From: [Chlorobium] sp. 445
GTDB taxonomy: Bacteria; Bacteroidota; Chlorobiia; Chlorobiales; Thermochlorobacteraceae
Direction of reading: 5' to 3'
DNA: 61,131 nucleotides
Assembly: GCA_002763895.1 (NCBI GenBank)
Contig: NSLH01000016.1
Location: 1-61,131, forward strand
Of this stretch, positions 1 to 61,131 are shown one piece after another. A program made the position numbers and the translations under genes. The notes below the pieces were generated by a model that did not search any database, was not told the origin of the DNA, and worked only from the letters and a program-made list of their open reading frames with translations. The stretch's first letter is position 1, and the number at the start of each line of letters is the position of its first letter.

Positions 1-29
1 TCAAAACAAGCAACATTGACAGTCGAAAT

Positions 30-1120
30 ATGGTAAAAAAGCTGTTAATAGGAACTAGGATTGTAATTGCAATTATAGTTTTATAATTGCAGCGGGAGTT
101 TATTACTTCTCACCAAGCAAAGATAAAATTTTAAACTTCATAAAACTTAACCCAGAAAAGTCATCAATTCTACTCGTGAGAAATGATACAGTTTTTGCGA
201 ATAGAAACATCGACAAAGTCATGCCTTTGGCAAGTACAGTAAAAATAATTATTGCAATTGAATATGCAGAACAGTGTGCTAATGGAAAATTAAATCCTGA
301 TGAATTAGTTTCATTATCTGATTTAGACAAGTTTTATATTCCAAATACAGATGGTGGCGCTCATCCAAGTTGGTTAAAATCAGTCAAAGACAAAATTACA
401 GAGGGCAAAATTTCCATCCGCGAAATAGCAAAAGGGATGATAAAATTTAGTTCTAATGCGAATACCGAATGGTTGCTCAATAAACTTGGAATTCAAAACG
501 TCAATGCAAGAATTGACAGTTTAGGTCTAAAAAATCATACGAAAATTTATAACATAGTTTCGGCTCTTTTTGTTGGCAAAGAACTTTTCCCCGAAATAAA
601 AGGAAAAGAGCTTGAAGCAAAGCTAAAAGAATTAAGTATGAACGACTACATTGAAACTACCAATCGAATTCATAAAAAATTACTGTCCGATACGACATAC
701 AAAAAGAAATTGGTGATTGGGGTATGAGTATTCAGAGAGTATGGTCTGACCGACTCCCTTCATCAACAGTTAATGACTATGTATCGATAATGAAGAAAAT
801 AAATAGTAGAACTTTTTTAATGAAAAATCACAACACTATTTAGATGAAGTCATGGAATATCTATTGGAATATTGGAAGATTCAGCTAATAGAGAATGGTT
901 AGAACATGCTGGAATGAAAGGTGGCTCAACTCCATTTGTCCTCACTAAAGCACTATATGCGACTGATAAAAAAGGAAATAAAACAGAACTTGCTTACTTT
1001 TTGAACGATTTGAACATGATAGAAATGGTAAATTTACTCGTTTCAGCAAATGAATTTGAATTGAAAATCTTGACGAACCGGGAGTTTCGGGATAAAATTA
1101 AAGCCGAATTAGCGGGATAA
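30..1120 (+). pseudogene. Serine hydrolase of the class A beta-lactamase fold, broken by about four frameshifts
   Basis: The pieces, read in changing frames, give one penicillin-binding/beta-lactamase-like protein. An N-terminal membrane segment (from position 30) continues after a shift in the T run near 79-83. The S-T-V-K active-site tetrad and an S-S-N motif follow in the piece 176-727. A middle piece with W-S-D-R-L-P follows from about 716, with a shift near 718-727. Further shifts lie in the T6 run at 813-818 and at about 855-872. The last piece (872-1120) carries the K-G-G-S-T third motif. All three active-site motifs survive, so the gene may be whole in the organism and broken only in this sequence. 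The stretch is much richer in A+T than everything after it, which suggests transfer or a chimeric contig end. Substrate is unknown. Confidence 0.7.
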
Positions 1121-1163
1121 AAGGGGAAATGAGCAACAGCACCTACACGCAAGTGAGCTTTTT

Positions 1164-1837
1164 CTACTCTTCCCACACGAAGTCAAAGAGCATAAGCGAC
1201 AGCGTGAGCATGACGAGTGTGTAGGCAATCAGCAGTTGAAGTTCGGTTTCGGCGCGTGCTAGCGGCGCATCATCCATTGTGGCAACTTTTGTTGCTCGCA
1301 CGACCAGCAAAATCAGCGGCAACAGGATTGGGAAAGACAGCACCGCAAAGAGTCCGCCTTTTGATGTGGCGTTGGCAACAATTGCACTGATTAACGTTAG
1401 GGACGTTGCTGCGCCCACACTACCGAGCAGCAAGGCAGAAGCAAAAATCGCCCAATTGAAAATCTCTAGATTCAATGTCGTAATGTAAAGCAACGCCACA
1501 AGTGCATTTACTAATAGTGCCATTGCACTGTTGTAAAAAAGTTTGCCGAGGAAAATAGCGGTTGGCGGCGCAGAGAGTGCAAGAAATAGCGCTGTGTGTC
1601 GCTCCGCTTCACTGACAAACCCGCGTTGCAAGGCTACCATTGCTGCAAAAACACTGTGTTCCAAAACAGCGCTGCGAGCACTTCGCGTTGGAGCACCTCA
1701 CCAGCTAAGGAAAAAAGTGCCAAAGCCACGGAAATCAACACGAATAATGCAATTGTGTTTAAGCCGTAACGCGTTCGCACTTCTAGGAGCATATCTTTTT
1801 GCAACACCGCCCACGCCGAACGCAAAAGCTCTTTCAT
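1164..1837 (-). CDS. ccmB: CcmB, heme exporter membrane subunit (frameshifted)
   Basis: Membrane subunit of the CcmABC ABC-type system used in c-type cytochrome maturation (system I). The start gives M-K-E-L-L-R-S-A-W followed by a D-x-x-x-E-x-R-T-R-Y pattern usual for CcmB. The frame ends too early and the second half (from about 1664 down) is intact in another frame. Adding one T to the five-base run at 1647-1651 joins F-W-N-T-V-F to F-A-A-M-V-A and gives about 224 residues, the normal family length, with six hydrophobic segments. The shift is probably a sequence error. No other ccm gene lies in the window. A heme-maturation role fits the c-type cytochrome encoded at 53894-55315. Confidence 0.85.
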
Positions 1838-1923
1838 TTTTACCTGATTTTGACTGCAGTTTTTTAACTTTCGGAAAATACTTTTTGCAAAAACTTTATC
1901 ACAATCACTTTATTTTACACTCA

Positions 1924-3273
1924 ATGAAACATCTTGCACTTGTTCTCACGCTCTTTCTTTTTACTCCCCCGTCCCTGTCTGCTCAAGTTGATTCTGCCAA
2001 AATCGCTATGGCTTACAGCGAGATTGCTTCACGCATCATCGCCGCCACGATGAAAGATAGTGTGGCTTTTGAGCGGTTGGCGGAACTGTGCGACACATTC
2101 GGTCCGCGTTTTAGCGGTTCCGAAAACTTAGAGCGCGCAATTGATTGGTGCTTAGCGAAAATGAAAACGGACGGCTTCGATGCCGTACGCACCGAGCCTG
2201 TGATGGTTCCGCGTTGGGTACGCGGCAAAGAAAGTTGCCAATTGCTTTCACCACGCGTTCACAACATTGCTGTCCTTGGCTTAGGCGGCAGCGTATCGAC
2301 GCCAAAGCAAGGCATCACCGCTGAAGTTTTAGTGGTAAAAGACTTCGATGAACTAGAAATGCGTGCCAGTGACGCCAAAGGCAAAATTGTACTCTTCAAT
2401 ACCCCTTTTACACAGTATGGTCAAACTGTGCGTGTGCGTGTGCTCGGAGCGCAACGTGCCGCACAAGTTGGCGCTGTAGCCAGTTTAATTCGTTCGGTTG
2501 GACCGTTTTCACTTTATTCGCCGCATACGGGCGGTATGGCTTATGTTGATTCTATTCCGAAAATTCCGCATGCTGCCATTTCATTAGAAGATGCTGAAAT
2601 GCTGGCACGCATGCAAAAGCGCGGACAAAAAATTGTCGTCAAACTTGTGCTGGAATCTCAGCAACTTCCCGACTCGCCTTCACGCAATGTGATTGCTGAA
2701 CTTCGAGGCTCCGAAAAGCCCGATGAAGTCGTTGTCTTCGGCGGTCATATTGATTCATGGGATGTTGGACAAGGTGCTATGGATGATGGTGGCGGCTGCG
2801 TGGCTGCATGGCACGCACTCAAAGTCATTTGCAAGTTAGGCTTGCGTCCGCGTCGCACACTTCGCGTTGTCTTCTGGACCAATGAAGAAAATGGCTTTCG
2901 CGGCGCAACCGCTTATGCTGAGGCACACCAGACTGAAAAACATGTGCTCGCCATTGAATCTGACGCAGGTGTTTTCAAGCCGACAGGATTTGGTTTCACT
3001 GGACGCGATTCTGTACTGAAGATTATTCAAGCTATTTCTCACTTGCTCATTCCTCTTGAGGCGCACCATATCACGCTTGGGGGCGGCGGTGCTGACATTG
3101 CTCCCCTGATGCAACAAGGCGTACCCGGTCTAGGCTTGCAGGTCGAGGGCTCACGCTACTTTTGGTATCATCACACGCATGCGGATACAATAGACAAGCT
3201 CAACCCAGAAGAACTCAATCGCTGTGCCGCAGCAATGGCAATTATGGCGTTTGTTGCTGCTGACTTGCCTTAG
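1924..3273 (+). CDS. Secreted M28-family metallopeptidase (carboxypeptidase Q-like)
   Basis: Zinc aminopeptidase/carboxypeptidase, expected in the periplasm or outside the cell. ATG 1924 is preferred over the upstream in-frame starts because it opens directly into a signal peptide (M-K-H-L-A-L-V-L, cleavage near S-L-S-A-Q). The 449-residue product has a PA-type insert (about residues 130-210) and then the M28 metal ligands in order: G-G-H-I-D-S-W-D, M-D-D-G-G-G, T-N-E-E-N-G-F-R-G, E-S-D-A-G, and a late histidine in Y-H-H-T-H-A-D-T. All five zinc-binding positions are present. It stands alone between the divergent ccmB and the convergent thi operon. Confidence 0.9.
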   Translation: MKHLALVLTLFLFTPPSLSAQVDSAKIAMAYSEIASRIIAATMKDSVAFERLAELCDTFGPRFSGSENLERAIDWCLAKMKTDGFDAVRTEPVMVPRWVRGKESCQLLSPRVHNIAVLGLGGSVSTPKQGITAEVLVVKDFDELEMRASDAKGKIVLFNTPFTQYGQTVRVRVLGAQRAAQVGAVASLIRSVGPFSLYSPHTGGMAYVDSIPKIPHAAISLEDAEMLARMQKRGQKIVVKLVLESQQLPDSPSRNVIAELRGSEKPDEVVVFGGHIDSWDVGQGAMDDGGGCVAAWHALKVICKLGLRPRRTLRVVFWTNEENGFRGATAYAEAHQTEKHVLAIESDAGVFKPTGFGFTGRDSVLKIIQAISHLLIPLEAHHITLGGGGADIAPLMQQGVPGLGLQVEGSRYFWYHHTHADTIDKLNPEELNRCAAAMAIMAFVAADLP

Positions 3274-3275
3274 CT

Positions 3276-3920
3276 TCAAGAATGTAATGCGATATGCGTT
3301 TTTATTATGCTCACAAATTGCGCTGCAGTTCTCTCTGGCGATTCTGCTGTGGCTACTGCTGAAATCACTGCCAAGCTCTGTGCGCCTGTCTTCAAAACAG
3401 ACTCGGCATTTTCTACAGTGATGCCACCGATTGCCATCACTGGGATTTTGACAGCACAGACAACTTCGCGCAAATGCTCTAAGCCTCTTGGCGGTGTGGG
3501 CTTTTCTTTGCTCATCGTTGGGAAAATGTGTCCAAAGCCGATGTAATCTGCGCCTTCACGCTCAACAGCTAATGCCTCCTCGAGCGTGGATGCAGTGCCT
3601 CCGATGATTTTGTCTTTGCCTAAAATTTTGCGCGCTGCAGGAATTGGCAGGTCGGTCTGTCCAAGATGTACCCCGTCTGCATTTGCAGCAAGTGCAATGT
3701 CGGTACGGTCATTGACAATGAAGAGTTTTCCAAATGCTAAGGTCAGGGTACGCATCGCAACAGCCAGTGCAAAGAGTTCTTTTGCAGGCAGATGTTTATC
3801 GCGCAGTTGAATGATGTTTGCACCGCCGCGCATGGCAAGTTCAGCCAGTTCTAAGTGCGAAAACCGCTGTTGCACAGTTGTATCAGTAATCACGCACAAT
3901 CCTGAAATTTGATGCTGCAC
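3276..3920 (-). CDS. thiE: Thiamine-phosphate synthase ThiE
   Basis: Couples the pyrimidine (HMP-PP) and thiazole phosphate moieties into thiamine phosphate in the cytoplasm. The 214-residue TIM-barrel protein has I-Q-L-R-D-K for pyrophosphate binding, V-N-D-R-T-D, G-V-H-L-G-Q-T-D, and F-G-H-I-F-P-T-x-S-K near the active site. The intact G-V-H-L-G-Q-x-D loop separates it from its neighbour at 3936-4595, which lacks it. It is the last gene of a minus-strand operon thiG-tenI-thiE, 15 bases after the previous stop. Confidence 0.9.
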   Translation of the reverse strand: MQHQISGLCVITDTTVQQRFSHLELAELAMRGGANIIQLRDKHLPAKELFALAVAMRTLTLAFGKLFIVNDRTDIALAANADGVHLGQTDLPIPAARKILGKDKIIGGTASTLEEALAVEREGADYIGFGHIFPTMSKEKPTPPRGLEHLREVVCAVKIPVMAIGGITVENAESVLKTGAQSLAVISAVATAESPERTAAQFVSIIKTHIALHS

Positions 3921-3935
3921 GCTTTTGGCAAAATT

Positions 3936-4595
3936 TTAAGTTTTCACGGCTTGACTTTTTAGGCTCGCCGCAGGTTGCACAAGCGCTCGAAGCAGCGCCT
4001 GTACGCGCTGAGTTACATCCACAGCAGTTGCAACCTCAGAGATGACAGCGACACCAAACGCACCATGTTCTAAGCATAGTTTTGCATTTGCAGCAGTGAT
4101 GCCGCCAACAGCAAAGACCGGGATTTTCACACTTTGTACGACGTCTTTGAGTGCTGCAAGTCCGCGTGGAGGCAAGGCTGGTTTAGATTCAGTCTCAAAG
4201 ATGTGTCCGAAGATAATGAAGTGCGCACCATGCTCTTGTGCCGCTTTTGCTCCCTCAATGCTATGCACGCTTTTTGCGACCAGAAACTTTGGATTGATTT
4301 TCTTGACCACTTGAATCGGGAATCCCGTTTCAGGAATCACGACCCCATCGGCTTCAACCGCCAGCGCCACATCGGCACGGTCGTTAATGAGCAACTTCGT
4401 GCCGTAGTGTGCCGTGATGCGCCGCATCTGGAGGGCAAGATGATAGAGCGCTGCAGCATCAAGCTCTTTTTCGCGTAGCTGAATAAGACGCACACCCGCT
4501 GCACAGAGTTCTTCCGTCCACTCTGGCAGCGGTCGGCACGTTTGCTTGCGGTTTGTAATGACCATCAACTTCTCTAGCACGTCCTCTTGATTCAT
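3936..4595 (-). CDS. tenI: ThiE-like protein, probably thiazole tautomerase TenI
   Basis: A 219-residue paralogue of ThiE. It keeps the barrel landmarks I-Q-L-R-E-K, I-N-D-R-A-D and A-V-G-G-I-T, but the G-V-H-L-G-Q-x-D loop is replaced by G-V-V-I-P-E-T-G. It carries S-V-H-S-I-E, the position where TenI tautomerases have their key histidine. TenI aromatises the thiazole made by ThiG, and here the gene overlaps the end of thiG by 4 bases, so the proposed step directly follows its partner. A second true ThiE is the alternative. The tautomerase reading is inference from loop loss and context. Confidence 0.7.
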
Positions 4596-5368
4596 TGTCC
4601 AATGATACCTTCGAGTGGACTGGATGCTGTTGCATAAAGTTTTCTTGGAATGCGTCCTGCCTCGTAAGCCAGACGCCCTGCTCTTACAGCCAGTTTCATC
4701 GCTTCTGCCATCTGCACAGGATGCTGCGCTTGCGAAATTGCAGTGTTAAGCAAGACACCATCGTAACCCAGCTCCATCGCTATAGCTGCATCCGATGCTG
4801 TGCCAATCCCAGCATCAATGATGAGGGGAATGTCGGGCAAAAGTTCGCGTATGATTTGCAAGTTGTATGGATTTCGAATGCCCATTCCCGAACCAATCGG
4901 AGATGCCAGCGGCATGACGGCGTGGCAGCCTAAGTTGTAGAGTTTCTTACATGTGATAGGATCATCGTTTGTATAAGCAAGGACAACGAAGCCATCGTTG
5001 AGCAAGAGTTCGGCAGCTTTGAGCAATTCCACAGTGTCAGGGAAAAGTGTCTCATCGTCGCCAATGACTTCGAGCTTTATCCAGTTTGTGTTCAGGGCTT
5101 CGCGGGCAAGTTGCGCGGTGAGCACTGCATCTTTGGCAGTGTAACATCCTGCTGTGTTCGGCAAAAAGAAGAGATTTTTCTCTTCAAGATACTTGACGAT
5201 GCTTTCAGTTGTTGCATTGTGCACATCAATGCGCCTTATAGCCAGCGTAACAATTTCAGCACCACTGGCTTCAATCGCATCAAGCATGGTTTGCGGATTA
5301 GGATATTTTGCTGTTCCCACAAGCAAGCGCGAGTGAAATGTCCTTCCTGCAATACTTAGGTCACTCAT
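4592..5368 (-). CDS. thiG: Thiazole synthase ThiG
   Basis: Forms the thiazole phosphate ring of thiamine from deoxyxylulose phosphate, dehydroglycine and ThiS thiocarboxylate. The 258-residue product has the Schiff-base lysine in W-I-K-L-E-V-I-G-D, the G-T-A-K-Y start block, [16 protein letters not shown], and V-L-L-N-T-A-I near the end, all standard for ThiG. It opens the operon, with ThiS, ThiF and the dehydroglycine enzyme encoded elsewhere. Upstream on the minus strand (5394-5401) lies TAACTTTG, which fits a -7 box, but no clear -33 element. I saw no TPP riboswitch in the leader. Confidence 0.92.
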
Positions 5369-5589
5369 GGTTTTCTCTTTTGTTTGAATGCTGCAAAGTT
5401 AAGCGAGTTTTCTCTTGCTTCGCTAAGTGTTGCTTAAATGAAAAAACTTTTTAACTTCACCAAAGGTCAGTCAACCCTAACATCGCTTAATTCGTTAATT
5501 TCTTCTTTGAAAGGGTAAGTGTCAAAAAGTTCAAAAAATGTCTTTCACATAACGCCAGCAGCCGTTGGGCTTGTTAGGAGGTTTTTAGT

Positions 5590-6569
5590 ATGAATATGCA
5601 GCCCAGTTACCAATCTGTTCGCAATTTTATCACGATGTCTAACCAAGACACCTTTAAGGTTTTGCTCATTGAAGATAATGTTGATCACAGTTTCCTCGTC
5701 AAAAGTCATCTGCAAGCCAAAGGTCGCTACCAAGTTGAGGTCACAAACTCTGGTGAGCAAGGCATTGAGTGGATTCGCGAAAATCCTTCTCGCTTCGATA
5801 TCGTACTTCTGGACTACAACCTGCCCGACCAGAATGGTCTTGACATCTTACGTCGTATTCAAGGCATTAGCCGCTTTATACCTGTCGTCGTGATTACCGG
5901 TTTAGGCTCAGAAGCTGTTGCAGTTGAAATTATGAAAGCTGGCGCTAAAGATTATGTTACCAAAACTGGGGAGTACTACAAAGCCCTGCACATTACGATT
6001 GACCAAGTGATGGAAAAGCACAAGTTTGAGATGCTCAATCTCCAACTTCAACAGCAGCTCGAAGAACGTGCAAATAAAGATTTTCTCACGGGTGTCTACA
6101 ATCGTCACCGTTTCACTGAACTTTTTGAACATGAAATCCATAGTGCCTCTCGATACAAGCGTCCCTTATCGGTTGCCATGATCGATATTGATAAGTTTAA
6201 GGAGATCAATGACAAATATGGGCATAAGATGGGCGATTTTGCGCTGGTCTGTATTAGTGATTTACTTAAGCAGCAGTTGCGCGCCTCCGATATTATTGGT
6301 CGCTTCGGCGGTGATGAATTTGTCGTTGTGATGCCTGAAACAGACGAAGCACAAGCTAAGGTAACATTTGCGCGCATTCAAAAAGCTTTAGAGGCGTTTA
6401 ACAAAAAGGGCAATTTCCATGCGAACTTTCGTTCTCGGTCGGTATCAGCAGTAGCAGCGAGGGCTACGAGAATTTGATTGAACTTGCCGACAAGTCTATG
6501 TATCACCACAAGCAAGCTAAAAAACGTGGTCTTGCTCTTTCTGTTGAAGATTCTAAAAAAGACAGCTAA
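5590..6569 (+). CDS. Response regulator with GGDEF output (diguanylate cyclase), frameshifted near the end
   Basis: Receiver domain (about residues 22-140, L-I-E-D-N, phospho-acceptor Asp in L-L-D-Y-N-L-P, Lys in Y-V-T-K-T) joined to a GGDEF domain that should make cyclic-di-GMP. The G-G-D-E-F signature is at about residues 240-244, with an R-A-S-D inhibitory site five residues before it. The frame is lost at the three-T run 6427-6429. With one more T the protein continues F-S-V-G-I-S to a stop at 6569, giving about 326 residues and the full C-terminal helix. The start is fixed by AGGAGG at 5576-5581, eight bases before the ATG. No partner kinase is adjacent. Confidence 0.88.
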
Positions 6570-6573
6570 CGAC

Positions 6574-6604
6574 TTGGATTTACGAAGAATAAGCCCTATA
6601 TTTG
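6574..6604 (+). promoter_or_regulatory. Probable promoter of rplU-rpmA (Bacteroidota-type)
   Basis: TTG at 6574-6576, 20 bases, then TATATTTG at 6597-6604, matching the -33 / -7 (TAnnTTTG) consensus of the Bacteroidota/Chlorobiota primary sigma factor. It lies just before rplU and after the stop of the previous gene. The same arrangement recurs before rpmE. Confidence 0.65.
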
Positions 6605-6632
6605 CGGCTCATTTTTCTAAACAAGAAACACC

Positions 6633-6929
6633 ATGAAAGCGCTTGTAGCCATTTCGGATAAGCAATTTTTTGTTCAGCAAGGCGATAAAATTTTTGTTCC
6701 GAAGCAAAAGGCAGCGGAAGGTGAAACACTCACCATAGATAAGGTCCTTCTCACCAGCGATGGCACCACAGCTTTTCTTTCTCCGAAGGCATCTGTTACA
6801 GCCAAAGTGCTTCGTCATCTTAAAGGTGAGAAAATCACGGTCTTCAAAAAGAAACGTCGCAAGCGTTACCGCAGAACGCGCGGGCACCGTCAAGCCTTCA
6901 CGGAACTTGAAATTCTTTCAATTGCGTAG
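6633..6929 (+). CDS. rplU: 50S ribosomal protein L21
   Basis: 98-residue L21 of the large ribosomal subunit, binding 23S rRNA. It has the A-x-I-x-x-x-Q-x-x-V-Q-x-G-D start pattern, an S-P-K-A-S-V stretch, and the basic K-K-K-R-R-K-R-Y-R-R-T-R-G-H-R-Q C-terminal tail typical of the family. It is followed by rpmA 79 bases on, the near-universal rplU-rpmA pair. Confidence 0.97.
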   Translation: MKALVAISDKQFFVQQGDKIFVPKQKAAEGETLTIDKVLLTSDGTTAFLSPKASVTAKVLRHLKGEKITVFKKKRRKRYRRTRGHRQAFTELEILSIA

Positions 6930-7008
6930 CGCTGCGTAACATAAGTCATAAGTAAGTATCAATCGTTTCGTTCATCTCTGTTTCAATCATTATCTTCTCA
7001 GACGCATT

Positions 7009-7275
7009 ATGGCTCACAAGAAAGGCGCAGGTTCAACCAAAAACGGTCGTGATAGCAACCCGAAATATCTTGGCATCAAAGCCTTTGGTGGCGAACTTGT
7101 CAGCGCTGGCTCCATTATTGTTCGTCAGCGTGGGACAATTTACAAGCCCGGGAAGTATGTCGGTGTGGGCAAAGACCACACCATTTATGCCTTAAAAGAT
7201 GGCAAAGTTACTTTTAAGCGCGGCAAAAACGACCGTGTCTTTGTCAGCATTGATCCCATACTTACAGCGCAGTAA
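7009..7275 (+). CDS. rpmA: 50S ribosomal protein L27
   Basis: 88-residue L27 of the large subunit, whose N-terminus reaches toward the peptidyl-transferase centre. It begins [15 protein letters not shown], the classical signature, with no extra N-terminal extension of the Firmicutes type. Its stop codon lies in the loop of a hairpin at 7266-7292 shared with the convergent smpB. Confidence 0.97.
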
Positions 7276-7292
7276 GCGTTGTCTTCTGCGCT
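7266..7292. terminator. Small hairpin between the convergent ends of rpmA and smpB
   Basis: AGCGCAG (7266-7272) pairs with CTGCGCT (7286-7292). The rpmA stop is in the loop and the smpB stop starts one base beyond. Only a short T run (7292-7294) follows on the plus strand, so this is a weak or two-way terminator at best. Confidence 0.35.
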
Positions 7293-7754
7293 TTACTCAC
7301 CACGTCGCATTTCGCGCTCTATATCTCGCTGCTTGATGGTCTCGCGCTTGTCGTGCAGTTTTTTACCACGCACTAGCGCCAGCTCTAACTTGGCTTTGCC
7401 ACGGTCGTTAAAGTAAAGTTTTAGCGGCACAAGCGATAAGCCCTTTTCCTGAACCTTCGGCTTGAGTTTGAGAATTTCTGCTTTGTGCAATAAAAGCTTG
7501 CGGCTGCGCTTAGGGTCTTGCGGCTCTATGGTCGCATGCTCATAGGGCGTGATTTGCATATTTTCGAGCGTTACCTCGTTATTGCGCAGCAAAGCAAAAC
7601 TATCGTCCAGACTGGCTCTGCCCTGACGAATGGATTTGACTTCCGCCCCTTTGAGGGCAATGCCCGCCTCGAGCGTCTCAAGTACTTCATATTCGTGCCG
7701 CGCCTTGCGGTTATGTATGGTTCTGGCAAACTCTGACTTGGATGTTTTTTTCAT
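7293..7754 (-). CDS. smpB: SsrA-binding protein SmpB
   Basis: 153-residue partner of tmRNA in rescue of stalled ribosomes. It shows N-R-K-A-R-H-E-Y-E near the start, [13 protein letters not shown], the L-L-L-H-K-x-E-I pattern, and the basic C-terminal tail L-H-D-K-R-E-T-I-K. No ssrA gene was seen in the window. Transcribed toward rpmA. Confidence 0.96.
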
Positions 7755-7958
7755 AACGACTGTTTAATTTTACAACATGTTTTGAGACATTCTCCTTAAA
7801 AAAAATGTGCACGCTGCTCTGAAAACTCTACACTTTTTGGATTGATTTTTCCACATCCGCGCTTTAAGTGGTAGCTTTAACGATTAAAACGCGCTGCGGC
7901 TAACACGCAATTTCAAGGCTTTTCACGCTCAAACTTCTCTTCCCTTGCATTCATCATT

Positions 7959-7974
7959 TTGGCACGCAATTTGT
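7959..7974 (+). promoter_or_regulatory. Sigma54-like promoter (-24/-12)
   Basis: TTGGCACG, four bases, TTGT. This matches the sigma54 consensus TGGCACG-N4-TTGC at all positions but the last (T for C), with the right spacing. It lies between smpB and the EamA gene. The window encodes sigma54 (rpoN, 20253-21795). The motif TGGCACG alone is not rare here inside genes, so the promoter claim depends on the full match, the intergenic position and the terminator downstream. Confidence 0.5.
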
Positions 7975-7981
7975 GAGATAC

Positions 7982-7991
7982 CACTGCAGTG
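7982..7991. repeat. 10-base perfect palindrome at the predicted transcription start
   Basis: CACTGCAGTG reads the same on both strands and covers the start point (about 7986) expected from the sigma54-like element. It could be an operator or the 5' foot of an RNA fold. Confidence 0.35.
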
Positions 7992-8056
7992 TTCCTTCTT
8001 ACAGCTTCTCTCCAGCCGCAGTGGGCTACCTATGTTAGGGGGGTAGCCCACTTTTA
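7986..8056 (+). ncRNA. Candidate small RNA, about 70 nt, sigma54-driven
   Basis: Between a sigma54-like promoter (7959-7974) and a strong terminator hairpin (8021-8055) there is no reading frame of note. The predicted transcript has a pyrimidine-rich, probably single-stranded first half (about 7992-8017) and ends in the hairpin, the usual layout of a trans-acting small RNA. The terminator cannot serve smpB, which runs the other way from 7754. It could instead be an attenuator for the EamA gene at 8194. This is inference; no RNA family is recognised. Confidence 0.4.
8021..8055 (+). terminator. Strong intrinsic terminator with no annotated gene upstream
   Basis: GTGGGCTACC (8021-8030) pairs perfectly over 10 bases with GGTAGCCCAC (8042-8051), followed by TTTT (8052-8055) and more T. 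No plus-strand gene ends here. Confidence 0.75.
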
Positions 8057-8193
8057 TTTCTACGAATTTTCTGCAACCGCTTGCAGTTCAATTTTGAATA
8101 ACTCTCTTGGCAGCGCAAGTGATTTGTTTAACTTCGTTGCACTGTTTTTTTTGCTATCTTATACTTTCAGATTTTTCATTTTCAAAATGCACG

Positions 8194-9123
8194 ATGGACC
8201 GCTACACGCTTTCGGCAAGCGATGAAGATCGGCTGAAAGGCATTTTTTATGTCACGCTTGCTGCTCTACTTTGGAGCACAGGTGGCGCGTTTATTAAACT
8301 CGTTCAACTTGATTCGTTCCAGACTTCCTTTTGGCGTTCTCTCTTTGCTGCCATCACGATTGCTGCCATTACCAAGCCCAAGCATCTGCAATTCAGCCTA
8401 AACAACATTCTCGCTTCGCTTGCTTACTCGGCGACACTAGTGTTTTTCGTAGCTGGCACCAAACTTACTACAGCCGCTAATGCCATTCTCCTACAATATG
8501 CCGCACCGATTTATATCCTCGTGCTTGCCCGCTTCATCTTAAATGAAGCGATGAGCAAAGCACAAATTTTTCGCTGTGTTTTTTGCATTGCAGGCATGGC
8601 AGTTTTTTTTCTAGATCAACTCTCTGTTGAAGGCTATTTGGGCAACACTTTAGCGGCACTCTCAGGCGTTGCATTTGCATTCATGACCGTTTTGTTGCGC
8701 AAACAGCGACACGCTGAACCCACACAAGCTATACTTTTAGGCAATTTTTGGATTATCATCATCTGCGCTGGCATCGTGGCTTGGCAATCTTTTTCTAACC
8801 CCAAAGGCGTTATGCATCCCGACGTTTATTTCGGCTTTGCCATCTCTACCGCCGATAGCATTATTGTTGCTTTCCTCGGCATCTTTCAAATTGCCATTCC
8901 TTACATTCTTTTTGCAAAAGCTATTCGTGTGCTGCGGGCTTTAGACGCCGCCCTCATTAGCATGCTCGAACCTGTCCTCAACCCGCTCTGGGCATTTCTG
9001 ATTGTTGGCGAAATACCTTCTCTTTTCACATTCATCGGTGGCGCCATCATTATCGCCGCAATCTTCGTGCAAAACCTCTGGACAATGAAGTTTTCAAATG
9101 CCACAAGTCCCCCGACAAGGTAG
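8194..9123 (+). CDS. EamA/DMT-superfamily transporter
   Basis: 309-residue inner-membrane protein with two EamA repeats of five membrane helices each. The first opens G-I-F-Y-V-T-L-A-A-L-L-W-S-T-G-G; the second ends in the helix pair around residues 240-300 with A-L-I-S-M-L-E-P-V, a typical EamA block. ATG 8194 is chosen over the upstream start at 8107 because homology begins right after it and the extra 29 residues look unlike the family. Substrate unknown; the family exports metabolites and amino acids. Upstream sits the candidate small RNA/attenuator. Confidence 0.85.
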   Translation: MDRYTLSASDEDRLKGIFYVTLAALLWSTGGAFIKLVQLDSFQTSFWRSLFAAITIAAITKPKHLQFSLNNILASLAYSATLVFFVAGTKLTTAANAILLQYAAPIYILVLARFILNEAMSKAQIFRCVFCIAGMAVFFLDQLSVEGYLGNTLAALSGVAFAFMTVLLRKQRHAEPTQAILLGNFWIIIICAGIVAWQSFSNPKGVMHPDVYFGFAISTADSIIVAFLGIFQIAIPYILFAKAIRVLRALDAALISMLEPVLNPLWAFLIVGEIPSLFTFIGGAIIIAAIFVQNLWTMKFSNATSPPTR

Positions 9124-9164
9124 TTTCTTGCAAGAGCCATGCATGAGGTTGTGCTCTGCATTTT

Positions 9165-10619
9165 TTAGTCTGCATCTATTTTCTCTATAAGTACTTTGCG
9201 CACCTCTTCAGGCACTGCGGTCAGAAACTTCAGCCCTGTTCTGCGCTCCAACTCCGCTACACTTACACGATACTTGCGCCAGTCATCATTGCGCACACCA
9301 TTGAGGTTTGGCATATCAACCGCAATTACCCTTGTGTCTTTGGTGATATCTTTCAAGCCCTGACCACGGTCTAAGACCACTACAATTTTCCATGTGCTCT
9401 TTGGTATGGCAACTTTGCCTTTTAGTCTTGGTGGATTTTTGTCGAACGTGCCCCCTGCGGTGATATACAGCTCCTTTTGCTGTTTAGCTAGTTTTTCACA
9501 GTAGAGTTCAAATGCGTTCCATACGCCTTGATTGAGGTCAGGCGTCTGAGGCAAAATGTTGGTAAGATAGAACGTGGCGTCGTTGTCTTCACGTGTGGCG
9601 GTGCGTTCCTGCGAACGGACGATATGTCCGCGGTCATAGCCACTGCCGGTATAATCTTGGTGCGTTACGCGGTAGAATCCTGTTGGGAGACTATTATCGG
9701 TGAGAAAGTTACCTTGAAAGCGTGGCACGGGTCCAAAACTTTCGGCATTGACATGCCAGCATGCCCAATTTGCGACATTCAGGTCACGGTTGTAGGAGAT
9801 AACATACTGTGGACGGCGAATAATATACTCGGGCGAGGCGCCCGTTGGCATGCCGAGCTCAATTTGTTTTTGAATGCGCGCCTCAACGCTTGCGGCTGCA
9901 GGTGCAGGTGGCGGTTCAGCTTTGGTTTGTGGCGCAGTGTTATCAAGTGGCGTGATAACAAAGTCATCGATATTTATACGCGATTTTTCCGAGAGTTCGG
10001 CGCGAATCTCAAAGCGTACCTTGCCACTGACATTGACCGCAAATGTCTCCGTCTGCAAGTCTTTCGCACTTGCCTGCACACTTGTGCCTACACGCCTCCA
10101 TGAATTGCCACTATTTGTCGAAAGCCAGAGCGACCACTTGCCTGCTTCATCATTACCATAGACGCCATGCTTGATTGACACACGGCTTGCACCGTTCGGA
10201 TAGTCAAAGAGCATGGTAAGTTTTGCCAGTCCTCTAAGCCTTGCAGCACTGTTGCCATTTTTGCGATCTCGCTCCTCGCTACCAATCAATGCCTCATCAA
10301 ACAGCCACTCACCTGTCTTCAGACGAACTGTCGCACTTTTATAGCTGCCCTTTGCGCCCATCTCAAAATCTTCCACCATGGGCTCTGCTTGCACAGGTTG
10401 CTTCGTAGTGCTTTCATTTAAACTTATTTTGTTTGTTTGCGTACTTTGAGAAGAGCTCTCGACGCGTGTTTGCTTTGTTACATTGGCTTTGCGTTCTGGA
10501 TCTGCTTGTCCTGATTTAGAGAAACAGCCTGCGCCGAATAGCGTGCCGAGCAGGATACCACTGACCAAAAGCACACTTTTTTTGCACAAACCTGTTTTGG
10601 AAGCGAGAAATGAAATCAT
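9165..10619 (-). CDS. Lipoprotein DNA/RNA non-specific endonuclease (beta-beta-alpha metal type)
   Basis: Probably an outer-membrane-anchored or surface nuclease. From ATG 10619 the 484-residue product has a signal peptide ending in the lipobox L-F-G-A-G-C; the longer form starting at 10733 would bury it. Residues about 25-80 are a Ser/Thr/Gln-rich linker. About 85-230 form a beta-rich domain of unknown role that resembles a carbohydrate-binding or jelly-roll fold. The nuclease domain follows with the catalytic D-R-G-H (in Y-D-R-G-H-I-V-R-S), the metal-binding Asn region T-N-I-L-P-Q, and N-x-x-x-W-x-x-x-E. Likely roles are nutrient scavenging from DNA or biofilm turnover. Confidence 0.88.
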   Translation of the reverse strand: MISFLASKTGLCKKSVLLVSGILLGTLFGAGCFSKSGQADPERKANVTKQTRVESSSQSTQTNKISLNESTTKQPVQAEPMVEDFEMGAKGSYKSATVRLKTGEWLFDEALIGSEERDRKNGNSAARLRGLAKLTMLFDYPNGASRVSIKHGVYGNDEAGKWSLWLSTNSGNSWRRVGTSVQASAKDLQTETFAVNVSGKVRFEIRAELSEKSRINIDDFVITPLDNTAPQTKAEPPPAPAAASVEARIQKQIELGMPTGASPEYIIRRPQYVISYNRDLNVANWACWHVNAESFGPVPRFQGNFLTDNSLPTGFYRVTHQDYTGSGYDRGHIVRSQERTATREDNDATFYLTNILPQTPDLNQGVWNAFELYCEKLAKQQKELYITAGGTFDKNPPRLKGKVAIPKSTWKIVVVLDRGQGLKDITKDTRVIAVDMPNLNGVRNDDWRKYRVSVAELERRTGLKFLTAVPEEVRKVLIEKIDAD

Positions 10620-10753
10620 AAATTCACGAGCTTTATTTGATGTTAAAAAGTTCGACCCGATGGGTTGCACGGGTGCGAGTAGTTTTTTCGGTTTTAGAGT
10701 TTTACCGCCTATACGGCGAACATCTGCTGTCAAAATAACGAACTTCTAAGTGA

Positions 10754-11833
10754 ATGTTGAAAAAGCTTCTGATAGGCATCAGTGTTCTTGGCGTTATTAG
10801 TCTACTTTTGTGGCTGCGTCTCAAGCCATCGACATCATCTTCCAGTCCTGTTGCACGCAGCACACCGGCGTCCATGGTTTTACCTGTGCAAGGCTATGTG
10901 GTGCAGAAGCGTAAAGTGGAAAATCGCGTGCTTTCGGCTGGTACACTTGTCGCCAGTGAAGAAGTTGAACTGCGCTCTGAGATCTCTGGCGTGATCACGA
11001 AGATTCTTTTTCAGGAGGGCACATTTGTTCGAAAAGGGACTCTGCTGGTTAAGATCAATGATGCGGAACTGCAAGCTCAGTTGCAACGCTCTCTTTCTCG
11101 CTTGAAACTTGCCACAACACGCGAAGAGCGTCAGCGCAAATTGTTAGCTGAAAAAGCTATCAGTCAAGAAGAGTATGACATCGCCTTCAATGAACTCAAC
11201 ACGCTGAAAGCTGAAGTCGAAATTATTCGTGCACAAATCGATAAGACTGAAATCCGTGCCCCCTTTGATGGCGTTGTGGGACTGCGTTATGTGAGTGTTG
11301 GCAGTTATATTTCACCTTCCACTCGCATTGCAAGCATTCAAAATTTGCGACCTTTGAAAATCGATTTTGCAATTCCCGAAAAATATGCCACCATGGTCCG
11401 CAAAGGCGATAAAGTCTTGTTCAACACTCAAAGTGTAAACCGCACGCTTGAAGGGGAGGTCTATGCTATTGAGCCAAAAATTGATCCCAACACACGCACC
11501 TTGCCTATTCGTGCGATTTATCCCAACCGTGATCTTCATGTTCTTCCCGGAGCATTTGCCGAAGTCGAACTTCTTATGCAGCAGGCTGAAGATGCGGTGA
11601 TGATTCCAAGTGAAGCGGTTATTGCGGAACTCAAAGGTCAAAAAGTCTTTGTCGCCAAGCAAGGTAAAGCGGAACCGAAGCCTGTGGAAATCGGCACACG
11701 CACAGACCGAGAAGTTCAAGTTCTCTCTGGGCTCTCCGATGGTGATACGGTCATTACGACTGGTATTTTGCAACTGCGTCCAGGCACGAGCGTGTATTTT
11801 ACAGACTTTCAATTAGGGACAGATTCCGATTGA
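10754..11833 (+). CDS. RND efflux periplasmic adaptor (membrane fusion protein)
   Basis: 359-residue HlyD/AcrA-family adaptor linking the inner-membrane pump at 11908 to an outer-membrane channel. An N-terminal membrane anchor (residues 4-22) is followed by a lipoyl half-motif, a coiled-coil hairpin (about 105-165), the second lipoyl half with I-R-A-P-F-D-G-V-V-G, a beta barrel with D-P-N-T-R-T-L-P-I-R, and a membrane-proximal domain. No TolC-type gene is next to it. It leads the two-gene operon. Confidence 0.93.
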   Translation: MLKKLLIGISVLGVISLLLWLRLKPSTSSSSPVARSTPASMVLPVQGYVVQKRKVENRVLSAGTLVASEEVELRSEISGVITKILFQEGTFVRKGTLLVKINDAELQAQLQRSLSRLKLATTREERQRKLLAEKAISQEEYDIAFNELNTLKAEVEIIRAQIDKTEIRAPFDGVVGLRYVSVGSYISPSTRIASIQNLRPLKIDFAIPEKYATMVRKGDKVLFNTQSVNRTLEGEVYAIEPKIDPNTRTLPIRAIYPNRDLHVLPGAFAEVELLMQQAEDAVMIPSEAVIAELKGQKVFVAKQGKAEPKPVEIGTRTDREVQVLSGLSDGDTVITTGILQLRPGTSVYFTDFQLGTDSD

Positions 11834-11907
11834 AAGCGCAACGCTGCAATGTTCTTTTTTTGTTTTGGCTATTGAAGCTCTCTTGATTCACTCTAATACC
11901 TGTCGAC

Positions 11908-14900
11908 ATGAGTCTTTCAGCTACTTGCATTCGTCGTCCTGTCTTAGCTATTGTCCTATCGCTTATCATTGTTTTGCTGGGAGCGACTGGATTTCTCTTT
12001 CTTGGTGTTCGCGAGTATCCTGCTGTAGACCCGCCGATTATCACGGTGAGCACCAGTTATGTTGGTGCAAATGCTAGTATTGTTGAATCGCAGATCACTG
12101 AACCGCTTGAAGAATCAATCAACGGTGCACAAGGTATTCGCACGATTACCTCCACCAGTGCGGATGGCAGCAGTACCATTACTGTTGAGTTCAATCTTGA
12201 TGTCAGTTTGGAAGATGCGGCAAACGATGTACGCGATAGAGTTTCGCGCGCCGTGCGCTTACTTCCTCCCGACTGCGACCCGCCTGTTGTTACGAAAGCC
12301 GATGCGAATGCTGACCCAATTATGGGTATTGCGGTTCAATCCGATACGCGCAACATTTTGGAAGTCTCTGACATTGCACGTAACATCATCAAAGAACGCT
12401 TACAGACGATCAACGGCGTCAGTGAAGTGATGATTTGGGGCGAAAAGCGCTACTCCATGCGCCTCTGGATGGATCCTGCTAAACTTGCAGCTTATGCTCT
12501 GACCCCCCTCGATGTGCGTGCTGCCCTGAATGCTGAAAATGTTGAACTACCTTCAGGCAGGATAGAAGGCAACACCACAGAACTTAGCATTCGCACCATT
12601 GGACGACTTCAAACTCCTAACGATTTCAACGAGCTAATTATCAAGCAAGTTGAAGGAAGAACGATTCGCTTCAAAGATATTGGATATGCCGAACTTGCTC
12701 CCGAAAATGAGCGCTCTCGCCTCAAACGCGATGGCATCCCGATGGTTGTGGTTGTGCTTGTCCCGCAACCCGGCGCCAACAACATCTCTATTGCCGATGA
12801 AGCTGTTAAGCGACTTGAAGCTATCAAAAAAGAATTGCCCGATGACATTCAGCTTAAAATCAGTTTTGATTCGACCCAATTCATTCGCGCTTCTATTCGA
12901 GAAGTTATTGAGACGATTTTTATTGCCTTTGGACTTGTTGTCCTTATCATTTTCATTTTTCTGCGCAATTGGCGCTCCACGCTTATTCCTGTCATTGCCA
13001 TTCCAATTTCGCTCATCGGCGCATTCTTTATCATGTATCTGCTGAATTTTTCGATCAATGTGCTGACGCTTTTGGCAATCGTTTTAGCGATTGGTCTCGT
13101 GGTCGATGATGCGATTATCGTCTTAGAGAACATCTATGCCAAAGTTGAGCAGGGCATGTCGCCCATTCAAGCGGCACTTAAAGGTTCATCGGAAATCTTT
13201 TTTGCTGTAATCTCAACGACGATTGTTCTGGCTGCGGTATTTTTGCCGGTCATCTTTCTTCAAGGCTTGACGGGTCGATTGTTTCGAGAATTTGGTCTAG
13301 TTATTGCTGGTTCAGTCATTATCTCTGCATTTGTTGCTCTCACGCTAACGCCGATGCTCAGTAGCCGTCTGCTCAAGAAAAGTGAGCATAGCAAGTTCTA
13401 TAACCTGCTTGAACCGTTCTTTTCTTCACTCACGGAACGCTATCGGCGTTCTCTTGCTTGGTTTTTACAGCATCGTTGGGCTGGTCTGTGCATTGCAGTG
13501 CTGGCGTTTGCACTCATCGTGCTGTTTGGCTCTGTGCTCAAATCTGAACTTGCTCCACTCGAAGATCGTAGTTCCATTCGAATGTCAGTTACTGCGCCTG
13601 AAGGCACTTCATTTGAGTATATGAACGCTTTCATGGATCTGCTCTATGAGGGCATTCATCAGGAAGTCGGTGATGAGTCGGAAGGCATTATTGTGGTTAC
13701 GGCATCTGGGAGAAGTTCGGCAGCAGTCAACAGCGGTTTTGTGCGTGTGATTTTGAAAACGCCTGAAGAGCGTGCGCGGACTCAACAAGAGATAGCCGAC
13801 AAGCTGCAAAGCCTTGTAAATAAATACACGATTGGGCGCACCTTTGTTTTGCAAGAGCAATCCATTGGTGGCGGCATTGGACGCGCAGGGCTGCCAGTAC
13901 AGTATGTGCTTCAAGCGCCAACGATTGAGAAAATCAAGGACTTTCTTCCGAAATTTTTAGATGAAGCGCGCAAGCGTCCTGAATTCGGCGGCGTTGTCGA
14001 TGTCAATCTCAAATTCAATAAGCCAGAGCTTCAAGTCTTGATCAACCGTGAAAAAGCACGGATCTTAGGGGTGTCAGTCGGTGATGTTGCCCAGACTCTG
14101 CAATCTGCATTCAGTGGGCAACGCTTTGGATATTTCATCTTCAATGGCAAGCAGTACCAAGTTATCGGACAACTCTCCCGTGCCCGCCGTGATGAGCCGA
14201 TTGACCTCAAATCACTTTATGTCAAAAACCGCAACGGCGACATGATTCAGCTCGACAATGTGGTTACACTTGTCGAAGACTCCAGTCCACCGCAGCTCTA
14301 TCGCTACAATCGCTATGTTTCTGCCACCGTCTCTGCCGGGCTTGCCAAAGGCTACACGCTAAGCGATGGGATTGCTGCTATGGATGCTATTGCGCAACGC
14401 GTTCTCGATGAATCATTTAGCACATCACTTGCTGGTGTCTCAAAAGATTATGCAGAAAGTTCCTCAAGCCTTTTCTTTGCTTTCGCCCTTGCGCTTTTAC
14501 TCATCTACCTTATTCTTGCTGCTCAGTTCGAGAGTTTTCGTGATCCTTTTATCATTCTTCTTACCGTACCGCTTGCACTCTTAGGCGCATTGCTTTCGCT
14601 GTGGTACTTCAATCAAACGCTCAACATTTTCAGCCAAATTGGCATTATCATGCTCATTGGCTTGGTTACAAAGAACGGGATTTTGATTGTGGAGTTTGCT
14701 AACCAACGCTGCCTCTCTGGTTTGGATCAACTTGAAGCACTTCAAGATGCGGCTGTGGCACGCTTTCGTCCAATTCTGATGACTAGCCTTTCTACGATTT
14801 TAGGATTTTTGCCGATTGCTCTTGCGCTTGGTGCTGGCGCCGAAAGCCGTGTGTCCATGGGCATTGCGGTCGTGGGCGGGATGCTTATCTCCACTTTGCT

Positions 14901-15021
14901 CACGCTTTATGTTGTGCCCACCATGTATTGCTACCTTGCCAAACCCAAAACCGCATCAGCTTTGCAAGACGAATACTCAGAGCCACTTATCGCTCAAAAA
15001 GACCCTGCAAGTGTTGTTTGA
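11908..15021 (+). CDS. RND-family efflux pump permease (AcrB/MexB-like)
   Basis: 1037-residue proton-driven inner-membrane pump of the HAE1 type. It begins with the usual S-x-x-x-I-R-R-P-V-L, has a first periplasmic domain (about 35-330), the proton-relay helix with V-V-D-D-A-I-I-V-L-E-N (D-D pair at about residues 395-410), a second large periplasmic domain (about 560-860), and twelve membrane helices. It follows the adaptor gene by 74 bases and is closed by a terminator at 15062-15089. Length and motifs are intact. Substrates cannot be told from sequence. Confidence 0.95.
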   Translation: MSLSATCIRRPVLAIVLSLIIVLLGATGFLFLGVREYPAVDPPIITVSTSYVGANASIVESQITEPLEESINGAQGIRTITSTSADGSSTITVEFNLDVSLEDAANDVRDRVSRAVRLLPPDCDPPVVTKADANADPIMGIAVQSDTRNILEVSDIARNIIKERLQTINGVSEVMIWGEKRYSMRLWMDPAKLAAYALTPLDVRAALNAENVELPSGRIEGNTTELSIRTIGRLQTPNDFNELIIKQVEGRTIRFKDIGYAELAPENERSRLKRDGIPMVVVVLVPQPGANNISIADEAVKRLEAIKKELPDDIQLKISFDSTQFIRASIREVIETIFIAFGLVVLIIFIFLRNWRSTLIPVIAIPISLIGAFFIMYLLNFSINVLTLLAIVLAIGLVVDDAIIVLENIYAKVEQGMSPIQAALKGSSEIFFAVISTTIVLAAVFLPVIFLQGLTGRLFREFGLVIAGSVIISAFVALTLTPMLSSRLLKKSEHSKFYNLLEPFFSSLTERYRRSLAWFLQHRWAGLCIAVLAFALIVLFGSVLKSELAPLEDRSSIRMSVTAPEGTSFEYMNAFMDLLYEGIHQEVGDESEGIIVVTASGRSSAAVNSGFVRVILKTPEERARTQQEIADKLQSLVNKYTIGRTFVLQEQSIGGGIGRAGLPVQYVLQAPTIEKIKDFLPKFLDEARKRPEFGGVVDVNLKFNKPELQVLINREKARILGVSVGDVAQTLQSAFSGQRFGYFIFNGKQYQVIGQLSRARRDEPIDLKSLYVKNRNGDMIQLDNVVTLVEDSSPPQLYRYNRYVSATVSAGLAKGYTLSDGIAAMDAIAQRVLDESFSTSLAGVSKDYAESSSSLFFAFALALLLIYLILAAQFESFRDPFIILLTVPLALLGALLSLWYFNQTLNIFSQIGIIMLIGLVTKNGILIVEFANQRCLSGLDQLEALQDAAVARFRPILMTSLSTILGFLPIALALGAGAESRVSMGIAVVGGMLISTLLTLYVVPTMYCYLAKPKTASALQDEYSEPLIAQKDPASVV

Positions 15022-15061
15022 GAACAGGGCTCCCGACTTCAAACATTCTTCAAAAATTAAA

Positions 15062-15089
15062 GGGCAGAGCGAGCACTCTGCCCATTTTT
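15062..15089 (+). terminator. Intrinsic terminator of the RND operon
   Basis: GGGCAGAG (15062-15069), a six-base loop, CTCTGCCC (15076-15083), then ATTTTT. It lies 41 bases after the permease stop. Confidence 0.85.
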
Positions 15090-15135
15090 GCTTCTGCTTT
15101 TACAGATGCGCTCTTTGCGCCACGAGCTATCCAAC

Positions 15136-17235
15136 TTATGGACGTGCCGGTCGTTCTTCTTTCGGTTGCACTGTGGCGGGTTTCGCTTTGGCGCGTTCCC
15201 ATGTGTTATCGCTGCGGTCTATGTCAGCGTAGACTTCTCTTGGGTCTAAGACAACTTTATCGATTTCCTTATTGCTGAAAAAGCCCTTGATAAACTGCGT
15301 TTCATCTTTGCGCCAGATGTCAATTGGCAGTTTCATGGTCTCTTTCGTGCCATCGGTGTAGGTAATTTCCATTTCCAGCGGCAGCACAAGCCCACCTTTG
15401 TTTTTTACCTTGATGCGATAGTAGTACTTCCCTTTCGTTGCTGCACTTCCCATCAGCAATGAATCTGCCAGCTGCTGTTCGACTTCTGCAATCGCTTGGT
15501 CATTGTAGTGCGTGGTGTAGAACCAGCCACGCCAGAACCACGAGAGGTCTTCGCCGACCGCATTGTTCATGATGCGGAAAAAGTCGTGCGGTTGTGGGTG
15601 CTTAAACGCCCAAGTTTGTGCATACTCTCGGAAAGCATCGTCAAAGACCTGCGGGGTGAGGATATTTTCGCGTAGCATGACTAAGCCAGCTGCAGGTTTA
15701 GCGTAGGCATTGTTGCCATAGGTGCCATCGGGGACGATGTCGGAGTGCGACATAATCGGAACTTGATTGGGATCACGCATGTACTGCACGATATATTTAG
15801 CAGGACCGCGCCGTGCGGGGAAAAGCGGATTCCAGTCCAAGCAGGCATAGTATTCGAGGAAAGTGTTCAAGCCTTCATCGAGCCAGCCGTATTTGCGTTC
15901 ATCTGTAGCCACAATCATCGGGAACCAGTTGTGCCCAACTTCGTGAATTGTTACTGCAACCAAGGCATTTTCGAGCTGTTCGGTGTAGGAGCCATCGGGT
16001 GCTGGACGTGCCCCACAGAAGCAAATCATCGGATATTCCATTCCAAAGACAGGTCCATGCACATTGACAGCTTTAGGGTAGGGATACTGAAACGCCATGC
16101 GTCCATATGTTTTCATAGTTTGGATAATGGCTTTTGTGGAGACTTTATCCCAGAGTGGCATGGCATCGCGTGGGTAGAGTGAATGGCATTCAATGACTCT
16201 ATCATTTGGTCCATACTTGAAGCCTGCTGCATCCCACACATAAGTTTTTGAGGAGACCCATGCAAAGTCACGTACATTTTCAGCTTTGAATTTCCATGTC
16301 AGTGTGCCGCTTTGTTTCGGTCGTGATTCAGGTTTCATTACTTCTTCAGGTCTGATGATAAAGCGCGGGGTCTCGGATTGAAAGGCTTCTTTGAGCCGTC
16401 GCTGCTGCTCGGCTGTGAGTACTTCATTAGGATTCTGCAACACACCCGTCGCTTGCACAATGTGATTCCACGGCACCGTGATTTCTACGTTGTAATTGCC
16501 AAAATTCAGATAAAACTCACCTGTGCCAAGGTATTGGTCAGTTTGCCAGCCATTGACATCATCGTAGACGCATAGCCGTGGAAACCACTGCGCAATTTCA
16601 TAGAGCCAGCCGTCGCGTACCAATTCTTTTGCGCCACGACCGTTGTCAGGCACTCTAAATGACCAATCAATTTCCAACTGCACTTTTTCTTTTGACTTGA
16701 GCGGTTGCAGCAGATTAACACGCATGACTGTGCCATTGATGTAGGTCTTGGCATCGACGAGTTTGCCTTTAGCATCGACGAGTTGAACACGCGCAAGATT
16801 GAACCCGCCGTCGAAATTATCGAGCCCGACAAATCGGCGGAATTGTTCGCTGATTTTTGGCGGTAAAGCCGGGCGTGATTTATAAGTACGGCTATGCTCA
16901 ATAGAGTTCAAATTCTGGTCAAGTTGCAGCCAGAGGTATGTTAATTCATCAGGTGAGTTGTTGTAGTAGGTAATGCGTTCAGAGCCGATGACTTTGTGCT
17001 CGAGCGTATCGAGCGAGGTTTTGATGTCATAGTCGACGCGCTGTTGCCAATAGCGGTATCCGGGTTTTCCACTTGCACTGCGGTATTCGTTTGGCGTTGG
17101 CGCATCTTCAAGCGGGCGGAATATGGAGCGATTGACGCGTGCGCTATCTTCAATGCGAGCCCATCTTTGGGCACTTGCGCTTGATGTTAGCACAGATAGG
17201 GAGAGAACGATTAGAATAACTCGTTTGATATTCAT
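15136..17235 (-). CDS. M1-family metallopeptidase, exported
   Basis: 699-residue zinc aminopeptidase-type protein with a signal peptide (cleavage near S-A-S-A-Q). The catalytic set is complete: H-E-V-G-H, 18 residues, then E in L-D-E-G-L, and an F-G-M-E-Y-P block in place of the G-A-M-E-N exopeptidase motif, a change common in Bacteroidota M1 proteins of this size. The N-terminal beta domain spans about 40-330, the catalytic domain about 340-570, and a C-terminal domain with a basic, Pro-rich tail follows. It stands alone, convergent with the RND operon. Confidence 0.9.
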   Translation of the reverse strand: MNIKRVILIVLSLSVLTSSASAQRWARIEDSARVNRSIFRPLEDAPTPNEYRSASGKPGYRYWQQRVDYDIKTSLDTLEHKVIGSERITYYNNSPDELTYLWLQLDQNLNSIEHSRTYKSRPALPPKISEQFRRFVGLDNFDGGFNLARVQLVDAKGKLVDAKTYINGTVMRVNLLQPLKSKEKVQLEIDWSFRVPDNGRGAKELVRDGWLYEIAQWFPRLCVYDDVNGWQTDQYLGTGEFYLNFGNYNVEITVPWNHIVQATGVLQNPNEVLTAEQQRRLKEAFQSETPRFIIRPEEVMKPESRPKQSGTLTWKFKAENVRDFAWVSSKTYVWDAAGFKYGPNDRVIECHSLYPRDAMPLWDKVSTKAIIQTMKTYGRMAFQYPYPKAVNVHGPVFGMEYPMICFCGARPAPDGSYTEQLENALVAVTIHEVGHNWFPMIVATDERKYGWLDEGLNTFLEYYACLDWNPLFPARRGPAKYIVQYMRDPNQVPIMSHSDIVPDGTYGNNAYAKPAAGLVMLRENILTPQVFDDAFREYAQTWAFKHPQPHDFFRIMNNAVGEDLSWFWRGWFYTTHYNDQAIAEVEQQLADSLLMGSAATKGKYYYRIKVKNKGGLVLPLEMEITYTDGTKETMKLPIDIWRKDETQFIKGFFSNKEIDKVVLDPREVYADIDRSDNTWERAKAKPATVQPKEERPARP

Positions 17236-17309
17236 TTCATTCAGTTTTGTGATATTTAAGGTTTGGTTTATAAATGAAGTATAGCAAATTCTATGGAATC
17301 TTCACTTGC

Positions 17310-17339
17310 TTGCAAAAGCACGCCGAAAATGTATATTTG
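17310..17339 (+). promoter_or_regulatory. Probable promoter of rpmE (Bacteroidota-type)
   Basis: TTG at 17310-17312, 19 bases, then TATATTTG at 17332-17339, identical in its -7 box to the rplU promoter. Confidence 0.65.
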
Positions 17340-17376
17340 CAGTCTGAAAACTAAACTTTGAACGCACACCAACTCC

Positions 17377-17598
17377 ATGAAAGAGGGTATTCATCCAAAT
17401 TATGTGCGCTGTGAGGTGATTTGCGCCAACTGTGGCAATCATTTCGTTACGCGCTCTACGCAAAGTACCATTAAGGTCGATATCTGCAATAATTGTCATC
17501 CTTACTATACAGGTCGCCAAGTGCTTGTTGATACGGCTGGTCGTGTCGAACGCTTCAACAAGCGCTTTGCAAAAAAGACTGAACCAGCAAAAGCGTAA
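17377..17598 (+). CDS. rpmE: 50S ribosomal protein L31, zinc-binding form
   Basis: 73 residues, with M-K-x-x-I-H-P-N-Y at the start. It carries the zinc-type cysteines ([10 protein letters not shown] and I-C-N-N-C-H-P), so this is the C+ form. A terminator follows at 17620-17665. Confidence 0.95.
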
Positions 17599-17619
17599 TC
17601 TGATGACAATTCAGAGAAT

Positions 17620-17665
17620 GCTCAAATGCTTACTTCCCTCAAGAGTCGGCGTTTGAGCGTTTTTC
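17620..17665 (+). terminator. Intrinsic terminator after rpmE
   Basis: GCTCAAATGC (17620-17629) pairs with GCGTTTGAGC (17649-17658) with one wobble; a T-rich run (GTTTTTCTTTTT) follows. The loop is 19 bases. Confidence 0.65.
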
Positions 17666-17706
17666 TTTTTGTAAATTTCAGCTCTACAAACCTGTAACGC
17701 TTGTAT

Positions 17707-18270
17707 ATGAGTTCGACCAAAGAGATTTTAAGTTCAGCCGAGCAGCGAATGAAGAAGTCGCTGGAGGCACTTCAACATGAGCTTGCCTCGATTCGCACTG
17801 GCAAAGCTACAACGGCACTACTCGACGGTATCAAAGTCGAAGCCTATGGGCAACTCTCGCCACTCAAGCAAGTTGCCAATGTCTCTGTGGTTGATACCAA
17901 GACGCTCTCTGTTCAAGTCTGGGACCGTTCGCTTGCTCCTGTCGTTGAGAAAGCGATTCGAGACGCTGGCATGGGACTCAATCCTACCGCAGACGGTCAA
18001 TCTATCCGAGTCCCTATTCCACCGCTCAGTGAAGAACGACGCAAGGAATATGTCAAACTGGTTCGTAAAATTGCAGAAGAAAGCAAAGTTGCGCTGCGCA
18101 ATGTGCGCCGTGACGCAATTCATGCTATAGAGAAAGCTGAAAAAGACAAGCTCATCACGGAGGACGACAAAAATCGTGGCAAAAAAGATGCCGATGCACT
18201 CATACAAAAATTTGAGCGGCTGATCGACGAATCTGTCTCTAAGAAGGAAAAAGAGATTATGGAGGTTTAG
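17707..18270 (+). CDS. frr: Ribosome recycling factor
   Basis: 187-residue factor that splits post-termination ribosomes with EF-G. It shows S-I-R-T-G-K-A near the start, V-V-D-T-K-T-L, and the K-x-x-R-x-V-R-R-D-A helix. ATG 17707 fits the family start; a TTG at 17701 would add two residues. It is followed closely by the fused kinase-like gene at 18347. Confidence 0.96.
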   Translation: MSSTKEILSSAEQRMKKSLEALQHELASIRTGKATTALLDGIKVEAYGQLSPLKQVANVSVVDTKTLSVQVWDRSLAPVVEKAIRDAGMGLNPTADGQSIRVPIPPLSEERRKEYVKLVRKIAEESKVALRNVRRDAIHAIEKAEKDKLITEDDKNRGKKDADALIQKFERLIDESVSKKEKEIMEV

Positions 18271-18346
18271 CTTGCTTGCGCTGCTGCAGTTTCAACCTTG
18301 CGCGCCTGCAGCCACAACTTTATTCTCTAACTCAAACCTAGATTCT

Positions 18347-20158
18347 ATGCCAATCGACTATCTGAACGGACGGCGCCTCAAGCATGCCATCATTGCAGGC
18401 GCAGAATCAGTCATTATGCGTAAGGAGTATCTCAACAAAATCAACGTGTTCCCAGTGGCAGATGGGGATACAGGCACCAATATGGCCCTGACCTTGAAGT
18501 CAGTTGTCGAAGGGCTCTATGAGTGCGACGACTCGACCGTCGATGCCGTGGTCATCTGTGCAGCTGACGCTGCGCTTGTCGGGTCTCGAGGCAATTCTGG
18601 CTCTATTCTCGCGCAGTTTTATCAAGGTATGGCAGAGGGACTGTCTGGCAAAGAGCGTATTACGGCACCAGAATTTGGTCAATCTTTGCTGATTGCCAAG
18701 AACTACGCCTACGAAGCCATGCTTGAGCCAAAAGAAGGTACGATTCTTACGGTTATTCGTGATTGGACCATGAGCATCACGCAGATTGTTCAACGCACAG
18801 GCGACTTCAAGGAAATTATTGCTGAATCTATTCAAGCGGCAAAAGCATCACTGGCGCGTACCCCCGATCAGCTCGTGGTTAATGGCGTGCATGTCCTCAA
18901 AAAAGCTGGTGTTGTGGACTCTGGCGCACAAGGCTTCGTTGATATGCTGCAAGGCATTCACGACTTTATGCAAAAAGGCAATATCCGCGAGTATCTCAAA
19001 CGCAAATTTTTCTCCTTTACAAGTTCAGAAGGCAGTGCCGCCGCTGTCGAAAGCAACGCTGAAGCCATTACTTTCCAGTACTGCACCGAGTTCGTTTTGG
19101 AAAATGGTGAGAATTACGACAAAAAAGCCTTGCGTAAAGCCCTGATTGAATACGGCGATTCACTTATCATCGGTGGCTCAACAACTAAAACCAAAGTGCA
19201 CATCCACACCAATGAGCCCGAGACGATCTTTGAAATCGCTGCGCGCTTTGGCATTGTGCAGAAAAAGAAGTACGAAGATATGAAAGCCCAACATGAAGCG
19301 GCTTTCGGCAAAAAACCTATCGGCATCGTTACAGATTCAACTTGCGACCTGCCAGAAGAATACCTTGAAGCGCATGATATTCGCATCGTTCCGCTGCAAG
19401 TGCGCTTCGGCGAAGATGAATACTTAGACCGCGTTACCATTTCTGCACAAGAGTTCTACAAGCGTCTTAGCACTAGCGACTCCCTTCCGAAAACTTCTCA
19501 GCCTGCTACCGCGGCCTTCAAGCAAGTCTATGAAGACATGCTGCGTAGCTATGATGGCATTGTCGGTGTGTTTATCTCTTCTGGCATTTCTGGTACCTTG
19601 CAAAATGCACGCACGACTAGCAAGTTTTTCAAGGATAGAAAGTTTGCCATTATTGATAGCAAAATTACCTCGCTGGGCATGGGCTTTCTTATCAAAGAAG
19701 CCGTCAAAATGCGCGATGCTGGCAAAAGCCTTGGTGAGATCGAAACGCGCCTCAACGACATGGTCAAAAACATCCGTGCCTATCTTAGCCTTGAGACCAT
19801 AGACAATCTCGTGCGCGGTGGGCGTCTCTCAAAGTCAAAAGGATTTCTTGCCAAACTCTTGCATATCAATCCTGTGCTCACTTTTGACGACAAAGGCAAA
19901 GTTGTGCAGCTCGACAAAGGTGTTGGTAGCAAGGGCTCACTCGACAAAGCCATTGATCACGCCACACGCCACCTTGAAGGCAAACAGAACATTCAAATTT
20001 CGGTTGTTTATTCCGATAAGATCGAGCGGGCGAACTATGCAAAAGAAAAATTAGCCGCGCGCTTCCCTGATGTGCCCATCACAATTGCACAGATTTCCCC
20101 TGTGCTTGGGACATACGGTGGCACGGGGACTGCCGCCATCATCGTCTATGGTGAATAA
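18347..20158 (+). CDS. Fused DhaL (FakA-like) and DegV (FakB-like) protein, probable single-chain fatty acid kinase
   Basis: 603 residues. Residues about 1-200 are a DhaL/DAK2 kinase domain with N-V-F-P-V-A-D-G-D-T-G-T-N-M (Mg-ATP) and G-S-R-G-N-S-G-S. About 240-320 match the FakA middle domain, with Cys in Q-Y-C-T-E-F and H-I-H in V-H-I-H-T-N-E-P, the positions that bind zinc in FakA. About 325-603 are a complete DegV fold with T-D-S-T-C-D-L-P and S-G-I-S-G-T. In Firmicutes, FakA phosphorylates fatty acids carried by a separate FakB; here both are in one chain, with DegV replacing the FakA C-terminal domain. The function is inferred from the domains. ATG 18347 is chosen because homology begins there. 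Confidence 0.85.
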   Translation: MPIDYLNGRRLKHAIIAGAESVIMRKEYLNKINVFPVADGDTGTNMALTLKSVVEGLYECDDSTVDAVVICAADAALVGSRGNSGSILAQFYQGMAEGLSGKERITAPEFGQSLLIAKNYAYEAMLEPKEGTILTVIRDWTMSITQIVQRTGDFKEIIAESIQAAKASLARTPDQLVVNGVHVLKKAGVVDSGAQGFVDMLQGIHDFMQKGNIREYLKRKFFSFTSSEGSAAAVESNAEAITFQYCTEFVLENGENYDKKALRKALIEYGDSLIIGGSTTKTKVHIHTNEPETIFEIAARFGIVQKKKYEDMKAQHEAAFGKKPIGIVTDSTCDLPEEYLEAHDIRIVPLQVRFGEDEYLDRVTISAQEFYKRLSTSDSLPKTSQPATAAFKQVYEDMLRSYDGIVGVFISSGISGTLQNARTTSKFFKDRKFAIIDSKITSLGMGFLIKEAVKMRDAGKSLGEIETRLNDMVKNIRAYLSLETIDNLVRGGRLSKSKGFLAKLLHINPVLTFDDKGKVVQLDKGVGSKGSLDKAIDHATRHLEGKQNIQISVVYSDKIERANYAKEKLAARFPDVPITIAQISPVLGTYGGTGTAAIIVYGE

Positions 20159-20185
20159 CGATAGTGTCCGCTTTTATCTCAAACA

Positions 20186-20218
20186 AAAAACGGTAGGGTC
20201 TTCTGCTCTATCGTTTTT
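20186..20218. terminator. Two-way terminator between the fused kinase gene and rpoN
   Basis: A 13-base stem, AAAAACGGTAGGG (20186-20198) with CTCTATCGTTTTT (20206-20218), with two G-T wobbles and a seven-base loop. A and T tails on both sides suit termination from both convergent genes. Confidence 0.7.
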
Positions 20219-20252
20219 CATTTTTGCCGCTCTTTTGGCTTTTGCGTTTTGC

Positions 20253-21795
20253 TTATCCAGTTGCTTCAATTTTTTTGCGTAAGCGTGCGACGGGAATGTT
20301 GAGTTGTTCACGGTATTTGGTTACGGTGCGACGCGCCACCTTGTAGCCATGCTGGGCAAGCATTTCAGCAAGTTTATCGTCAGAGAGCGGTTTGCCTGAT
20401 TCTTCTTTTTCAATGAAGTCTTTAATGAACTGCTTGATAATGCGGTTTGAGATTTCATCGCCGGATTCGGTTTCTACAGCGGTACTGAAAAAGTATTTGA
20501 GTTCCCAGATACCCTTGTCGGTTTGTACATATTTGCCATTGACCACGCGGCTAACTGTGGAAATGTCAACGCCTGCCTCTTCAGCGATATCTTTGAGAAT
20601 CATCGGCTTAAGTTTTTCAGGACCTACTGCAAAGAATTCATATTGACGGCGCACGATAGCATCCATAATTTTGCGCATCGTGTGGCGACGCATCTCAATT
20701 GCGCTCATGAAGCCTTTTGCCGCCTCGATTTTTTGTCGAATAAATTCGCGCGCGCTGCGATCTTGGCGTTTGTCTTCCAAAATTTCTTTATATCGGCGTG
20801 AAATGCGGATTTGTGGGATATTGCGTTCGTTTGCGCTGACCACCAATTCATCACCGTCAAAGGTTACGATGAAATCGGGGACAATATATTTCACTCTTTC
20901 ACTTGAGTTGCGAATGGGTTTCGGGTTAAGTTTTTGAATCAGTTGCACGGCACGCCGTAATTCATTTTGTGTTACCCCCAGCGTTTGCATCAGTTTCTGG
21001 TAGTGCATCATCGTAAATTCTGTGTAGTGATAGGTCAAAATTTTTTTGAGCAAGCTGGCGGTCATCTTCGCGTTCATCGTCAAATTCATCAGCTAAGGCA
21101 TGCAGTTGAATGAGCAAGTTTTCTTGCAAATTGCGCGCACCTACGCCCGGTGGATCGAGTTGCCAGATTTTTTCTAAAACCATCTCGATTTCTTTTTCAC
21201 TTGCCTCTACGCCTAACATTAGCAAGCCTTCGCGAATCACATACAACTCGCAGCGCAAATAACCATCTTCATCAAGATTGCCAATGATTTCTTCTGCGAT
21301 GAGTTGTTCTTTTTCACTGATATCGAGCAAGCGCAGTTGATTGAGCAGGTCTTCGCGCCAACTTTCTTCGTATTCAGGCTGCCAGTCGTTGCGCTCATCA
21401 TCGGGCGCACTCAGCGGTTGTGTCTTGTAGCCTTCGTCGTCTTGCTCACGCAGATATTCTTCAATTTCACTCTCAAACGCGGTCTCATCTTTCGTGTTTG
21501 GCTCAGGGAACTGCATTTGGCTGCCTTCTCCTTCACTGCTGTTTTCGCTAATCAGCTCAATGGGCGTCAGTTCCGCTGGCGGTTCAGGTGCAGGTGCGTC
21601 ATCGACTATGGCTTCGAGTTCATCGGGTTTATCTTGATCACTCACCTCTTCGAGCACAGGGTTTTCTTCTAACTCTTGCTTGATGCGTTGCTCCAACTGC
21701 AATGTCGGTAGTTGCAAAAGCTTCGTGTACAGAATTTGTTGCGGACTTAATCGAAGCGTTTGAACTTGTCGTTGCGATAAACTTTGCGAGCTCAT
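20253..21795 (-). CDS. rpoN: RNA polymerase sigma-54 factor RpoN (frameshifted)
   Basis: Directs RNA polymerase to -24/-12 promoters and needs an enhancer-binding activator. The first part (21795 to about 21041) has the Gln/Leu-rich activator-interacting region, an acidic linker and the core-binding start. The second part (about 21089 to 20253) has the DNA-binding helices and the RpoN box A-R-R-T-V-T-K-Y-R near the end. They join when one base is removed from the seven-T run 21041-21047, giving R-Q-L-A-Q-K-I-L-T-Y and about 513 residues, slightly above the family's typical length. No activator of the NtrC type is in the window. A possible target lies at 7959-7974. Confidence 0.9.
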
Positions 21796-21832
21796 TGCGT
21801 TTCAAGGTTTCAATTTGAGTTAGTCCATGCTT

Positions 21833-22429
21833 TCAAAGACGCTTGAAGCGCGCATAATCTAAAAGCTTCTTTGTCCATTCTTCTCCGTATTTGCGTCGCA
21901 GCGCTGGCGCAAGAAATTCTACCATTGGCACATCTTGCGCTGCACCGCATGCTCTTCCGCCTTCACATTCAGGAATCTGCGAATAGACCAAGTAATCTGT
22001 GCCTAATCGTGTACGCACGCGAATCGGATAAAGATGACATGAGATTGGCTTTTGAAAATCTGTCTCACCTAGCTCAAACGCATGTTCTAACATACACTTT
22101 GCAATACCGTTTTCATCAAACTTTGCAAATACACACTCTCGCCCTTCAACCGTCATCAGATACAGGTCACCACGATAGGCTTCATAGATGCCTTTTGTTT
22201 CGACAATCTCACGATTTTTTTCAGGCAGGTATTTCTTTACCTTATGCAAATTTTTCTCAATTTGCTCTACTTCTTGCGATAAGACTGGTGCGCCTTTTTC
22301 ACCCACAACACAACATGCACCCTTGCAGACTTTGAGATCGCATCGGAACGTTGCGGCAATGACATCTGGCTCAATGAGCACGTTTGCAATAGCAATTAGC
22401 GCGATGTCTTCTTTCGGAGATGTTTTCAT
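21833..22429 (-). CDS. DUF3109 family protein (Cys-rich)
   Basis: 198-residue protein of a family common in Bacteroidota and Chlorobiota. Cysteines sit in C-x-x-x-C-x-G-x-C-C-V near residue 27, E-C-V-F, K-C-M-L-E, S-C-H-L-Y-P-I-R and C-E-G-G-R-A-C-G, a pattern like the YkgJ-type zinc/iron-chelating proteins. ATG 22429 is used; the start at 22459 adds ten residues unlike the family. Function not known. It ends 37 bases before the rpoN start and may share its transcript. Confidence 0.85.
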   Translation of the reverse strand: MKTSPKEDIALIAIANVLIEPDVIAATFRCDLKVCKGACCVVGEKGAPVLSQEVEQIEKNLHKVKKYLPEKNREIVETKGIYEAYRGDLYLMTVEGRECVFAKFDENGIAKCMLEHAFELGETDFQKPISCHLYPIRVRTRLGTDYLVYSQIPECEGGRACGAAQDVPMVEFLAPALRRKYGEEWTKKLLDYARFKRL

Positions 22430-22525
22430 AGATTTTTTCTTTTGCAGAATGTAATACAAAATTCAGAAACTAGATATCACATTGCGCCTGACTTTTCTGA
22501 CTTACGTGCATATCAAGTTATTTTA

Positions 22526-22533
22526 TAAATTTG
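22526..22533 (+). promoter_or_regulatory. Possible -7 box upstream of uxs
   Basis: TAAATTTG fits TAnnTTTG, 48 bases before the uxs start. No good -33 TTG was found at the right distance, so this is only a weak call. Confidence 0.35.
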
Positions 22534-22581
22534 CGCCATCGTTTTTGTAGACTTAACTGCTTTTTCAAAGATCGCTACTCA

Positions 22582-23544
22582 ATGTCAACACAGCCTATCA
22601 CGGTCATTACAGGTGCAGCCGGCTTTTTAGGCTCACATCTCTGCGACCGATTTTTGCAAGAAGGACACAAAGTTATCGGCATTGACAATTTTATTACAGG
22701 GAACCCCGACAATCTTGCCCATCTTTTTGGCAATCCTCATTTCAAGTTCATTCGCCATGATGTTTCCAATTTCATTTATGTCGAGGGGCGCGTCGATAAT
22801 GTCTTGCATTTTGCCTCACCTGCAAGTCCGATAGATTATCTGAAAATTCCGATTCAGACGCTCAAAGTCGGCTCGCTTGGCACGCACAACGCCTTAGGTT
22901 TAGCCAAAGCAAAAAATGCCCGTTTCATGATTGCTTCCACGTCGGAAGTCTATGGCGATCCACTCGAGCATCCGCAAAAAGAAACTTACTGGGGGCATGT
23001 TAATCCGGTTGGCTTGCGCGGCTGTTACGACGAAGCCAAACGTTTTGCTGAGGCGATGACCATGGCTTACCATCGTCATCATGGGCTGAACACACGGATT
23101 TTGCGCATCTTCAACACCTACGGCGAAAGAATGCGCCTTGATGATGGTCGCGCGCTGCCCTCTTTTGTCAGTTCCGCTATCAAAGGTGAAGCCATGACTG
23201 TCTTCGGTGATGGCTCACAGACGCGCAGCTTTTGCTATGTCTCCGACCTTATCGAGGGCATTTGGCGACTCTTACACACAGATTTTCACGAGCCTGTCAA
23301 CATCGGCAATCCAAGTGAAATCACCATTTTGGATTTTGCCAAAGAAGTGCAAGCCATTGTGCGCGAACTTATCGGGAAAGAAATTCCTATTGTCCATAAG
23401 CCCTTGCCAGCTGATGACCCCAAACAGCGACGCCCTGATATCACGCGTGCAAAAGAACTTTTGGGCTGGGAGCCGAAAGTCGACCGCGCTGAAGGTCTGC
23501 GTAAAACCATTTGTTTTTTTCTCAAACAAGCCGGTCAACTCTGA
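22582..23544 (+). CDS. uxs: UDP-glucuronate decarboxylase-type epimerase (UDP-xylose synthase)
   Basis: 320-residue extended short-chain dehydrogenase using NAD, converting UDP-glucuronate to UDP-xylose for polysaccharide synthesis. It has G-A-A-G-F-L-G-S-H (NAD binding), [17 protein letters not shown], the catalytic Y-x-x-x-K in C-Y-D-E-A-K-R, and R-I-F-N-T-Y-G-x-R-M, a pattern typical of Uxs rather than RmlB or GalE. ATG 22582 starts at the Rossmann fold. It heads a plus-strand run with folD 38 bases later. Confidence 0.88.
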
Positions 23545-23582
23545 TTTTCCATTGGCTTATTTCAATTCACACCGTGCGCTTT

Positions 23583-24470
23583 ATGCAACTTCTTGATGGC
23601 AAAAAAATCTCTGAAGAGATCAAAGCTGAACTCAAAGCACGTCTTGCCTACCTGCTTTCGCAAACAGGACGCTCACCTGGACTTGCAGTCATCATCGTTG
23701 GTGAAAACCCTGCATCGCAAATCTATGTGCGCAATAAAGCGAAAGCCTGCACCGACATTGGGATTCGCTCCACTGTGATTGAGCTTGCAGCAAGCATCTC
23801 GCAAGCTGAATTGCTTCAACGCATTCACGCACTCAATGAAGATGAGTCCGTGCATGGCATTTTGGTTCAGCAGCCTTTGCCTGCACACATCGACGATTTT
23901 GCCATAACCCTTGCCATTTTGCCCGATAAAGATGTTGATGGCTTTCACCCTGAAAACGTAGGGCGGCTGGTGATTGGTCGCCTCAATGACTGTTTTGTTA
24001 GTTGTACGCCGCTTGGTGTGCTTGAGCTGCTGCGTCGATATGCGATTGATCCTTCAGGTAAGCACTGTGTGGTTTTGGGTCGCAGCAATATCGTCGGCAA
24101 ACCGATGGCAAATCTCATGCTGCAAAAGTTAGCCGGCATGAATGCCACTGTTACGATTTGCCACTCTGCTTCACATGACATTGCCTCTTTCACACGCCAA
24201 GCAGATATTCTTATTGCTGCAATTGGCAAAGCGCACTTTGTTACAGCCGACATGGTCAAGCCTCAGGCTGTTGTTATTGATGTCGGCATTAACCGCATTG
24301 CCGATGCGTCGGCAAAATCAGGCTCACGCATTGTGGGCGATGTAGATTTCGAGGCGGTCTCAAAAGTCGCCTCTGCTCTAACACCCGTACCCGGCGGGGT
24401 CGGTCCTATGACCATTGCCATGCTACTGAGCAACACTGTCAAATCCTTTGAGCGGCATCTGCGGCGATGA
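23583..24470 (+). CDS. folD: Methylenetetrahydrofolate dehydrogenase / cyclohydrolase FolD
   Basis: 295-residue two-activity enzyme interconverting methylene-, methenyl- and 10-formyl-tetrahydrofolate. It shows Y-V-R-N-K-A-K-A-C with the catalytic Tyr and Lys, V-Q-Q-P-L-P, D-K-D-V-D-G-F-H, G-R-S-N-I-V-G-K-P-M for NADP, and T-P-V-P-G-G-V-G-P-M-T near the end. It lies inside the uxs-to-permease run. Confidence 0.96.
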   Translation: MQLLDGKKISEEIKAELKARLAYLLSQTGRSPGLAVIIVGENPASQIYVRNKAKACTDIGIRSTVIELAASISQAELLQRIHALNEDESVHGILVQQPLPAHIDDFAITLAILPDKDVDGFHPENVGRLVIGRLNDCFVSCTPLGVLELLRRYAIDPSGKHCVVLGRSNIVGKPMANLMLQKLAGMNATVTICHSASHDIASFTRQADILIAAIGKAHFVTADMVKPQAVVIDVGINRIADASAKSGSRIVGDVDFEAVSKVASALTPVPGGVGPMTIAMLLSNTVKSFERHLRR

Positions 24471-24550
24471 AAAATTTTCTTTTTACAACATTTGTTACTT
24501 TTAGAAACTTCTTAACAGTGGAATGTTCTTTTCCACACAACCTTATCGAT

Positions 24551-25525
24551 ATGTTTTGCAAATCTTTTCATTGCAACTTCCTTGCTGCTGCACTGCTGTT
24601 TGTGCTTTCTCTCAACCTTTTAGGGTGCGGCCGCTCTTCGGAAACACCTACTCGTCCTAAAATTGGCTATGTGCTGATGGTGCGCGATGCCACACTTGAA
24701 GAAGCACGTCGTGGCTTTTTTGATGCACTTAGAGATTCTGGTTATGAAGCTGGTCAGACACTTGATGTGATTGATCAAAATGCGGAAGGTGATGTTGCAA
24801 ATCTGAACCAAATTTTGGATTACTGTCTTGCGCAGAAGGTCGTACTGATTGCCACCAACCCTACGGTTGCTACAATCGCTGCTGTCAGCAAAACGCAAAC
24901 TGTGCCTGTGTGCATGATGGTCTCTCCTCGCCCTGACTTAGCTGGACTTTCAAAATCACCAGATGATGCACCAAAGAATCTCTTCGGCGTCTATGAAACA
25001 CTCAATTACATTGATACGAGTGTTTCGCTCATCAAAGAGGTTTTTCCAAAAGCCAAGCGCATCGGTACCATTTTCAACACCAGTGAACCGAACTCAGTCA
25101 ATGCCATGGGACGCTTGCGCTCGATGTGCAAACTTTTAGGTTATGAACTCTTCGAGGTAGGGATAACGAACTCGAATGAATCGCAGCAAGCTGCACAAAC
25201 TTTGCTCTCACGAAGAATTGATGTTTTCTTTGCCCTGCCCGATAACATTATTTTTTCGAGCTTTGAGACCATCAAGCAAACGCTGGACACAAAGCGCGTA
25301 CCGATTGTGACCTCCGAAATTGGTCTTGTCAAGCGTGGTGCGCTCATTGCCTACGGAGCGGACATTTACGAATGGGGCAGGCAAGCAGGTAGAATTGCTG
25401 TCAAGATTTTGCGCGGTGAAAGTGTGCTCAAGCTCGAGGAAGTTCAAATTCGCAAGCGTGTCTGCAATGCCCAAGCGCTGCAACTTGCCGGTCTTTCTGT
25501 TCCATCAGGTTTTGAGGCGCTCTAA
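24551..25525 (+). CDS. ABC-transporter substrate-binding lipoprotein (TrpX-like)
   Basis: 324-residue periplasmic binding protein of the ABC_sub_bind type. From ATG 24551 there is a short signal peptide ending in the lipobox L-N-L-L-G-C. Two lobes follow with A-T-N-P-T-V, P-V-C-M-M-V and A-L-P-D-N-I-I-F, as in the tryptophan/tyrosine importer family. An ATG at 24467 overlaps the folD stop and could extend the protein, but it would place 50 residues before the lipobox. The permease follows at 25641. Ligand cannot be told. Confidence 0.85.
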   Translation: MFCKSFHCNFLAAALLFVLSLNLLGCGRSSETPTRPKIGYVLMVRDATLEEARRGFFDALRDSGYEAGQTLDVIDQNAEGDVANLNQILDYCLAQKVVLIATNPTVATIAAVSKTQTVPVCMMVSPRPDLAGLSKSPDDAPKNLFGVYETLNYIDTSVSLIKEVFPKAKRIGTIFNTSEPNSVNAMGRLRSMCKLLGYELFEVGITNSNESQQAAQTLLSRRIDVFFALPDNIIFSSFETIKQTLDTKRVPIVTSEIGLVKRGALIAYGADIYEWGRQAGRIAVKILRGESVLKLEEVQIRKRVCNAQALQLAGLSVPSGFEAL

Positions 25526-25640
25526 TACCCATCAATGCTACTATTGCTCATCGAGCGTGTCATCGCAGTTATACATCACCTAAATGATGCACGAAGTTCG
25601 TATCTTTAATGCTTGAAGCATTAACAAAAACCGAATTCAA

Positions 25641-26525
25641 ATGGAGCTTTGGCTTGGCGCAGCGGTTCTTGGGCTGTGCTATGGATTTCTCGCCATTGGT
25701 GTTTATATCACAATGCGCATCTACAACTTCCCCGACATCACCGCTGATGGTAGTCTGACCTTAGGCGCAAGTATCACGGCATCGTTGCTGGTTATCGGCG
25801 CCAACCCATTTTACTCCGTCTTCGTTGCGATGATCTTCGGTTTCCTAGCAGGCTCGCTTACGGGCATTGTCCATACCAAACTCAAAGTCAATGGGCTGCT
25901 TTCAGGGATTTTGGTTACCACTGCGCTCTATTCCATCAATCTGCGCATTATGGGTCGCTCCAATATCCCACTGCTCACTGTTCAGACCGTGCTTACCCCT
26001 TTTGAAAACGCATTTCCTGAGGCACCGCGCTGGGCTGTCGACTTCATCGTTTTCCTCTGTTTCAGCATCATTTTCTTAGTCCTGCTTGGCTTGCTTTTCA
26101 AAACGGACTTCGGCTTAGCCATGCGTGCCACTGGCGACAATGAAGTGATGATTGCAACACAAGGCGTCAACACCGACACAATGAAAATTGTCGGCATCGG
26201 GCTTTCAAATTCAATGATTGCGCTCTCTGGTTCGCTTGTCTGTCAATATCAAGGTTTTGCAGACATCAGCATGGGTATTGGTATCATTGTCTTTGGCTTA
26301 GCCAGCGTGATTATTGGCGAGTCGCTGCTTGGACTTTTTCGTCATAGATTCTCGGTCGGCACGCAACTTGTCAGTGTTGTCTTTGGGGCTATCATTTTTC
26401 GCGTGCTCGTGGGTGCGGCACTCTCGCTTGGTCTTGCGCCCACAGATTTCAAAATTGTAACGGCATTCTTCGTGCTGCTCTCCGTTGCCCTGCCACAGCT
26501 GCGCAACCTTATCTTTCGTCGTTAA
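25641..26525 (+). CDS. ABC-transporter permease (branched-chain/TrpY type)
   Basis: 294-residue inner-membrane subunit with about eight helices and the family block F-P-D-I-T-A-D-G-S-L-T-L-G-A near residue 30, plus G-L-A-M-R-A-T-G-D-N at about 170. Partner of the lipoprotein at 24551. The ATPase gene that normally comes third is absent; the next gene is convergent. Confidence 0.9.
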   Translation: MELWLGAAVLGLCYGFLAIGVYITMRIYNFPDITADGSLTLGASITASLLVIGANPFYSVFVAMIFGFLAGSLTGIVHTKLKVNGLLSGILVTTALYSINLRIMGRSNIPLLTVQTVLTPFENAFPEAPRWAVDFIVFLCFSIIFLVLLGLLFKTDFGLAMRATGDNEVMIATQGVNTDTMKIVGIGLSNSMIALSGSLVCQYQGFADISMGIGIIVFGLASVIIGESLLGLFRHRFSVGTQLVSVVFGAIIFRVLVGAALSLGLAPTDFKIVTAFFVLLSVALPQLRNLIFRR

Positions 26526-26530
26526 GTGTT

Positions 26531-27502
26531 CTAGGGCACAAGATGCTGGTAAGTTCTCTGCTGCAAGAGCCGTGTGCTGCCATCTGCAAGTTCAGCTTTC
26601 ACAAGAATGTTCGGCGATGACACTTCAAACCAATAAAAGTCGTTGCCTTTCATACCACGCTCTACAGATACTTTCCAGCACACGATTCTTCCTAATTTTG
26701 TCTCCACCGTATCACGTCCTTCGACTTTGTAATCGCCTTGAAAGTATTTCGGTGCCTCAGCGCCTCTGAACAGTTGCGAGACAAGCGTCGGACGCACAAA
26801 CTCCAAATTCTCCTGAAAATTCAAACTTCGCAGTGACAGCGGAATTTGGTCCTCAAAAAACGTGTCGTATTGCAAATCATATTCTCCTTCTCCGCTTGTT
26901 TGGTAGGAGTTTTGACACACCAATTTTAATTTTCCTGTCAGGCGCAGCAGCGATTTGTTAGAAATGCCACCCTCACCTTGCCATGAGACAATGTAGCGCA
27001 CGACTTTGAAGGGATCATTTTGCAAGACGCTAATCCAGATTGAAGTCTGTGTCGGCAGCGGCTTTGCCATACGCCTTGCGATTACTTGCTGCGAGAGAAT
27101 TGGATAAAGATCTTTGCGTGTAGTATCGTTGCTAATCGTGTGAAATTCCTTTGAGAAAAAATAGCGGCGCGTGAGCTGCGTTTGCACGAACGTTTCAGTT
27201 CCTCCTTCAGTATTTTCTTCGCAGAGATACTCGGCAATTTCTATTGCACCATTCCACAGCGAATCTTTCGCCCAACTTGAATTGATTAGTCCAAACCCTT
27301 TTTCTTCTTCTGCCGCTACAACACTGCGCACAGGCGACTCTACTTTCTGCTCAACAAATTTTGGCGGTCTACCATCACAGCCTATTAGCCACATTGAGCA
27401 GCAAGCCCACACACTACAAGCGACAAGCCAACACTTGTGAGAGTTGCAGCAATTTGTTCGCCAAGTTTTCTTTTTCAGATTTTGAGAAGTAAATCTGTCC
27501 AT
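26531..27502 (-). CDS. Uncharacterised lipoprotein
   Basis: A signal segment rich in Trp and Cys ends in the lipobox-like M-W-L-I-G-C-D, so a lipid-anchored protein is likely. After it come about 280 residues with no motif I recognise; many aromatic and beta-type stretches suggest a secreted beta-rich domain (for example V-S-W-Q-G-E-G, D-F-Y-W-F-E-V). The start is uncertain: ATG 27502 gives about 45 residues before the lipid Cys and overlaps comEC by 88 bases, while a later start would shorten the signal too far. Last gene of the long minus-strand run. Confidence 0.6.
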   Translation of the reverse strand: MDRFTSQNLKKKTWRTNCCNSHKCWLVACSVWACCSMWLIGCDGRPPKFVEQKVESPVRSVVAAEEEKGFGLINSSWAKDSLWNGAIEIAEYLCEENTEGGTETFVQTQLTRRYFFSKEFHTISNDTTRKDLYPILSQQVIARRMAKPLPTQTSIWISVLQNDPFKVVRYIVSWQGEGGISNKSLLRLTGKLKLVCQNSYQTSGEGEYDLQYDTFFEDQIPLSLRSLNFQENLEFVRPTLVSQLFRGAEAPKYFQGDYKVEGRDTVETKLGRIVCWKVSVERGMKGNDFYWFEVSSPNILVKAELADGSTRLLQQRTYQHLVP

Positions 27503-29695
27503 CTCGCTCCGTTGTTTTGAGACAGGGTTTATGTTGTGCAAAACGGTAAAATCTTTTTCTTTCAAATGCACTGAGCGCACCACTGAGTTCCACCACCACC
27601 ACTTTCGGCTGCGCATAAGTAAGCCACGCCTCGAATTGTGCCGCATCTTTTGGCTTGAATTTCTTCAGGCGTATCAACGCAACATCCGTCTTGAAAAATT
27701 CTGCTGTCTTTAACACAGCAGCGTTTGAGATCACAAGCAAGTTTTGTTCTTTTGAGTACACCTTGAGCAGCAATTTTGCAGCTCGATACACGAGGATTGA
27801 GTTTAATTTCAGCAGGCTATCATTCCAGAGCATTTTCAGGCTTGTTTTTACTGCGCTGGCAACTTTCGGCGGTGAATGCGCTTGCACAAATGCGCTCAAG
27901 GTATCACGACAAAAATTTGCACTTGCTTGTCAATGCGTGCCCACTGTTTTTCTGCTGTTCCTGCATCAATCAAAATGCTCTCCGAAGCTGTTTTGAAAAT
28001 CACGGCACTGCCGCGCCCCAGTGCATTGAAGATGATTTGAGGCTCAGGCGTCTTTTCAAGTTCACTTAACAACATCAGTCCTGTTGCCATGATGAACGAT
28101 GCAACCGCAAACCGCACACACCAGCGTCGATGCTGCACAAGCAGCACTGTGGCTACAACTAAGAAAAACAAAATGATATGGGCAGGTGAAAAACTTAAGG
28201 CGATATTTGCAAACGGCAGATGACTGAAAAACTCTGCGACAACAATTGCACCACGCACCAAGTAGTATGCACAAACCGCATAGTATTCTGCAATGCCTAA
28301 TCCAATTGTATCCAGAATCAATGCAGGTATGCTCGACATGAGTGCAAGGCTCATCATATCTGTAACCACAAGATTGGCAAGCAAGCCTAAAAGTGGCACA
28401 CTCCCAAAATAATAGGCGATAAACGGCGATGTACCTACACTTGCTGCAATTGTAACTGCTCCTGCGTCCCAGAGGTATTTTAAGATTTTTGCAAGCAGCG
28501 TGTCTTTTTCTGGGGCATACAAAGCCGAGAGTTTTGGATAAATCAAAATAATGGCAGCCACGGCGCTATTGGTCAAGTGAAAACTGAGGCTGAATAGTTC
28601 TCTCGGGTTCCAAAAGAGCATGATTACCGCTGCTGCACCAAGTGTGTTGAGTGAGTAGGATTTTCGCTCAAGTACCGCACCTAATTCAAACAACACTGCC
28701 ATCAAGACGGCACGCTTGACTGGTGGACTATTACCCGTAATCGCACTGTAATAAGCGAGCACGGCTGCATAAAGCAGCAGTGCGCTCCATTTCCCTAACA
28801 CAGTTACTTTGAGTCGTTTCAGGAACACATTTAGTATTAGCGCAATGAGCCCGACATGTAACCCTGAAATTGCAAGCACATGAATTGTGCCCGTTTTCTG
28901 AAATGCAGCGCGTACTTCATCCGAGACACCGCTTCGCTCTCCCAAAATCATCCCTTTGACAAATGCACGCTCATCCCCTTCAGGGAAAAGCCGCTCCAGA
29001 CTTTCTGAAATTGCGCGGTAGCTTGGTAAAATGATGTGCTGATTTAACCAATTTATTTCAGTCTGCCCAGTCTTAATGAACGCTTGATTATCTGCACTGA
29101 CGAGAAGCAAATCAATTTCTTTTTCAGCTAAAAAGGCGCGGTAATCAAATTCGCCACGGTTCATGGCGGCTCGCGGGCGTTCGAGTCTGCCTTGTAACCA
29201 AAATTTTTCGCCAATTGCGAGTGCAATTGTGCTGGCATCGTGCTTGTAGCATCTCACACGCACTTTGCCTGATGCACCGAGTGTATCACCAGTGCGCACG
29301 AGTACGACTTTTTCTACATCTGCTGTCCATTGTGCAACTTTATTTTTTGTCTTTGCGTCTGTCTCTGCTTTTGCCAGCACCACAACATCTTCATTTGCAA
29401 ACTTTAGCACCGTATTTTCTGGCAGCATTTCATACACTGCTGCAGTATAGGCCGCCAATCCGAGCGGCACACTTACAAGATATCCGATGCTCCATACGGC
29501 GCGACATCGTGAGCTTACCACATAGCGTTCAAGAGCCAAAGCAGTGAGCGTGATTAGAATTGCTATCAACGCAAGTATAAGCCACACGAGCACGAGTCTG
29601 GGGAACCCATGCCCAATCATAATACCGAGCACAACTTGAACCAGCAGCCGTAGTGCAGGATAAGGCATAGTTTTGGGGCAATTAAGGTTTTTCAC
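27414..29695 (-). CDS. comEC: ComEC/Rec2-type DNA-uptake channel (frameshifted)
   Basis: Inner-membrane channel for single-stranded DNA in natural transformation. The first 599 residues show an N-terminal helix pair, an OB-like domain (about 95-200), and the Competence domain with G-L-H-V-G-L-I-A-L and A-I-T-G-N-S-P-P-V-K-R-A, with many helices. The frame stops at 27896, but adding one base to the five-base run 27911-27915 carries it on to 27414, giving about 760 residues. The C-terminal part has L-I-D-A-G-T but no H-x-H-x-D-H, so the hydrolase domain is degenerate, as seen in Bacteroidota. No other competence gene is in the window. Confidence 0.82.
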
Positions 29696-29717
29696 GCCTT
29701 GCTATCTCTCAATTGAT

Positions 29718-30643
29718 TTATTGCGCTTTGCAAGATGCTGCAAAGACATTGAGCACAGTTTGCGCAACTTCATCAATCGACTGGGTAGTATAGAAAAATT
29801 CTGCACCTTCTCCGAAAGCTATGAGCGGCACAGGATTTTCTGTGTGTTTGTCGTTAGCACCATCCTCGAAATTTCCGTGATCGCTTGTCATCACGAAGAG
29901 TGTGTCCTTACTCATGCTCTCGAGAATTTTCCCTAAGAAGCGGTCTAAGCAACGGATAATCTCTGCGGGCGAGACTGGTATGCGCTGATGCCCCACAAGA
30001 TCAGTAAGAAAAAACTCATAGAACACAGCATCATAATTTTTAGAAAGACCTAAGAGATTTTCAGCTGCGGTTTCGGGGTCAATGGTGCAGAGCGCGTGAG
30101 GCTTTACATTTTGTTGCCACCACAGATTGGTAATATCGCTCGAGACTGCTTTACCTTCTTGCAGCTGCGTATGGCTACGCACTTCAATGTTTTCTATTAC
30201 AGCCATTTCAAACAACACAGAACTGCGCATTTTTCCTATGGCTCTTAAACTCAAACATCGCTCAATAAACGATTCAGGGTAAGCGTTTGCATAGCAGATG
30301 CTTTTACCTGCGCTTTCAGGGATTTAAAGAGATTCTGCTCTGCCAGCAATTCTCTCAGTGGAGTCGGCAAGTAAGGTCCAAAGTGCTTGCCAAAGAGTTT
30401 TGCACCATTGCGTGAGGTGTAGATGGAAAATTGTCCTGTGCCGCTTTGTCCTGTGCCACTCACGCCTAATGTGGCAGAAATTGGCAGGAAGACTTTTCTT
30501 GGCTCTTGCAGGGTTGCCTCTTCAAGGAGAAGTTCTTTAGTGAGTACGTTTTTAATCGAGGGTTGTGGGGTTTGTGCAAATGGATTTTGGTTGCTTCTTG
30601 GCGCCAGTCCTACACCATCGAGGAAAATGAAAATGAGTTTCAT
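29718..30643 (-). CDS. Alkaline-phosphatase-superfamily metalloenzyme (frameshifted)
   Basis: Two pieces join to one protein of about 308 residues. The first has the N-terminal metal site F-I-F-L-D-G-V-G-L; the second has F-L-T-D-L-V-G-H and the C-terminal S-D-H-G-N-F-E-D. These fit the phosphoglycerate mutase/phosphopentomutase-like metalloenzyme group. The shift lies near 30286-30296: one added base restores A-N-A-Y-P-E-S-F as a bridge. Unlike most shifts here, the spot is not a clear single-base run. Substrate unknown. It follows lysA directly. Confidence 0.75.
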
Positions 30644-30644
30644 T

Positions 30645-31891
30645 TCATATCTCGTTTGCAATCATCTGCTCAAAGGTTTCGCGCTTGCGTATGAGTTTTA
30701 TTTTGCGCTGATGTACCATCACTTCTGCGGCGCGCATACGTGCGTTGTAGTTGCTAGCCATCACGCTGCTATAGGCACCTGCGGACATAATCGCCATTAA
30801 ATCGCCTTCTTTAACTTCTGCAATCGCACGCTCACGCGCAAAAAAATCTCCTGTTTCGCACACTGGTCCTACAACATCGGCAATCATTTTTGTGGTTTTC
30901 TTTACAGGCATAATATCGTGATAAGCACCGTAGAGCGCTGGACGAATCAGGTCGTTCATTGCGCTGTCGAGAATGACAAACTTTTTCTGGTTATGATTTT
31001 CTTTAATGTAAAGCACCTTGGAGATGAGTGCACTTGCATTAGCGACCATGTATCGCCCAGGCTCGAAGAGAATTTTGAGTCCTGTGTTTTTGAGCAGTGG
31101 CAGTAGCGCGCGTGCAAAGGCTTCAATTGGGGTTGCTTTTTTTCGGAAGAATAGGTTACAGGAAATCCACCGCCAATATCAAGATGTTCGATTTTGAAGC
31201 CTAAAGTATCGCAGAGTGATTTGGCTTGCAGCAGTTTTAGTGTCGCATCGACATAATACTTTGGGTCGTAGATTTGTGAGCCGATGTGCATTTCAAGTCC
31301 AACCAGGCGTACATGTTTCAGCGCTTTGACTTCTTGCAAGACTTTCTCGACTAACACTTCATCAATGCCGAATTTCTGCTCATGATTGCCTGTGGTGATA
31401 TAGGGATGAGTTTCTGCAGTTACATTCGGCGTGATGCGCAGTCCGACCGGTGCCTTGAGTTTAAGTTTGCGCGCGATGCTATCGATCAGTTTAAGTTCAG
31501 AGAGCGACTCGGCTTTGAGCATTAAAATTTTGCTTTGCAGGGCATACTGAATTTCTTCTGCAGTTTTACCGACGCCAGCCATAATAATTTTTTCTGGACT
31601 CGCTCCCGCTTTGAGTGCGCGAAAGAGTTCTCCGCCCGAGTTTACGTCAAATCCGCTGCCGGCTTCAGCTAGCGTGCGAATAATTTCTAAGGTATAATTT
31701 GCTTTTACTGAATAGCACGTGAGGTGCTCGAGCGCATTAAATGCTGTCTCAAAGCGGTTAAAATTTTCAAGAATTGCAGTTTTGCTCGTTACGAAAAGCG
31801 GAGTACCAAACTTTTTAGCAAGCGAGGGTATGGAAATGCCCTCGCAATGCAAAACACCTTGTTTGTAAGAGAAGTAGGTATCGGGTAGCAC
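30645..31891 (-). CDS. lysA: Diaminopimelate decarboxylase (frameshifted)
   Basis: PLP enzyme for the last step of lysine synthesis. It has the PLP lysine in Y-S-V-K-A-N, H-I-G-S-Q-I, D-I-G-G-G-F-P, F-E-P-G-R-Y, C-E-T-G-D-F-F-A (the C-E-x-x-D substrate site from the partner subunit) and G-A-Y-S. The frame breaks at the seven-T run 31137-31143; one more base gives about 415 residues, the family length. It lies 8 bases after the AT-hook-like gene and is followed without a gap by the metalloenzyme gene. Confidence 0.92.
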
Positions 31892-31899
31892 GTGTGCCT

Positions 31900-32601
31900 T
31901 TATGCTCCTGGTTGAGATGATCCTTGCTCATTGGTAAGAACTCTGACAAGTTGTGCCAGTTCATTTCGTCCTGCTTCTGTCAGTTCAACGATATTTTTTG
32001 AGACAAATTGCACTTGCTCGCTATGCCGTTTCACATTATTTGTGAAATTATTGTCATAGACATTAAAGTCACGGCACTCTTCTCGTACTTGCTTTAAGTC
32101 AGCAACAAATCTACCAGAAATGATTGCACCGGCTAAGCAATTAAGCAACACAACATTCATCTGTGCTTTGGTTTTTTTGTCTGTTCCCAAAGTCTTGTAG
32201 AGCTTTACCACGTTCTCTTCGCCGATTCCAAAGAGGCTACGGACTGCATATTCAGAAAGTGCAGTTGTCTCTAAGAACCCACGAATGTTATCCATGTTTG
32301 GCTTACCGGAGATGACGAAGTCAGCAACTTCGGATTCAGCTAATAATTTTTTTTTGCGCCCTCTTTTGCTTTTCTGGACTTCTATCTCGCTTTCGCCCTT
32401 TCTTGGTCTGCCGCGTCCGATTTTAACGGGGCTTGTTTCTTGACCGGTGCTTCCTTCTGCTTTTTCTTTTGAGCCGTTTAGCGTACTTTTGAGCACGTCC
32501 TCAATCATTTTGTAGACAAACTGGCGCTCGTTTTCTGTGCATTCTGCACTAATGCGCTTAATATCATCAATAAGTGCAAGGAGTTTCGTATAGTCTTTCA
32601 T
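31900..32601 (-). CDS. Uncharacterised protein with AT-hook-like motifs
   Basis: 233 residues, not recognised as a known family. Residues about 1-45 are predicted helical. About 60-90 carry G-R-G-R-P-R-K-G and K-R-G-R-K-K-K, which match the AT-hook core (G-R-P flanked by basic residues) and could grip the minor groove of AT-rich DNA. About 95-225 look all-helical, with a conserved-looking F-G-I-G-E-E-N and T-E-A-G-R-N-E-L. It sits between siaD (164-base gap) and lysA (8-base gap). A DNA- or RNA-binding role is inference; a winged-helix C-terminus is an alternative. Confidence 0.6.
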   Translation of the reverse strand: MKDYTKLLALIDDIKRISAECTENERQFVYKMIEDVLKSTLNGSKEKAEGSTGQETSPVKIGRGRPRKGESEIEVQKSKRGRKKKLLAESEVADFVISGKPNMDNIRGFLETTALSEYAVRSLFGIGEENVVKLYKTLGTDKKTKAQMNVVLLNCLAGAIISGRFVADLKQVREECRDFNVYDNNFTNNVKRHSEQVQFVSKNIVELTEAGRNELAQLVRVLTNEQGSSQPGA

Positions 32602-32765
32602 TGAAAAGATATTTTATTTTGGTGAACCTTCAGTGCTGCTGATGCTTTTTTTCAGGCAGCTACAGTGGTGAAGATAGCAGATTTTTGCTATTAAAAAAAG
32701 AAGAGTAAAAAAGAAATGCGACCTTTTGTGGCAAATAGTGACATGTGTAAAAAGTCAAGCCGTCT

Positions 32766-33510
32766 TTAGTATCGCACTTGATTACGTCCGTTATGCTTAG
32801 CTTCGTAGAGTTTTTCGTCAGCAGCGGAGAGCATTTTTCAAAGTTTGGATAATTGATGTCAGCGCACACCCCAATGCTCATGGTTACTTTCAGTTCAGTG
32901 TGAATTTCTTTCCAATCGTGTGCTTCAATATTTGCACGTACTTGTTCTGCCAAGTGTTTTGCTTGATCCAAATTTGCATCAGGGAAAACGGCAACGAACT
33001 CTTCTCCACCATAGCGTGCTACTAAGTCGCTTGATCTAACGGATGTCTGCAAAATTTTTGCGACGGCTTTGAGCACTTCATCACCAATTTGATGCGAGAA
33101 TCGGTCGTTGATTTTTTGAAGAAATCTACATCACCAATAGCCACCGCCAAAGCTTTGTTGTGTTCACGGGCTTCATCGAAGAGCTTTTTGAGCATGCTGT
33201 CTAAATATCGCCGATTGTAAAGTCCTGTGAGACCATCGGTTTTGGCTTGCCGCTCTAATTTTTCATTAGCTTGCTCGAGCTCTTCTTGTGTGCGCAGAAG
33301 TTTTTCTTGTGTGCTATCACCGATGCGCGTAATTTTCATGGCTTGACGCAGCAGATGTCGATATTCTTCTGCTAAGCGTTGATACTCTTCAAGTAAGGTT
33401 TCTTTTGAGATCTCTTCGTTAGCAAGCACCGCTTCAGCGTGTTTTGAGACTTCCAGTTCAGTTTTGAAAATCTCTTCAATGTCCTTGCTTTGCTTGGATT
33501 TTTCATTCAT
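32766..33510 (-). CDS. siaD: SiaD-type diguanylate cyclase (two frameshifts)
   Basis: Makes cyclic-di-GMP. The N-terminal half is a long coiled coil with E-E-Y-x-R-L-A-E-E-Y-R-H-L-L-R-Q and I-T-R-I-G-D-S-T-Q, matching the SiaD stalk, followed by a GGDEF domain with D-G-L-T-G-L-Y-N-R-R, the active site G-G-E-E-F and an R-S-S-D inhibitory site five residues earlier. Shifts lie in T runs at 33112-33117 and 32834-32838; adding one base to each gives about 248 residues, close to known SiaD. In Pseudomonas, SiaD is activated by unphosphorylated SiaC, encoded here just upstream (gap about 26 bases). Confidence 0.88.
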
Positions 33511-33536
33511 AGCCACAAAAGAAATGTTAGGGAAAG

Positions 33537-33911
33537 TTACTTGTATGCAATGACTTTGAAAGGCAATGTTAGGTGTTCAGCGAATTCTTCGCCGGTTTCT
33601 TGCATTTGTTCATCGGCTTCGTTGTGATACCACATCACTTCGACTTTTTTGCCTTCGCTGTGCGCTTTTTCAAATACGCGTAGGATGTTTAAAATACACT
33701 TCGAGGAACTTGTGTTAAAATACTGCAAGCGGAACGAAAGCGAAGCCGCTTTACCTGATTTGAAGTATTCATTCAGCCAATCCATAATCGGTTGATAAAA
33801 CTCGAGTGCAGATTCAGGATAGGACTGACCTGAGATATCAAGTTTCCCTGTTTCTGCATTAAATGTAACGCTTGGCGTTGTTTTTGTACCTGCAATGATC
33901 AAGTTGTTCAT
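33537..33911 (-). CDS. siaC: SiaC-type phosphoprotein (DUF1987)
   Basis: 124-residue regulator that, in Pseudomonas aeruginosa, is phosphorylated on a threonine by SiaB, dephosphorylated by SiaA, and in its free form binds and activates SiaD. This protein has the family core Y-P-E-S-A-L-E-F-Y-Q-P-I, a Y-F-N-T-S-S-S-K stretch in which Thr67 is the expected phospho-site, and V-E-V-M-W-Y-H-N. Its start overlaps the siaB stop by 4 bases, which suggests coupled translation with its kinase. Confidence 0.9.
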   Translation of the reverse strand: MNNLIIAGTKTTPSVTFNAETGKLDISGQSYPESALEFYQPIMDWLNEYFKSGKAASLSFRLQYFNTSSSKCILNILRVFEKAHSEGKKVEVMWYHNEADEQMQETGEEFAEHLTLPFKVIAYK

Positions 33912-34469
33912 AGATTTTTGTGAATAATGATATTGAGAATGAAAAAGGAAAGTCGATCGTCGATTTCGGTAATTAAAAACTCTGCTTTTTCATCAGACTT
34001 ACGAATCATTTCTATCAAGCCCAGTCCTGCGCCTTTGCTTCCTTTAGGCGGTTCTTCGAATCGTTTTTTTTGGTGAAAGGCTTTAAGTTCTTCAGGTGAC
34101 ATCGCAATCAGCTGGCTACAATAGTTTTGAATTTCTCCGGCTTTTTCTCTTTCTATTGCGTTGCCTGATGTAATGACGAAACTTTTTTTCGTTTTCACGG
34201 ATGATAATCATGCCGACACCGACTTCTTTGCCATCATTTCTAATTTCTTTTTCTGCTGAGTAATAGAGAATGTTCTGCGCCATCTCCACAAAGACCGAAA
34301 ACATCTTTTGTACTTTGCTATTATTGCCCTGCTGCAACTTGACAAGTTCTCCGATTTGGACCAGCAGTTCTTGTGAGAACGCGCCTTTGAAGGTCATCAG
34401 CACACGTGCATTCGAGATGCGCTGATAGAATTCAAAGATGTCTTGAATGCCAAAGCGCGTCGGGTTCAT
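33908..34469 (-). CDS. siaB: SiaB-type kinase (GHKL-like), frameshifted
   Basis: Kinase expected to phosphorylate SiaC. The fold is that of anti-sigma/GHKL ATPases: an N-box-like V-E-M-A-Q-N-I-L-Y-Y and a G-box K-G-A-G-L-G-L-I-E-M in S-K-G-A-G-L-G-L. The frame is broken in the seven-T run 34183-34189; removing one base joins R-E-N-E-K to S-F-V-I-T-S and gives about 186 residues. Lies 58 bases after siaA and overlaps siaC. Confidence 0.85.
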
Positions 34470-34527
34470 AGCGGCGGCATGTTTTGAGTTTAGAGAGTTG
34501 CTTCAAATACAGTCTTTCAGATGTTTT

Positions 34528-37500
34528 TCAGTTAACCCGAATGCCTACGACTGTGATGTCATCGCGCTGTGGCTCTCGCCCCTGATGGCGCTTTAATTCT
34601 TCATCCAAAATTTCTAGTTGCTCTTCGACTGGTTTAGCTGCAATAAACTTCAAGAGTTCTCGCAAGCGTTTTGCCGCAAATACACGCATTTGCGAATCAG
34701 GCTGGTCTGCATAACCGTCTGTCGTCATATAAATCATTTCACCCACTTTCAGCTCAATTCGATGTTCAGTATAATGCCGCTCATCTTCTTGCTGCCAGCC
34801 CCCAATTGAGGATTTATCTGGCTTAATTTCGCACAATTCGCCTTCTTTTGTGTAGTATAGCGGTCGGCGTGCTCCTGCAAAACAGATTACGCGTTTTTCA
34901 GTATCGACAGATTTTTCTATCACAATTATCCCGACATCCATGCCGTCTTGACTGCCACCAATTTCATCATTTTGATTCAAAGCCCGACGCACTAAACGAT
35001 GCAACTCTTCCAAAATTTTAGCGGGATTCATAATGTTTTTTTCAATTACAATCTGCCCTAAGAGCGATTCACCAATCGCCGACATAAATGCACCGGGCAC
35101 ACCATGTCCAGTGCAATCGGCTACCACAAAAATGATTTTTCCTTGCTCTTCATGGAACCAATAAAAATCTCCAGAGACAATATCTCTGGGTTTGTAGAGA
35201 ATAAAATGTTCGGGTAAATGTGCTCTCAGATGCTCTTTTTCGGGCAGTAGCGCCATCTGAATAGTTTTTGCGTATTCAATGCTTGAAGTAATGTTACGAT
35301 TTTTTCCTCGAGCTCATCTTTCTGTTTTTGAATTTCTTCATTTTTCTTGCGCAGTTCCTGTGTCGCTTCCCGGACTTTTGCCTCCAGTTCTCGATTGCGG
35401 GCTTCAATCGTCTTGACGCGCTGTTTATAGCCGACATAGCCCAATGCTCCTACACTGACAACACCCAGCAGTGTGGCTAAAGACTGGAACCAGAATGTTT
35501 TCCAGAATGGGGGCACAATTTCCAGACTAATTTTTGTACCCTCTTCGTCCCAGACACCATCCGGTCCTGCTGCTTTGACATAAAATGTGTATTCACCGGG
35601 TTCAAGATTGGTGTAAGTTGCCTCGCGTCGTGCACCTGCATAATTCCAATTTTTTCGAAACTCTCGAGTTTGTAGGCATATTGATTTTTTGTTTGCTCGT
35701 AGTACGCCAACGCAGAATACTCTATGGAAAACTTATTGTATTTGTAAGGCAGTACAATTTTTTTCACCGATTGCAATAACGCTATCGCGTTCTGTGTCGC
35801 CCACCGTTTCTTTGACCGCAACGCCCGTAATGATAATCGGTGGCTTATACGACTTCTCACGAAAGGCTTCGGGTGAAAAGTTCGTAATAACACCCACACC
35901 ACCGAAGTAAAGGTATCCGCTTTCGCCTTTGTGGCATGATGGCAATTCAAATTGCTGGAGTTGCATATTTCGCAATCCAAATTGCACACCACTTAGCCCA
36001 TCGTAGTTCCTGAACATCAGTGGTTTTGTGTTAGCCGATGCGGCATCAGTGTTTGGTGTTACTTTAGTAATGCTCTTGCGCGTCTTGAGCCAGATAAACC
36101 CTTCGCTATCTTCAAAGACCCCATAGACAATATCGCTGCTGAGCCCATCACGCTCTCGAAATGCAGTGAAAGTTTGTCCACCATCCGTGGTTTTGCACAG
36201 CCCGCCGCCGTCTGTACCGACCCAAATTGCACCTGAGGCGTCTTGACAGAGTGCCCAAACTGAATTAGAAGAGAGGCTTTTCGGGTTTTGCGGTTCATTC
36301 AACATGCGTGTGAATGTATTACCTCCATCGATCGTTTTGCACAGTCCGCCACCGTTTGTACCAACCCAAATCGCTCCCTCTTTATCTTGAAAAATTGTCG
36401 TGATATGATTATTTGAAAGCGTTTTTGGTTTTTCTGGATCACTTTTGAAGACCGTCATCTTCCCGCCTTTCGCGGTGTCTAACTTATTTGCTTTGGGCAG
36501 ATAACACAATCCGTTTTTCGTGCCAATCCATAGATTTTCTTTTTGGTCTTCATAGAGTGCAGTAATTTCATTGCTGCACAGTCCTTTTGGATTTTCAGGA
36601 TAGTAGAAGAAATAGCGCAATGGTCCTTTCTCTTGCGCCTGCACGCACAACCCGCTTGCAGTGCCAATCCAAAGCATCCCTGATTTATCTCGCAGCAGCG
36701 CTGTGACATAGGCAGTTTCAAGGTCAATGGTAGCAGCTTTAACATCATCTTTAGCTTTCTTGCCTTTCTTTGCTAGCGACTTCTTAGGCTGCACTTTTGC
36801 TTTTTTTGCAGTCGATTTTCTTTCTTTGCCTTCATCTTCTTCTTTACCGACTTGCAAACGTCGATAGACTTTCGCTTCAGGCAGATAGCGATAGAGGCCT
36901 GCATCGGTTGTCCCCACAAGCAAAGACTCATCTTTTTCTTCCCAAATTGCCGATACTTTGCGCACGATCAACTTATCACCGCGTCTTGGATTGACCGCAA
37001 TAGCTTCAAATTTTGCACTGCCTGTAGGATTGCAGAGATAGACACCACCGCTCACGGTTCCCACCCAAAGTAGCCCTGCCCGATCTTGATAGAGGGAAAT
37101 AATTTGGTTGTCGGTCAAACCTGACGTAATCCCATAGTTTCTCCAATCTTTTTTGTCTTTTGTCTTCGCATTGAAGAGCCATAAGCCCCCATTTTCTGTG
37201 CCAATCCAGAGCCGATTGGACGTTTGCTCACAGATAATTGCCGGAAAAACTTTAATCCGCTCGCCTAAAGTTGGAAAGAAGGTTACAAAACGCTCGGCCT
37301 TCGGATTGAAGTAACACAGTCCATTTGCTGTGCCTACCCACACATTTTTGAATCGGTCAATAGAGATGGAAAGCACCGTATCACTACTTATGCCAGAGTT
37401 GTCGCCTTTCTTATAGGTTTTGAATGAAATGCCACCGTCCTCGGACTTACACAACCCATCTCGTGTGCCGATCCACATTATGCCCGAGCTGTCAAAGCAT

Positions 37501-38060
37501 AGTGCCGTGATGTCGTTGTCGGGTATGGATTTGCTGTTGCGCTCTTCGTATTTGAACGTTAGAAACGACTGACCTCCGTCAATTGTCTTACATAAGCCAT
37601 CTTGTGTACCAATCCAAATTGCTCCCCATCGGTCTTCACTAATGACATTGATGAATTCATTTGCAAGGCTATTTTGCCGACGCGGATCTGGAAGGATTGT
37701 CTCAAAGGTTTTGCCGCCATCTTCACTTTTGCACAGTCCATTTGGCGTGCCAATCCAGAGTGTACCATTGCGATCACAATGCAGGGCTTGAATAATATCG
37801 CTTGGAATTGTATTCGGATTTTGTGCATCGTAACGATAGACGGTGAAGGTGTAACCATCGAAACGATTCAGTCCGTCGTTTGTGCCAATCCAGATGAACC
37901 CGCGCTTATCTTGGACAATACAGTTTACACGGCTTTGCGAGAGTCCTCTCTCCGTCGTGAATTGTTCAAACTTTAGCTTGAGTTCCTGCGATTGTGCTAG
38001 ATGAGCACTTGTTAAAGACAGGCTTACTGCAAAGAGCACATACAAAGCAATATGGCGCAT
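34528..38060 (-). CDS. siaA: SiaA-like PP2C phosphatase fused to a periplasmic Reg_prop/Y_Y_Y sensor (three frameshifts)
   Basis: About 1177 residues when rejoined. A signal peptide (to about residue 24) leads into two-component-regulator propeller repeats (W-I-G-T-x-x-G-L-C pattern, over ten copies, to about residue 720), a Y_Y_Y domain (Y-x-L-E near its start), one membrane helix, a coiled coil, then a SpoIIE/PP2C phosphatase with S-G-D-F-Y-W, A-D-C-T-G-H-G, T-T-D-G-Y-A-D and R-D-D-I-T. Shifts lie at 35758-35764, 35650-35655 and 35265-35269, all single-base runs. A Lys-rich insert lies at about 36745-36850. Such sensors usually end in a histidine kinase; here the output is a SiaA-type phosphatase followed by siaB, siaC and siaD. 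Ligand unknown. Confidence 0.85.
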
Positions 38061-38339
38061 AGCTATAACTCACGATTTGTTTAGGTAGATGACAGGCAAA
38101 GGTCCTTTTTACGTCTATCAGCCACATCATGTCTTGCCATTTGCGAGCTTTGCATGCAGCAATTTGCACTCAAAGCTCACAGGTTGCTTTGGAGATGACA
38201 TGTGTTGCAGGTGCAGCAGAGATGCTGCAAGTTAGCATAAAATCGAGATTTTTCTTGGAAATTTCGGGTTAAGTTAGTGTAAAGCCAGTCGGAGCAGAGG
38301 ACAGAGATGATGCAGCCTGTTTGAATGTGTTGGTGCAGC

Positions 38340-39071
38340 TCAATACCGATCGAGCGAGAACTTTTCGCCCAAGTAGAGTTTTCGAGCTTCTTCGTCTTCG
38401 GCAAGTTCTCGTGCCGTGCCTTGCTTAAGAATTGTGCCGTCATACATCAGGTACGCTCGGTCAGTAATAGAGAGCGTCTCATGCACATTGTGGTCTGTAA
38501 TCAAGACGCCGATGTTACGCTGCTTAAGGTCAGCAACCGTCTGCTGGATGTCTTCGACTGCAATCGGATCGACACCTGCGAAAGGCTCATCGAGCAAGAT
38601 GAATTTTGGTTCAACTGCAAGTGCACGCGCAATTTCAGTTCTCCGACGCTCTCCGCCCGAGAGTGCATAGCCCGGACTTTTTCTGATGTGTGTGATATTA
38701 AATTCTTCTAAGAGTTTTTCCATCCGTTCTTTTTGTTCCTTTTTCGAAAGGGAAGAAAATTCTAAGATACCCAGAATATTTTCTTCCACTGTTAATTTTC
38801 GGAACACCGAAGGCTCTTGGGGTAAATATCCAATACCCAAGCGCGCTCTTTTATACATCGGCTCTTTGGTAATATCTCTGCCATCTAAGAAAACTTTCCC
38901 ACCATCCGGTTTAATAAAGCCAACGAACATGTAAAATGTCGTCGTTTTCCCTGCTCCATTTGGTCCGAGCAGCCCCACGATTTCGCCTTGATGGACTTCG
39001 ATCGAGGAATTTTTCACGACCGCTCGACCTTTGTAGACTTTTTTTAGTCCCGATGAGTTTAGCTTTGACAT
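38340..39071 (-). CDS. lptB: Lipopolysaccharide export ATPase LptB
   Basis: 243-residue ABC ATPase of the Lpt machine that moves lipopolysaccharide to the outer membrane. It has Walker [10 protein letters not shown], signature L-S-G-G-E-R-R-R, Walker [14 protein letters not shown], and H-switch T-D-H-N-V-H-E-T, the particular wording of LptB. It lies 279 bases upstream of siaA on the same strand. It is unlikely to serve the importer at 24551-26525. Confidence 0.95.
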
Positions 39072-39457
39072 ACTTGCGTAATTTCTTTGTGTAATTTCTT
39101 TATGTTTGTTTCAGACTTGTCTGCATTCAGGCGCTGCAGAGAGCCTCGCACTTTAGTCGTTCTGATGACTTCATGCTATTTTCCTCGGCATCCTTGCTAC
39201 TGAAGGGTAACAGAGTTTTTTCAGATGTGCCCGCTATGCCTGTTCTGCTTGGCTCTACGCGGATTGTCTTTCTTTGTTTGCAGACCTTTAGGTTTTCCGT
39301 TCTAAAATCTTTAAACTTATACAATACGTTTTTTTAGATAGCCTATCTTATGCTTTTCGTCACAGCCAAAGCCAATGAGGTTAAGTAATTTACAAAAAAG
39401 GCTTAGCACACTTTCTCAGTGTTCTCAGTTTATGTTTTCGGAGTTTGAAAGTTTCAT
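39072..39457. other. Intergenic stretch, 386 bases, without a gene
   Basis: Divergent gap between lptB and the carbonic-anhydrase-like gene. Apart from a short tandem repeat at 39078-39103 I see no hairpin with a T tail, no tRNA shape and no credible reading frame. Confidence 0.5.
39078..39103. repeat. Two tandem 13-base repeats before lptB
   Basis: GTAATTTCTTTGT is followed at once by GTAATTTCTTTAT. The pair lies 7 bases upstream of the lptB start, in its leader. It may be chance. Confidence 0.5.
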
Positions 39458-40030
39458 ATGCCTAAGCTAATACCTTACAATGGGTACTTTCCCACGGTTC
39501 ACGAAAGCGTCTTTCTCTGCGAGGGTGTGATCATCGTCGGTGATGTTGTCATTGGGCAAGATAGCAGTATCTGGTTTAACTCCGTGATACGTGGTGATGT
39601 GTGCTCTATCCGAATTGGCGAGCGTACGAATATCCAAGACAACTCTACGCTTCATGTTACGCACGATACAGGTCCGCTTCACATTGGCAATGATGTAACA
39701 ATTGGACATGGCGCGACATTACATGCCTGTACGATTCACGACTCGGCTCTGATTGGCATGGGTGCTGTGCTACTCGATGATTGCGTGGTGGAGTCAAACA
39801 GCATGGTCGCGGCAGGTGCCGTCGTTCGCCCGGGTTTTGTTGTGCCCTCAGGAATGTTAGTTGCAGGTGTGCCTGCAAAAGTTGTGCGTGCACTTACCTC
39901 AGAAGAGCACCGTCAAATTTTGGAATCGCCAAAGAACTACTTGCGCTATGTTCAGACATATCGTCAAAGCAACGTGTCGTTTCAAGTCAGCACGCCATTT
40001 TCAGTTCCACATGACCCAAAAGATTTTTAG
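39458..40030 (+). CDS. Gamma carbonic anhydrase-family protein (left-handed beta-helix)
   Basis: 190-residue hexapeptide-repeat protein. Strand repeats run from about residue 20 to 150, and the three zinc histidines are visible in T-L-H-V-T-H-D and I-G-H-G-A-T-L-H. The short form lacking the extra acidic loop resembles YrdA/PaaY-type members, so enzyme activity as carbonic anhydrase is uncertain. It is followed 28 bases later by the MBL-fold gene. Confidence 0.88.
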   Translation: MPKLIPYNGYFPTVHESVFLCEGVIIVGDVVIGQDSSIWFNSVIRGDVCSIRIGERTNIQDNSTLHVTHDTGPLHIGNDVTIGHGATLHACTIHDSALIGMGAVLLDDCVVESNSMVAAGAVVRPGFVVPSGMLVAGVPAKVVRALTSEEHRQILESPKNYLRYVQTYRQSNVSFQVSTPFSVPHDPKDF

Positions 40031-40058
40031 ATTCACGCACTCTTGAAAGGACTGTTCC

Positions 40059-41441
40059 ATGAGCCAGACTATCAAAGCACCACAGCGAATCTCAAGTAAT
40101 TTTTATTCATTCGGCAATGGGGTCTATCGTGTCAGCGGCTCTGAGATGGCACTCTGCGCATACCTAGTAGAAACTTCTGCTGGTCTGATTCAAGTCAATA
40201 CGATACCTGAACTCTTCAAGACTTATTTTCCACATCTCAAAAAACTCCCAGTTGCCTCCGTCGTTACGGCACCTGTAGTTAATCAATTAGGCGATACGCA
40301 AACCGGCTACGAATTTGAACTCTGGACAGCACGCTTTCTTGACTTTGCTAAGCCACACCGCCTGAAGTTTGTCGGTGAAGAAGCGCATCTGAAAACACTT
40401 TACAGTCGTCTTGAGCTTACCATGAACGGCGATTTTGTGCATGATGAATTTGGCAACAAGCAAGCTAAGTTCGTTGCGCGGCGCTGGGTTGATGAAGTCT
40501 TTGAGTGGCAACCTACACTCAACGGCTATTCAATTGGGCAGGTCACGATTGACACGTCTAATCCTGAGAGCGTTAAAATTTTCGACAAAAACAAACTTGT
40601 CTTTGATAGCGCGCAATATCCTGTTAGCATTGGCGCTTCAACTGGTGCGCTGTATGTCGATATGTTGCTCTCACAAGTCGAGCCGTTTCAGTTTGACCCC
40701 AATCGTCTGGGGCTCATCGTAGGTGGCAATGGCATCGGCACGAAACCCGGCGTAACGAGCAATTTTATTGTGTTTTTTGCTGACCGTTTAATATGGATTG
40801 ATCCACCAGCTCGGGTCTATGAAAAAGCCGCTCTGCTTGGAATCAATACCGATTATCTTACGGATGTGATGATCACGCACTGCCATGAAGATCATATTGA
40901 GGGCTTTAGCGGCTTGATGCAGCGAAAAATAGATCGCAAAGAACGTCTCTCGCTTCTAAGCACACCGCCTGTGTATGAACAACTCAAAAGCATCTTCAAT
41001 CCTTTTTTTGGCGATATCAGCGCGCATATTGATTTTTACGATCTCAACAATCGCGACATGTTTGAGAATTTTCATGGCTGCTGCATCAGCATTCGTGATA
41101 ATTATCATCCGATTCCCACGTTTGGCTTAAAACTCTCTTACAACGGTCGCACAATTGGCATCTCAGGCGATATTCTCTACTCACGCCGTTTGATTAATGC
41201 TCGCTTGCAAAACGGCTCTATAGACAAAGCGCAATACGACAAGCTCTCACCAGAGTGGTTTAGTGATTGTGAGCTCTTGCTGCACGACACCACTCTCTCA
41301 CGTGACCCTGTACATACCGACTTGGAAGATTTGGAGGAGCTGGCACAAGAAATTCCACATGTCAAAACTTATGGCTACCACTTTGGCATCCGCTTTGAAT
41401 CGGCTTGTGTTACGCCTACGCAATTTGGTGATAGATTCTAA
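40059..41441 (+). CDS. MBL-fold metallohydrolase with a long N-terminal domain
   Basis: 460 residues. The metallo-beta-lactamase part starts near residue 220, with G-G-N-G-I-G-T-K-P-G, the metal motif T-H-C-H-E-D-H at about 270-277, I-S-G-D-I at about 370 and L-L-H-D-T-T-L. Residues 1-215 form a region I do not recognise, with a repeated hydrophobic pattern that may be a degenerate copy of the fold. An RBS-like AAAGGA lies before the ATG. Substrate unknown. Confidence 0.75.
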   Translation: MSQTIKAPQRISSNFYSFGNGVYRVSGSEMALCAYLVETSAGLIQVNTIPELFKTYFPHLKKLPVASVVTAPVVNQLGDTQTGYEFELWTARFLDFAKPHRLKFVGEEAHLKTLYSRLELTMNGDFVHDEFGNKQAKFVARRWVDEVFEWQPTLNGYSIGQVTIDTSNPESVKIFDKNKLVFDSAQYPVSIGASTGALYVDMLLSQVEPFQFDPNRLGLIVGGNGIGTKPGVTSNFIVFFADRLIWIDPPARVYEKAALLGINTDYLTDVMITHCHEDHIEGFSGLMQRKIDRKERLSLLSTPPVYEQLKSIFNPFFGDISAHIDFYDLNNRDMFENFHGCCISIRDNYHPIPTFGLKLSYNGRTIGISGDILYSRRLINARLQNGSIDKAQYDKLSPEWFSDCELLLHDTTLSRDPVHTDLEDLEELAQEIPHVKTYGYHFGIRFESACVTPTQFGDRF

Positions 41442-41587
41442 GACCTCTCCACACCTTTTGCTGCAAATCAGCCAAATCGTCTTTTTTTACTTACAGCGAT
41501 ACAGGCTTACTTCAGTTTTTCCAATTCCAGTAGTGTATTTTCATAGTAGGTCAATAGACCAGTTGTTCAACTTTAACCTTTACTGTT

Positions 41588-41878
41588 ATGACTAAGTTTG
41601 GTGATATTTTGCGCTCAAAGAAGCTTAAAATTCAAGCCGTGAGCGAACTGACAGGCTTGTCAGAAAGCTATCTGAACGAGTTAGTCAATCGTTCCACTGA
41701 TAGCCTGACCGTCAAAGAAGCGGTTGCGCTGGCACACGCCGTTGGCATGAGCGCCGATGAGTTTATGAAGGAAGTCAAGCCATCGCTGATTAAGACACCA
41801 CCGCCGCTCAAATCGCAACTTGGTAGCAGTGATAAGCCACGCCGTATTCAAGAGCTCTCGAAGCCTTCGTCGCAGTAA
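41588..41878 (+). CDS. Small XRE-family DNA-binding regulator
   Basis: 96 residues. Residues 3-60 form a Cro/C1-type helix-turn-helix with V-S-E-L-T-G-L-S-E-S-Y-L-N-E-L as the turn and recognition helix. The C-terminal third is a Pro/Ser/Lys-rich tail. Target unknown; it may regulate the downstream gene at 41992. Confidence 0.8.
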   Translation: MTKFGDILRSKKLKIQAVSELTGLSESYLNELVNRSTDSLTVKEAVALAHAVGMSADEFMKEVKPSLIKTPPPLKSQLGSSDKPRRIQELSKPSSQ

Positions 41879-41991
41879 CGGATTTGAATCGGGCTTGTGT
41901 TCTGGCTCTTGAGGGCGATGGAACATTTGAATGACGATTGATGTTTTTCACCGAAATTTTTGTTAATCCAATCTACGAAGGAGTGCGCGAT

Positions 41992-42963
41992 ATGGATCCC
42001 AAAAATCAAAAAATTTTGCTGGCTGTTGCCCTAGTCTATATTCTCTCGCAGGTTATTCTTTTCTCCACCGTTGGCAAAGACCTTGAGCTGATTTTGCTCT
42101 CGCTTGGCATTTTCCTTGCTATTGTCGTCGGGGTGTTTGCAATTGACTTCGCCAATCTTCAAATTGGTCGCCCGATTGTGGAGAGCGTCTCCATGCGTCG
42201 CGCACGCCTCTCTCGCGAAGCTAAAGAGCAGATGCTCAAAGACGGCTACAAGATTGATGATGAATTTCTGCATCCCAAGCGGTTTACCCTGTACAGCAAA
42301 CCTACGCTGCGGCCTGCTGACGCTTCAGATAGTACATCATCTGCTGCGTCTGCGACACCGGCAAGCACCGCATCCACAGAGGAACTGACGCCACTTGAGA
42401 AGTTCGAAAAAGCCTTGATAGGTCAGGCGCCAATGTTCGGCGGCTTAGAAAAACTGCGTGAGACGGTCAACGCAATGGAAGACACACGTCTTGAATTGAT
42501 GCTCAAACGTATGGGGTATAAGGAAATCACGGTGCAACAGGTTCGTCTTACGATTGATGCCCTAATTGCTAAATCTCATGCGCCTCAAGAGCCTCAGACT
42601 ATGGGCACAGAAGGCAACTATCGTCCTAAGATTACGTTAGATACTGTCGGTTTTTATGACTATATCAAGCGGTGTATGAGCGGCAATGACCAAGAGTCGC
42701 TGCGTCAAGGTCCACCGCCAATCACAGGCATGGAACTGCTCGCGCAGATTTCACTCTCGCAAGATGGTCAGGTCTCCACGCGGGCGATGGCACGCATGCG
42801 TGGCGTACGCCATGGTGGTGGGCTCAAAAAGTGCAATCGTTGTCAATTCTATGATGCCACAAACTCTCTTTGCAATGCGATTGCTCTGCCCGTTGAACCT
42901 ACGGATGTCTGCGACAACTGGACAGCCAGTGTAGCATATCGAGAATTTGAAATTCGGCGCTAA
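41992..42963 (+). CDS. Membrane protein with a C-terminal HiPIP-like cysteine cluster
   Basis: 323 residues. Two membrane helices (about 6-26 and 32-52) are followed by a Ser/Thr/Ala-rich linker (about 110-130), a helical middle part, and a C-terminal block C-x2-C-x9-C-x12-C-x2-W (in C-N-R-C-Q-F-Y and V-C-D-N-W). This spacing resembles high-potential iron-sulfur proteins but lies on the cytoplasmic side if both helices insert as a hairpin; a zinc site is equally possible. ATG 41992 is chosen because AAGGAG lies eight bases upstream; the earlier start 41941 lacks one. Function unknown. Confidence 0.7.
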
Positions 42964-42965
42964 CC

Positions 42966-43774
42966 GTGCGCGAAACATTTGTTCTCAGCAAGGCACGATT
43001 AAAACTCTACGCTCGGCTTCGCGACAAGAAAATCCGCGATACCGAGCGTCTCTTTTTAGCTGAAGGCGAGCGCGTTGTAAAACAACTTCTTAGCGCACTT
43101 CCTCACCCCGATATGCTTCTTGCCTTGCTCTTCAAAGGCGACTCTTCGGGGCCATCCAATTTGGCTTCTTTATATCCTGAAAAGCAGTTTTTTCTTCCCC
43201 TCAAAGCATTTGAAAAATTGCTGATGCTGAGGAACCACAAAGCGTGATGGCAATTTTTAAGCAACCGCACAGTACATTGAGCGATGTAATAGACGCGCAA
43301 CATTCTGCTCACCCTTCCTTGCTACTTGCACTCGACGGCGTGCAAGATGCTGGCAATGTCGGCACCCTGCTGCGCACCGCCGCTTGGTTTAACGCCAGTG
43401 CTGTGATTAGCAACACTCACAGCGCTGATTTCTTCAATCCTAAAGTCGTACGAGCCAGTGCTGGTAGCCTTTTTTCATTGCCCCTTATTCGCAGTACCGA
43501 TTTTCTCAATGACCTTCTTACGCTCAAACAAGCAGGTTTTACCTTCTACGCCACAGCGCTAAGCGGCACACCACTCTCTTCGGTTAAGTTTGCGTCTAAA
43601 AGTCTTGTTATTGTGGGCAGTGAAGCCTTTGGCATTTCTCAAAATGTCATGGCTCTTGCAGATGAGACGCTTTGCATTCGTGGCAATACCAAAGCCGTTG
43701 AATCGCTCAACGCTGCAGTTGCCGCTGGCATTGTTCTCCACACCGTTTCTTCTGCTTTGAAATTGGTTGAATAG
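42966..43774 (+). CDS. SpoU/TrmH-family RNA 2'-O-methyltransferase (frameshifted)
   Basis: SAM-dependent methyltransferase with a knotted fold acting on rRNA or tRNA. The N-terminal substrate-binding part has F-L-A-E-G-E-R-V-V; after the break come [20 protein letters not shown] and [11 protein letters not shown], the three SpoU motifs. Adding one A to the run 43213-43217 gives [14 protein letters not shown] and about 269 residues. A GTG start at 42966 follows the previous stop by two bases. RNA target cannot be told. Confidence 0.88.
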
Positions 43775-43842
43775 CTTTGCACATTTTGACTTGCCTGCAT
43801 TTGAGTTTGCCTTCCTTTTCTTCATCGACTATCGCACTAGCA

Positions 43843-45717
43843 TTACTGATAGCCTTTGGCTTGCAACGCAAACAATTCAGCATAGCGACCGTTTTTGTGT
43901 AGCAGTTCTTGATGCGACCCAAGTTCCAACAGTTCGCCTTTTTCCATCACCAAAATTCTATCTGCCATACGCACGGTTGAAAAGCGATGTGAAATTAGCA
44001 CTGCGGTTTTGCCTTGTGTTAGTTCGGCGAAGCGTTGAAAGACTTCATATTCGGCGCGTGCATCCAGTGCGGCAGTTGGTTCATCCAAGATGAGCACATC
44101 TGCTTGACGCATATAGGCGCGTGCCAGCGCAATTTTTTGCCACTCACCGCCTGAGAGTTCGACGCCGTCTGCAAAGCGCTTGCCAATCATTTGCGCATAT
44201 TGCTTTGGTAAGTTTTCAATGACGGATTTTGCTAAACTGCGTTCTGCTGCATGTTCCACCCGAAGCATATCGTTACGCGCATCAATTTCACCTATCGCCA
44301 CATTTGTTGCAGCAGTCATCTGATAGCGAATAAAATCCTGAAAGATTACACCGATGCGACGGCGCAGCGCTTCTGGATCGAACTCGCGTAGATCAATGCC
44401 ATCGAGCAAAATGCGCCCTTCTGTGGGGTCGTAGAGACGCGCGAGCAATTTGGTGAGCGTGGTTTTGCCGGCACCGTTTTCGCCTACAAGCGCCAATTTT
44501 TCGCCTGCATGCAGCGTGAAGGACACATGCCGCACCGCCCACTGCTCCGAGCGTGGGTACTTAAACCCGACATTCTCAAATACAAACCCCTTTTGAATTG
44601 GTTTTGGAACAGGCTTTGGATGTTGTGGTGCTCTAATTGTGGGTTTGAGTTCAAAGAAATCGAATAGGTCTTTGAGGTAAAGTGCGCCTTCGACAAGGCT
44701 TGGGAAGCGCAGAAAAATGCCTTCCATCAGTGCGCGAGTATTAGCAAATGCCCCTGAAAAATAAGCAAGATCGCCGAGTGTAATCTTGCCAGTTGCCGCA
44801 TCCATGGCAATTGGCAGATATGCACCGAAATAGGCTGCATTGCCAATTGTCGCAAAGAGACCTCCCCAAATGGCGCGCCGTGTAGCCAGCGATTTATTTT
44901 CGTGGTAAAACTTTTCGGAGAGTTCTTTGAATCTTGTAATGAGAAATTCTGACAGCCCAAACACTTTAACTTCTTTTGCGGTCTCATCACTTGCACCGAT
45001 GTAACGCAGGTAATCTAACTCACGGCGCTCCGGTGTGCGCGCATACATCATTGAATAACTTTGCCCGTTGAAGTGCGATTCACCTAAAAACGCTGGCACA
45101 AGCGCCACTGCCAGCAACACAATCAGATATGGCTTAAATGCAATCAATCCTGCAGCTAAGACGATGATAGTTATAGCCTGCTGCGCTTGTCCTAAGGCTT
45201 CTGCCATTAAGGCGATTCGATTGCCTGTTTGCTGGCGTGCTCGTTCGAGTTTGTTGTAGAACTCCGCATCTTCAAATTTTTCAAGGTCAAGCGCTGCAGC
45301 ATGTTGCATGATTTTGAGCGAGGTGTCGTTTGCAACTTTATCGCCCAGCAGACTATTAACCCAAGCATTTGCCCGCGCCAGTGCATCAGTCAATACTGCT
45401 ACAACAAACTGCATTGCAATCCATAGCGCAAGCCTCTCAAAATTTTTTGCATCTGGCGCTTGAGTGAGATTTACAACTTCATCGGTTATCAGTTTTGCCG
45501 TATAGAGCCACGCTAGCGGCAAGGCGGCACGAACGATGCGAATCAGTACATCTGCAATCATCATCGTAGGACTCACTTGCCAGACCAAGCCAAGAAATCT
45601 GGGCAAGTATTTGAGTGCCGCAAAACTTTCTTTGAGCGATAGTGAGGTCTTTGCACTGTCAATTGGCTTTTGCGGCAGCACACCAAGTCGAACGAGTATT
45701 GATGAGAAAATCGACAT
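43843..45717 (-). CDS. ABC exporter, fused permease and ATPase
   Basis: 624 residues. Six membrane helices (about 45-330) are followed by an ATPase with V-G-E-N-G-A-G-K-T-T, a Q-loop in V-I-F-Q-D-F, the signature E-L-S-G-G-E-W-Q-K, Walker B V-L-I-L-D-E-P-T-A-A-L-D and the switch His in I-S-H-R-F-S-T. The signature with E-W-Q-K is common in bacteriocin- or lipid-type exporters. Works as a dimer. Substrate unknown; no partner gene adjacent. Confidence 0.9.
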   Translation of the reverse strand: MSIFSSILVRLGVLPQKPIDSAKTSLSLKESFAALKYLPRFLGLVWQVSPTMMIADVLIRIVRAALPLAWLYTAKLITDEVVNLTQAPDAKNFERLALWIAMQFVVAVLTDALARANAWVNSLLGDKVANDTSLKIMQHAAALDLEKFEDAEFYNKLERARQQTGNRIALMAEALGQAQQAITIIVLAAGLIAFKPYLIVLLAVALVPAFLGESHFNGQSYSMMYARTPERRELDYLRYIGASDETAKEVKVFGLSEFLITRFKELSEKFYHENKSLATRRAIWGGLFATIGNAAYFGAYLPIAMDAATGKITLGDLAYFSGAFANTRALMEGIFLRFPSLVEGALYLKDLFDFFELKPTIRAPQHPKPVPKPIQKGFVFENVGFKYPRSEQWAVRHVSFTLHAGEKLALVGENGAGKTTLTKLLARLYDPTEGRILLDGIDLREFDPEALRRRIGVIFQDFIRYQMTAATNVAIGEIDARNDMLRVEHAAERSLAKSVIENLPKQYAQMIGKRFADGVELSGGEWQKIALARAYMRQADVLILDEPTAALDARAEYEVFQRFAELTQGKTAVLISHRFSTVRMADRILVMEKGELLELGSHQELLHKNGRYAELFALQAKGYQ

Positions 45718-45739
45718 TGTTTAGATAGCTCACATTAAA

Positions 45740-45776
45740 AAAGGCAACGTGCAGGGGCGCCGTTGCCTTTTCTTTC
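45740..45776 (-). terminator. Hairpin terminator after the BNR propeller gene
   Basis: AAAGGCAACG (45740-45749) pairs with CGTTGCCTTT (45761-45770) around an 11-base loop. A and T tails on both sides allow either direction; on the minus strand it closes the gene ending at 45808, before the exporter gene. Confidence 0.75.
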
Positions 45777-45807
45777 AAGTGTCATTTGCTAAGCGCACCT
45801 TGCTCCA

Positions 45808-48800
45808 CTAATTACTTCCTACCGCACTTGGCGCTTTCTGTTTAATCAGCACGCTCGGCACAGATTTTTGTCTGACAAGTTCATTGAACATAGGCACATC
45901 TTTTTCGAGCAGTGTTTTCAGGGCTGAAAGTTCTTGATCGATTTGGCGCGTGAGTTCATTGCGCACGAGCAGCATTTGGTCGGTCGGTCGATTATCACCG
46001 CGTCCTGCCAGCGTTGCCAAGGCACTGAGTTTATTATTCAAGCGAATTGGAAAATTCAGCGGGTCTTGGCTGCTTCGGTTTTTAGTCTGATAGAGTGCCT
46101 CCTCAATTTTAGTCAGCTTGCTGACCAATTCTTTTGCCGCTGTGTGAATTTCTTTGTTTTCGTCTTGAGGTAAGCGCTTCACCAGTTGATTGAGCTGCTC
46201 ACGCACATCGCGAATTTGCTTGATGGCTTGGTGCGTCTCGGAGAGTTTATCTCGAGTGCTAATCAAAAACTCGAACTGTTCTTCTAAATCTTTTTGCGAT
46301 GCACTAACTCTTGGGTCTTTAATAATCTCAAAAGTCACTTTTTCTGTTTTACCACCGTAAGCTAGGCGCGCTTCGTATTTGCCTGGCACAGCTTTTGGTC
46401 CTTGTGTGCCGCCCGCCCAGAGCACTAATCCTTCAAACCGCTCTGCATCTGGATAGCGCATATTCCATGTAAATCGGTTTGACCCTGCTTTGGCATTGAG
46501 CCTTTCACTGTTCTCTTTTGCATTGGTTGAAAACGCACGAATCAGCTTGCCATTTGCTTCAAAGATTTCGAGCCTTGCAGGCTTAGTAGAGTCGGGCGTT
46601 TCTTTGAGAAAGAAAGTAAAGAGTACGCCGGCTTGTAAGTTTTCACCGACACCCTTGGGCTGCTTTTCAGGTCGTGAGCCCTCCATACGCACACTCGGAC
46701 GTGGTGTGTAAAGATGCAGGTCTTTCTTTGCAATTTCTGCTGTAAGCTCTCGCAACGGTGAGATGTCGTCAATCAGCCACAGTGAGCGCCCTTGTGTGGC
46801 GACAATCAAATCGCTGTCCTTGATGGTCATGTCCGTAATCGGCACAATTGGCAAGTTGAGCTGAAAGGGTCGCCAGTTCTCGCCATCATCAAACGAGATA
46901 TACACTCCGCTTTCTGTGCCTGCAAACAGCAATCCTTTACGCACAGGGTCGCAGCGCACCACACGCGTAAAATGCTCTTTGTCAATGCCTTTGACAATGC
47001 GCTTCCAAGTTTTGCCGTAATCCGTTGTTTTGTAGATGTATGGCGCAAAGTCGTCGAGCTTGTAGCGTGTTGCGGCAATGTAGGCACTACCTTTTTCATG
47101 TGGGTTGATTTCAATTGAGTTGATCATAGACCATTCAGGTAAGTCTTTTGGCGTTACATTTGTCCAAGTCTTGCCGCCATCGCGCGTGATGTGAATCAAG
47201 CCATCATCCGAGCCGCACCAGATAAGGCCTTTCTCCATGGGCGATTCTGCTGCAGCAAAAATTGTGCAGTAGTATTCCACACTGGTATTGTCTTTCGTGA
47301 TTGGACCGCCTGATGGACCCAGTTTAGTTTTGTCGTTGCGTGTGAGGTCGGGACTAATTGCTTCCCATGATTGTCCTTCGTTCGTGGTTTTGAAGAGCAC
47401 ATTTGATGCCGCATAAAGCGTATTTTGGTCATGCGGTGAAAAGAAAATTGGAAAGTTCCATTGAAAACGGTACTTCATGCCTTCTGCACCATGTCCCATG
47501 GGGTTATCGGGATAGACATTGATAAGCCGACGTTCTTTGGTGCGATGATTGAAACGCTCGAGCAAGCCGCCGTAACTACCGCCATAGACGATGTCGGGGT
47601 CTTTTGGGTCTACGGCGATATGTCCAGATTCGCCACCAGCCGTGATTTCCCAATCGGCTTCTGTAATGGCATAACCTTCGGAGCGATGCCGGATGCGCAG
47701 CGTTGAATTGTCTTGCTGCGCTACATAAATGCGATAGGGAAACACGTTGTCCGTTGTAACACGGTAGAATTGTGCCGTTGGTTGATTGTGGTATGTGGTC
47801 CAGTTTTCGCCGCCGTCGACACTGACTTGTGCGCCGCCATCATCACCGATAATCATGCGGTTTGGGTCGTTTGGGTCAATCCAGAGATCGTGATGATCAC
47901 CATGTGGTGTAGGAATTGTCGTGAAGGTTTTGCCACCATCTTTGGAGCGATGGAATTCGACATTGAGTACATAGACCATATCAGGATTTTTTGTATCAGC
48001 GTAGATGCGTGTGTAGTACCATGCACGCTGACGCAAGTTGCGGTCGCTATTGAGTTTGGCCCACTTTTTGCCACCGTCATCAGAGCGAAAGACACCACCA
48101 TCTTCAGCTTCAACAATTGCCCAGACGCGTTCAGGATTTACAGGTGAGACCGTTACGCCGATAATGCCCAGCGTACCTTTTGGCAACCCTTCATTTCGTG
48201 AGATGTTTTCCCACGTGTCGCCGCCATCGGTTGATTTCCACAGCAGTGAGCCTTCTCCGCCACTCTCAAAGCTATATGGAGTGCGACGCACACGCCATGT
48301 GCTTGCATAGATAATGCGCGGGTTTGATGGGTCAAGTATCAGATCCACCGCTCCAGCGTCATTGCTTACAAACAAAATTTTCTCCCATGTTTTGCCACCA
48401 TCTTTGGAGCGAAATACACCGCGCTCTGGATTCGGACCAAAGGCATGCCCGATTGCCGCTACATAGACCAGGTCAGGGTTTTTGGGGTGAATGCGAATAC
48501 GCGAAATGTGGCGCGTTTCTCGGAGTCCCATGTATTTCCATGTTTTGCCCGCGTCAAGTGATTTCCAGACACCGTAGCCATGCGAGAGATTGCCACGCAG
48601 GGTTTTTTCGCCGCCGCCTACATAGACGACATTGGGGTCTGATTCGCTTACGGCTACTGCACCAATTGAGCCGCCAAAAAATCCGTCAGAGACATTTGTC
48701 CAACTTGCGCCTGCGTCCGTGCTTTTCCAGACACCGCCACCTGTGCCGCCGAAATAAAACACATTGGGTTGCCCTACCACACCTGTTACGGCACACGAGC

Positions 48801-48942
48801 GTCCGCCACGATAGGGTCCAATTGAACGCCACTTTAGTGCATCATAGAGTTTTTCATCTATCGCAACTTGTGCTTGAGCAAATGCCGACGATACAAGCAG
48901 CCAAGCTAAGAAAATTGGCATGCAAAATGAGCGCTTATGCAT
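45808..48942 (-). CDS. Exported BNR/VPS10-type beta-propeller protein
   Basis: 1044 residues with a signal peptide (to about residue 24, A-F-A-Q-A-Q). Asp-box-like repeats (S-x-D-G-G-x-x-W) recur about ten times over residues 60-720, giving two stacked propellers of the sortilin/BNR kind often labelled glycosyl hydrolase. A C-terminal Ig-like part with S-N-R-F-T-W-N-M-R-Y-P and a helical tail (about 920-1030) follow. No sialidase catalytic set is obvious, so an enzyme role is doubtful; ligand binding or protein scaffolding is as likely. Confidence 0.8.
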   Translation of the reverse strand: MHKRSFCMPIFLAWLLVSSAFAQAQVAIDEKLYDALKWRSIGPYRGGRSCAVTGVVGQPNVFYFGGTGGGVWKSTDAGASWTNVSDGFFGGSIGAVAVSESDPNVVYVGGGEKTLRGNLSHGYGVWKSLDAGKTWKYMGLRETRHISRIRIHPKNPDLVYVAAIGHAFGPNPERGVFRSKDGGKTWEKILFVSNDAGAVDLILDPSNPRIIYASTWRVRRTPYSFESGGEGSLLWKSTDGGDTWENISRNEGLPKGTLGIIGVTVSPVNPERVWAIVEAEDGGVFRSDDGGKKWAKLNSDRNLRQRAWYYTRIYADTKNPDMVYVLNVEFHRSKDGGKTFTTIPTPHGDHHDLWIDPNDPNRMIIGDDGGAQVSVDGGENWTTYHNQPTAQFYRVTTDNVFPYRIYVAQQDNSTLRIRHRSEGYAITEADWEITAGGESGHIAVDPKDPDIVYGGSYGGLLERFNHRTKERRLINVYPDNPMGHGAEGMKYRFQWNFPIFFSPHDQNTLYAASNVLFKTTNEGQSWEAISPDLTRNDKTKLGPSGGPITKDNTSVEYYCTIFAAAESPMEKGLIWCGSDDGLIHITRDGGKTWTNVTPKDLPEWSMINSIEINPHEKGSAYIAATRYKLDDFAPYIYKTTDYGKTWKRIVKGIDKEHFTRVVRCDPVRKGLLFAGTESGVYISFDDGENWRPFQLNLPIVPITDMTIKDSDLIVATQGRSLWLIDDISPLRELTAEIAKKDLHLYTPRPSVRMEGSRPEKQPKGVGENLQAGVLFTFFLKETPDSTKPARLEIFEANGKLIRAFSTNAKENSERLNAKAGSNRFTWNMRYPDAERFEGLVLWAGGTQGPKAVPGKYEARLAYGGKTEKVTFEIIKDPRVSASQKDLEEQFEFLISTRDKLSETHQAIKQIRDVREQLNQLVKRLPQDENKEIHTAAKELVSKLTKIEEALYQTKNRSSQDPLNFPIRLNNKLSALATLAGRGDNRPTDQMLLVRNELTRQIDQELSALKTLLEKDVPMFNELVRQKSVPSVLIKQKAPSAVGSN

Positions 48943-49205
48943 TGACTTTACTCCTTTGTTTTAGTTTGAGTGCTGATAAGCCAGAGAGTTGCACCTCTCT
49001 TCCATTAAGTTTTGCACGTTACACATTTGATGAGCCAAGTTCCAAACTTTAGGTTGCAGCATCGCGCTAGCTTTACTTCAGGCACCAACTTCACAATCTC
49101 CTTTGAGTTATCAGGACGTTTTTCTAATGCTGCAGAATGTGTTAGTTTTCGTTTTTGATTTGCGTTACTAAAAGAAATTCTCTTACACTGCTAACTTGAA
49201 TTTCT

Positions 49206-50838
49206 ATGTGCACTTCTGCAAACTCCACAACTTCTCACATCTTGCTTCTACATCTGCTCTTCTTTGTCCTGCTCTTTGGGTGTGCATCGCCACAAAGCAG
49301 CATCAAAAGCATTGACACGCTGAACGATGAACAAGCCATGTTTGAAGCCTTTGGCAAATTTGCCCAAGAGCATCCTGATTTGCCTGAGAGTGTCTATGCC
49401 CTTTATCGGCGTGGCGAGATTTTCCAAAAGCGCGGTCGATTCGAAGATGCCAAACAGGAATATGCACGTGCTCTTGAACGCAACGCTGCACTTTCTCAAA
49501 AAAATGAGCGATACGCCCTGCTTGCACTCTATCGCCAGTGCGATTTGCTGTATGCCGATTACAAGCGCCTTCAACCTGCCTTTGTTATTCCACCCAGTGC
49601 ATTTGAGCCCAAACAGTCTGCAGAACGTATCACATACGCGCCAGTAACAACAGAAAAACTTTCACTCAAAAAAACACTGGGTAAAAATTTGGTCGATCTG
49701 CTCAATGGCTTTCGCACGCAAGGCACAAGTGTTGGCGCGACAGTCACGGATTATATCAATGTCGCTGATGCCGTGTGCTACCTCTCCGAAGAACTTGGTG
49801 ATGGCTTCATGCGTCTTGGCGATAGTCTCAGAACGCTGCACAATGCACAAGGGCGAGCCCTGAATCCCAACAAAATGATTTTAGCGGCTTATCAAGCCAA
49901 TGTTGATGCTGCTGCCCAATACGACATTGCTGCCAAAGATTACAAGACGCTACGCGAAGAACTGCTCAATGCACGTACCGATAGCGCCACATCACCTGCA
50001 GTCCTATCAACCATTGAACCTTTGATTGAAAAGTTTGCGACCAAAATTGTGGAGATGCGCTACAAGTCTGGCTACGCACATGAGCAAAACGCCCTGCTCA
50101 CGCTTGGCGCTGAACCAGATGAAGCGCAGAAAAATGCCACACTCAAATTGCCAATTGAACAAATTGATTTACCAATTGGGGAAATGGCTAGTCTGCTCTA
50201 CCTTTCTCAAATTGTCGAGCGTTTTCGTGCGCCCCTCTCTTGAGCAAGCAGTGAAGTTCTACAAACTTGGCTTGCAGGAATCTGCCGAGATGAACGTGGC
50301 AACGACAAACTATGCTGCCATGTCGGAGCAAGCGATTTTGGAACTCGCTCAGAAAGCGGCACAACGCAGCGATTCACTGTCTTATCTTGCCTTGCGTTAT
50401 TTTGATGATGCACACGCTGCTTATTTGCAAAAACTTTCCTTGCTTGGTCTTCAGACGCCGAAAGATACGCTCGAGCTTTTTGTGCAAGCCAAACGCATGG
50501 AACGTTTGCTCAAAACGCATCACGATCTTGTGCTGAATGCACTTGCAGAATATGACAAAGCATTTAAGGTGCTCAAAGAAATTGGTATTTCCCAGGCAGC
50601 CATATCACCTGTGCGCGAGCGTGCTCACATGTTCTCCGACACTGTGCTCCATGCTGTCAAGACGCGGCAAGCCACACTTACACAATTTTTAGCTGATGTG
50701 CAGAAAACCACAAAGAAAGACCGACGCAAGATTTGGTATCTTTCTGCGCTTGCACATTACGAACCGCTTGTAGCCATGCTGCGTACCAACTTCAGCAATT
50801 TTCAAGAATCGCGCTCTCGACTTGCGGTAATGAAGTAA
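49206..50838 (+). CDS. TPR-like lipoprotein, large helical (frameshifted)
   Basis: Signal peptide ending in the lipobox L-L-F-G-C-A. Residues about 40-120 carry tetratricopeptide-like repeats (Y-A-L-Y-R-R-G-E-I-F-Q-K-R-G-R); the rest is alpha-helical with no known motif. The frame stops at 50243, but removing one T from the four-base run 50222-50225 gives V-E-R-F-V-R-P-S-L-E-Q and carries on to 50838, about 543 residues. Likely faces the periplasm or outer membrane. Function unknown. Confidence 0.75.
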
Positions 50839-51019
50839 CGCTTGCACGGTTAAGTCAGTAAAAACACATTTTTGCTGCAAACAGCGCCACAAATTACCCG
50901 TGTCCTACGGACGATTTAGCCGTTTTTAGGCACAACTTACATCAAAACAATAACTTAGATTTTTCACTTAAAATCTCTCAATTGCGCATTCTGCAGCATT
51001 TTTTGGAACAGCGTTTAGC

Positions 51020-51027
51020 TATCTTTG
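51020..51027 (+). promoter_or_regulatory. Possible -7 box of the Rieske/cytochrome b operon
   Basis: TATCTTTG fits TAnnTTTG, 38 bases before the first start. The TTG at 51003 is too close to be the -33 box, so the call is partial. AAAAGGAG lies before the ATG at 51066. Confidence 0.4.
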
Positions 51028-51065
51028 TGAGCAATTGAAAAAGGAGAGAAAAGGAGTTAAGTAGT

Positions 51066-52241
51066 ATGGAGTACCAATTTCCCGCAGTGGATCCCATTCC
51101 ATTGCCTGCCCCCGTCTGGTTATTCAAACTTTTGCATATCGTAACGCTGGGCTTGCATTTCGTAGCAATGGAAATGCTGGTCGGCGGGCTGCTCGTGATG
51201 GCAGCGATGAACATTCTTGCAATGCGCCAGCCGCAACACTTGCTTGCTATCAGCCGCGCACAAACTGGTCAAATGCTGGCTAACCGCATGCCGATTGTAA
51301 TGACTTATGTCATCAACTTGGGCGTGCCGCCGTTGCTCTTTACGCAGGTGCTCTACGGTCGAGCCATTTACACCAGCAGCGTGCTCATTGGTGCGTTTTG
51401 GCTTGCGGTAATTTTTCTTTTAGCCAGTTGCTACTGGCTGCTCTACCGTGCCTCTCAGCGCGCTAGCGACAATAAACCGTATTGGCATATCGCACTCGGT
51501 GCATGGGTGCTTGCGGTCGTCATTGCGCGCATATACTCGACCAACATGACGCTGATGCTGCGCCCTGAGGTCTGGAATGCACTTTACCATAACTCGCCAA
51601 TTGGCTTGCAACTGCCACTTGATGATCCAACGACGACACCGCGCTGGCTTTTCATTCTTGCCGGTGGCTTTGCAACCGCTGGGATTTGGCTGCTCTGGCT
51701 TGCACCGTCCAACAAGCTCTTTCTCGATGTACAAACTTATATGAGTGGGCTTGGTGGCAGACTTGCAAGCCTTGCGCTGCTGGTTCAAGGGGCGTGTGCC
51801 TATTGGGTTGTCAGCGCTCAACCACCAGCGGTTCAAGACGCGCTTGGCAATACCTTGCTTACCAACGTCTCTGGCTACATCTGGATTGCACTGGCGGCAG
51901 TCTTACTGGGTCTTGCGCTTTTTAGCGCAATTCGCTCGAAGCCATCGAAACTTATCGGCTGGACAGGATTTGCTGCAGCCATTGTCGCCATGCTTGCCAT
52001 GACTGCCTTTCGTGATGGACTGCGCGACATTACACTGCTCACCAAAGGCTTTGATGTCTGGGATAGAGTCGTGGTTACAAATTGGTCTGTCGTCATCATT
52101 TTTCTACTGCTTTTTGTTGCAGGTTTAGGCATTATTGGCTGGCTTCTGACGGTTGTCTTAAAAGCCAAGCCAGTGATTTTAGGCATTGACAACACGATTT
52201 TTGAATCTCAACCTAGAGTGGAGGAACACGCCCATGAGTAA
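51066..52241 (+). CDS. Multi-helix membrane protein, distant cytochrome bd subunit I-like, first gene of the Rieske operon
   Basis: 391 residues with about nine membrane helices. Helix 1 has L-L-H-I-V-T-L-G-L-H-F, two histidines placed like the heme ligand of helix 1 in CydA, and N-L-G-V-P-P-L-L-F-T-Q-V-L-Y-G resembles the G-x-x-x-G-x-P-x-x-F-x-x-G loop before helix 3 of that family. The Q-loop G-R-Q-P-W is absent, so it should not be an ordinary oxidase. It overlaps the Rieske gene by 8 bases, which suggests one complex. The bd link is inference from helix pattern. Confidence 0.65.
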   Translation: MEYQFPAVDPIPLPAPVWLFKLLHIVTLGLHFVAMEMLVGGLLVMAAMNILAMRQPQHLLAISRAQTGQMLANRMPIVMTYVINLGVPPLLFTQVLYGRAIYTSSVLIGAFWLAVIFLLASCYWLLYRASQRASDNKPYWHIALGAWVLAVVIARIYSTNMTLMLRPEVWNALYHNSPIGLQLPLDDPTTTPRWLFILAGGFATAGIWLLWLAPSNKLFLDVQTYMSGLGGRLASLALLVQGACAYWVVSAQPPAVQDALGNTLLTNVSGYIWIALAAVLLGLALFSAIRSKPSKLIGWTGFAAAIVAMLAMTAFRDGLRDITLLTKGFDVWDRVVVTNWSVVIIFLLLFVAGLGIIGWLLTVVLKAKPVILGIDNTIFESQPRVEEHAHE

Positions 52242-52743
52242 CGCCGCCGAACAACCGCTCTCTCATGCATCTAATTCAGTCGGTGCAGAGAGCGCAAAAG
52301 AAGAATCTATAAGCCGCCGTGCCTTTACGACTGCGCTCTTTACAGGTATTGGACTGTGCTATGCTGGCGCAATTGGTTATCCAATTTATCGCTACCTTGC
52401 TTCACCTATCCAAAAGTCTATGGAAGCTGCAAAGGTTTCCGAAGTGCGCTTGCCTGATGCTGAGAAACTCGAGCCCGGTGCCGCCCTGCTCTTTAAGTTT
52501 GGCACAAAGCCCGGCATTTTGATTCACCACAAAGACAACACTTGGAGCGCCATGGAAGCCGTTTGCACCCACATGGCTTGCACGGTGCAGTATCAACCTG
52601 ACTTGAACAGACTGTTTTGTGCATGTCATGGTGGTGTCTATGATGTTAAGACAGGCAGTGCGCTCAGCGGTCCACCGCCAAAGCCCTTGAAGACCTTCAA
52701 GGTCGAAGTAGGTGAGGGTGGCGTTACAGTCTCCAAAGTTTAA
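52234..52743 (+). CDS. petC: Rieske iron-sulfur protein
   Basis: 169 residues. A twin-arginine S-R-R-A-F and one membrane helix (about 30-50) are followed by a Rieske domain with box I C-T-H-M-A-C (Cys111, His113) and box II C-A-C-H-G-G (Cys129, His132) holding the 2Fe-2S cluster; Cys116 and Cys131 should form the disulfide. Takes electrons from quinol at the Qo site of cytochrome b, encoded 21 bases downstream. ATG 52234 is chosen because the longer start at 52186 lies inside the previous gene. Confidence 0.95.
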   Translation: MSNAAEQPLSHASNSVGAESAKEESISRRAFTTALFTGIGLCYAGAIGYPIYRYLASPIQKSMEAAKVSEVRLPDAEKLEPGAALLFKFGTKPGILIHHKDNTWSAMEAVCTHMACTVQYQPDLNRLFCACHGGVYDVKTGSALSGPPPKPLKTFKVEVGEGGVTVSKV

Positions 52744-52764
52744 CCCTGAAAGGAGTTTCCAACA

Positions 52765-53844
52765 ATGATGAAAGCGCTTTATCGCTGGGTCGATGAGCGG
52801 CTAAGTCTGAGCGAGATTATCAAGTTTGCTTCAAAAAAGACCGTGCCTGCACATCGCCACTCGTTTTGGTATTTCTGGGGCGGTATTTCTCTCTTCTTTT
52901 TTATCGTGCAATGCCTGACTGGCGTCCTGCTCTTGGTCTATTACCGCCCGGGTCCCGAAGCCTATGAATCGGTACGACAAATCACCAATGAGATTGAGTT
53001 TGGTTGGCTGATTCGCTCTGCTCACTCATGGTCAGCAAACTTGATGGTGGTTGCGGTCTTCGTGCACATGTTCTCCGTTTATTTTATGAAAGCCTATCGC
53101 GCGCCGCGTGAATTTGGCTGGTGGAGCGGCATGCTACTTCTGATTCTGACCCTACTTTTTGGCTTCAGCGGCTACCTGCTGCCGATGGACGAGCTGGCTT
53201 ACTTTGCCACAAAAGTCGGGCTCTCCATTCCAGAAGCCCTGCCCGTGATTGGTCAGCCCATGACCAACCTTTTCCGTGGCGGATTGGAAGTGAGCGAAAT
53301 TACGGTGCAGCGGTTCTTTGCCTTGCATGTTGTTGTCATGCCCGCCATCTTTTTGCCAATCTTGATTTTTCATCTCTGGCTCGTACAAAAGCATGGCAAC
53401 GCAACCCTACCGAGTGAAGAAGCCAAACCAGCTTCGGAACGCAAGTCGATTCCTTTTTTTCCGAACTTTTTGATGCAAGATTTAGCCATGTGGCTCATTG
53501 CACTCAATGTGCTTGCCCTTTGTGCGTCTATCTACCCGTGGGGCATCGGCGAAGAAGCCGACCCTCTAAAGCCTGCCCCTGAGGGCATCCATCCTGAATG
53601 GTATTTTATGAGTGCCTTCCAGACGCTGAAAATTCTGGGTAAGATGTTTTCAGGCGAACTTGCCGCTTTCGGTGAAGGCTTAGGCATCACGCTGTTCACC
53701 TTGGGCTTGCTGCTTTGGACCCTGATTCCACTTTATGACAACAAGCATGTCAATGGTCGCCGTGCGCGTAATGCGACTTACTTTGGATTGCTTGCGCTCG
53801 GAATCATTATCGTTACGACCATCTGGGGCTATATGTCTATCTGA
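52765..53844 (+). CDS. petB: Cytochrome b of a Rieske complex, long form with b6-type heme spacing
   Basis: 359 residues. The four heme histidines are His87, His101, His188 and His203, in S-A-H-S-W, V-H-M-F, A-L-H-V-V and I-F-H-L-W; 14 residues lie between His188 and His203, the b6f spacing. The Qo motif is P-E-W-Y-F, as in many menaquinol enzymes. The N- and C-terminal halves are fused in one chain (about eight helices). It oxidises quinol and passes electrons to the Rieske protein; no cytochrome c1 or f gene is present, and the likely next carrier is the fused cytochrome c downstream. Confidence 0.95.
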   Translation: MMKALYRWVDERLSLSEIIKFASKKTVPAHRHSFWYFWGGISLFFFIVQCLTGVLLLVYYRPGPEAYESVRQITNEIEFGWLIRSAHSWSANLMVVAVFVHMFSVYFMKAYRAPREFGWWSGMLLLILTLLFGFSGYLLPMDELAYFATKVGLSIPEALPVIGQPMTNLFRGGLEVSEITVQRFFALHVVVMPAIFLPILIFHLWLVQKHGNATLPSEEAKPASERKSIPFFPNFLMQDLAMWLIALNVLALCASIYPWGIGEEADPLKPAPEGIHPEWYFMSAFQTLKILGKMFSGELAAFGEGLGITLFTLGLLLWTLIPLYDNKHVNGRRARNATYFGLLALGIIIVTTIWGYMSI

Positions 53845-53893
53845 AACCTATTGCTTATTCAACTGAATCACAAAGAGAAAGGAAGTAACAACT

Positions 53894-55315
53894 ATGAACT
53901 ACCCATTTTGGGATGTACCTGTCATCGGTAGCGGATGGGTAATTGGGCTCATCTCTATTTTTCACGTGCTGATCTCCCAATTTGCAGTTGGCGGTGGGCT
54001 CTACCTCGTACTTGCTGAACGCAAAGCCCTGCGCGAAAACCGATTGGATTGGCTTGCACGCCTGAAAAATCATTCGCGCTTTTTTCTCATCATGACTAAT
54101 GTCTTTGGCGCCACTTCTGGCGTAGGCATCTGGTTTGCCATTGGACTTGCACACCCTGAATCGACCAGCACACTCATTCATAACTTTGTCTTTGGGTGGG
54201 CAATGGAATGGGTGTTCTTTATCGTCGAACTCTCCTCTGCTGCCGTCTACTACTACTCTTGGAATAAAATCTCACATGAAGCTCACCAGCGCGTGGGATG
54301 GCTCTATGCGTTCTCGTCGTTCTGCACGCTCGTGATTATCAATGGTATTCTGAGCTTTATGCTTACGCCCGGTGAAGCCTGGCTTGCAGTTGCTGGCACC
54401 GGACAAGAAGCCTCGCAATTTTGGTCAGCGTTCTTCAATCCGACTTACTTCCCAAGCCTGTTCTTGCGCATCTTGGTGTGCATTTCACTTGCTGGAATCT
54501 GGTCGTTGGTCTCATATAGCCGTTTGGATCATGATGTGAAAGCTAAAGGCGAACTCATTACTTGGAGTTCAAAATGGCTTATTCCCTCATTCGTCGCTAC
54601 GCCATTTGCTTTCCTCTGGTATCTTGCAAGCGTCCCTGAAGTCAATCGTTCTCTGCTTGAACTTGGTATCTCTACGATTGGCTCAGGCGCTTTCACGCAA
54701 GTTACACGCATTGCGCTCGTGATGGTTATGACTTCGGCTACGATTGTCGGTGTGGTCTATTTCTTTGTGCGCAAAGCTCCACAAGATTTTGCGTTCGGAC
54801 ATGGTTTAGCGGTGCTCTTTCTTGCAGCAGTCATCACAGCCTCTGGCGAATACGCCCGCGAAATGCTGCGCAAGCCTTATGTCATTGCACAACATATGTA
54901 TTCCAATGGCATTCGTAAGTCAGAAGTAGCTCAAATGAGTCAGAAAGGCTATTTGCAAAAATCCATGTGGGTACGCCCTGTTGCCGACAACAGCAATGAG
55001 CCCGAACTCATCCTCTCCAAAGGTGAAGCCATGTACCGTGGTCAATGCTTGAACTGCCATACAAGCACAGGATATCGCTCCCTGACCAAATTCCTCTCTG
55101 GACGCGACCATCAGTCTATTACCAATCTCTTACAAACGCTGCATGAATACAAGGACGACTCTCCTTACAAAAAGTATATGCCGCAATTGGTAGGCACACC
55201 TGATGAAATTGCTGCCTTGAGCGACTACTTGGACTACAAGGTCAATAAAGAGAAAAGTCGCATTGCGGCACTGATGCGCACACATGAAAATCAAAAAGTA
55301 GCGCAAGTCGAGTAG
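53894..55315 (+). CDS. Cytochrome bd subunit I-like protein fused to a c-type cytochrome
   Basis: 473 residues. The first 340 form eight or nine helices: I-F-H-V-L-I-S-Q-F with His24 placed like CydA His19, a G-A-T-S-G-V-G-I-W-F stretch, and M-E-W-V-F-F-I-V-E like the acidic pair of the CydA proton path. The G-R-Q-P-W Q-loop is absent. The C-terminal 110 residues are a monoheme cytochrome c with C-L-N-C-H at about 384 and a Met ligand in Y-M-P-Q-L-x-G-T-P. It may take electrons from the Rieske protein in place of cytochrome c1. Related bd-like/c fusions exist in other phyla; its exact role is not known to me. Confidence 0.75.
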   Translation: MNYPFWDVPVIGSGWVIGLISIFHVLISQFAVGGGLYLVLAERKALRENRLDWLARLKNHSRFFLIMTNVFGATSGVGIWFAIGLAHPESTSTLIHNFVFGWAMEWVFFIVELSSAAVYYYSWNKISHEAHQRVGWLYAFSSFCTLVIINGILSFMLTPGEAWLAVAGTGQEASQFWSAFFNPTYFPSLFLRILVCISLAGIWSLVSYSRLDHDVKAKGELITWSSKWLIPSFVATPFAFLWYLASVPEVNRSLLELGISTIGSGAFTQVTRIALVMVMTSATIVGVVYFFVRKAPQDFAFGHGLAVLFLAAVITASGEYAREMLRKPYVIAQHMYSNGIRKSEVAQMSQKGYLQKSMWVRPVADNSNEPELILSKGEAMYRGQCLNCHTSTGYRSLTKFLSGRDHQSITNLLQTLHEYKDDSPYKKYMPQLVGTPDEIAALSDYLDYKVNKEKSRIAALMRTHENQKVAQVE

Positions 55316-55343
55316 TTCCCCCCTTTCTGCATTGTTGCTCTGC

Positions 55344-55377
55344 AAAAGCAAGCGTTTTGAGCGCTTGCTTTTTTTTT
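55344..55377 (+). terminator. Intrinsic terminator of the Rieske operon
   Basis: AAAAGCAAGCG (55344-55354), a seven-base loop, CGCTTGCTTTT (55362-55372), then a T run to 55377. It lies 28 bases after the last stop. Confidence 0.9.
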
Positions 55378-55596
55378 CGAGCATTTTTGTGTGTCTTTAT
55401 GCAACAAAATTCCATAACTCCTTTTCTAAATAGCACTTAGCAACTTCCTTTTTTTAGAGTTAATCAAAATTTTCTAACAAGTTTTTTTTGTTTTTTTTCA
55501 CAGAAAAACCTAACGTTGTCTACTCATTAGCGTAACTAATGAAAGCCGATGAGCTCTGTTTTTTCCGTCAACGGCTAAAGAAAAAGGGGGATAAAT

Positions 55597-56033
55597 ATGA
55601 AAAAGGTGCTTTGCTTCTCGCTCTTGCCCTCTGGTTCTTGCCCCTTGCAATTGCACTTGCTCAACCGAATGCCAAGTGGAGTTATGTGGCTGAATCAGGT
55701 GTGGTGAAATACTTTGCTACATCATCTGATGCGCGCCTAAACCGCGCTACGGAGACGATAGACCTCTGGGTACTTATGGAGTATCAAAATGCTTTACCCA
55801 GTGGCCTGGTTCGTCAAGAAAATTTGATGCGCTTTGATATACGACATGCACGTTTTGCCTTTAAGGAAATCATTGGCTACGCCGACGATGGCTCTTTGCT
55901 CTTTCATGTTGTACGTCCTGATGAAAAACTTATGTGGAAAAAAGTAACGGTGCAAAGTGCTGGTCAAGCCCTTTTTGAATTTGCGTCAGATATTTATACC
56001 TCGATGATACGTCTTGTCGGTAGCCTTAAATAA
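55597..56033 (+). CDS. Small exported protein, surface-adhesin E-like (frameshift in the signal peptide)
   Basis: About 145 residues. A GGGGG ribosome site precedes ATG 55597, and if the five-A run 55600-55604 has one A more, the start reads M-K-K-G-A-L-L-L-A-L-A and opens a normal signal peptide (to A-L-A-Q). Otherwise an upstream ATG at 55539 must be used, with 18 charged residues before it. The mature part (W-S-Y-V-A, D-L-W-V-L-M-E-Y, F-D-I-R-H-A-R-F) looks like the surface-adhesin protein E family of small beta proteins. Function unknown. A terminator follows. Confidence 0.6.
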
Positions 56034-56057
56034 CTTGTTTGCCTGCATGTGCATAAT

Positions 56058-56081
56058 AGGCGGCTTAAGTGCCGCCTTTTT
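56058..56081 (+). terminator. Intrinsic terminator after the small exported protein
   Basis: AGGCGGC (56058-56064), a six-base loop, GCCGCCT (56071-56077), and a T run to 56081. Confidence 0.85.
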
Positions 56082-56099
56082 GATTTTCATCAAAAAAAG

Positions 56100-57974
56100 T
56101 CAAAAAAGATTGATTAGGTTGAAATGCACTTTTCCACGCAGAATTGTGTCTCCTTCGCCCAGTGCGTAACTAATGCCGAGCAATCCGAGTGGGGTTTCTA
56201 AGCGTGCGCCGATGCCCAGCCCCTGTCGCCAGCCTTCGCGCGCCGCGTCCCGCACATTGAGCGGATTTTGCGGCTTAAAAAAATACCCAAAGTCATAGAA
56301 GAGAAAAGCAAAGGCTTTACGTGAGAGTTGCAAGCGATATTCGACATTTGCAAAGAAGTAGCGCGAAGCTAAAAATTCTTGTTCACGATAGCCACGCAAA
56401 GTCTGCGCGCCGCCGAATCGGAACAGATCGCTGAACTGCACTTCTTCGGCTAAGAGTGCCTGACCGACGACACGCAGCGCCAGCACTTGTCGCAAGAAAG
56501 TTTGCTGATACCACTCGGCTTCCAATGATAGGCGTTGCTGCACCACACTACGCTGCACGGTTAAGGCTTCCAAGAGAGAATCTGGTGCATCGAGTGTTTT
56601 TGTGCCAATGCGGTATTCATTTCGAAAGAGTACGCCTGAGGTTGGATTGAGCGGATAGTCGCGCGAGTCGTAGGCAATCCCAAGCCCGGTGAGCGTAATG
56701 CCACTCTGCAAAATTGGGTCATCGCGCTTTGTGCCTTGAAAGATAGGATTGATTCGCTCCACTTGCGCGAGCGCTGACACCGAAAAGTTTTCACTGAGTT
56801 GATAGCTCAAACTTCCTGAAAGCAGCAGTTGTGAAAATGACGAATCTTGTTGCAATTGCATGGCTTCTAGTGAAGCGTTCAGTGCCATGCCCAAAATCCA
56901 AGGCTCTTGGTAGCTTACACGAAGTTCTTGAGTGAAATTGTTCGGTCGTTGCCAGCGTACCCCGAGCCGTCGCCCTGAACCGAACAAATTGCGTAAGCCA
57001 ATGTTGACCAATCCTGTCAGAAATCCTGTCTCTTCGGGCGGAATAGGAGGCTGATAGCCGATGATACCGTCAAATGTATTGACATTGCCTTCTACAAGAT
57101 CAAACTTGATGACGGCTTGTAGCGTATCGCTTTGCATGGATTTTTGCAAAATCAGCAGTTCGGGGTCGCTTACGCGCTCAAAGAAACCCAGCCGTTCTAA
57201 ACGCGGTTTGAGTTGCATAAACTTTTCCTCGCTGTATAGTTCTCCGACTTTGAGCGGCAGTTCGCGTGTAAGGGTTTCAGGCTGTGTGTTTAGGCTATCG
57301 GAAAACTTGTAGCCTGCAATTTGTACGACTGGACCTTCTTCAATAGCAAGGCTAAGTTTCAAGCCCGTTGTTATGCCGTCGTCAGTGCGTGTCTCAATGC
57401 GCTCCACTCTTACCACCGAGATTTTGGCGAACGGTCGCCCCAGCCTTTCATAGCGCGAGAGCACAGCCTCAAAATCTTTCTCGAGCGTTTCATTGTCCAG
57501 CACATCTCCTTCATGCGTTGTCATGAGCAGCCGAAGATCATTTTCAGAAAGTGCTCGATTGCCGCTAAACTGAATTTCCGTGATCTTGGTCAGCGGTCCT
57601 TCACTGAGGAAAATTTCTGCGTGAATTTGCTTTTCTTCAGGCAAAAGTGTCCAGCGCACACTATCGATTTTGAAATCGTAATAGCCTAAGCGCGCATAGA
57701 CCGACTTTAGTCGCTCAATTTGCGCTTGAAACGAGAGTGAATCCACCGGTGCAGGTGTTGGGAAAATTGCCGCAAGTCTCGTGCTCGAGATGTCTTTTGC
57801 GCCATAGATACGCACGCTTTTGAGCATCAGCGGAGCGCTTACCTCTTGTGCCACGATTTGCTCTTCTGGGCAGAATATCACCACAGCACACAATACACTT
57901 ACTGCAAAAGTCCTTAACATCAAAGATTTTACTTGCCATGCAGCTGGCAACTTGCCTTGCGCCTGTTTTTTCAT
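56100..57974 (-). CDS. Outer-membrane Omp85 protein (BamA/TamA type)
   Basis: About 624 residues from ATG 57974, which opens a basic n-region and a hydrophobic signal segment. POTRA-like repeats span about residues 50-310 (for example L-G-Y-Y-D-F near 100 and E-I-Q-F-S-G-N-R-A-L), followed by a C-terminal 16-strand barrel with the family motif L-R-G-Y-R-E in the lid loop and a final aromatic-ended strand, F-N-L-I-N-L-F. With only about three POTRA domains it is shorter than most BamA proteins, so a TamA-like or translocation role is as likely as barrel assembly. Confidence 0.85.
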   Translation of the reverse strand: MKKQAQGKLPAAWQVKSLMLRTFAVSVLCAVVIFCPEEQIVAQEVSAPLMLKSVRIYGAKDISSTRLAAIFPTPAPVDSLSFQAQIERLKSVYARLGYYDFKIDSVRWTLLPEEKQIHAEIFLSEGPLTKITEIQFSGNRALSENDLRLLMTTHEGDVLDNETLEKDFEAVLSRYERLGRPFAKISVVRVERIETRTDDGITTGLKLSLAIEEGPVVQIAGYKFSDSLNTQPETLTRELPLKVGELYSEEKFMQLKPRLERLGFFERVSDPELLILQKSMQSDTLQAVIKFDLVEGNVNTFDGIIGYQPPIPPEETGFLTGLVNIGLRNLFGSGRRLGVRWQRPNNFTQELRVSYQEPWILGMALNASLEAMQLQQDSSFSQLLLSGSLSYQLSENFSVSALAQVERINPIFQGTKRDDPILQSGITLTGLGIAYDSRDYPLNPTSGVLFRNEYRIGTKTLDAPDSLLEALTVQRSVVQQRLSLEAEWYQQTFLRQVLALRVVGQALLAEEVQFSDLFRFGGAQTLRGYREQEFLASRYFFANVEYRLQLSRKAFAFLFYDFGYFFKPQNPLNVRDAAREGWRQGLGIGARLETPLGLLGISYALGEGDTILRGKVHFNLINLF

Positions 57975-58133
57975 GTTGAAAAGCGCAAGGAATTTTGTAG
58001 ATTTGTACTCATCCTGTAACAAGTTCGTTTGCCAACTTTTCATCTCACGATGAAGTTAAAACTGAGAGAGCCAGCGCGCTCTGCTCACATAAACCATACA
58101 ACCCGAACGTGTTTCTAAACCTATCTATCACCA

Positions 58134-61131
58134 ATGAGGCGCAATGAATTTTTCTCTCGTATTCTGTCTCTTTCTGCTGTAGTCATCTCTTTTTCGGTAT
58201 TTTATCTTGAGCTCTATGCACAAACATTCAAGCCATATAGTGCAGATGCGATAGCTTCTTTCAACAAACTTGAACGCGTCGGCGACCCGCTCTTTGCACG
58301 CGATGGCGTTGCCGCCATGTATGCAGAAGGCGATGTGCTGTATGTCGCTTACAATTCCGCTGGACTCTACACTTACGATATCAAAAACCGCCTTGAGCCC
58401 ACACAACTCGGCTTTTCAAAAGATATTTCGCTGCCGACAAACGGCATTATCAAAAAAAGCAATTACCTTTATTTGAGCGATAATACCAACGGCATTGACG
58501 TCTTCAATGTCGCTGACCCTTCGCAAATTAAGTTTGTTGGCAGTTTTCAGACGTCCTCTAAAGAAGCCTACGACCTGTGCGCTGATGACAATAAAGACTA
58601 TCTTTTCGTTGCAACCGGCAAAGGTGGTGTCGAAGTCTGGAGTCTGAAAGATCCTGCTCGTCCCAGTCGAGTCTTAGAAACCTCTAGCCTGACAACTTGG
58701 AACTACGCTTGGGGCATTTCATATCATCAAAACAAACTTTTCGTTAGCGATCGTGAAGGTGGCTTGCGCATTCTTGACGCATCTCAGCCAAGCAGCTTGA
58801 CTTTGCTTTCAAACTACCCTAGTGCCAAATCCCTGCGTTATGCTATTGCCAAAGATACGCTTGTTTTTCTTGCTAATGCAGTCGGCGGTTTTGAAGTCCT
58901 CTCTATCGCAAATCTCAATTTGCCAAAGCGTGTCTTTTCCTACAACTTCCGCACCTATGTTGGCGGTCTAGCTCACTACCAACTGAACCCAAACTATTTC
59001 TTTGTTGGCACAGGACGCAGCGGCATTACCGTCTATGACCTCAAAAAAATGTTCTCTCCCGAAGATGAACCTGTAGAAGAAGTCGATAGAGGTGTTGGAG
59101 AAATAGGCAGAGTGCTCTCTTATGATCATGCACTCTACGCCGCCACCGACAAAAATGGATTGCTTGTCTATAACTTTAATCTTACACCACTGCTTTCAAA
59201 CGTCAAGGATCTTGTGGTCGATGAGGATCAAGTGCTGACTTATACCTTTGAAGGCAAAGATCCAGACGGGAGCCCCACCCAAATTTCCTTGCGTCCACAG
59301 TCAGGCAAACTGCCTGATGGATTCACCTATGATGTTCCAAGCAGAACACTCAACTGGAAACCTACTTTTGATCAATCTGGCATCTATGATTTCAAAGTGC
59401 GCATTACAGAACTTACGCCAGATTCACTTTCAAGTGAATTACCACTGCGTATCACGGTTAATCACGTCAATCGTGCACCTAGCCTGCCCGATTTGCAAGC
59501 ACAATTGACTGTAGAAAACAAAGAACTCAAATATCAACTTCCTGAAGGCAAAGATCCCGATAAAGAAGATGAAGGCAAGCTGACTTATGTTGCAGAGAAC
59601 TTGCCTGAAGGCGCCAGTTTTGATGCTGCCACACGCATCTTTACTTGGAAACCTACCTATGCACAGGCCGGCGACTATGTGGTGAAGTTTACCGTCAGAG
59701 ATGCTAATACCGACGGACGCGGTACAAAGACTGACTCCAAAGAACTCAAAATTCGAGTCGATAACGAAAATCTTGCGCCGAAATTTACCCGAATGGATGT
59801 GCAAGTTTTCACGGAAGATACTGAGGGCAGTTTCACTATTGAAGCCATTGATCCCGACAAAGAAGACGACGGCAAACTCACTTACACAGCAACTTCTTTA
59901 CCCAAAGGCGCCACCTTTGATGCCCCAACACGTACCTTCAAGTGGAAGCCTGATTTCACACAGGCTGGTCAGTATATCGCAAAATTCAAAGTCGAGGATC
60001 AAGGTCTAGATGCAAAGTTTGTACCGAGCAACAAGCGCCTTTCGGATACAATGAATGTCGCAATTGTGGTCAAGCAAAAGAACCGACCACCTGTTATGGC
60101 AGCTATTCCAGAAAAGCAAGTGCGTGAAAATGCATCGCTGACGTTCACCGTAAGTGCCAGCGATCCTGACAAAGAAGATGAAGGCAAACTCACTTTCTCT
60201 GCAGACAGTCTGCCACGTGGGGCGACCTTCGATCCCAAAACTCGCACCTTCTCATGGAAACCTGATAACACACAGTCAGGTACCTACCGCGTTATTTTCC
60301 GTGCCACCGATACCGGCATTGACGGCACACCGCTTTCGGCTGAAACCGTTGCAACTATTGTCGTTGAAAATACTAACCGTCCCCCCAAGTTTGACGCAAT
60401 TGCCGATGTCAAAGGCAACGAAAATCAGGAATTGAAATTCGACATCACCGCTCAAGATCCCGATGTCGAAGACGAAGGGAAACTCAAAATCACTGCTGAA
60501 AACTTGCCACAAGGCGCAAAGTTCGACGGCAAAACTTTTACTTGGACGCCCACCTTTGAGCAGTCAGGATCGTACAAAATTTCTTATACCGTTACCGATA
60601 CAGAAGGCTTAACCGACAAGAAAACGCAGACAATTACGATTGCAAACGTCAACCGTGCGCCGAAGTTTGCTACTGCCTCTCCCATCAAAGCAATCGAAAA
60701 GCAAGATATTTCGTTTAGCATCTCTGCCAGCGACAATGACAAAGAAGATCAGGCAAACTTGTCTATTCTGCTGAAAACTTGCCACAAGGCGCAAAGTTTG
60801 ATCGCAATACACAAACCTTCACTTGGCAACCTAATTATGGTCAGCGAGGTACATACAGCATTCTTTTCCGTGTGAAAGATTCCTTTGGCGCTGAAGATAC
60901 CATGAGCGTCGGTATCGTGATCGAGCGCCTCAATCGTAAGCCCGTTTTGCAACAGCCTAAAGATGTGGTCGCTAAAATCGGTCAGCCCTTTGAGATACAA
61001 CTTTCTGCTATAGACGAAGATAAAGAAGATCAACTTACCTTCAGTGCCACCGGCTTGCCTGCTGGCATTACACTCTCTGCTGATGGCAAACTTGCTTTCA
61101 CACCAGAAGATGCACAAAGTGGCTCTTACAC
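58134..61131 (+). CDS. Giant surface protein: LVIVD propeller plus tandem cadherin/Ig-like repeats (runs off the window; frameshifted)
   Basis: A signal peptide (M-R-R-N-E-F-F-S-R, cleavage near L-Y-A-Q) leads into LVIVD-type propeller repeats (about residues 40-345, for example V-A-D-P-S-Q and L-K-D-P-A-R-P), then about seven tandem repeats of about 95-100 residues with D-P-D-K-E-D-E-G-K-L-T and L-P-x-G-A-x-F-D, typical of dystroglycan-type cadherin or putative Ig domains. The frame is lost near 60745-60757; the next repeat goes on in another frame to the window end, so one indel is likely and the true end lies beyond 61131. Probably an adhesin or matrix protein. Confidence 0.85.

Follow-up and report, generated by a model that had tools for sequence, protein, structure and literature searches.

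The four adjacent minus-strand genes at 32766-38060 of the window (by which we mean the whole stretch of 61,131 nucleotides that was analysed) very probably form a partner-switching module of the SiaABC(D) type, with a propeller as its input and a stalked cyclase as its output. The assignment to a SiaABCD-type module whose phosphatase carries an HTCS-like periplasmic sensor, with all catalytic motifs present, is supported. The module is recognised here by gene order and its conservation, by domain folds, by catalytic and acceptor residues and by the stalk motif; the phosphorylation, the sign of the switch and the activation of a dimer are inferred from Pseudomonas biochemistry. The SiaABCD core is already known, and the new elements are the swapped input and the general docking stalk.

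Gene order and features

The order phosphatase, kinase, DUF1987 protein, diguanylate cyclase, proposed in the first-pass annotation, is borne out by open reading frames and by Pfam and NCBIfam matches, with siaA, siaB, siaC and siaD in one orientation. The features are as follows.

34528-38060, minus strand: siaA, periplasmic Reg_prop/Y_Y_Y sensor, TM helix, coiled coil and PP2C (SpoIIE) domain; breaks near 35.75, 35.65 and 35.27 kb; intact orthologs at L009:7745-11308, L010:7724-11263 and L011:4590-8150
36060-37925, minus strand: 14 Reg_prop blades, as two seven-bladed propellers (PF07494, E=1e-63; 14 counted in the L010 ortholog)
35550-35740, minus strand: Y_Y_Y domain, interrupted by frame breaks and placed approximately (PF07495; E=1e-17 for the unbroken L010 ortholog)
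35425-35495, minus strand: single TM helix (from the sequence, and from ortholog hydropathy at about residues 860-880)
from the TM helix down to about 35265, minus strand: cytoplasmic coiled coil
34534-35145, minus strand: PP2C domain with GDFYW, DCTGHGVPG, GMDVG, TTDGYADQ and QRDDITVV (PF07228, E=6e-25)
33908-34475, minus strand: siaB, GHKL-type Ser/Thr kinase with E-MAQN and GAGLGL boxes; one break near 34.18 kb
33537-33911, minus strand: siaC, DUF1987/SiaC phosphoprotein (PF09345, E=8e-45, 151.7 bits against a cut-off of 24.5)
33711-33713, minus strand: codon of the putative phospho-acceptor Thr67 of siaC, in YFNTSSSK
32766-33516, minus strand: siaD, diguanylate cyclase; breaks near 33.11 and 32.84 kb; intact copy at L010:5968-6711
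33247-33483, minus strand: predicted SiaC-docking stalk of SiaD (profile A1)
33307-33336, minus strand: stalk motif KITRIGDSTQ, the counterpart of the motif (around S82/D83/Q86) with which P. aeruginosa SiaD binds SiaC
32996-33010, minus strand: GGEEF active-site motif, with the RSSD I-site just upstream

A search for the same order in other genomes had been suggested as a check, and indeed lptB-siaA-siaB-siaC-siaD, with unbroken genes, is present in three relatives (L009, L010 and L011). Scanning the window for Rfam families and tRNAs gave no matches.

Kinase and phosphoprotein

Although Pfam DUF6272 is split across two ORFs, siaB is matched by the NCBIfam SiaB_fam_kinase model (162-170 bits in intact relatives against a cut-off of 85), and its only PDB sequence match is SiaB itself (6kko_A, E=8e-18). 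Across 19 SiaB proteins, E75, N79 and the GxGLG box vary little or not at all, in agreement with the GHKL-like kinase originally suggested. For the Slr1658 cyanobacterial relatives, similarity to SiaB is weak. The 4-base overlap of siaB with siaC lies at 33908-33911, as had been pointed out, and SiaC matches the Pseudomonas SiaC in PDB entries 6kko and 7e6g (E=4e-25). Thr67, in the site that had been singled out earlier, falls opposite Thr68 in the alignment with P. aeruginosa SiaC, and its N66-T67 context is conserved among the aligned SiaC proteins.

A propeller sensor on a phosphatase

The intact L010 ortholog bears out the more than ten Reg_prop repeats and the Y_Y_Y domain, and alignment with 6k4e (P. 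aeruginosa SiaA-PP2C) bears out the full set of PP2C metal-binding Asp residues. In the predicted structure of SiaA, the sensor half matches BT4663 (4a2l/4a2m, E=4e-50), while the catalytic half of the same chain superimposes on the PP2C of 6k4e with a TM score of 0.80; the model as a whole is modest (pLDDT 68, pTM 0.43), with low values in the linker and coiled coil. The 14-blade double propeller, Y_Y_Y domain and TM helix together make an HTCS-type sensor, but not an HTCS system, the output being SpoIIE/PP2C only, without HisKA-HATPase, receiver or AraC domains.

The annotation considered this input new. The HTCS-like sensor on the phosphatase stands, but it is not unique to this module, as the Reg_prop-PP2C/SiaB/SiaC linkage recurs in a separate family, there without a GGDEF gene. 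Nor does the neighbourhood point to a glycan ligand: polysaccharide-utilisation genes were not seen near the locus, and we rejected a glycan-utilisation locus on that ground.

The periplasmic double propeller would bind an extracellular cue, and the signal would pass through Y_Y_Y, the one TM helix and the coiled coil to set the activity of the SiaA PP2C. By analogy with Pseudomonas, SiaB would place phosphate on Thr67 of SiaC and SiaA would remove it; SiaC without phosphate would then grip the SiaD stalk at KITRIGDSTQ and switch the diguanylate cyclase on, and the c-di-GMP produced would inhibit SiaD through the RSSD site. A PilZ protein, sought as the c-di-GMP receptor, was not found in the host family.

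The SiaD stalk and its occurrence on other enzymes

In siaD, Pfam GGDEF is split across two ORFs and NCBIfam SiaD is matched; the GGEEF motif named by the annotation is there, and so is a stalk of the SiaD type. In P. aeruginosa SiaD, SiaC contacts the stalk around S82/D83/Q86 (PMC8457831). Profile A1 has as its top PDB hit residues 64-100 of 7e6g_A, at E=0.1, which is weak when taken alone; one stalk searched against the PDB as a single sequence gave no real match, and only the profile ranked 7e6g first. We define the stalk by an invariant LL, D-x-x-Q and L. The D and Q, which in 7e6g are in contact with the Thr68 region of SiaC, do not vary among the 14 aligned stalks.

A profile built solely from SiaD stalks of the source lineage finds the stalk, together with the motif that SiaC would grip, on enzymes of three other kinds, namely histidine kinases (one of them at L012), class III cyclases and PP2Cs, and also in stand-alone proteins of 77-99 aa. 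The source genome has one SiaC and two stalk proteins. One of the two is SiaD; the other, not linked to the module, is an adenylate-type class III cyclase that probably makes cAMP. c-di-GMP, the output named by the annotation, is probably not the sole one, because the predicted SiaC-docking stalk is also found on that cyclase. We see a roughly even chance that the same SiaC pool serves it too, judging by the shared stalk sequence. The broader proposal is that SiaC is a general phospho-switched clamp, and that any enzyme with the stalk of ~80 residues, be it a GGDEF protein, a histidine kinase, a class III cyclase or a PP2C, could be placed under SiaA/SiaB control; in this lineage a single SiaC, governed by the propeller sensor, would set c-di-GMP and cAMP together. 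In our opinion the chances for and against this proposal are balanced. We found no description of the stalk on non-SiaD enzymes in the open-licence literature, including that on DUF1987 with other outputs, on SiaC paired with a histidine kinase or an adenylate cyclase, and on Reg_prop with SpoIIE; a prior description elsewhere is possible.

Domains of the GGDEF, HisKA and class III cyclase types are often preceded by coiled-coil linkers, and one may object that the stalk is a generic signalling helix (S-helix or coiled coil), uninformative about SiaC; the weak match to Pseudomonas SiaD and a genome (G010) with a stalk cyclase and no detected SiaC would fit such a view. We nevertheless reject it as unlikely. 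The stalk profile matches just two places in the source genome, although its GGDEF proteins number about 9 and its class III cyclases 6. A profile made from GGDEF-type stalks only finds every stalk protein at E<=3e-7 (4e-6 and 2e-4 for Azospirillum) among 1739 ORFs, the next unrelated ORF standing at 0.11. The SiaC contacts are among the conserved stalk residues, and co-occurrence with SiaC is near-perfect: across 392 genomes of the phylum, the stalk at E<1e-10 is found in 16 of 21 with SiaC versus 1 of 371 without (Fisher p about 3e-23, relatedness ignored). The exceptions are G010, G075, G078, G123, G151 and G191; in five SiaC-positive genomes no stalk protein is detectable.

If the stalk is indeed a SiaC dock, it may be asked whether SiaC acts mainly on the unlinked cyclase, and so on cAMP, with SiaD a secondary client. 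The cyclase stalk does retain its motif, KITKVGDTMQ, conserved in G000, G001 and G003; copies of the stalk-cyclase gene lie at L080:4967-5950 and L082:4964-5944. However, the operon includes siaD in 4/4 genomes, and G002 keeps the sia operon intact while its stalk-cyclase gene is only a remnant, so we regard this order of clients as quite improbable. Given the remnant, not all members of the genus have the two-client arrangement.

Is the phosphatase the partner of SiaC?

Given that the genome has four SpoIIE phosphatases, and that siaBC of genus g3 has no adjoining phosphatase gene, the Reg_prop PP2C could be a mere neighbour that acts on another phosphoprotein. We think this very unlikely. 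NCBIfam SiaA matches its PP2C part (E=4e-56), and in the PDB the domain has a single sequence match, SiaA itself (6k4e, E=1e-38), and none to another PP2C. Its tight linkage with siaB-siaC is conserved in two families, and at two SiaC loci elsewhere (L019 and L033) PP2C and SiaB domains are fused into one protein.

Frame breaks

The six indels reported previously were located as six frame breaks in 5.3 kb (siaA 3, siaB 1, siaD 2), mostly in A-runs. They look like assembly errors, since lysA and a phosphomutase-type gene near the locus are likewise broken and the three relatives are unbroken. Such a density of breaks could suggest a decaying pseudogene cluster in the source organism, a reading we rejected as most improbable in view of the homopolymer runs, the broken neighbours, the intact relatives and the retention of all active-site residues.

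Implications

The structural work on Pseudomonas SiaC-SiaD found it unclear why bacteria use a separate cyclase-activating binding protein, and suggested modulation of adjacent proteins as the role of DUF1987 proteins (PMC8457831). Our survey offers a testable answer: a separate clamp would let the inputs of one phospho-switch be exchanged (propeller, TPR or Cache/GAF/PAS), and likewise its outputs, which may be c-di-GMP, probably cAMP, two-component kinases or a second PP2C, in some cases two together. By means of the stalk, new SiaC clients, unlinked ones included, can be predicted from their sequence alone. The module would link HTCS-type sensing with second messengers and, if the proposal is true, one Thr phosphorylation would couple two of them, c-di-GMP through SiaD and cAMP through the unlinked stalk-cyclase.

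Comparison with known systems

P. aeruginosa SiaABCD (PMC7647112, PMC8457831, PMC12834913; 6k4e, 6k4f, 6kko, 7e6g) has the same gene order and the same parts: PP2C phosphatase, GHKL-type kinase, DUF1987 protein with acceptor Thr, and stalked GGDEF protein with I-site. The SiaA input differs, being a 14-blade HTCS-type propeller with Y_Y_Y here and a membrane sensor there. Only the proximal SiaC motif is recognised on the SiaD stalk here, against two in Pseudomonas, the distal one not being recognised; and the source genome, unlike P. aeruginosa SiaABCD, has a second stalk protein, the class III cyclase. Scores lie below the NCBIfam equivalog cut-offs, at 224 against 700 bits for SiaA, 91-113 against 225 for SiaB and 188 against 290 for SiaD in intact relatives, and at 117 against 150 for SiaC of the window; by these scores, the proteins are family relatives of the Pseudomonas Sia proteins and not strict orthologs.

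Bacteroides hybrid two-component sensors (HTCS) such as BT4663 and BT3049 (4a2l, 4a2m, 3v9f), which serve gut bacteria as sugar sensors, share the double-propeller Reg_prop sensor, Y_Y_Y and single TM helix, but their output is histidine kinase, receiver and AraC instead of a PP2C in a Thr partner switch. In Xanthomonas GdpX2 and GdpX3 (PMC6637768), a Reg_prop/Y_Y_Y sensor also feeds c-di-GMP synthesis; there sensor and GGDEF are in one protein, whereas here the sensor would act via phosphatase, kinase and SiaC. The SpoIIE-SiaB-SiaC operon of Azospirillum lipoferum 4B (L044) likewise has one SiaC and two stalk-bearing enzymes. Its phosphatase input is another one, and SiaC is followed by a stalk histidine kinase and a stalk diguanylate cyclase, both with KISDR[LM]QT, in place of the diguanylate cyclase and class III cyclase found here.

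A SiaABCD-type switch with a swapped input

The first-pass annotation placed siaA, siaB, siaC and siaD at 32766-38060 on the minus strand, and Pfam and NCBIfam bear this out: they encode a PP2C-type phosphatase, a SiaB-family kinase, SiaC and a GGDEF cyclase. Its six indels correspond to six frame breaks (three in siaA, one in siaB, two in siaD), most of them in A-runs. We take these breaks to be assembly errors, since neighbouring genes of the same assembly are split too and three relatives (loci L009, L010 and L011) have all four genes intact next to lptB, arranged as in the window. The genome is a draft of 81 contigs, the window being contig C16, and among named organisms Candidatus Thermochlorobacter aerophilum and Thermochlorobacteriaceae MAG GBChlB are closest to it. 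Protein lengths in the three relatives are 1179-1187 aa (SiaA), 186-199 aa (SiaB), 124-125 aa (SiaC) and 247-278 aa (SiaD), and the window SiaC is 90, 89 and 74% identical to theirs.

Genes next to the sia genes
29718-30661, minus: phosphomutase-type gene, frame-broken
30645-31891, minus: lysA, frame-broken
31900-32601, minus: 233-aa protein between siaD and lysA; has GRPRKG/KRGRKKK stretches resembling AT-hooks and matches nothing in Pfam; present in L009 and L010, not found in L011

An intact SiaA ortholog runs from an N-terminal hydrophobic segment through 14 Reg_prop blades (more than ten had been claimed), Y_Y_Y, one TM segment and a coiled coil to PP2C. An AlphaFold2 model built on an alignment of six sequences (pLDDT 68, pTM 0.43) matches the periplasmic part of BT4663, a heparin sensor (E 4e-50), and of BT3049, and its C-terminal part matches P. 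aeruginosa SiaA-PP2C, 6k4e (target TM 0.80); by sequence, the one PDB entry matched by this PP2C is also SiaA. Therefore the window SiaA unites the sensor of the Bacteroides hybrid two-component sensors, whose periplasmic part it shares, with a different output, the SiaA phosphatase. In Xanthomonas, Reg_prop/Y_Y_Y sensors sit directly on GGDEF proteins (PMC6637768), whereas here they sit on the phosphatase. The propeller input does set the module apart from the Pseudomonas form, but it is not unique: in a separate family, f48 (G278, G286, G334), siaB and siaC also come after a Reg_prop-Y_Y_Y-GAF-PP2C protein, and no GGDEF gene adjoins them. The two propeller groups come out separately in the SiaC tree, where deep branches are weak. 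No glycan-related gene was seen among the neighbours of the sia locus.

SiaB keeps its catalytic Glu and Asn and its GxGLG box, near or fully invariant among 19 SiaB proteins, and SiaC keeps the acceptor Thr67 within YFNTSS. In P. aeruginosa SiaB phosphorylates SiaC at Thr68 and SiaA reverses this; in its unphosphorylated state SiaC binds to the stalk of SiaD, which thereby changes from an inactive pentamer to an active dimer (PMC8457831, PMC7647112). By analogy, the window module would work by the same chemistry. We read it as a partner switch of the SiaABCD type whose input has been swapped.

Elsewhere, a single protein beside siaC combines PP2C and SiaB (L019:5719-7440, L033:7162-9039), and a 364-aa protein next to siaC has two SiaB-like domains (L041:4720-5814). 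The siaB-siaC-stalk-histidine-kinase loci of G004, G006 and G007 (L012-L014) have no adjacent phosphatase; their cognate SiaA must be encoded at another site, and candidates for it are SpoIIE proteins of about 370-396 aa.

The stalk as a proposed portable SiaC dock

Of greater consequence than the swapped input is what we infer from sequence comparison, namely that the stalk of SiaD serves as a portable dock for SiaC, and that in the window lineage c-di-GMP and cAMP may be coupled through one SiaC. SiaD of the window combines GGEEF and an RSSD inhibitory site with a stalk that contains KITRIGDSTQ. When the PDB is searched with a profile of 14 stalks (A1), the top match, albeit a weak one (E 0.1), is the SiaC-SiaD complex 7e6g, aligned on the SiaC-binding motif EKVARISDRYQ, in which SiaD S82, D83 and Q86 touch the SiaC N67-T68-S69 stretch (PMC8457831). 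All 14 stalks of the profile share this D and this Q.

In other Bacteroidota loci, genes beside siaC open with the same stalk and differ in the C-terminal part.

Stalk proteins beside siaC
L012-L015, L036-L038: stalk and HisKA-HATPase_c
L028, L032, L039: stalk and class III cyclase
L023:5876-6901, L025:7467-8516: stalk and SpoIIE PP2C, which would imply a phosphatase cascade
L019:7827-8084, L020:6503-6802, L026:6557-6814, L034:6706-6963, L040:6628-6861: stand-alone stalk, 77-99 aa

Are the stand-alone stalks adaptors with no enzyme of their own? In several loci a very large TPR-like protein follows them (L019:8087-11869, L034:2893-6702, L040:3679-6618).

When a profile of just the four GGDEF-type stalks in the window family was run against 1739 ORFs, it recovered all the Bacteroidota stalk proteins listed above at E<=3e-7 and two Azospirillum ones at 4e-6 and 2e-4, the next unrelated ORF standing at 0.11; a profile of Proteobacterial stalks alone recovers, in reverse, most Bacteroidota stalks.

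Of 392 phylum genomes 21 have SiaC, and in 16 of those 21 the stalk profile finds a match. Among the 371 genomes lacking SiaC it matches one at E<1e-10 (G010) and one more marginally (2e-4). The one strong exception is a stalk-bearing class III cyclase (L088:6712-7635) in a 420-contig assembly in which SiaC was not detected. Fisher's test gives p about 3e-23, for genomes that are related and of which some with SiaC supplied profile rows; the near-absence of the stalk where SiaC is lacking is free of this circularity.

A second stalk protein in the window lineage

In a 43-genome set, stalk proteins equal SiaC in number in 14 of 17 stalk-bearing genomes, and the three that depart from this are the window genome, G001 and G003, each with one SiaC and two stalk proteins. 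The second one in the window genome is a 327-aa class III cyclase (PF00211, E 1e-62) on contig C21 (L080:4967-5950), unlinked to the sia genes, and its stalk motif reads KITKVGDTMQ. The KIKTIGD and YDLWGD motifs of this cyclase supply Lys and Asp at the positions by which class III cyclases select ATP. In fold, its model comes closest to 5o5l, an adenylyl cyclase from a bacterium (49% identity across the aligned part), and the stalk motif lies inside one long helix running into the cyclase domain. Sequence and model together point to an adenylate-type enzyme. Orthologs exist in G001 and G003 (L081:4888-5835, L082:4964-5944), and G002 (L083) has only a remnant without the catalytic part. Azospirillum likewise has one SiaC followed by two stalk enzymes, there a histidine kinase and a diguanylate cyclase, in contrast to SiaD and the unlinked cyclase here.

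The window genome encodes cNMP-binding proteins, about 9 GGDEF proteins and 2 EAL proteins; a search of it for a PilZ protein found none. Two further genes of the window were noted.

5590-6477, plus: PleD-like receiver-GGDEF protein, GGDEF domain cut short
45808-48942, minus: Sortilin/BNR-type propeller protein, 1044 aa (PF15902, E 5e-38)
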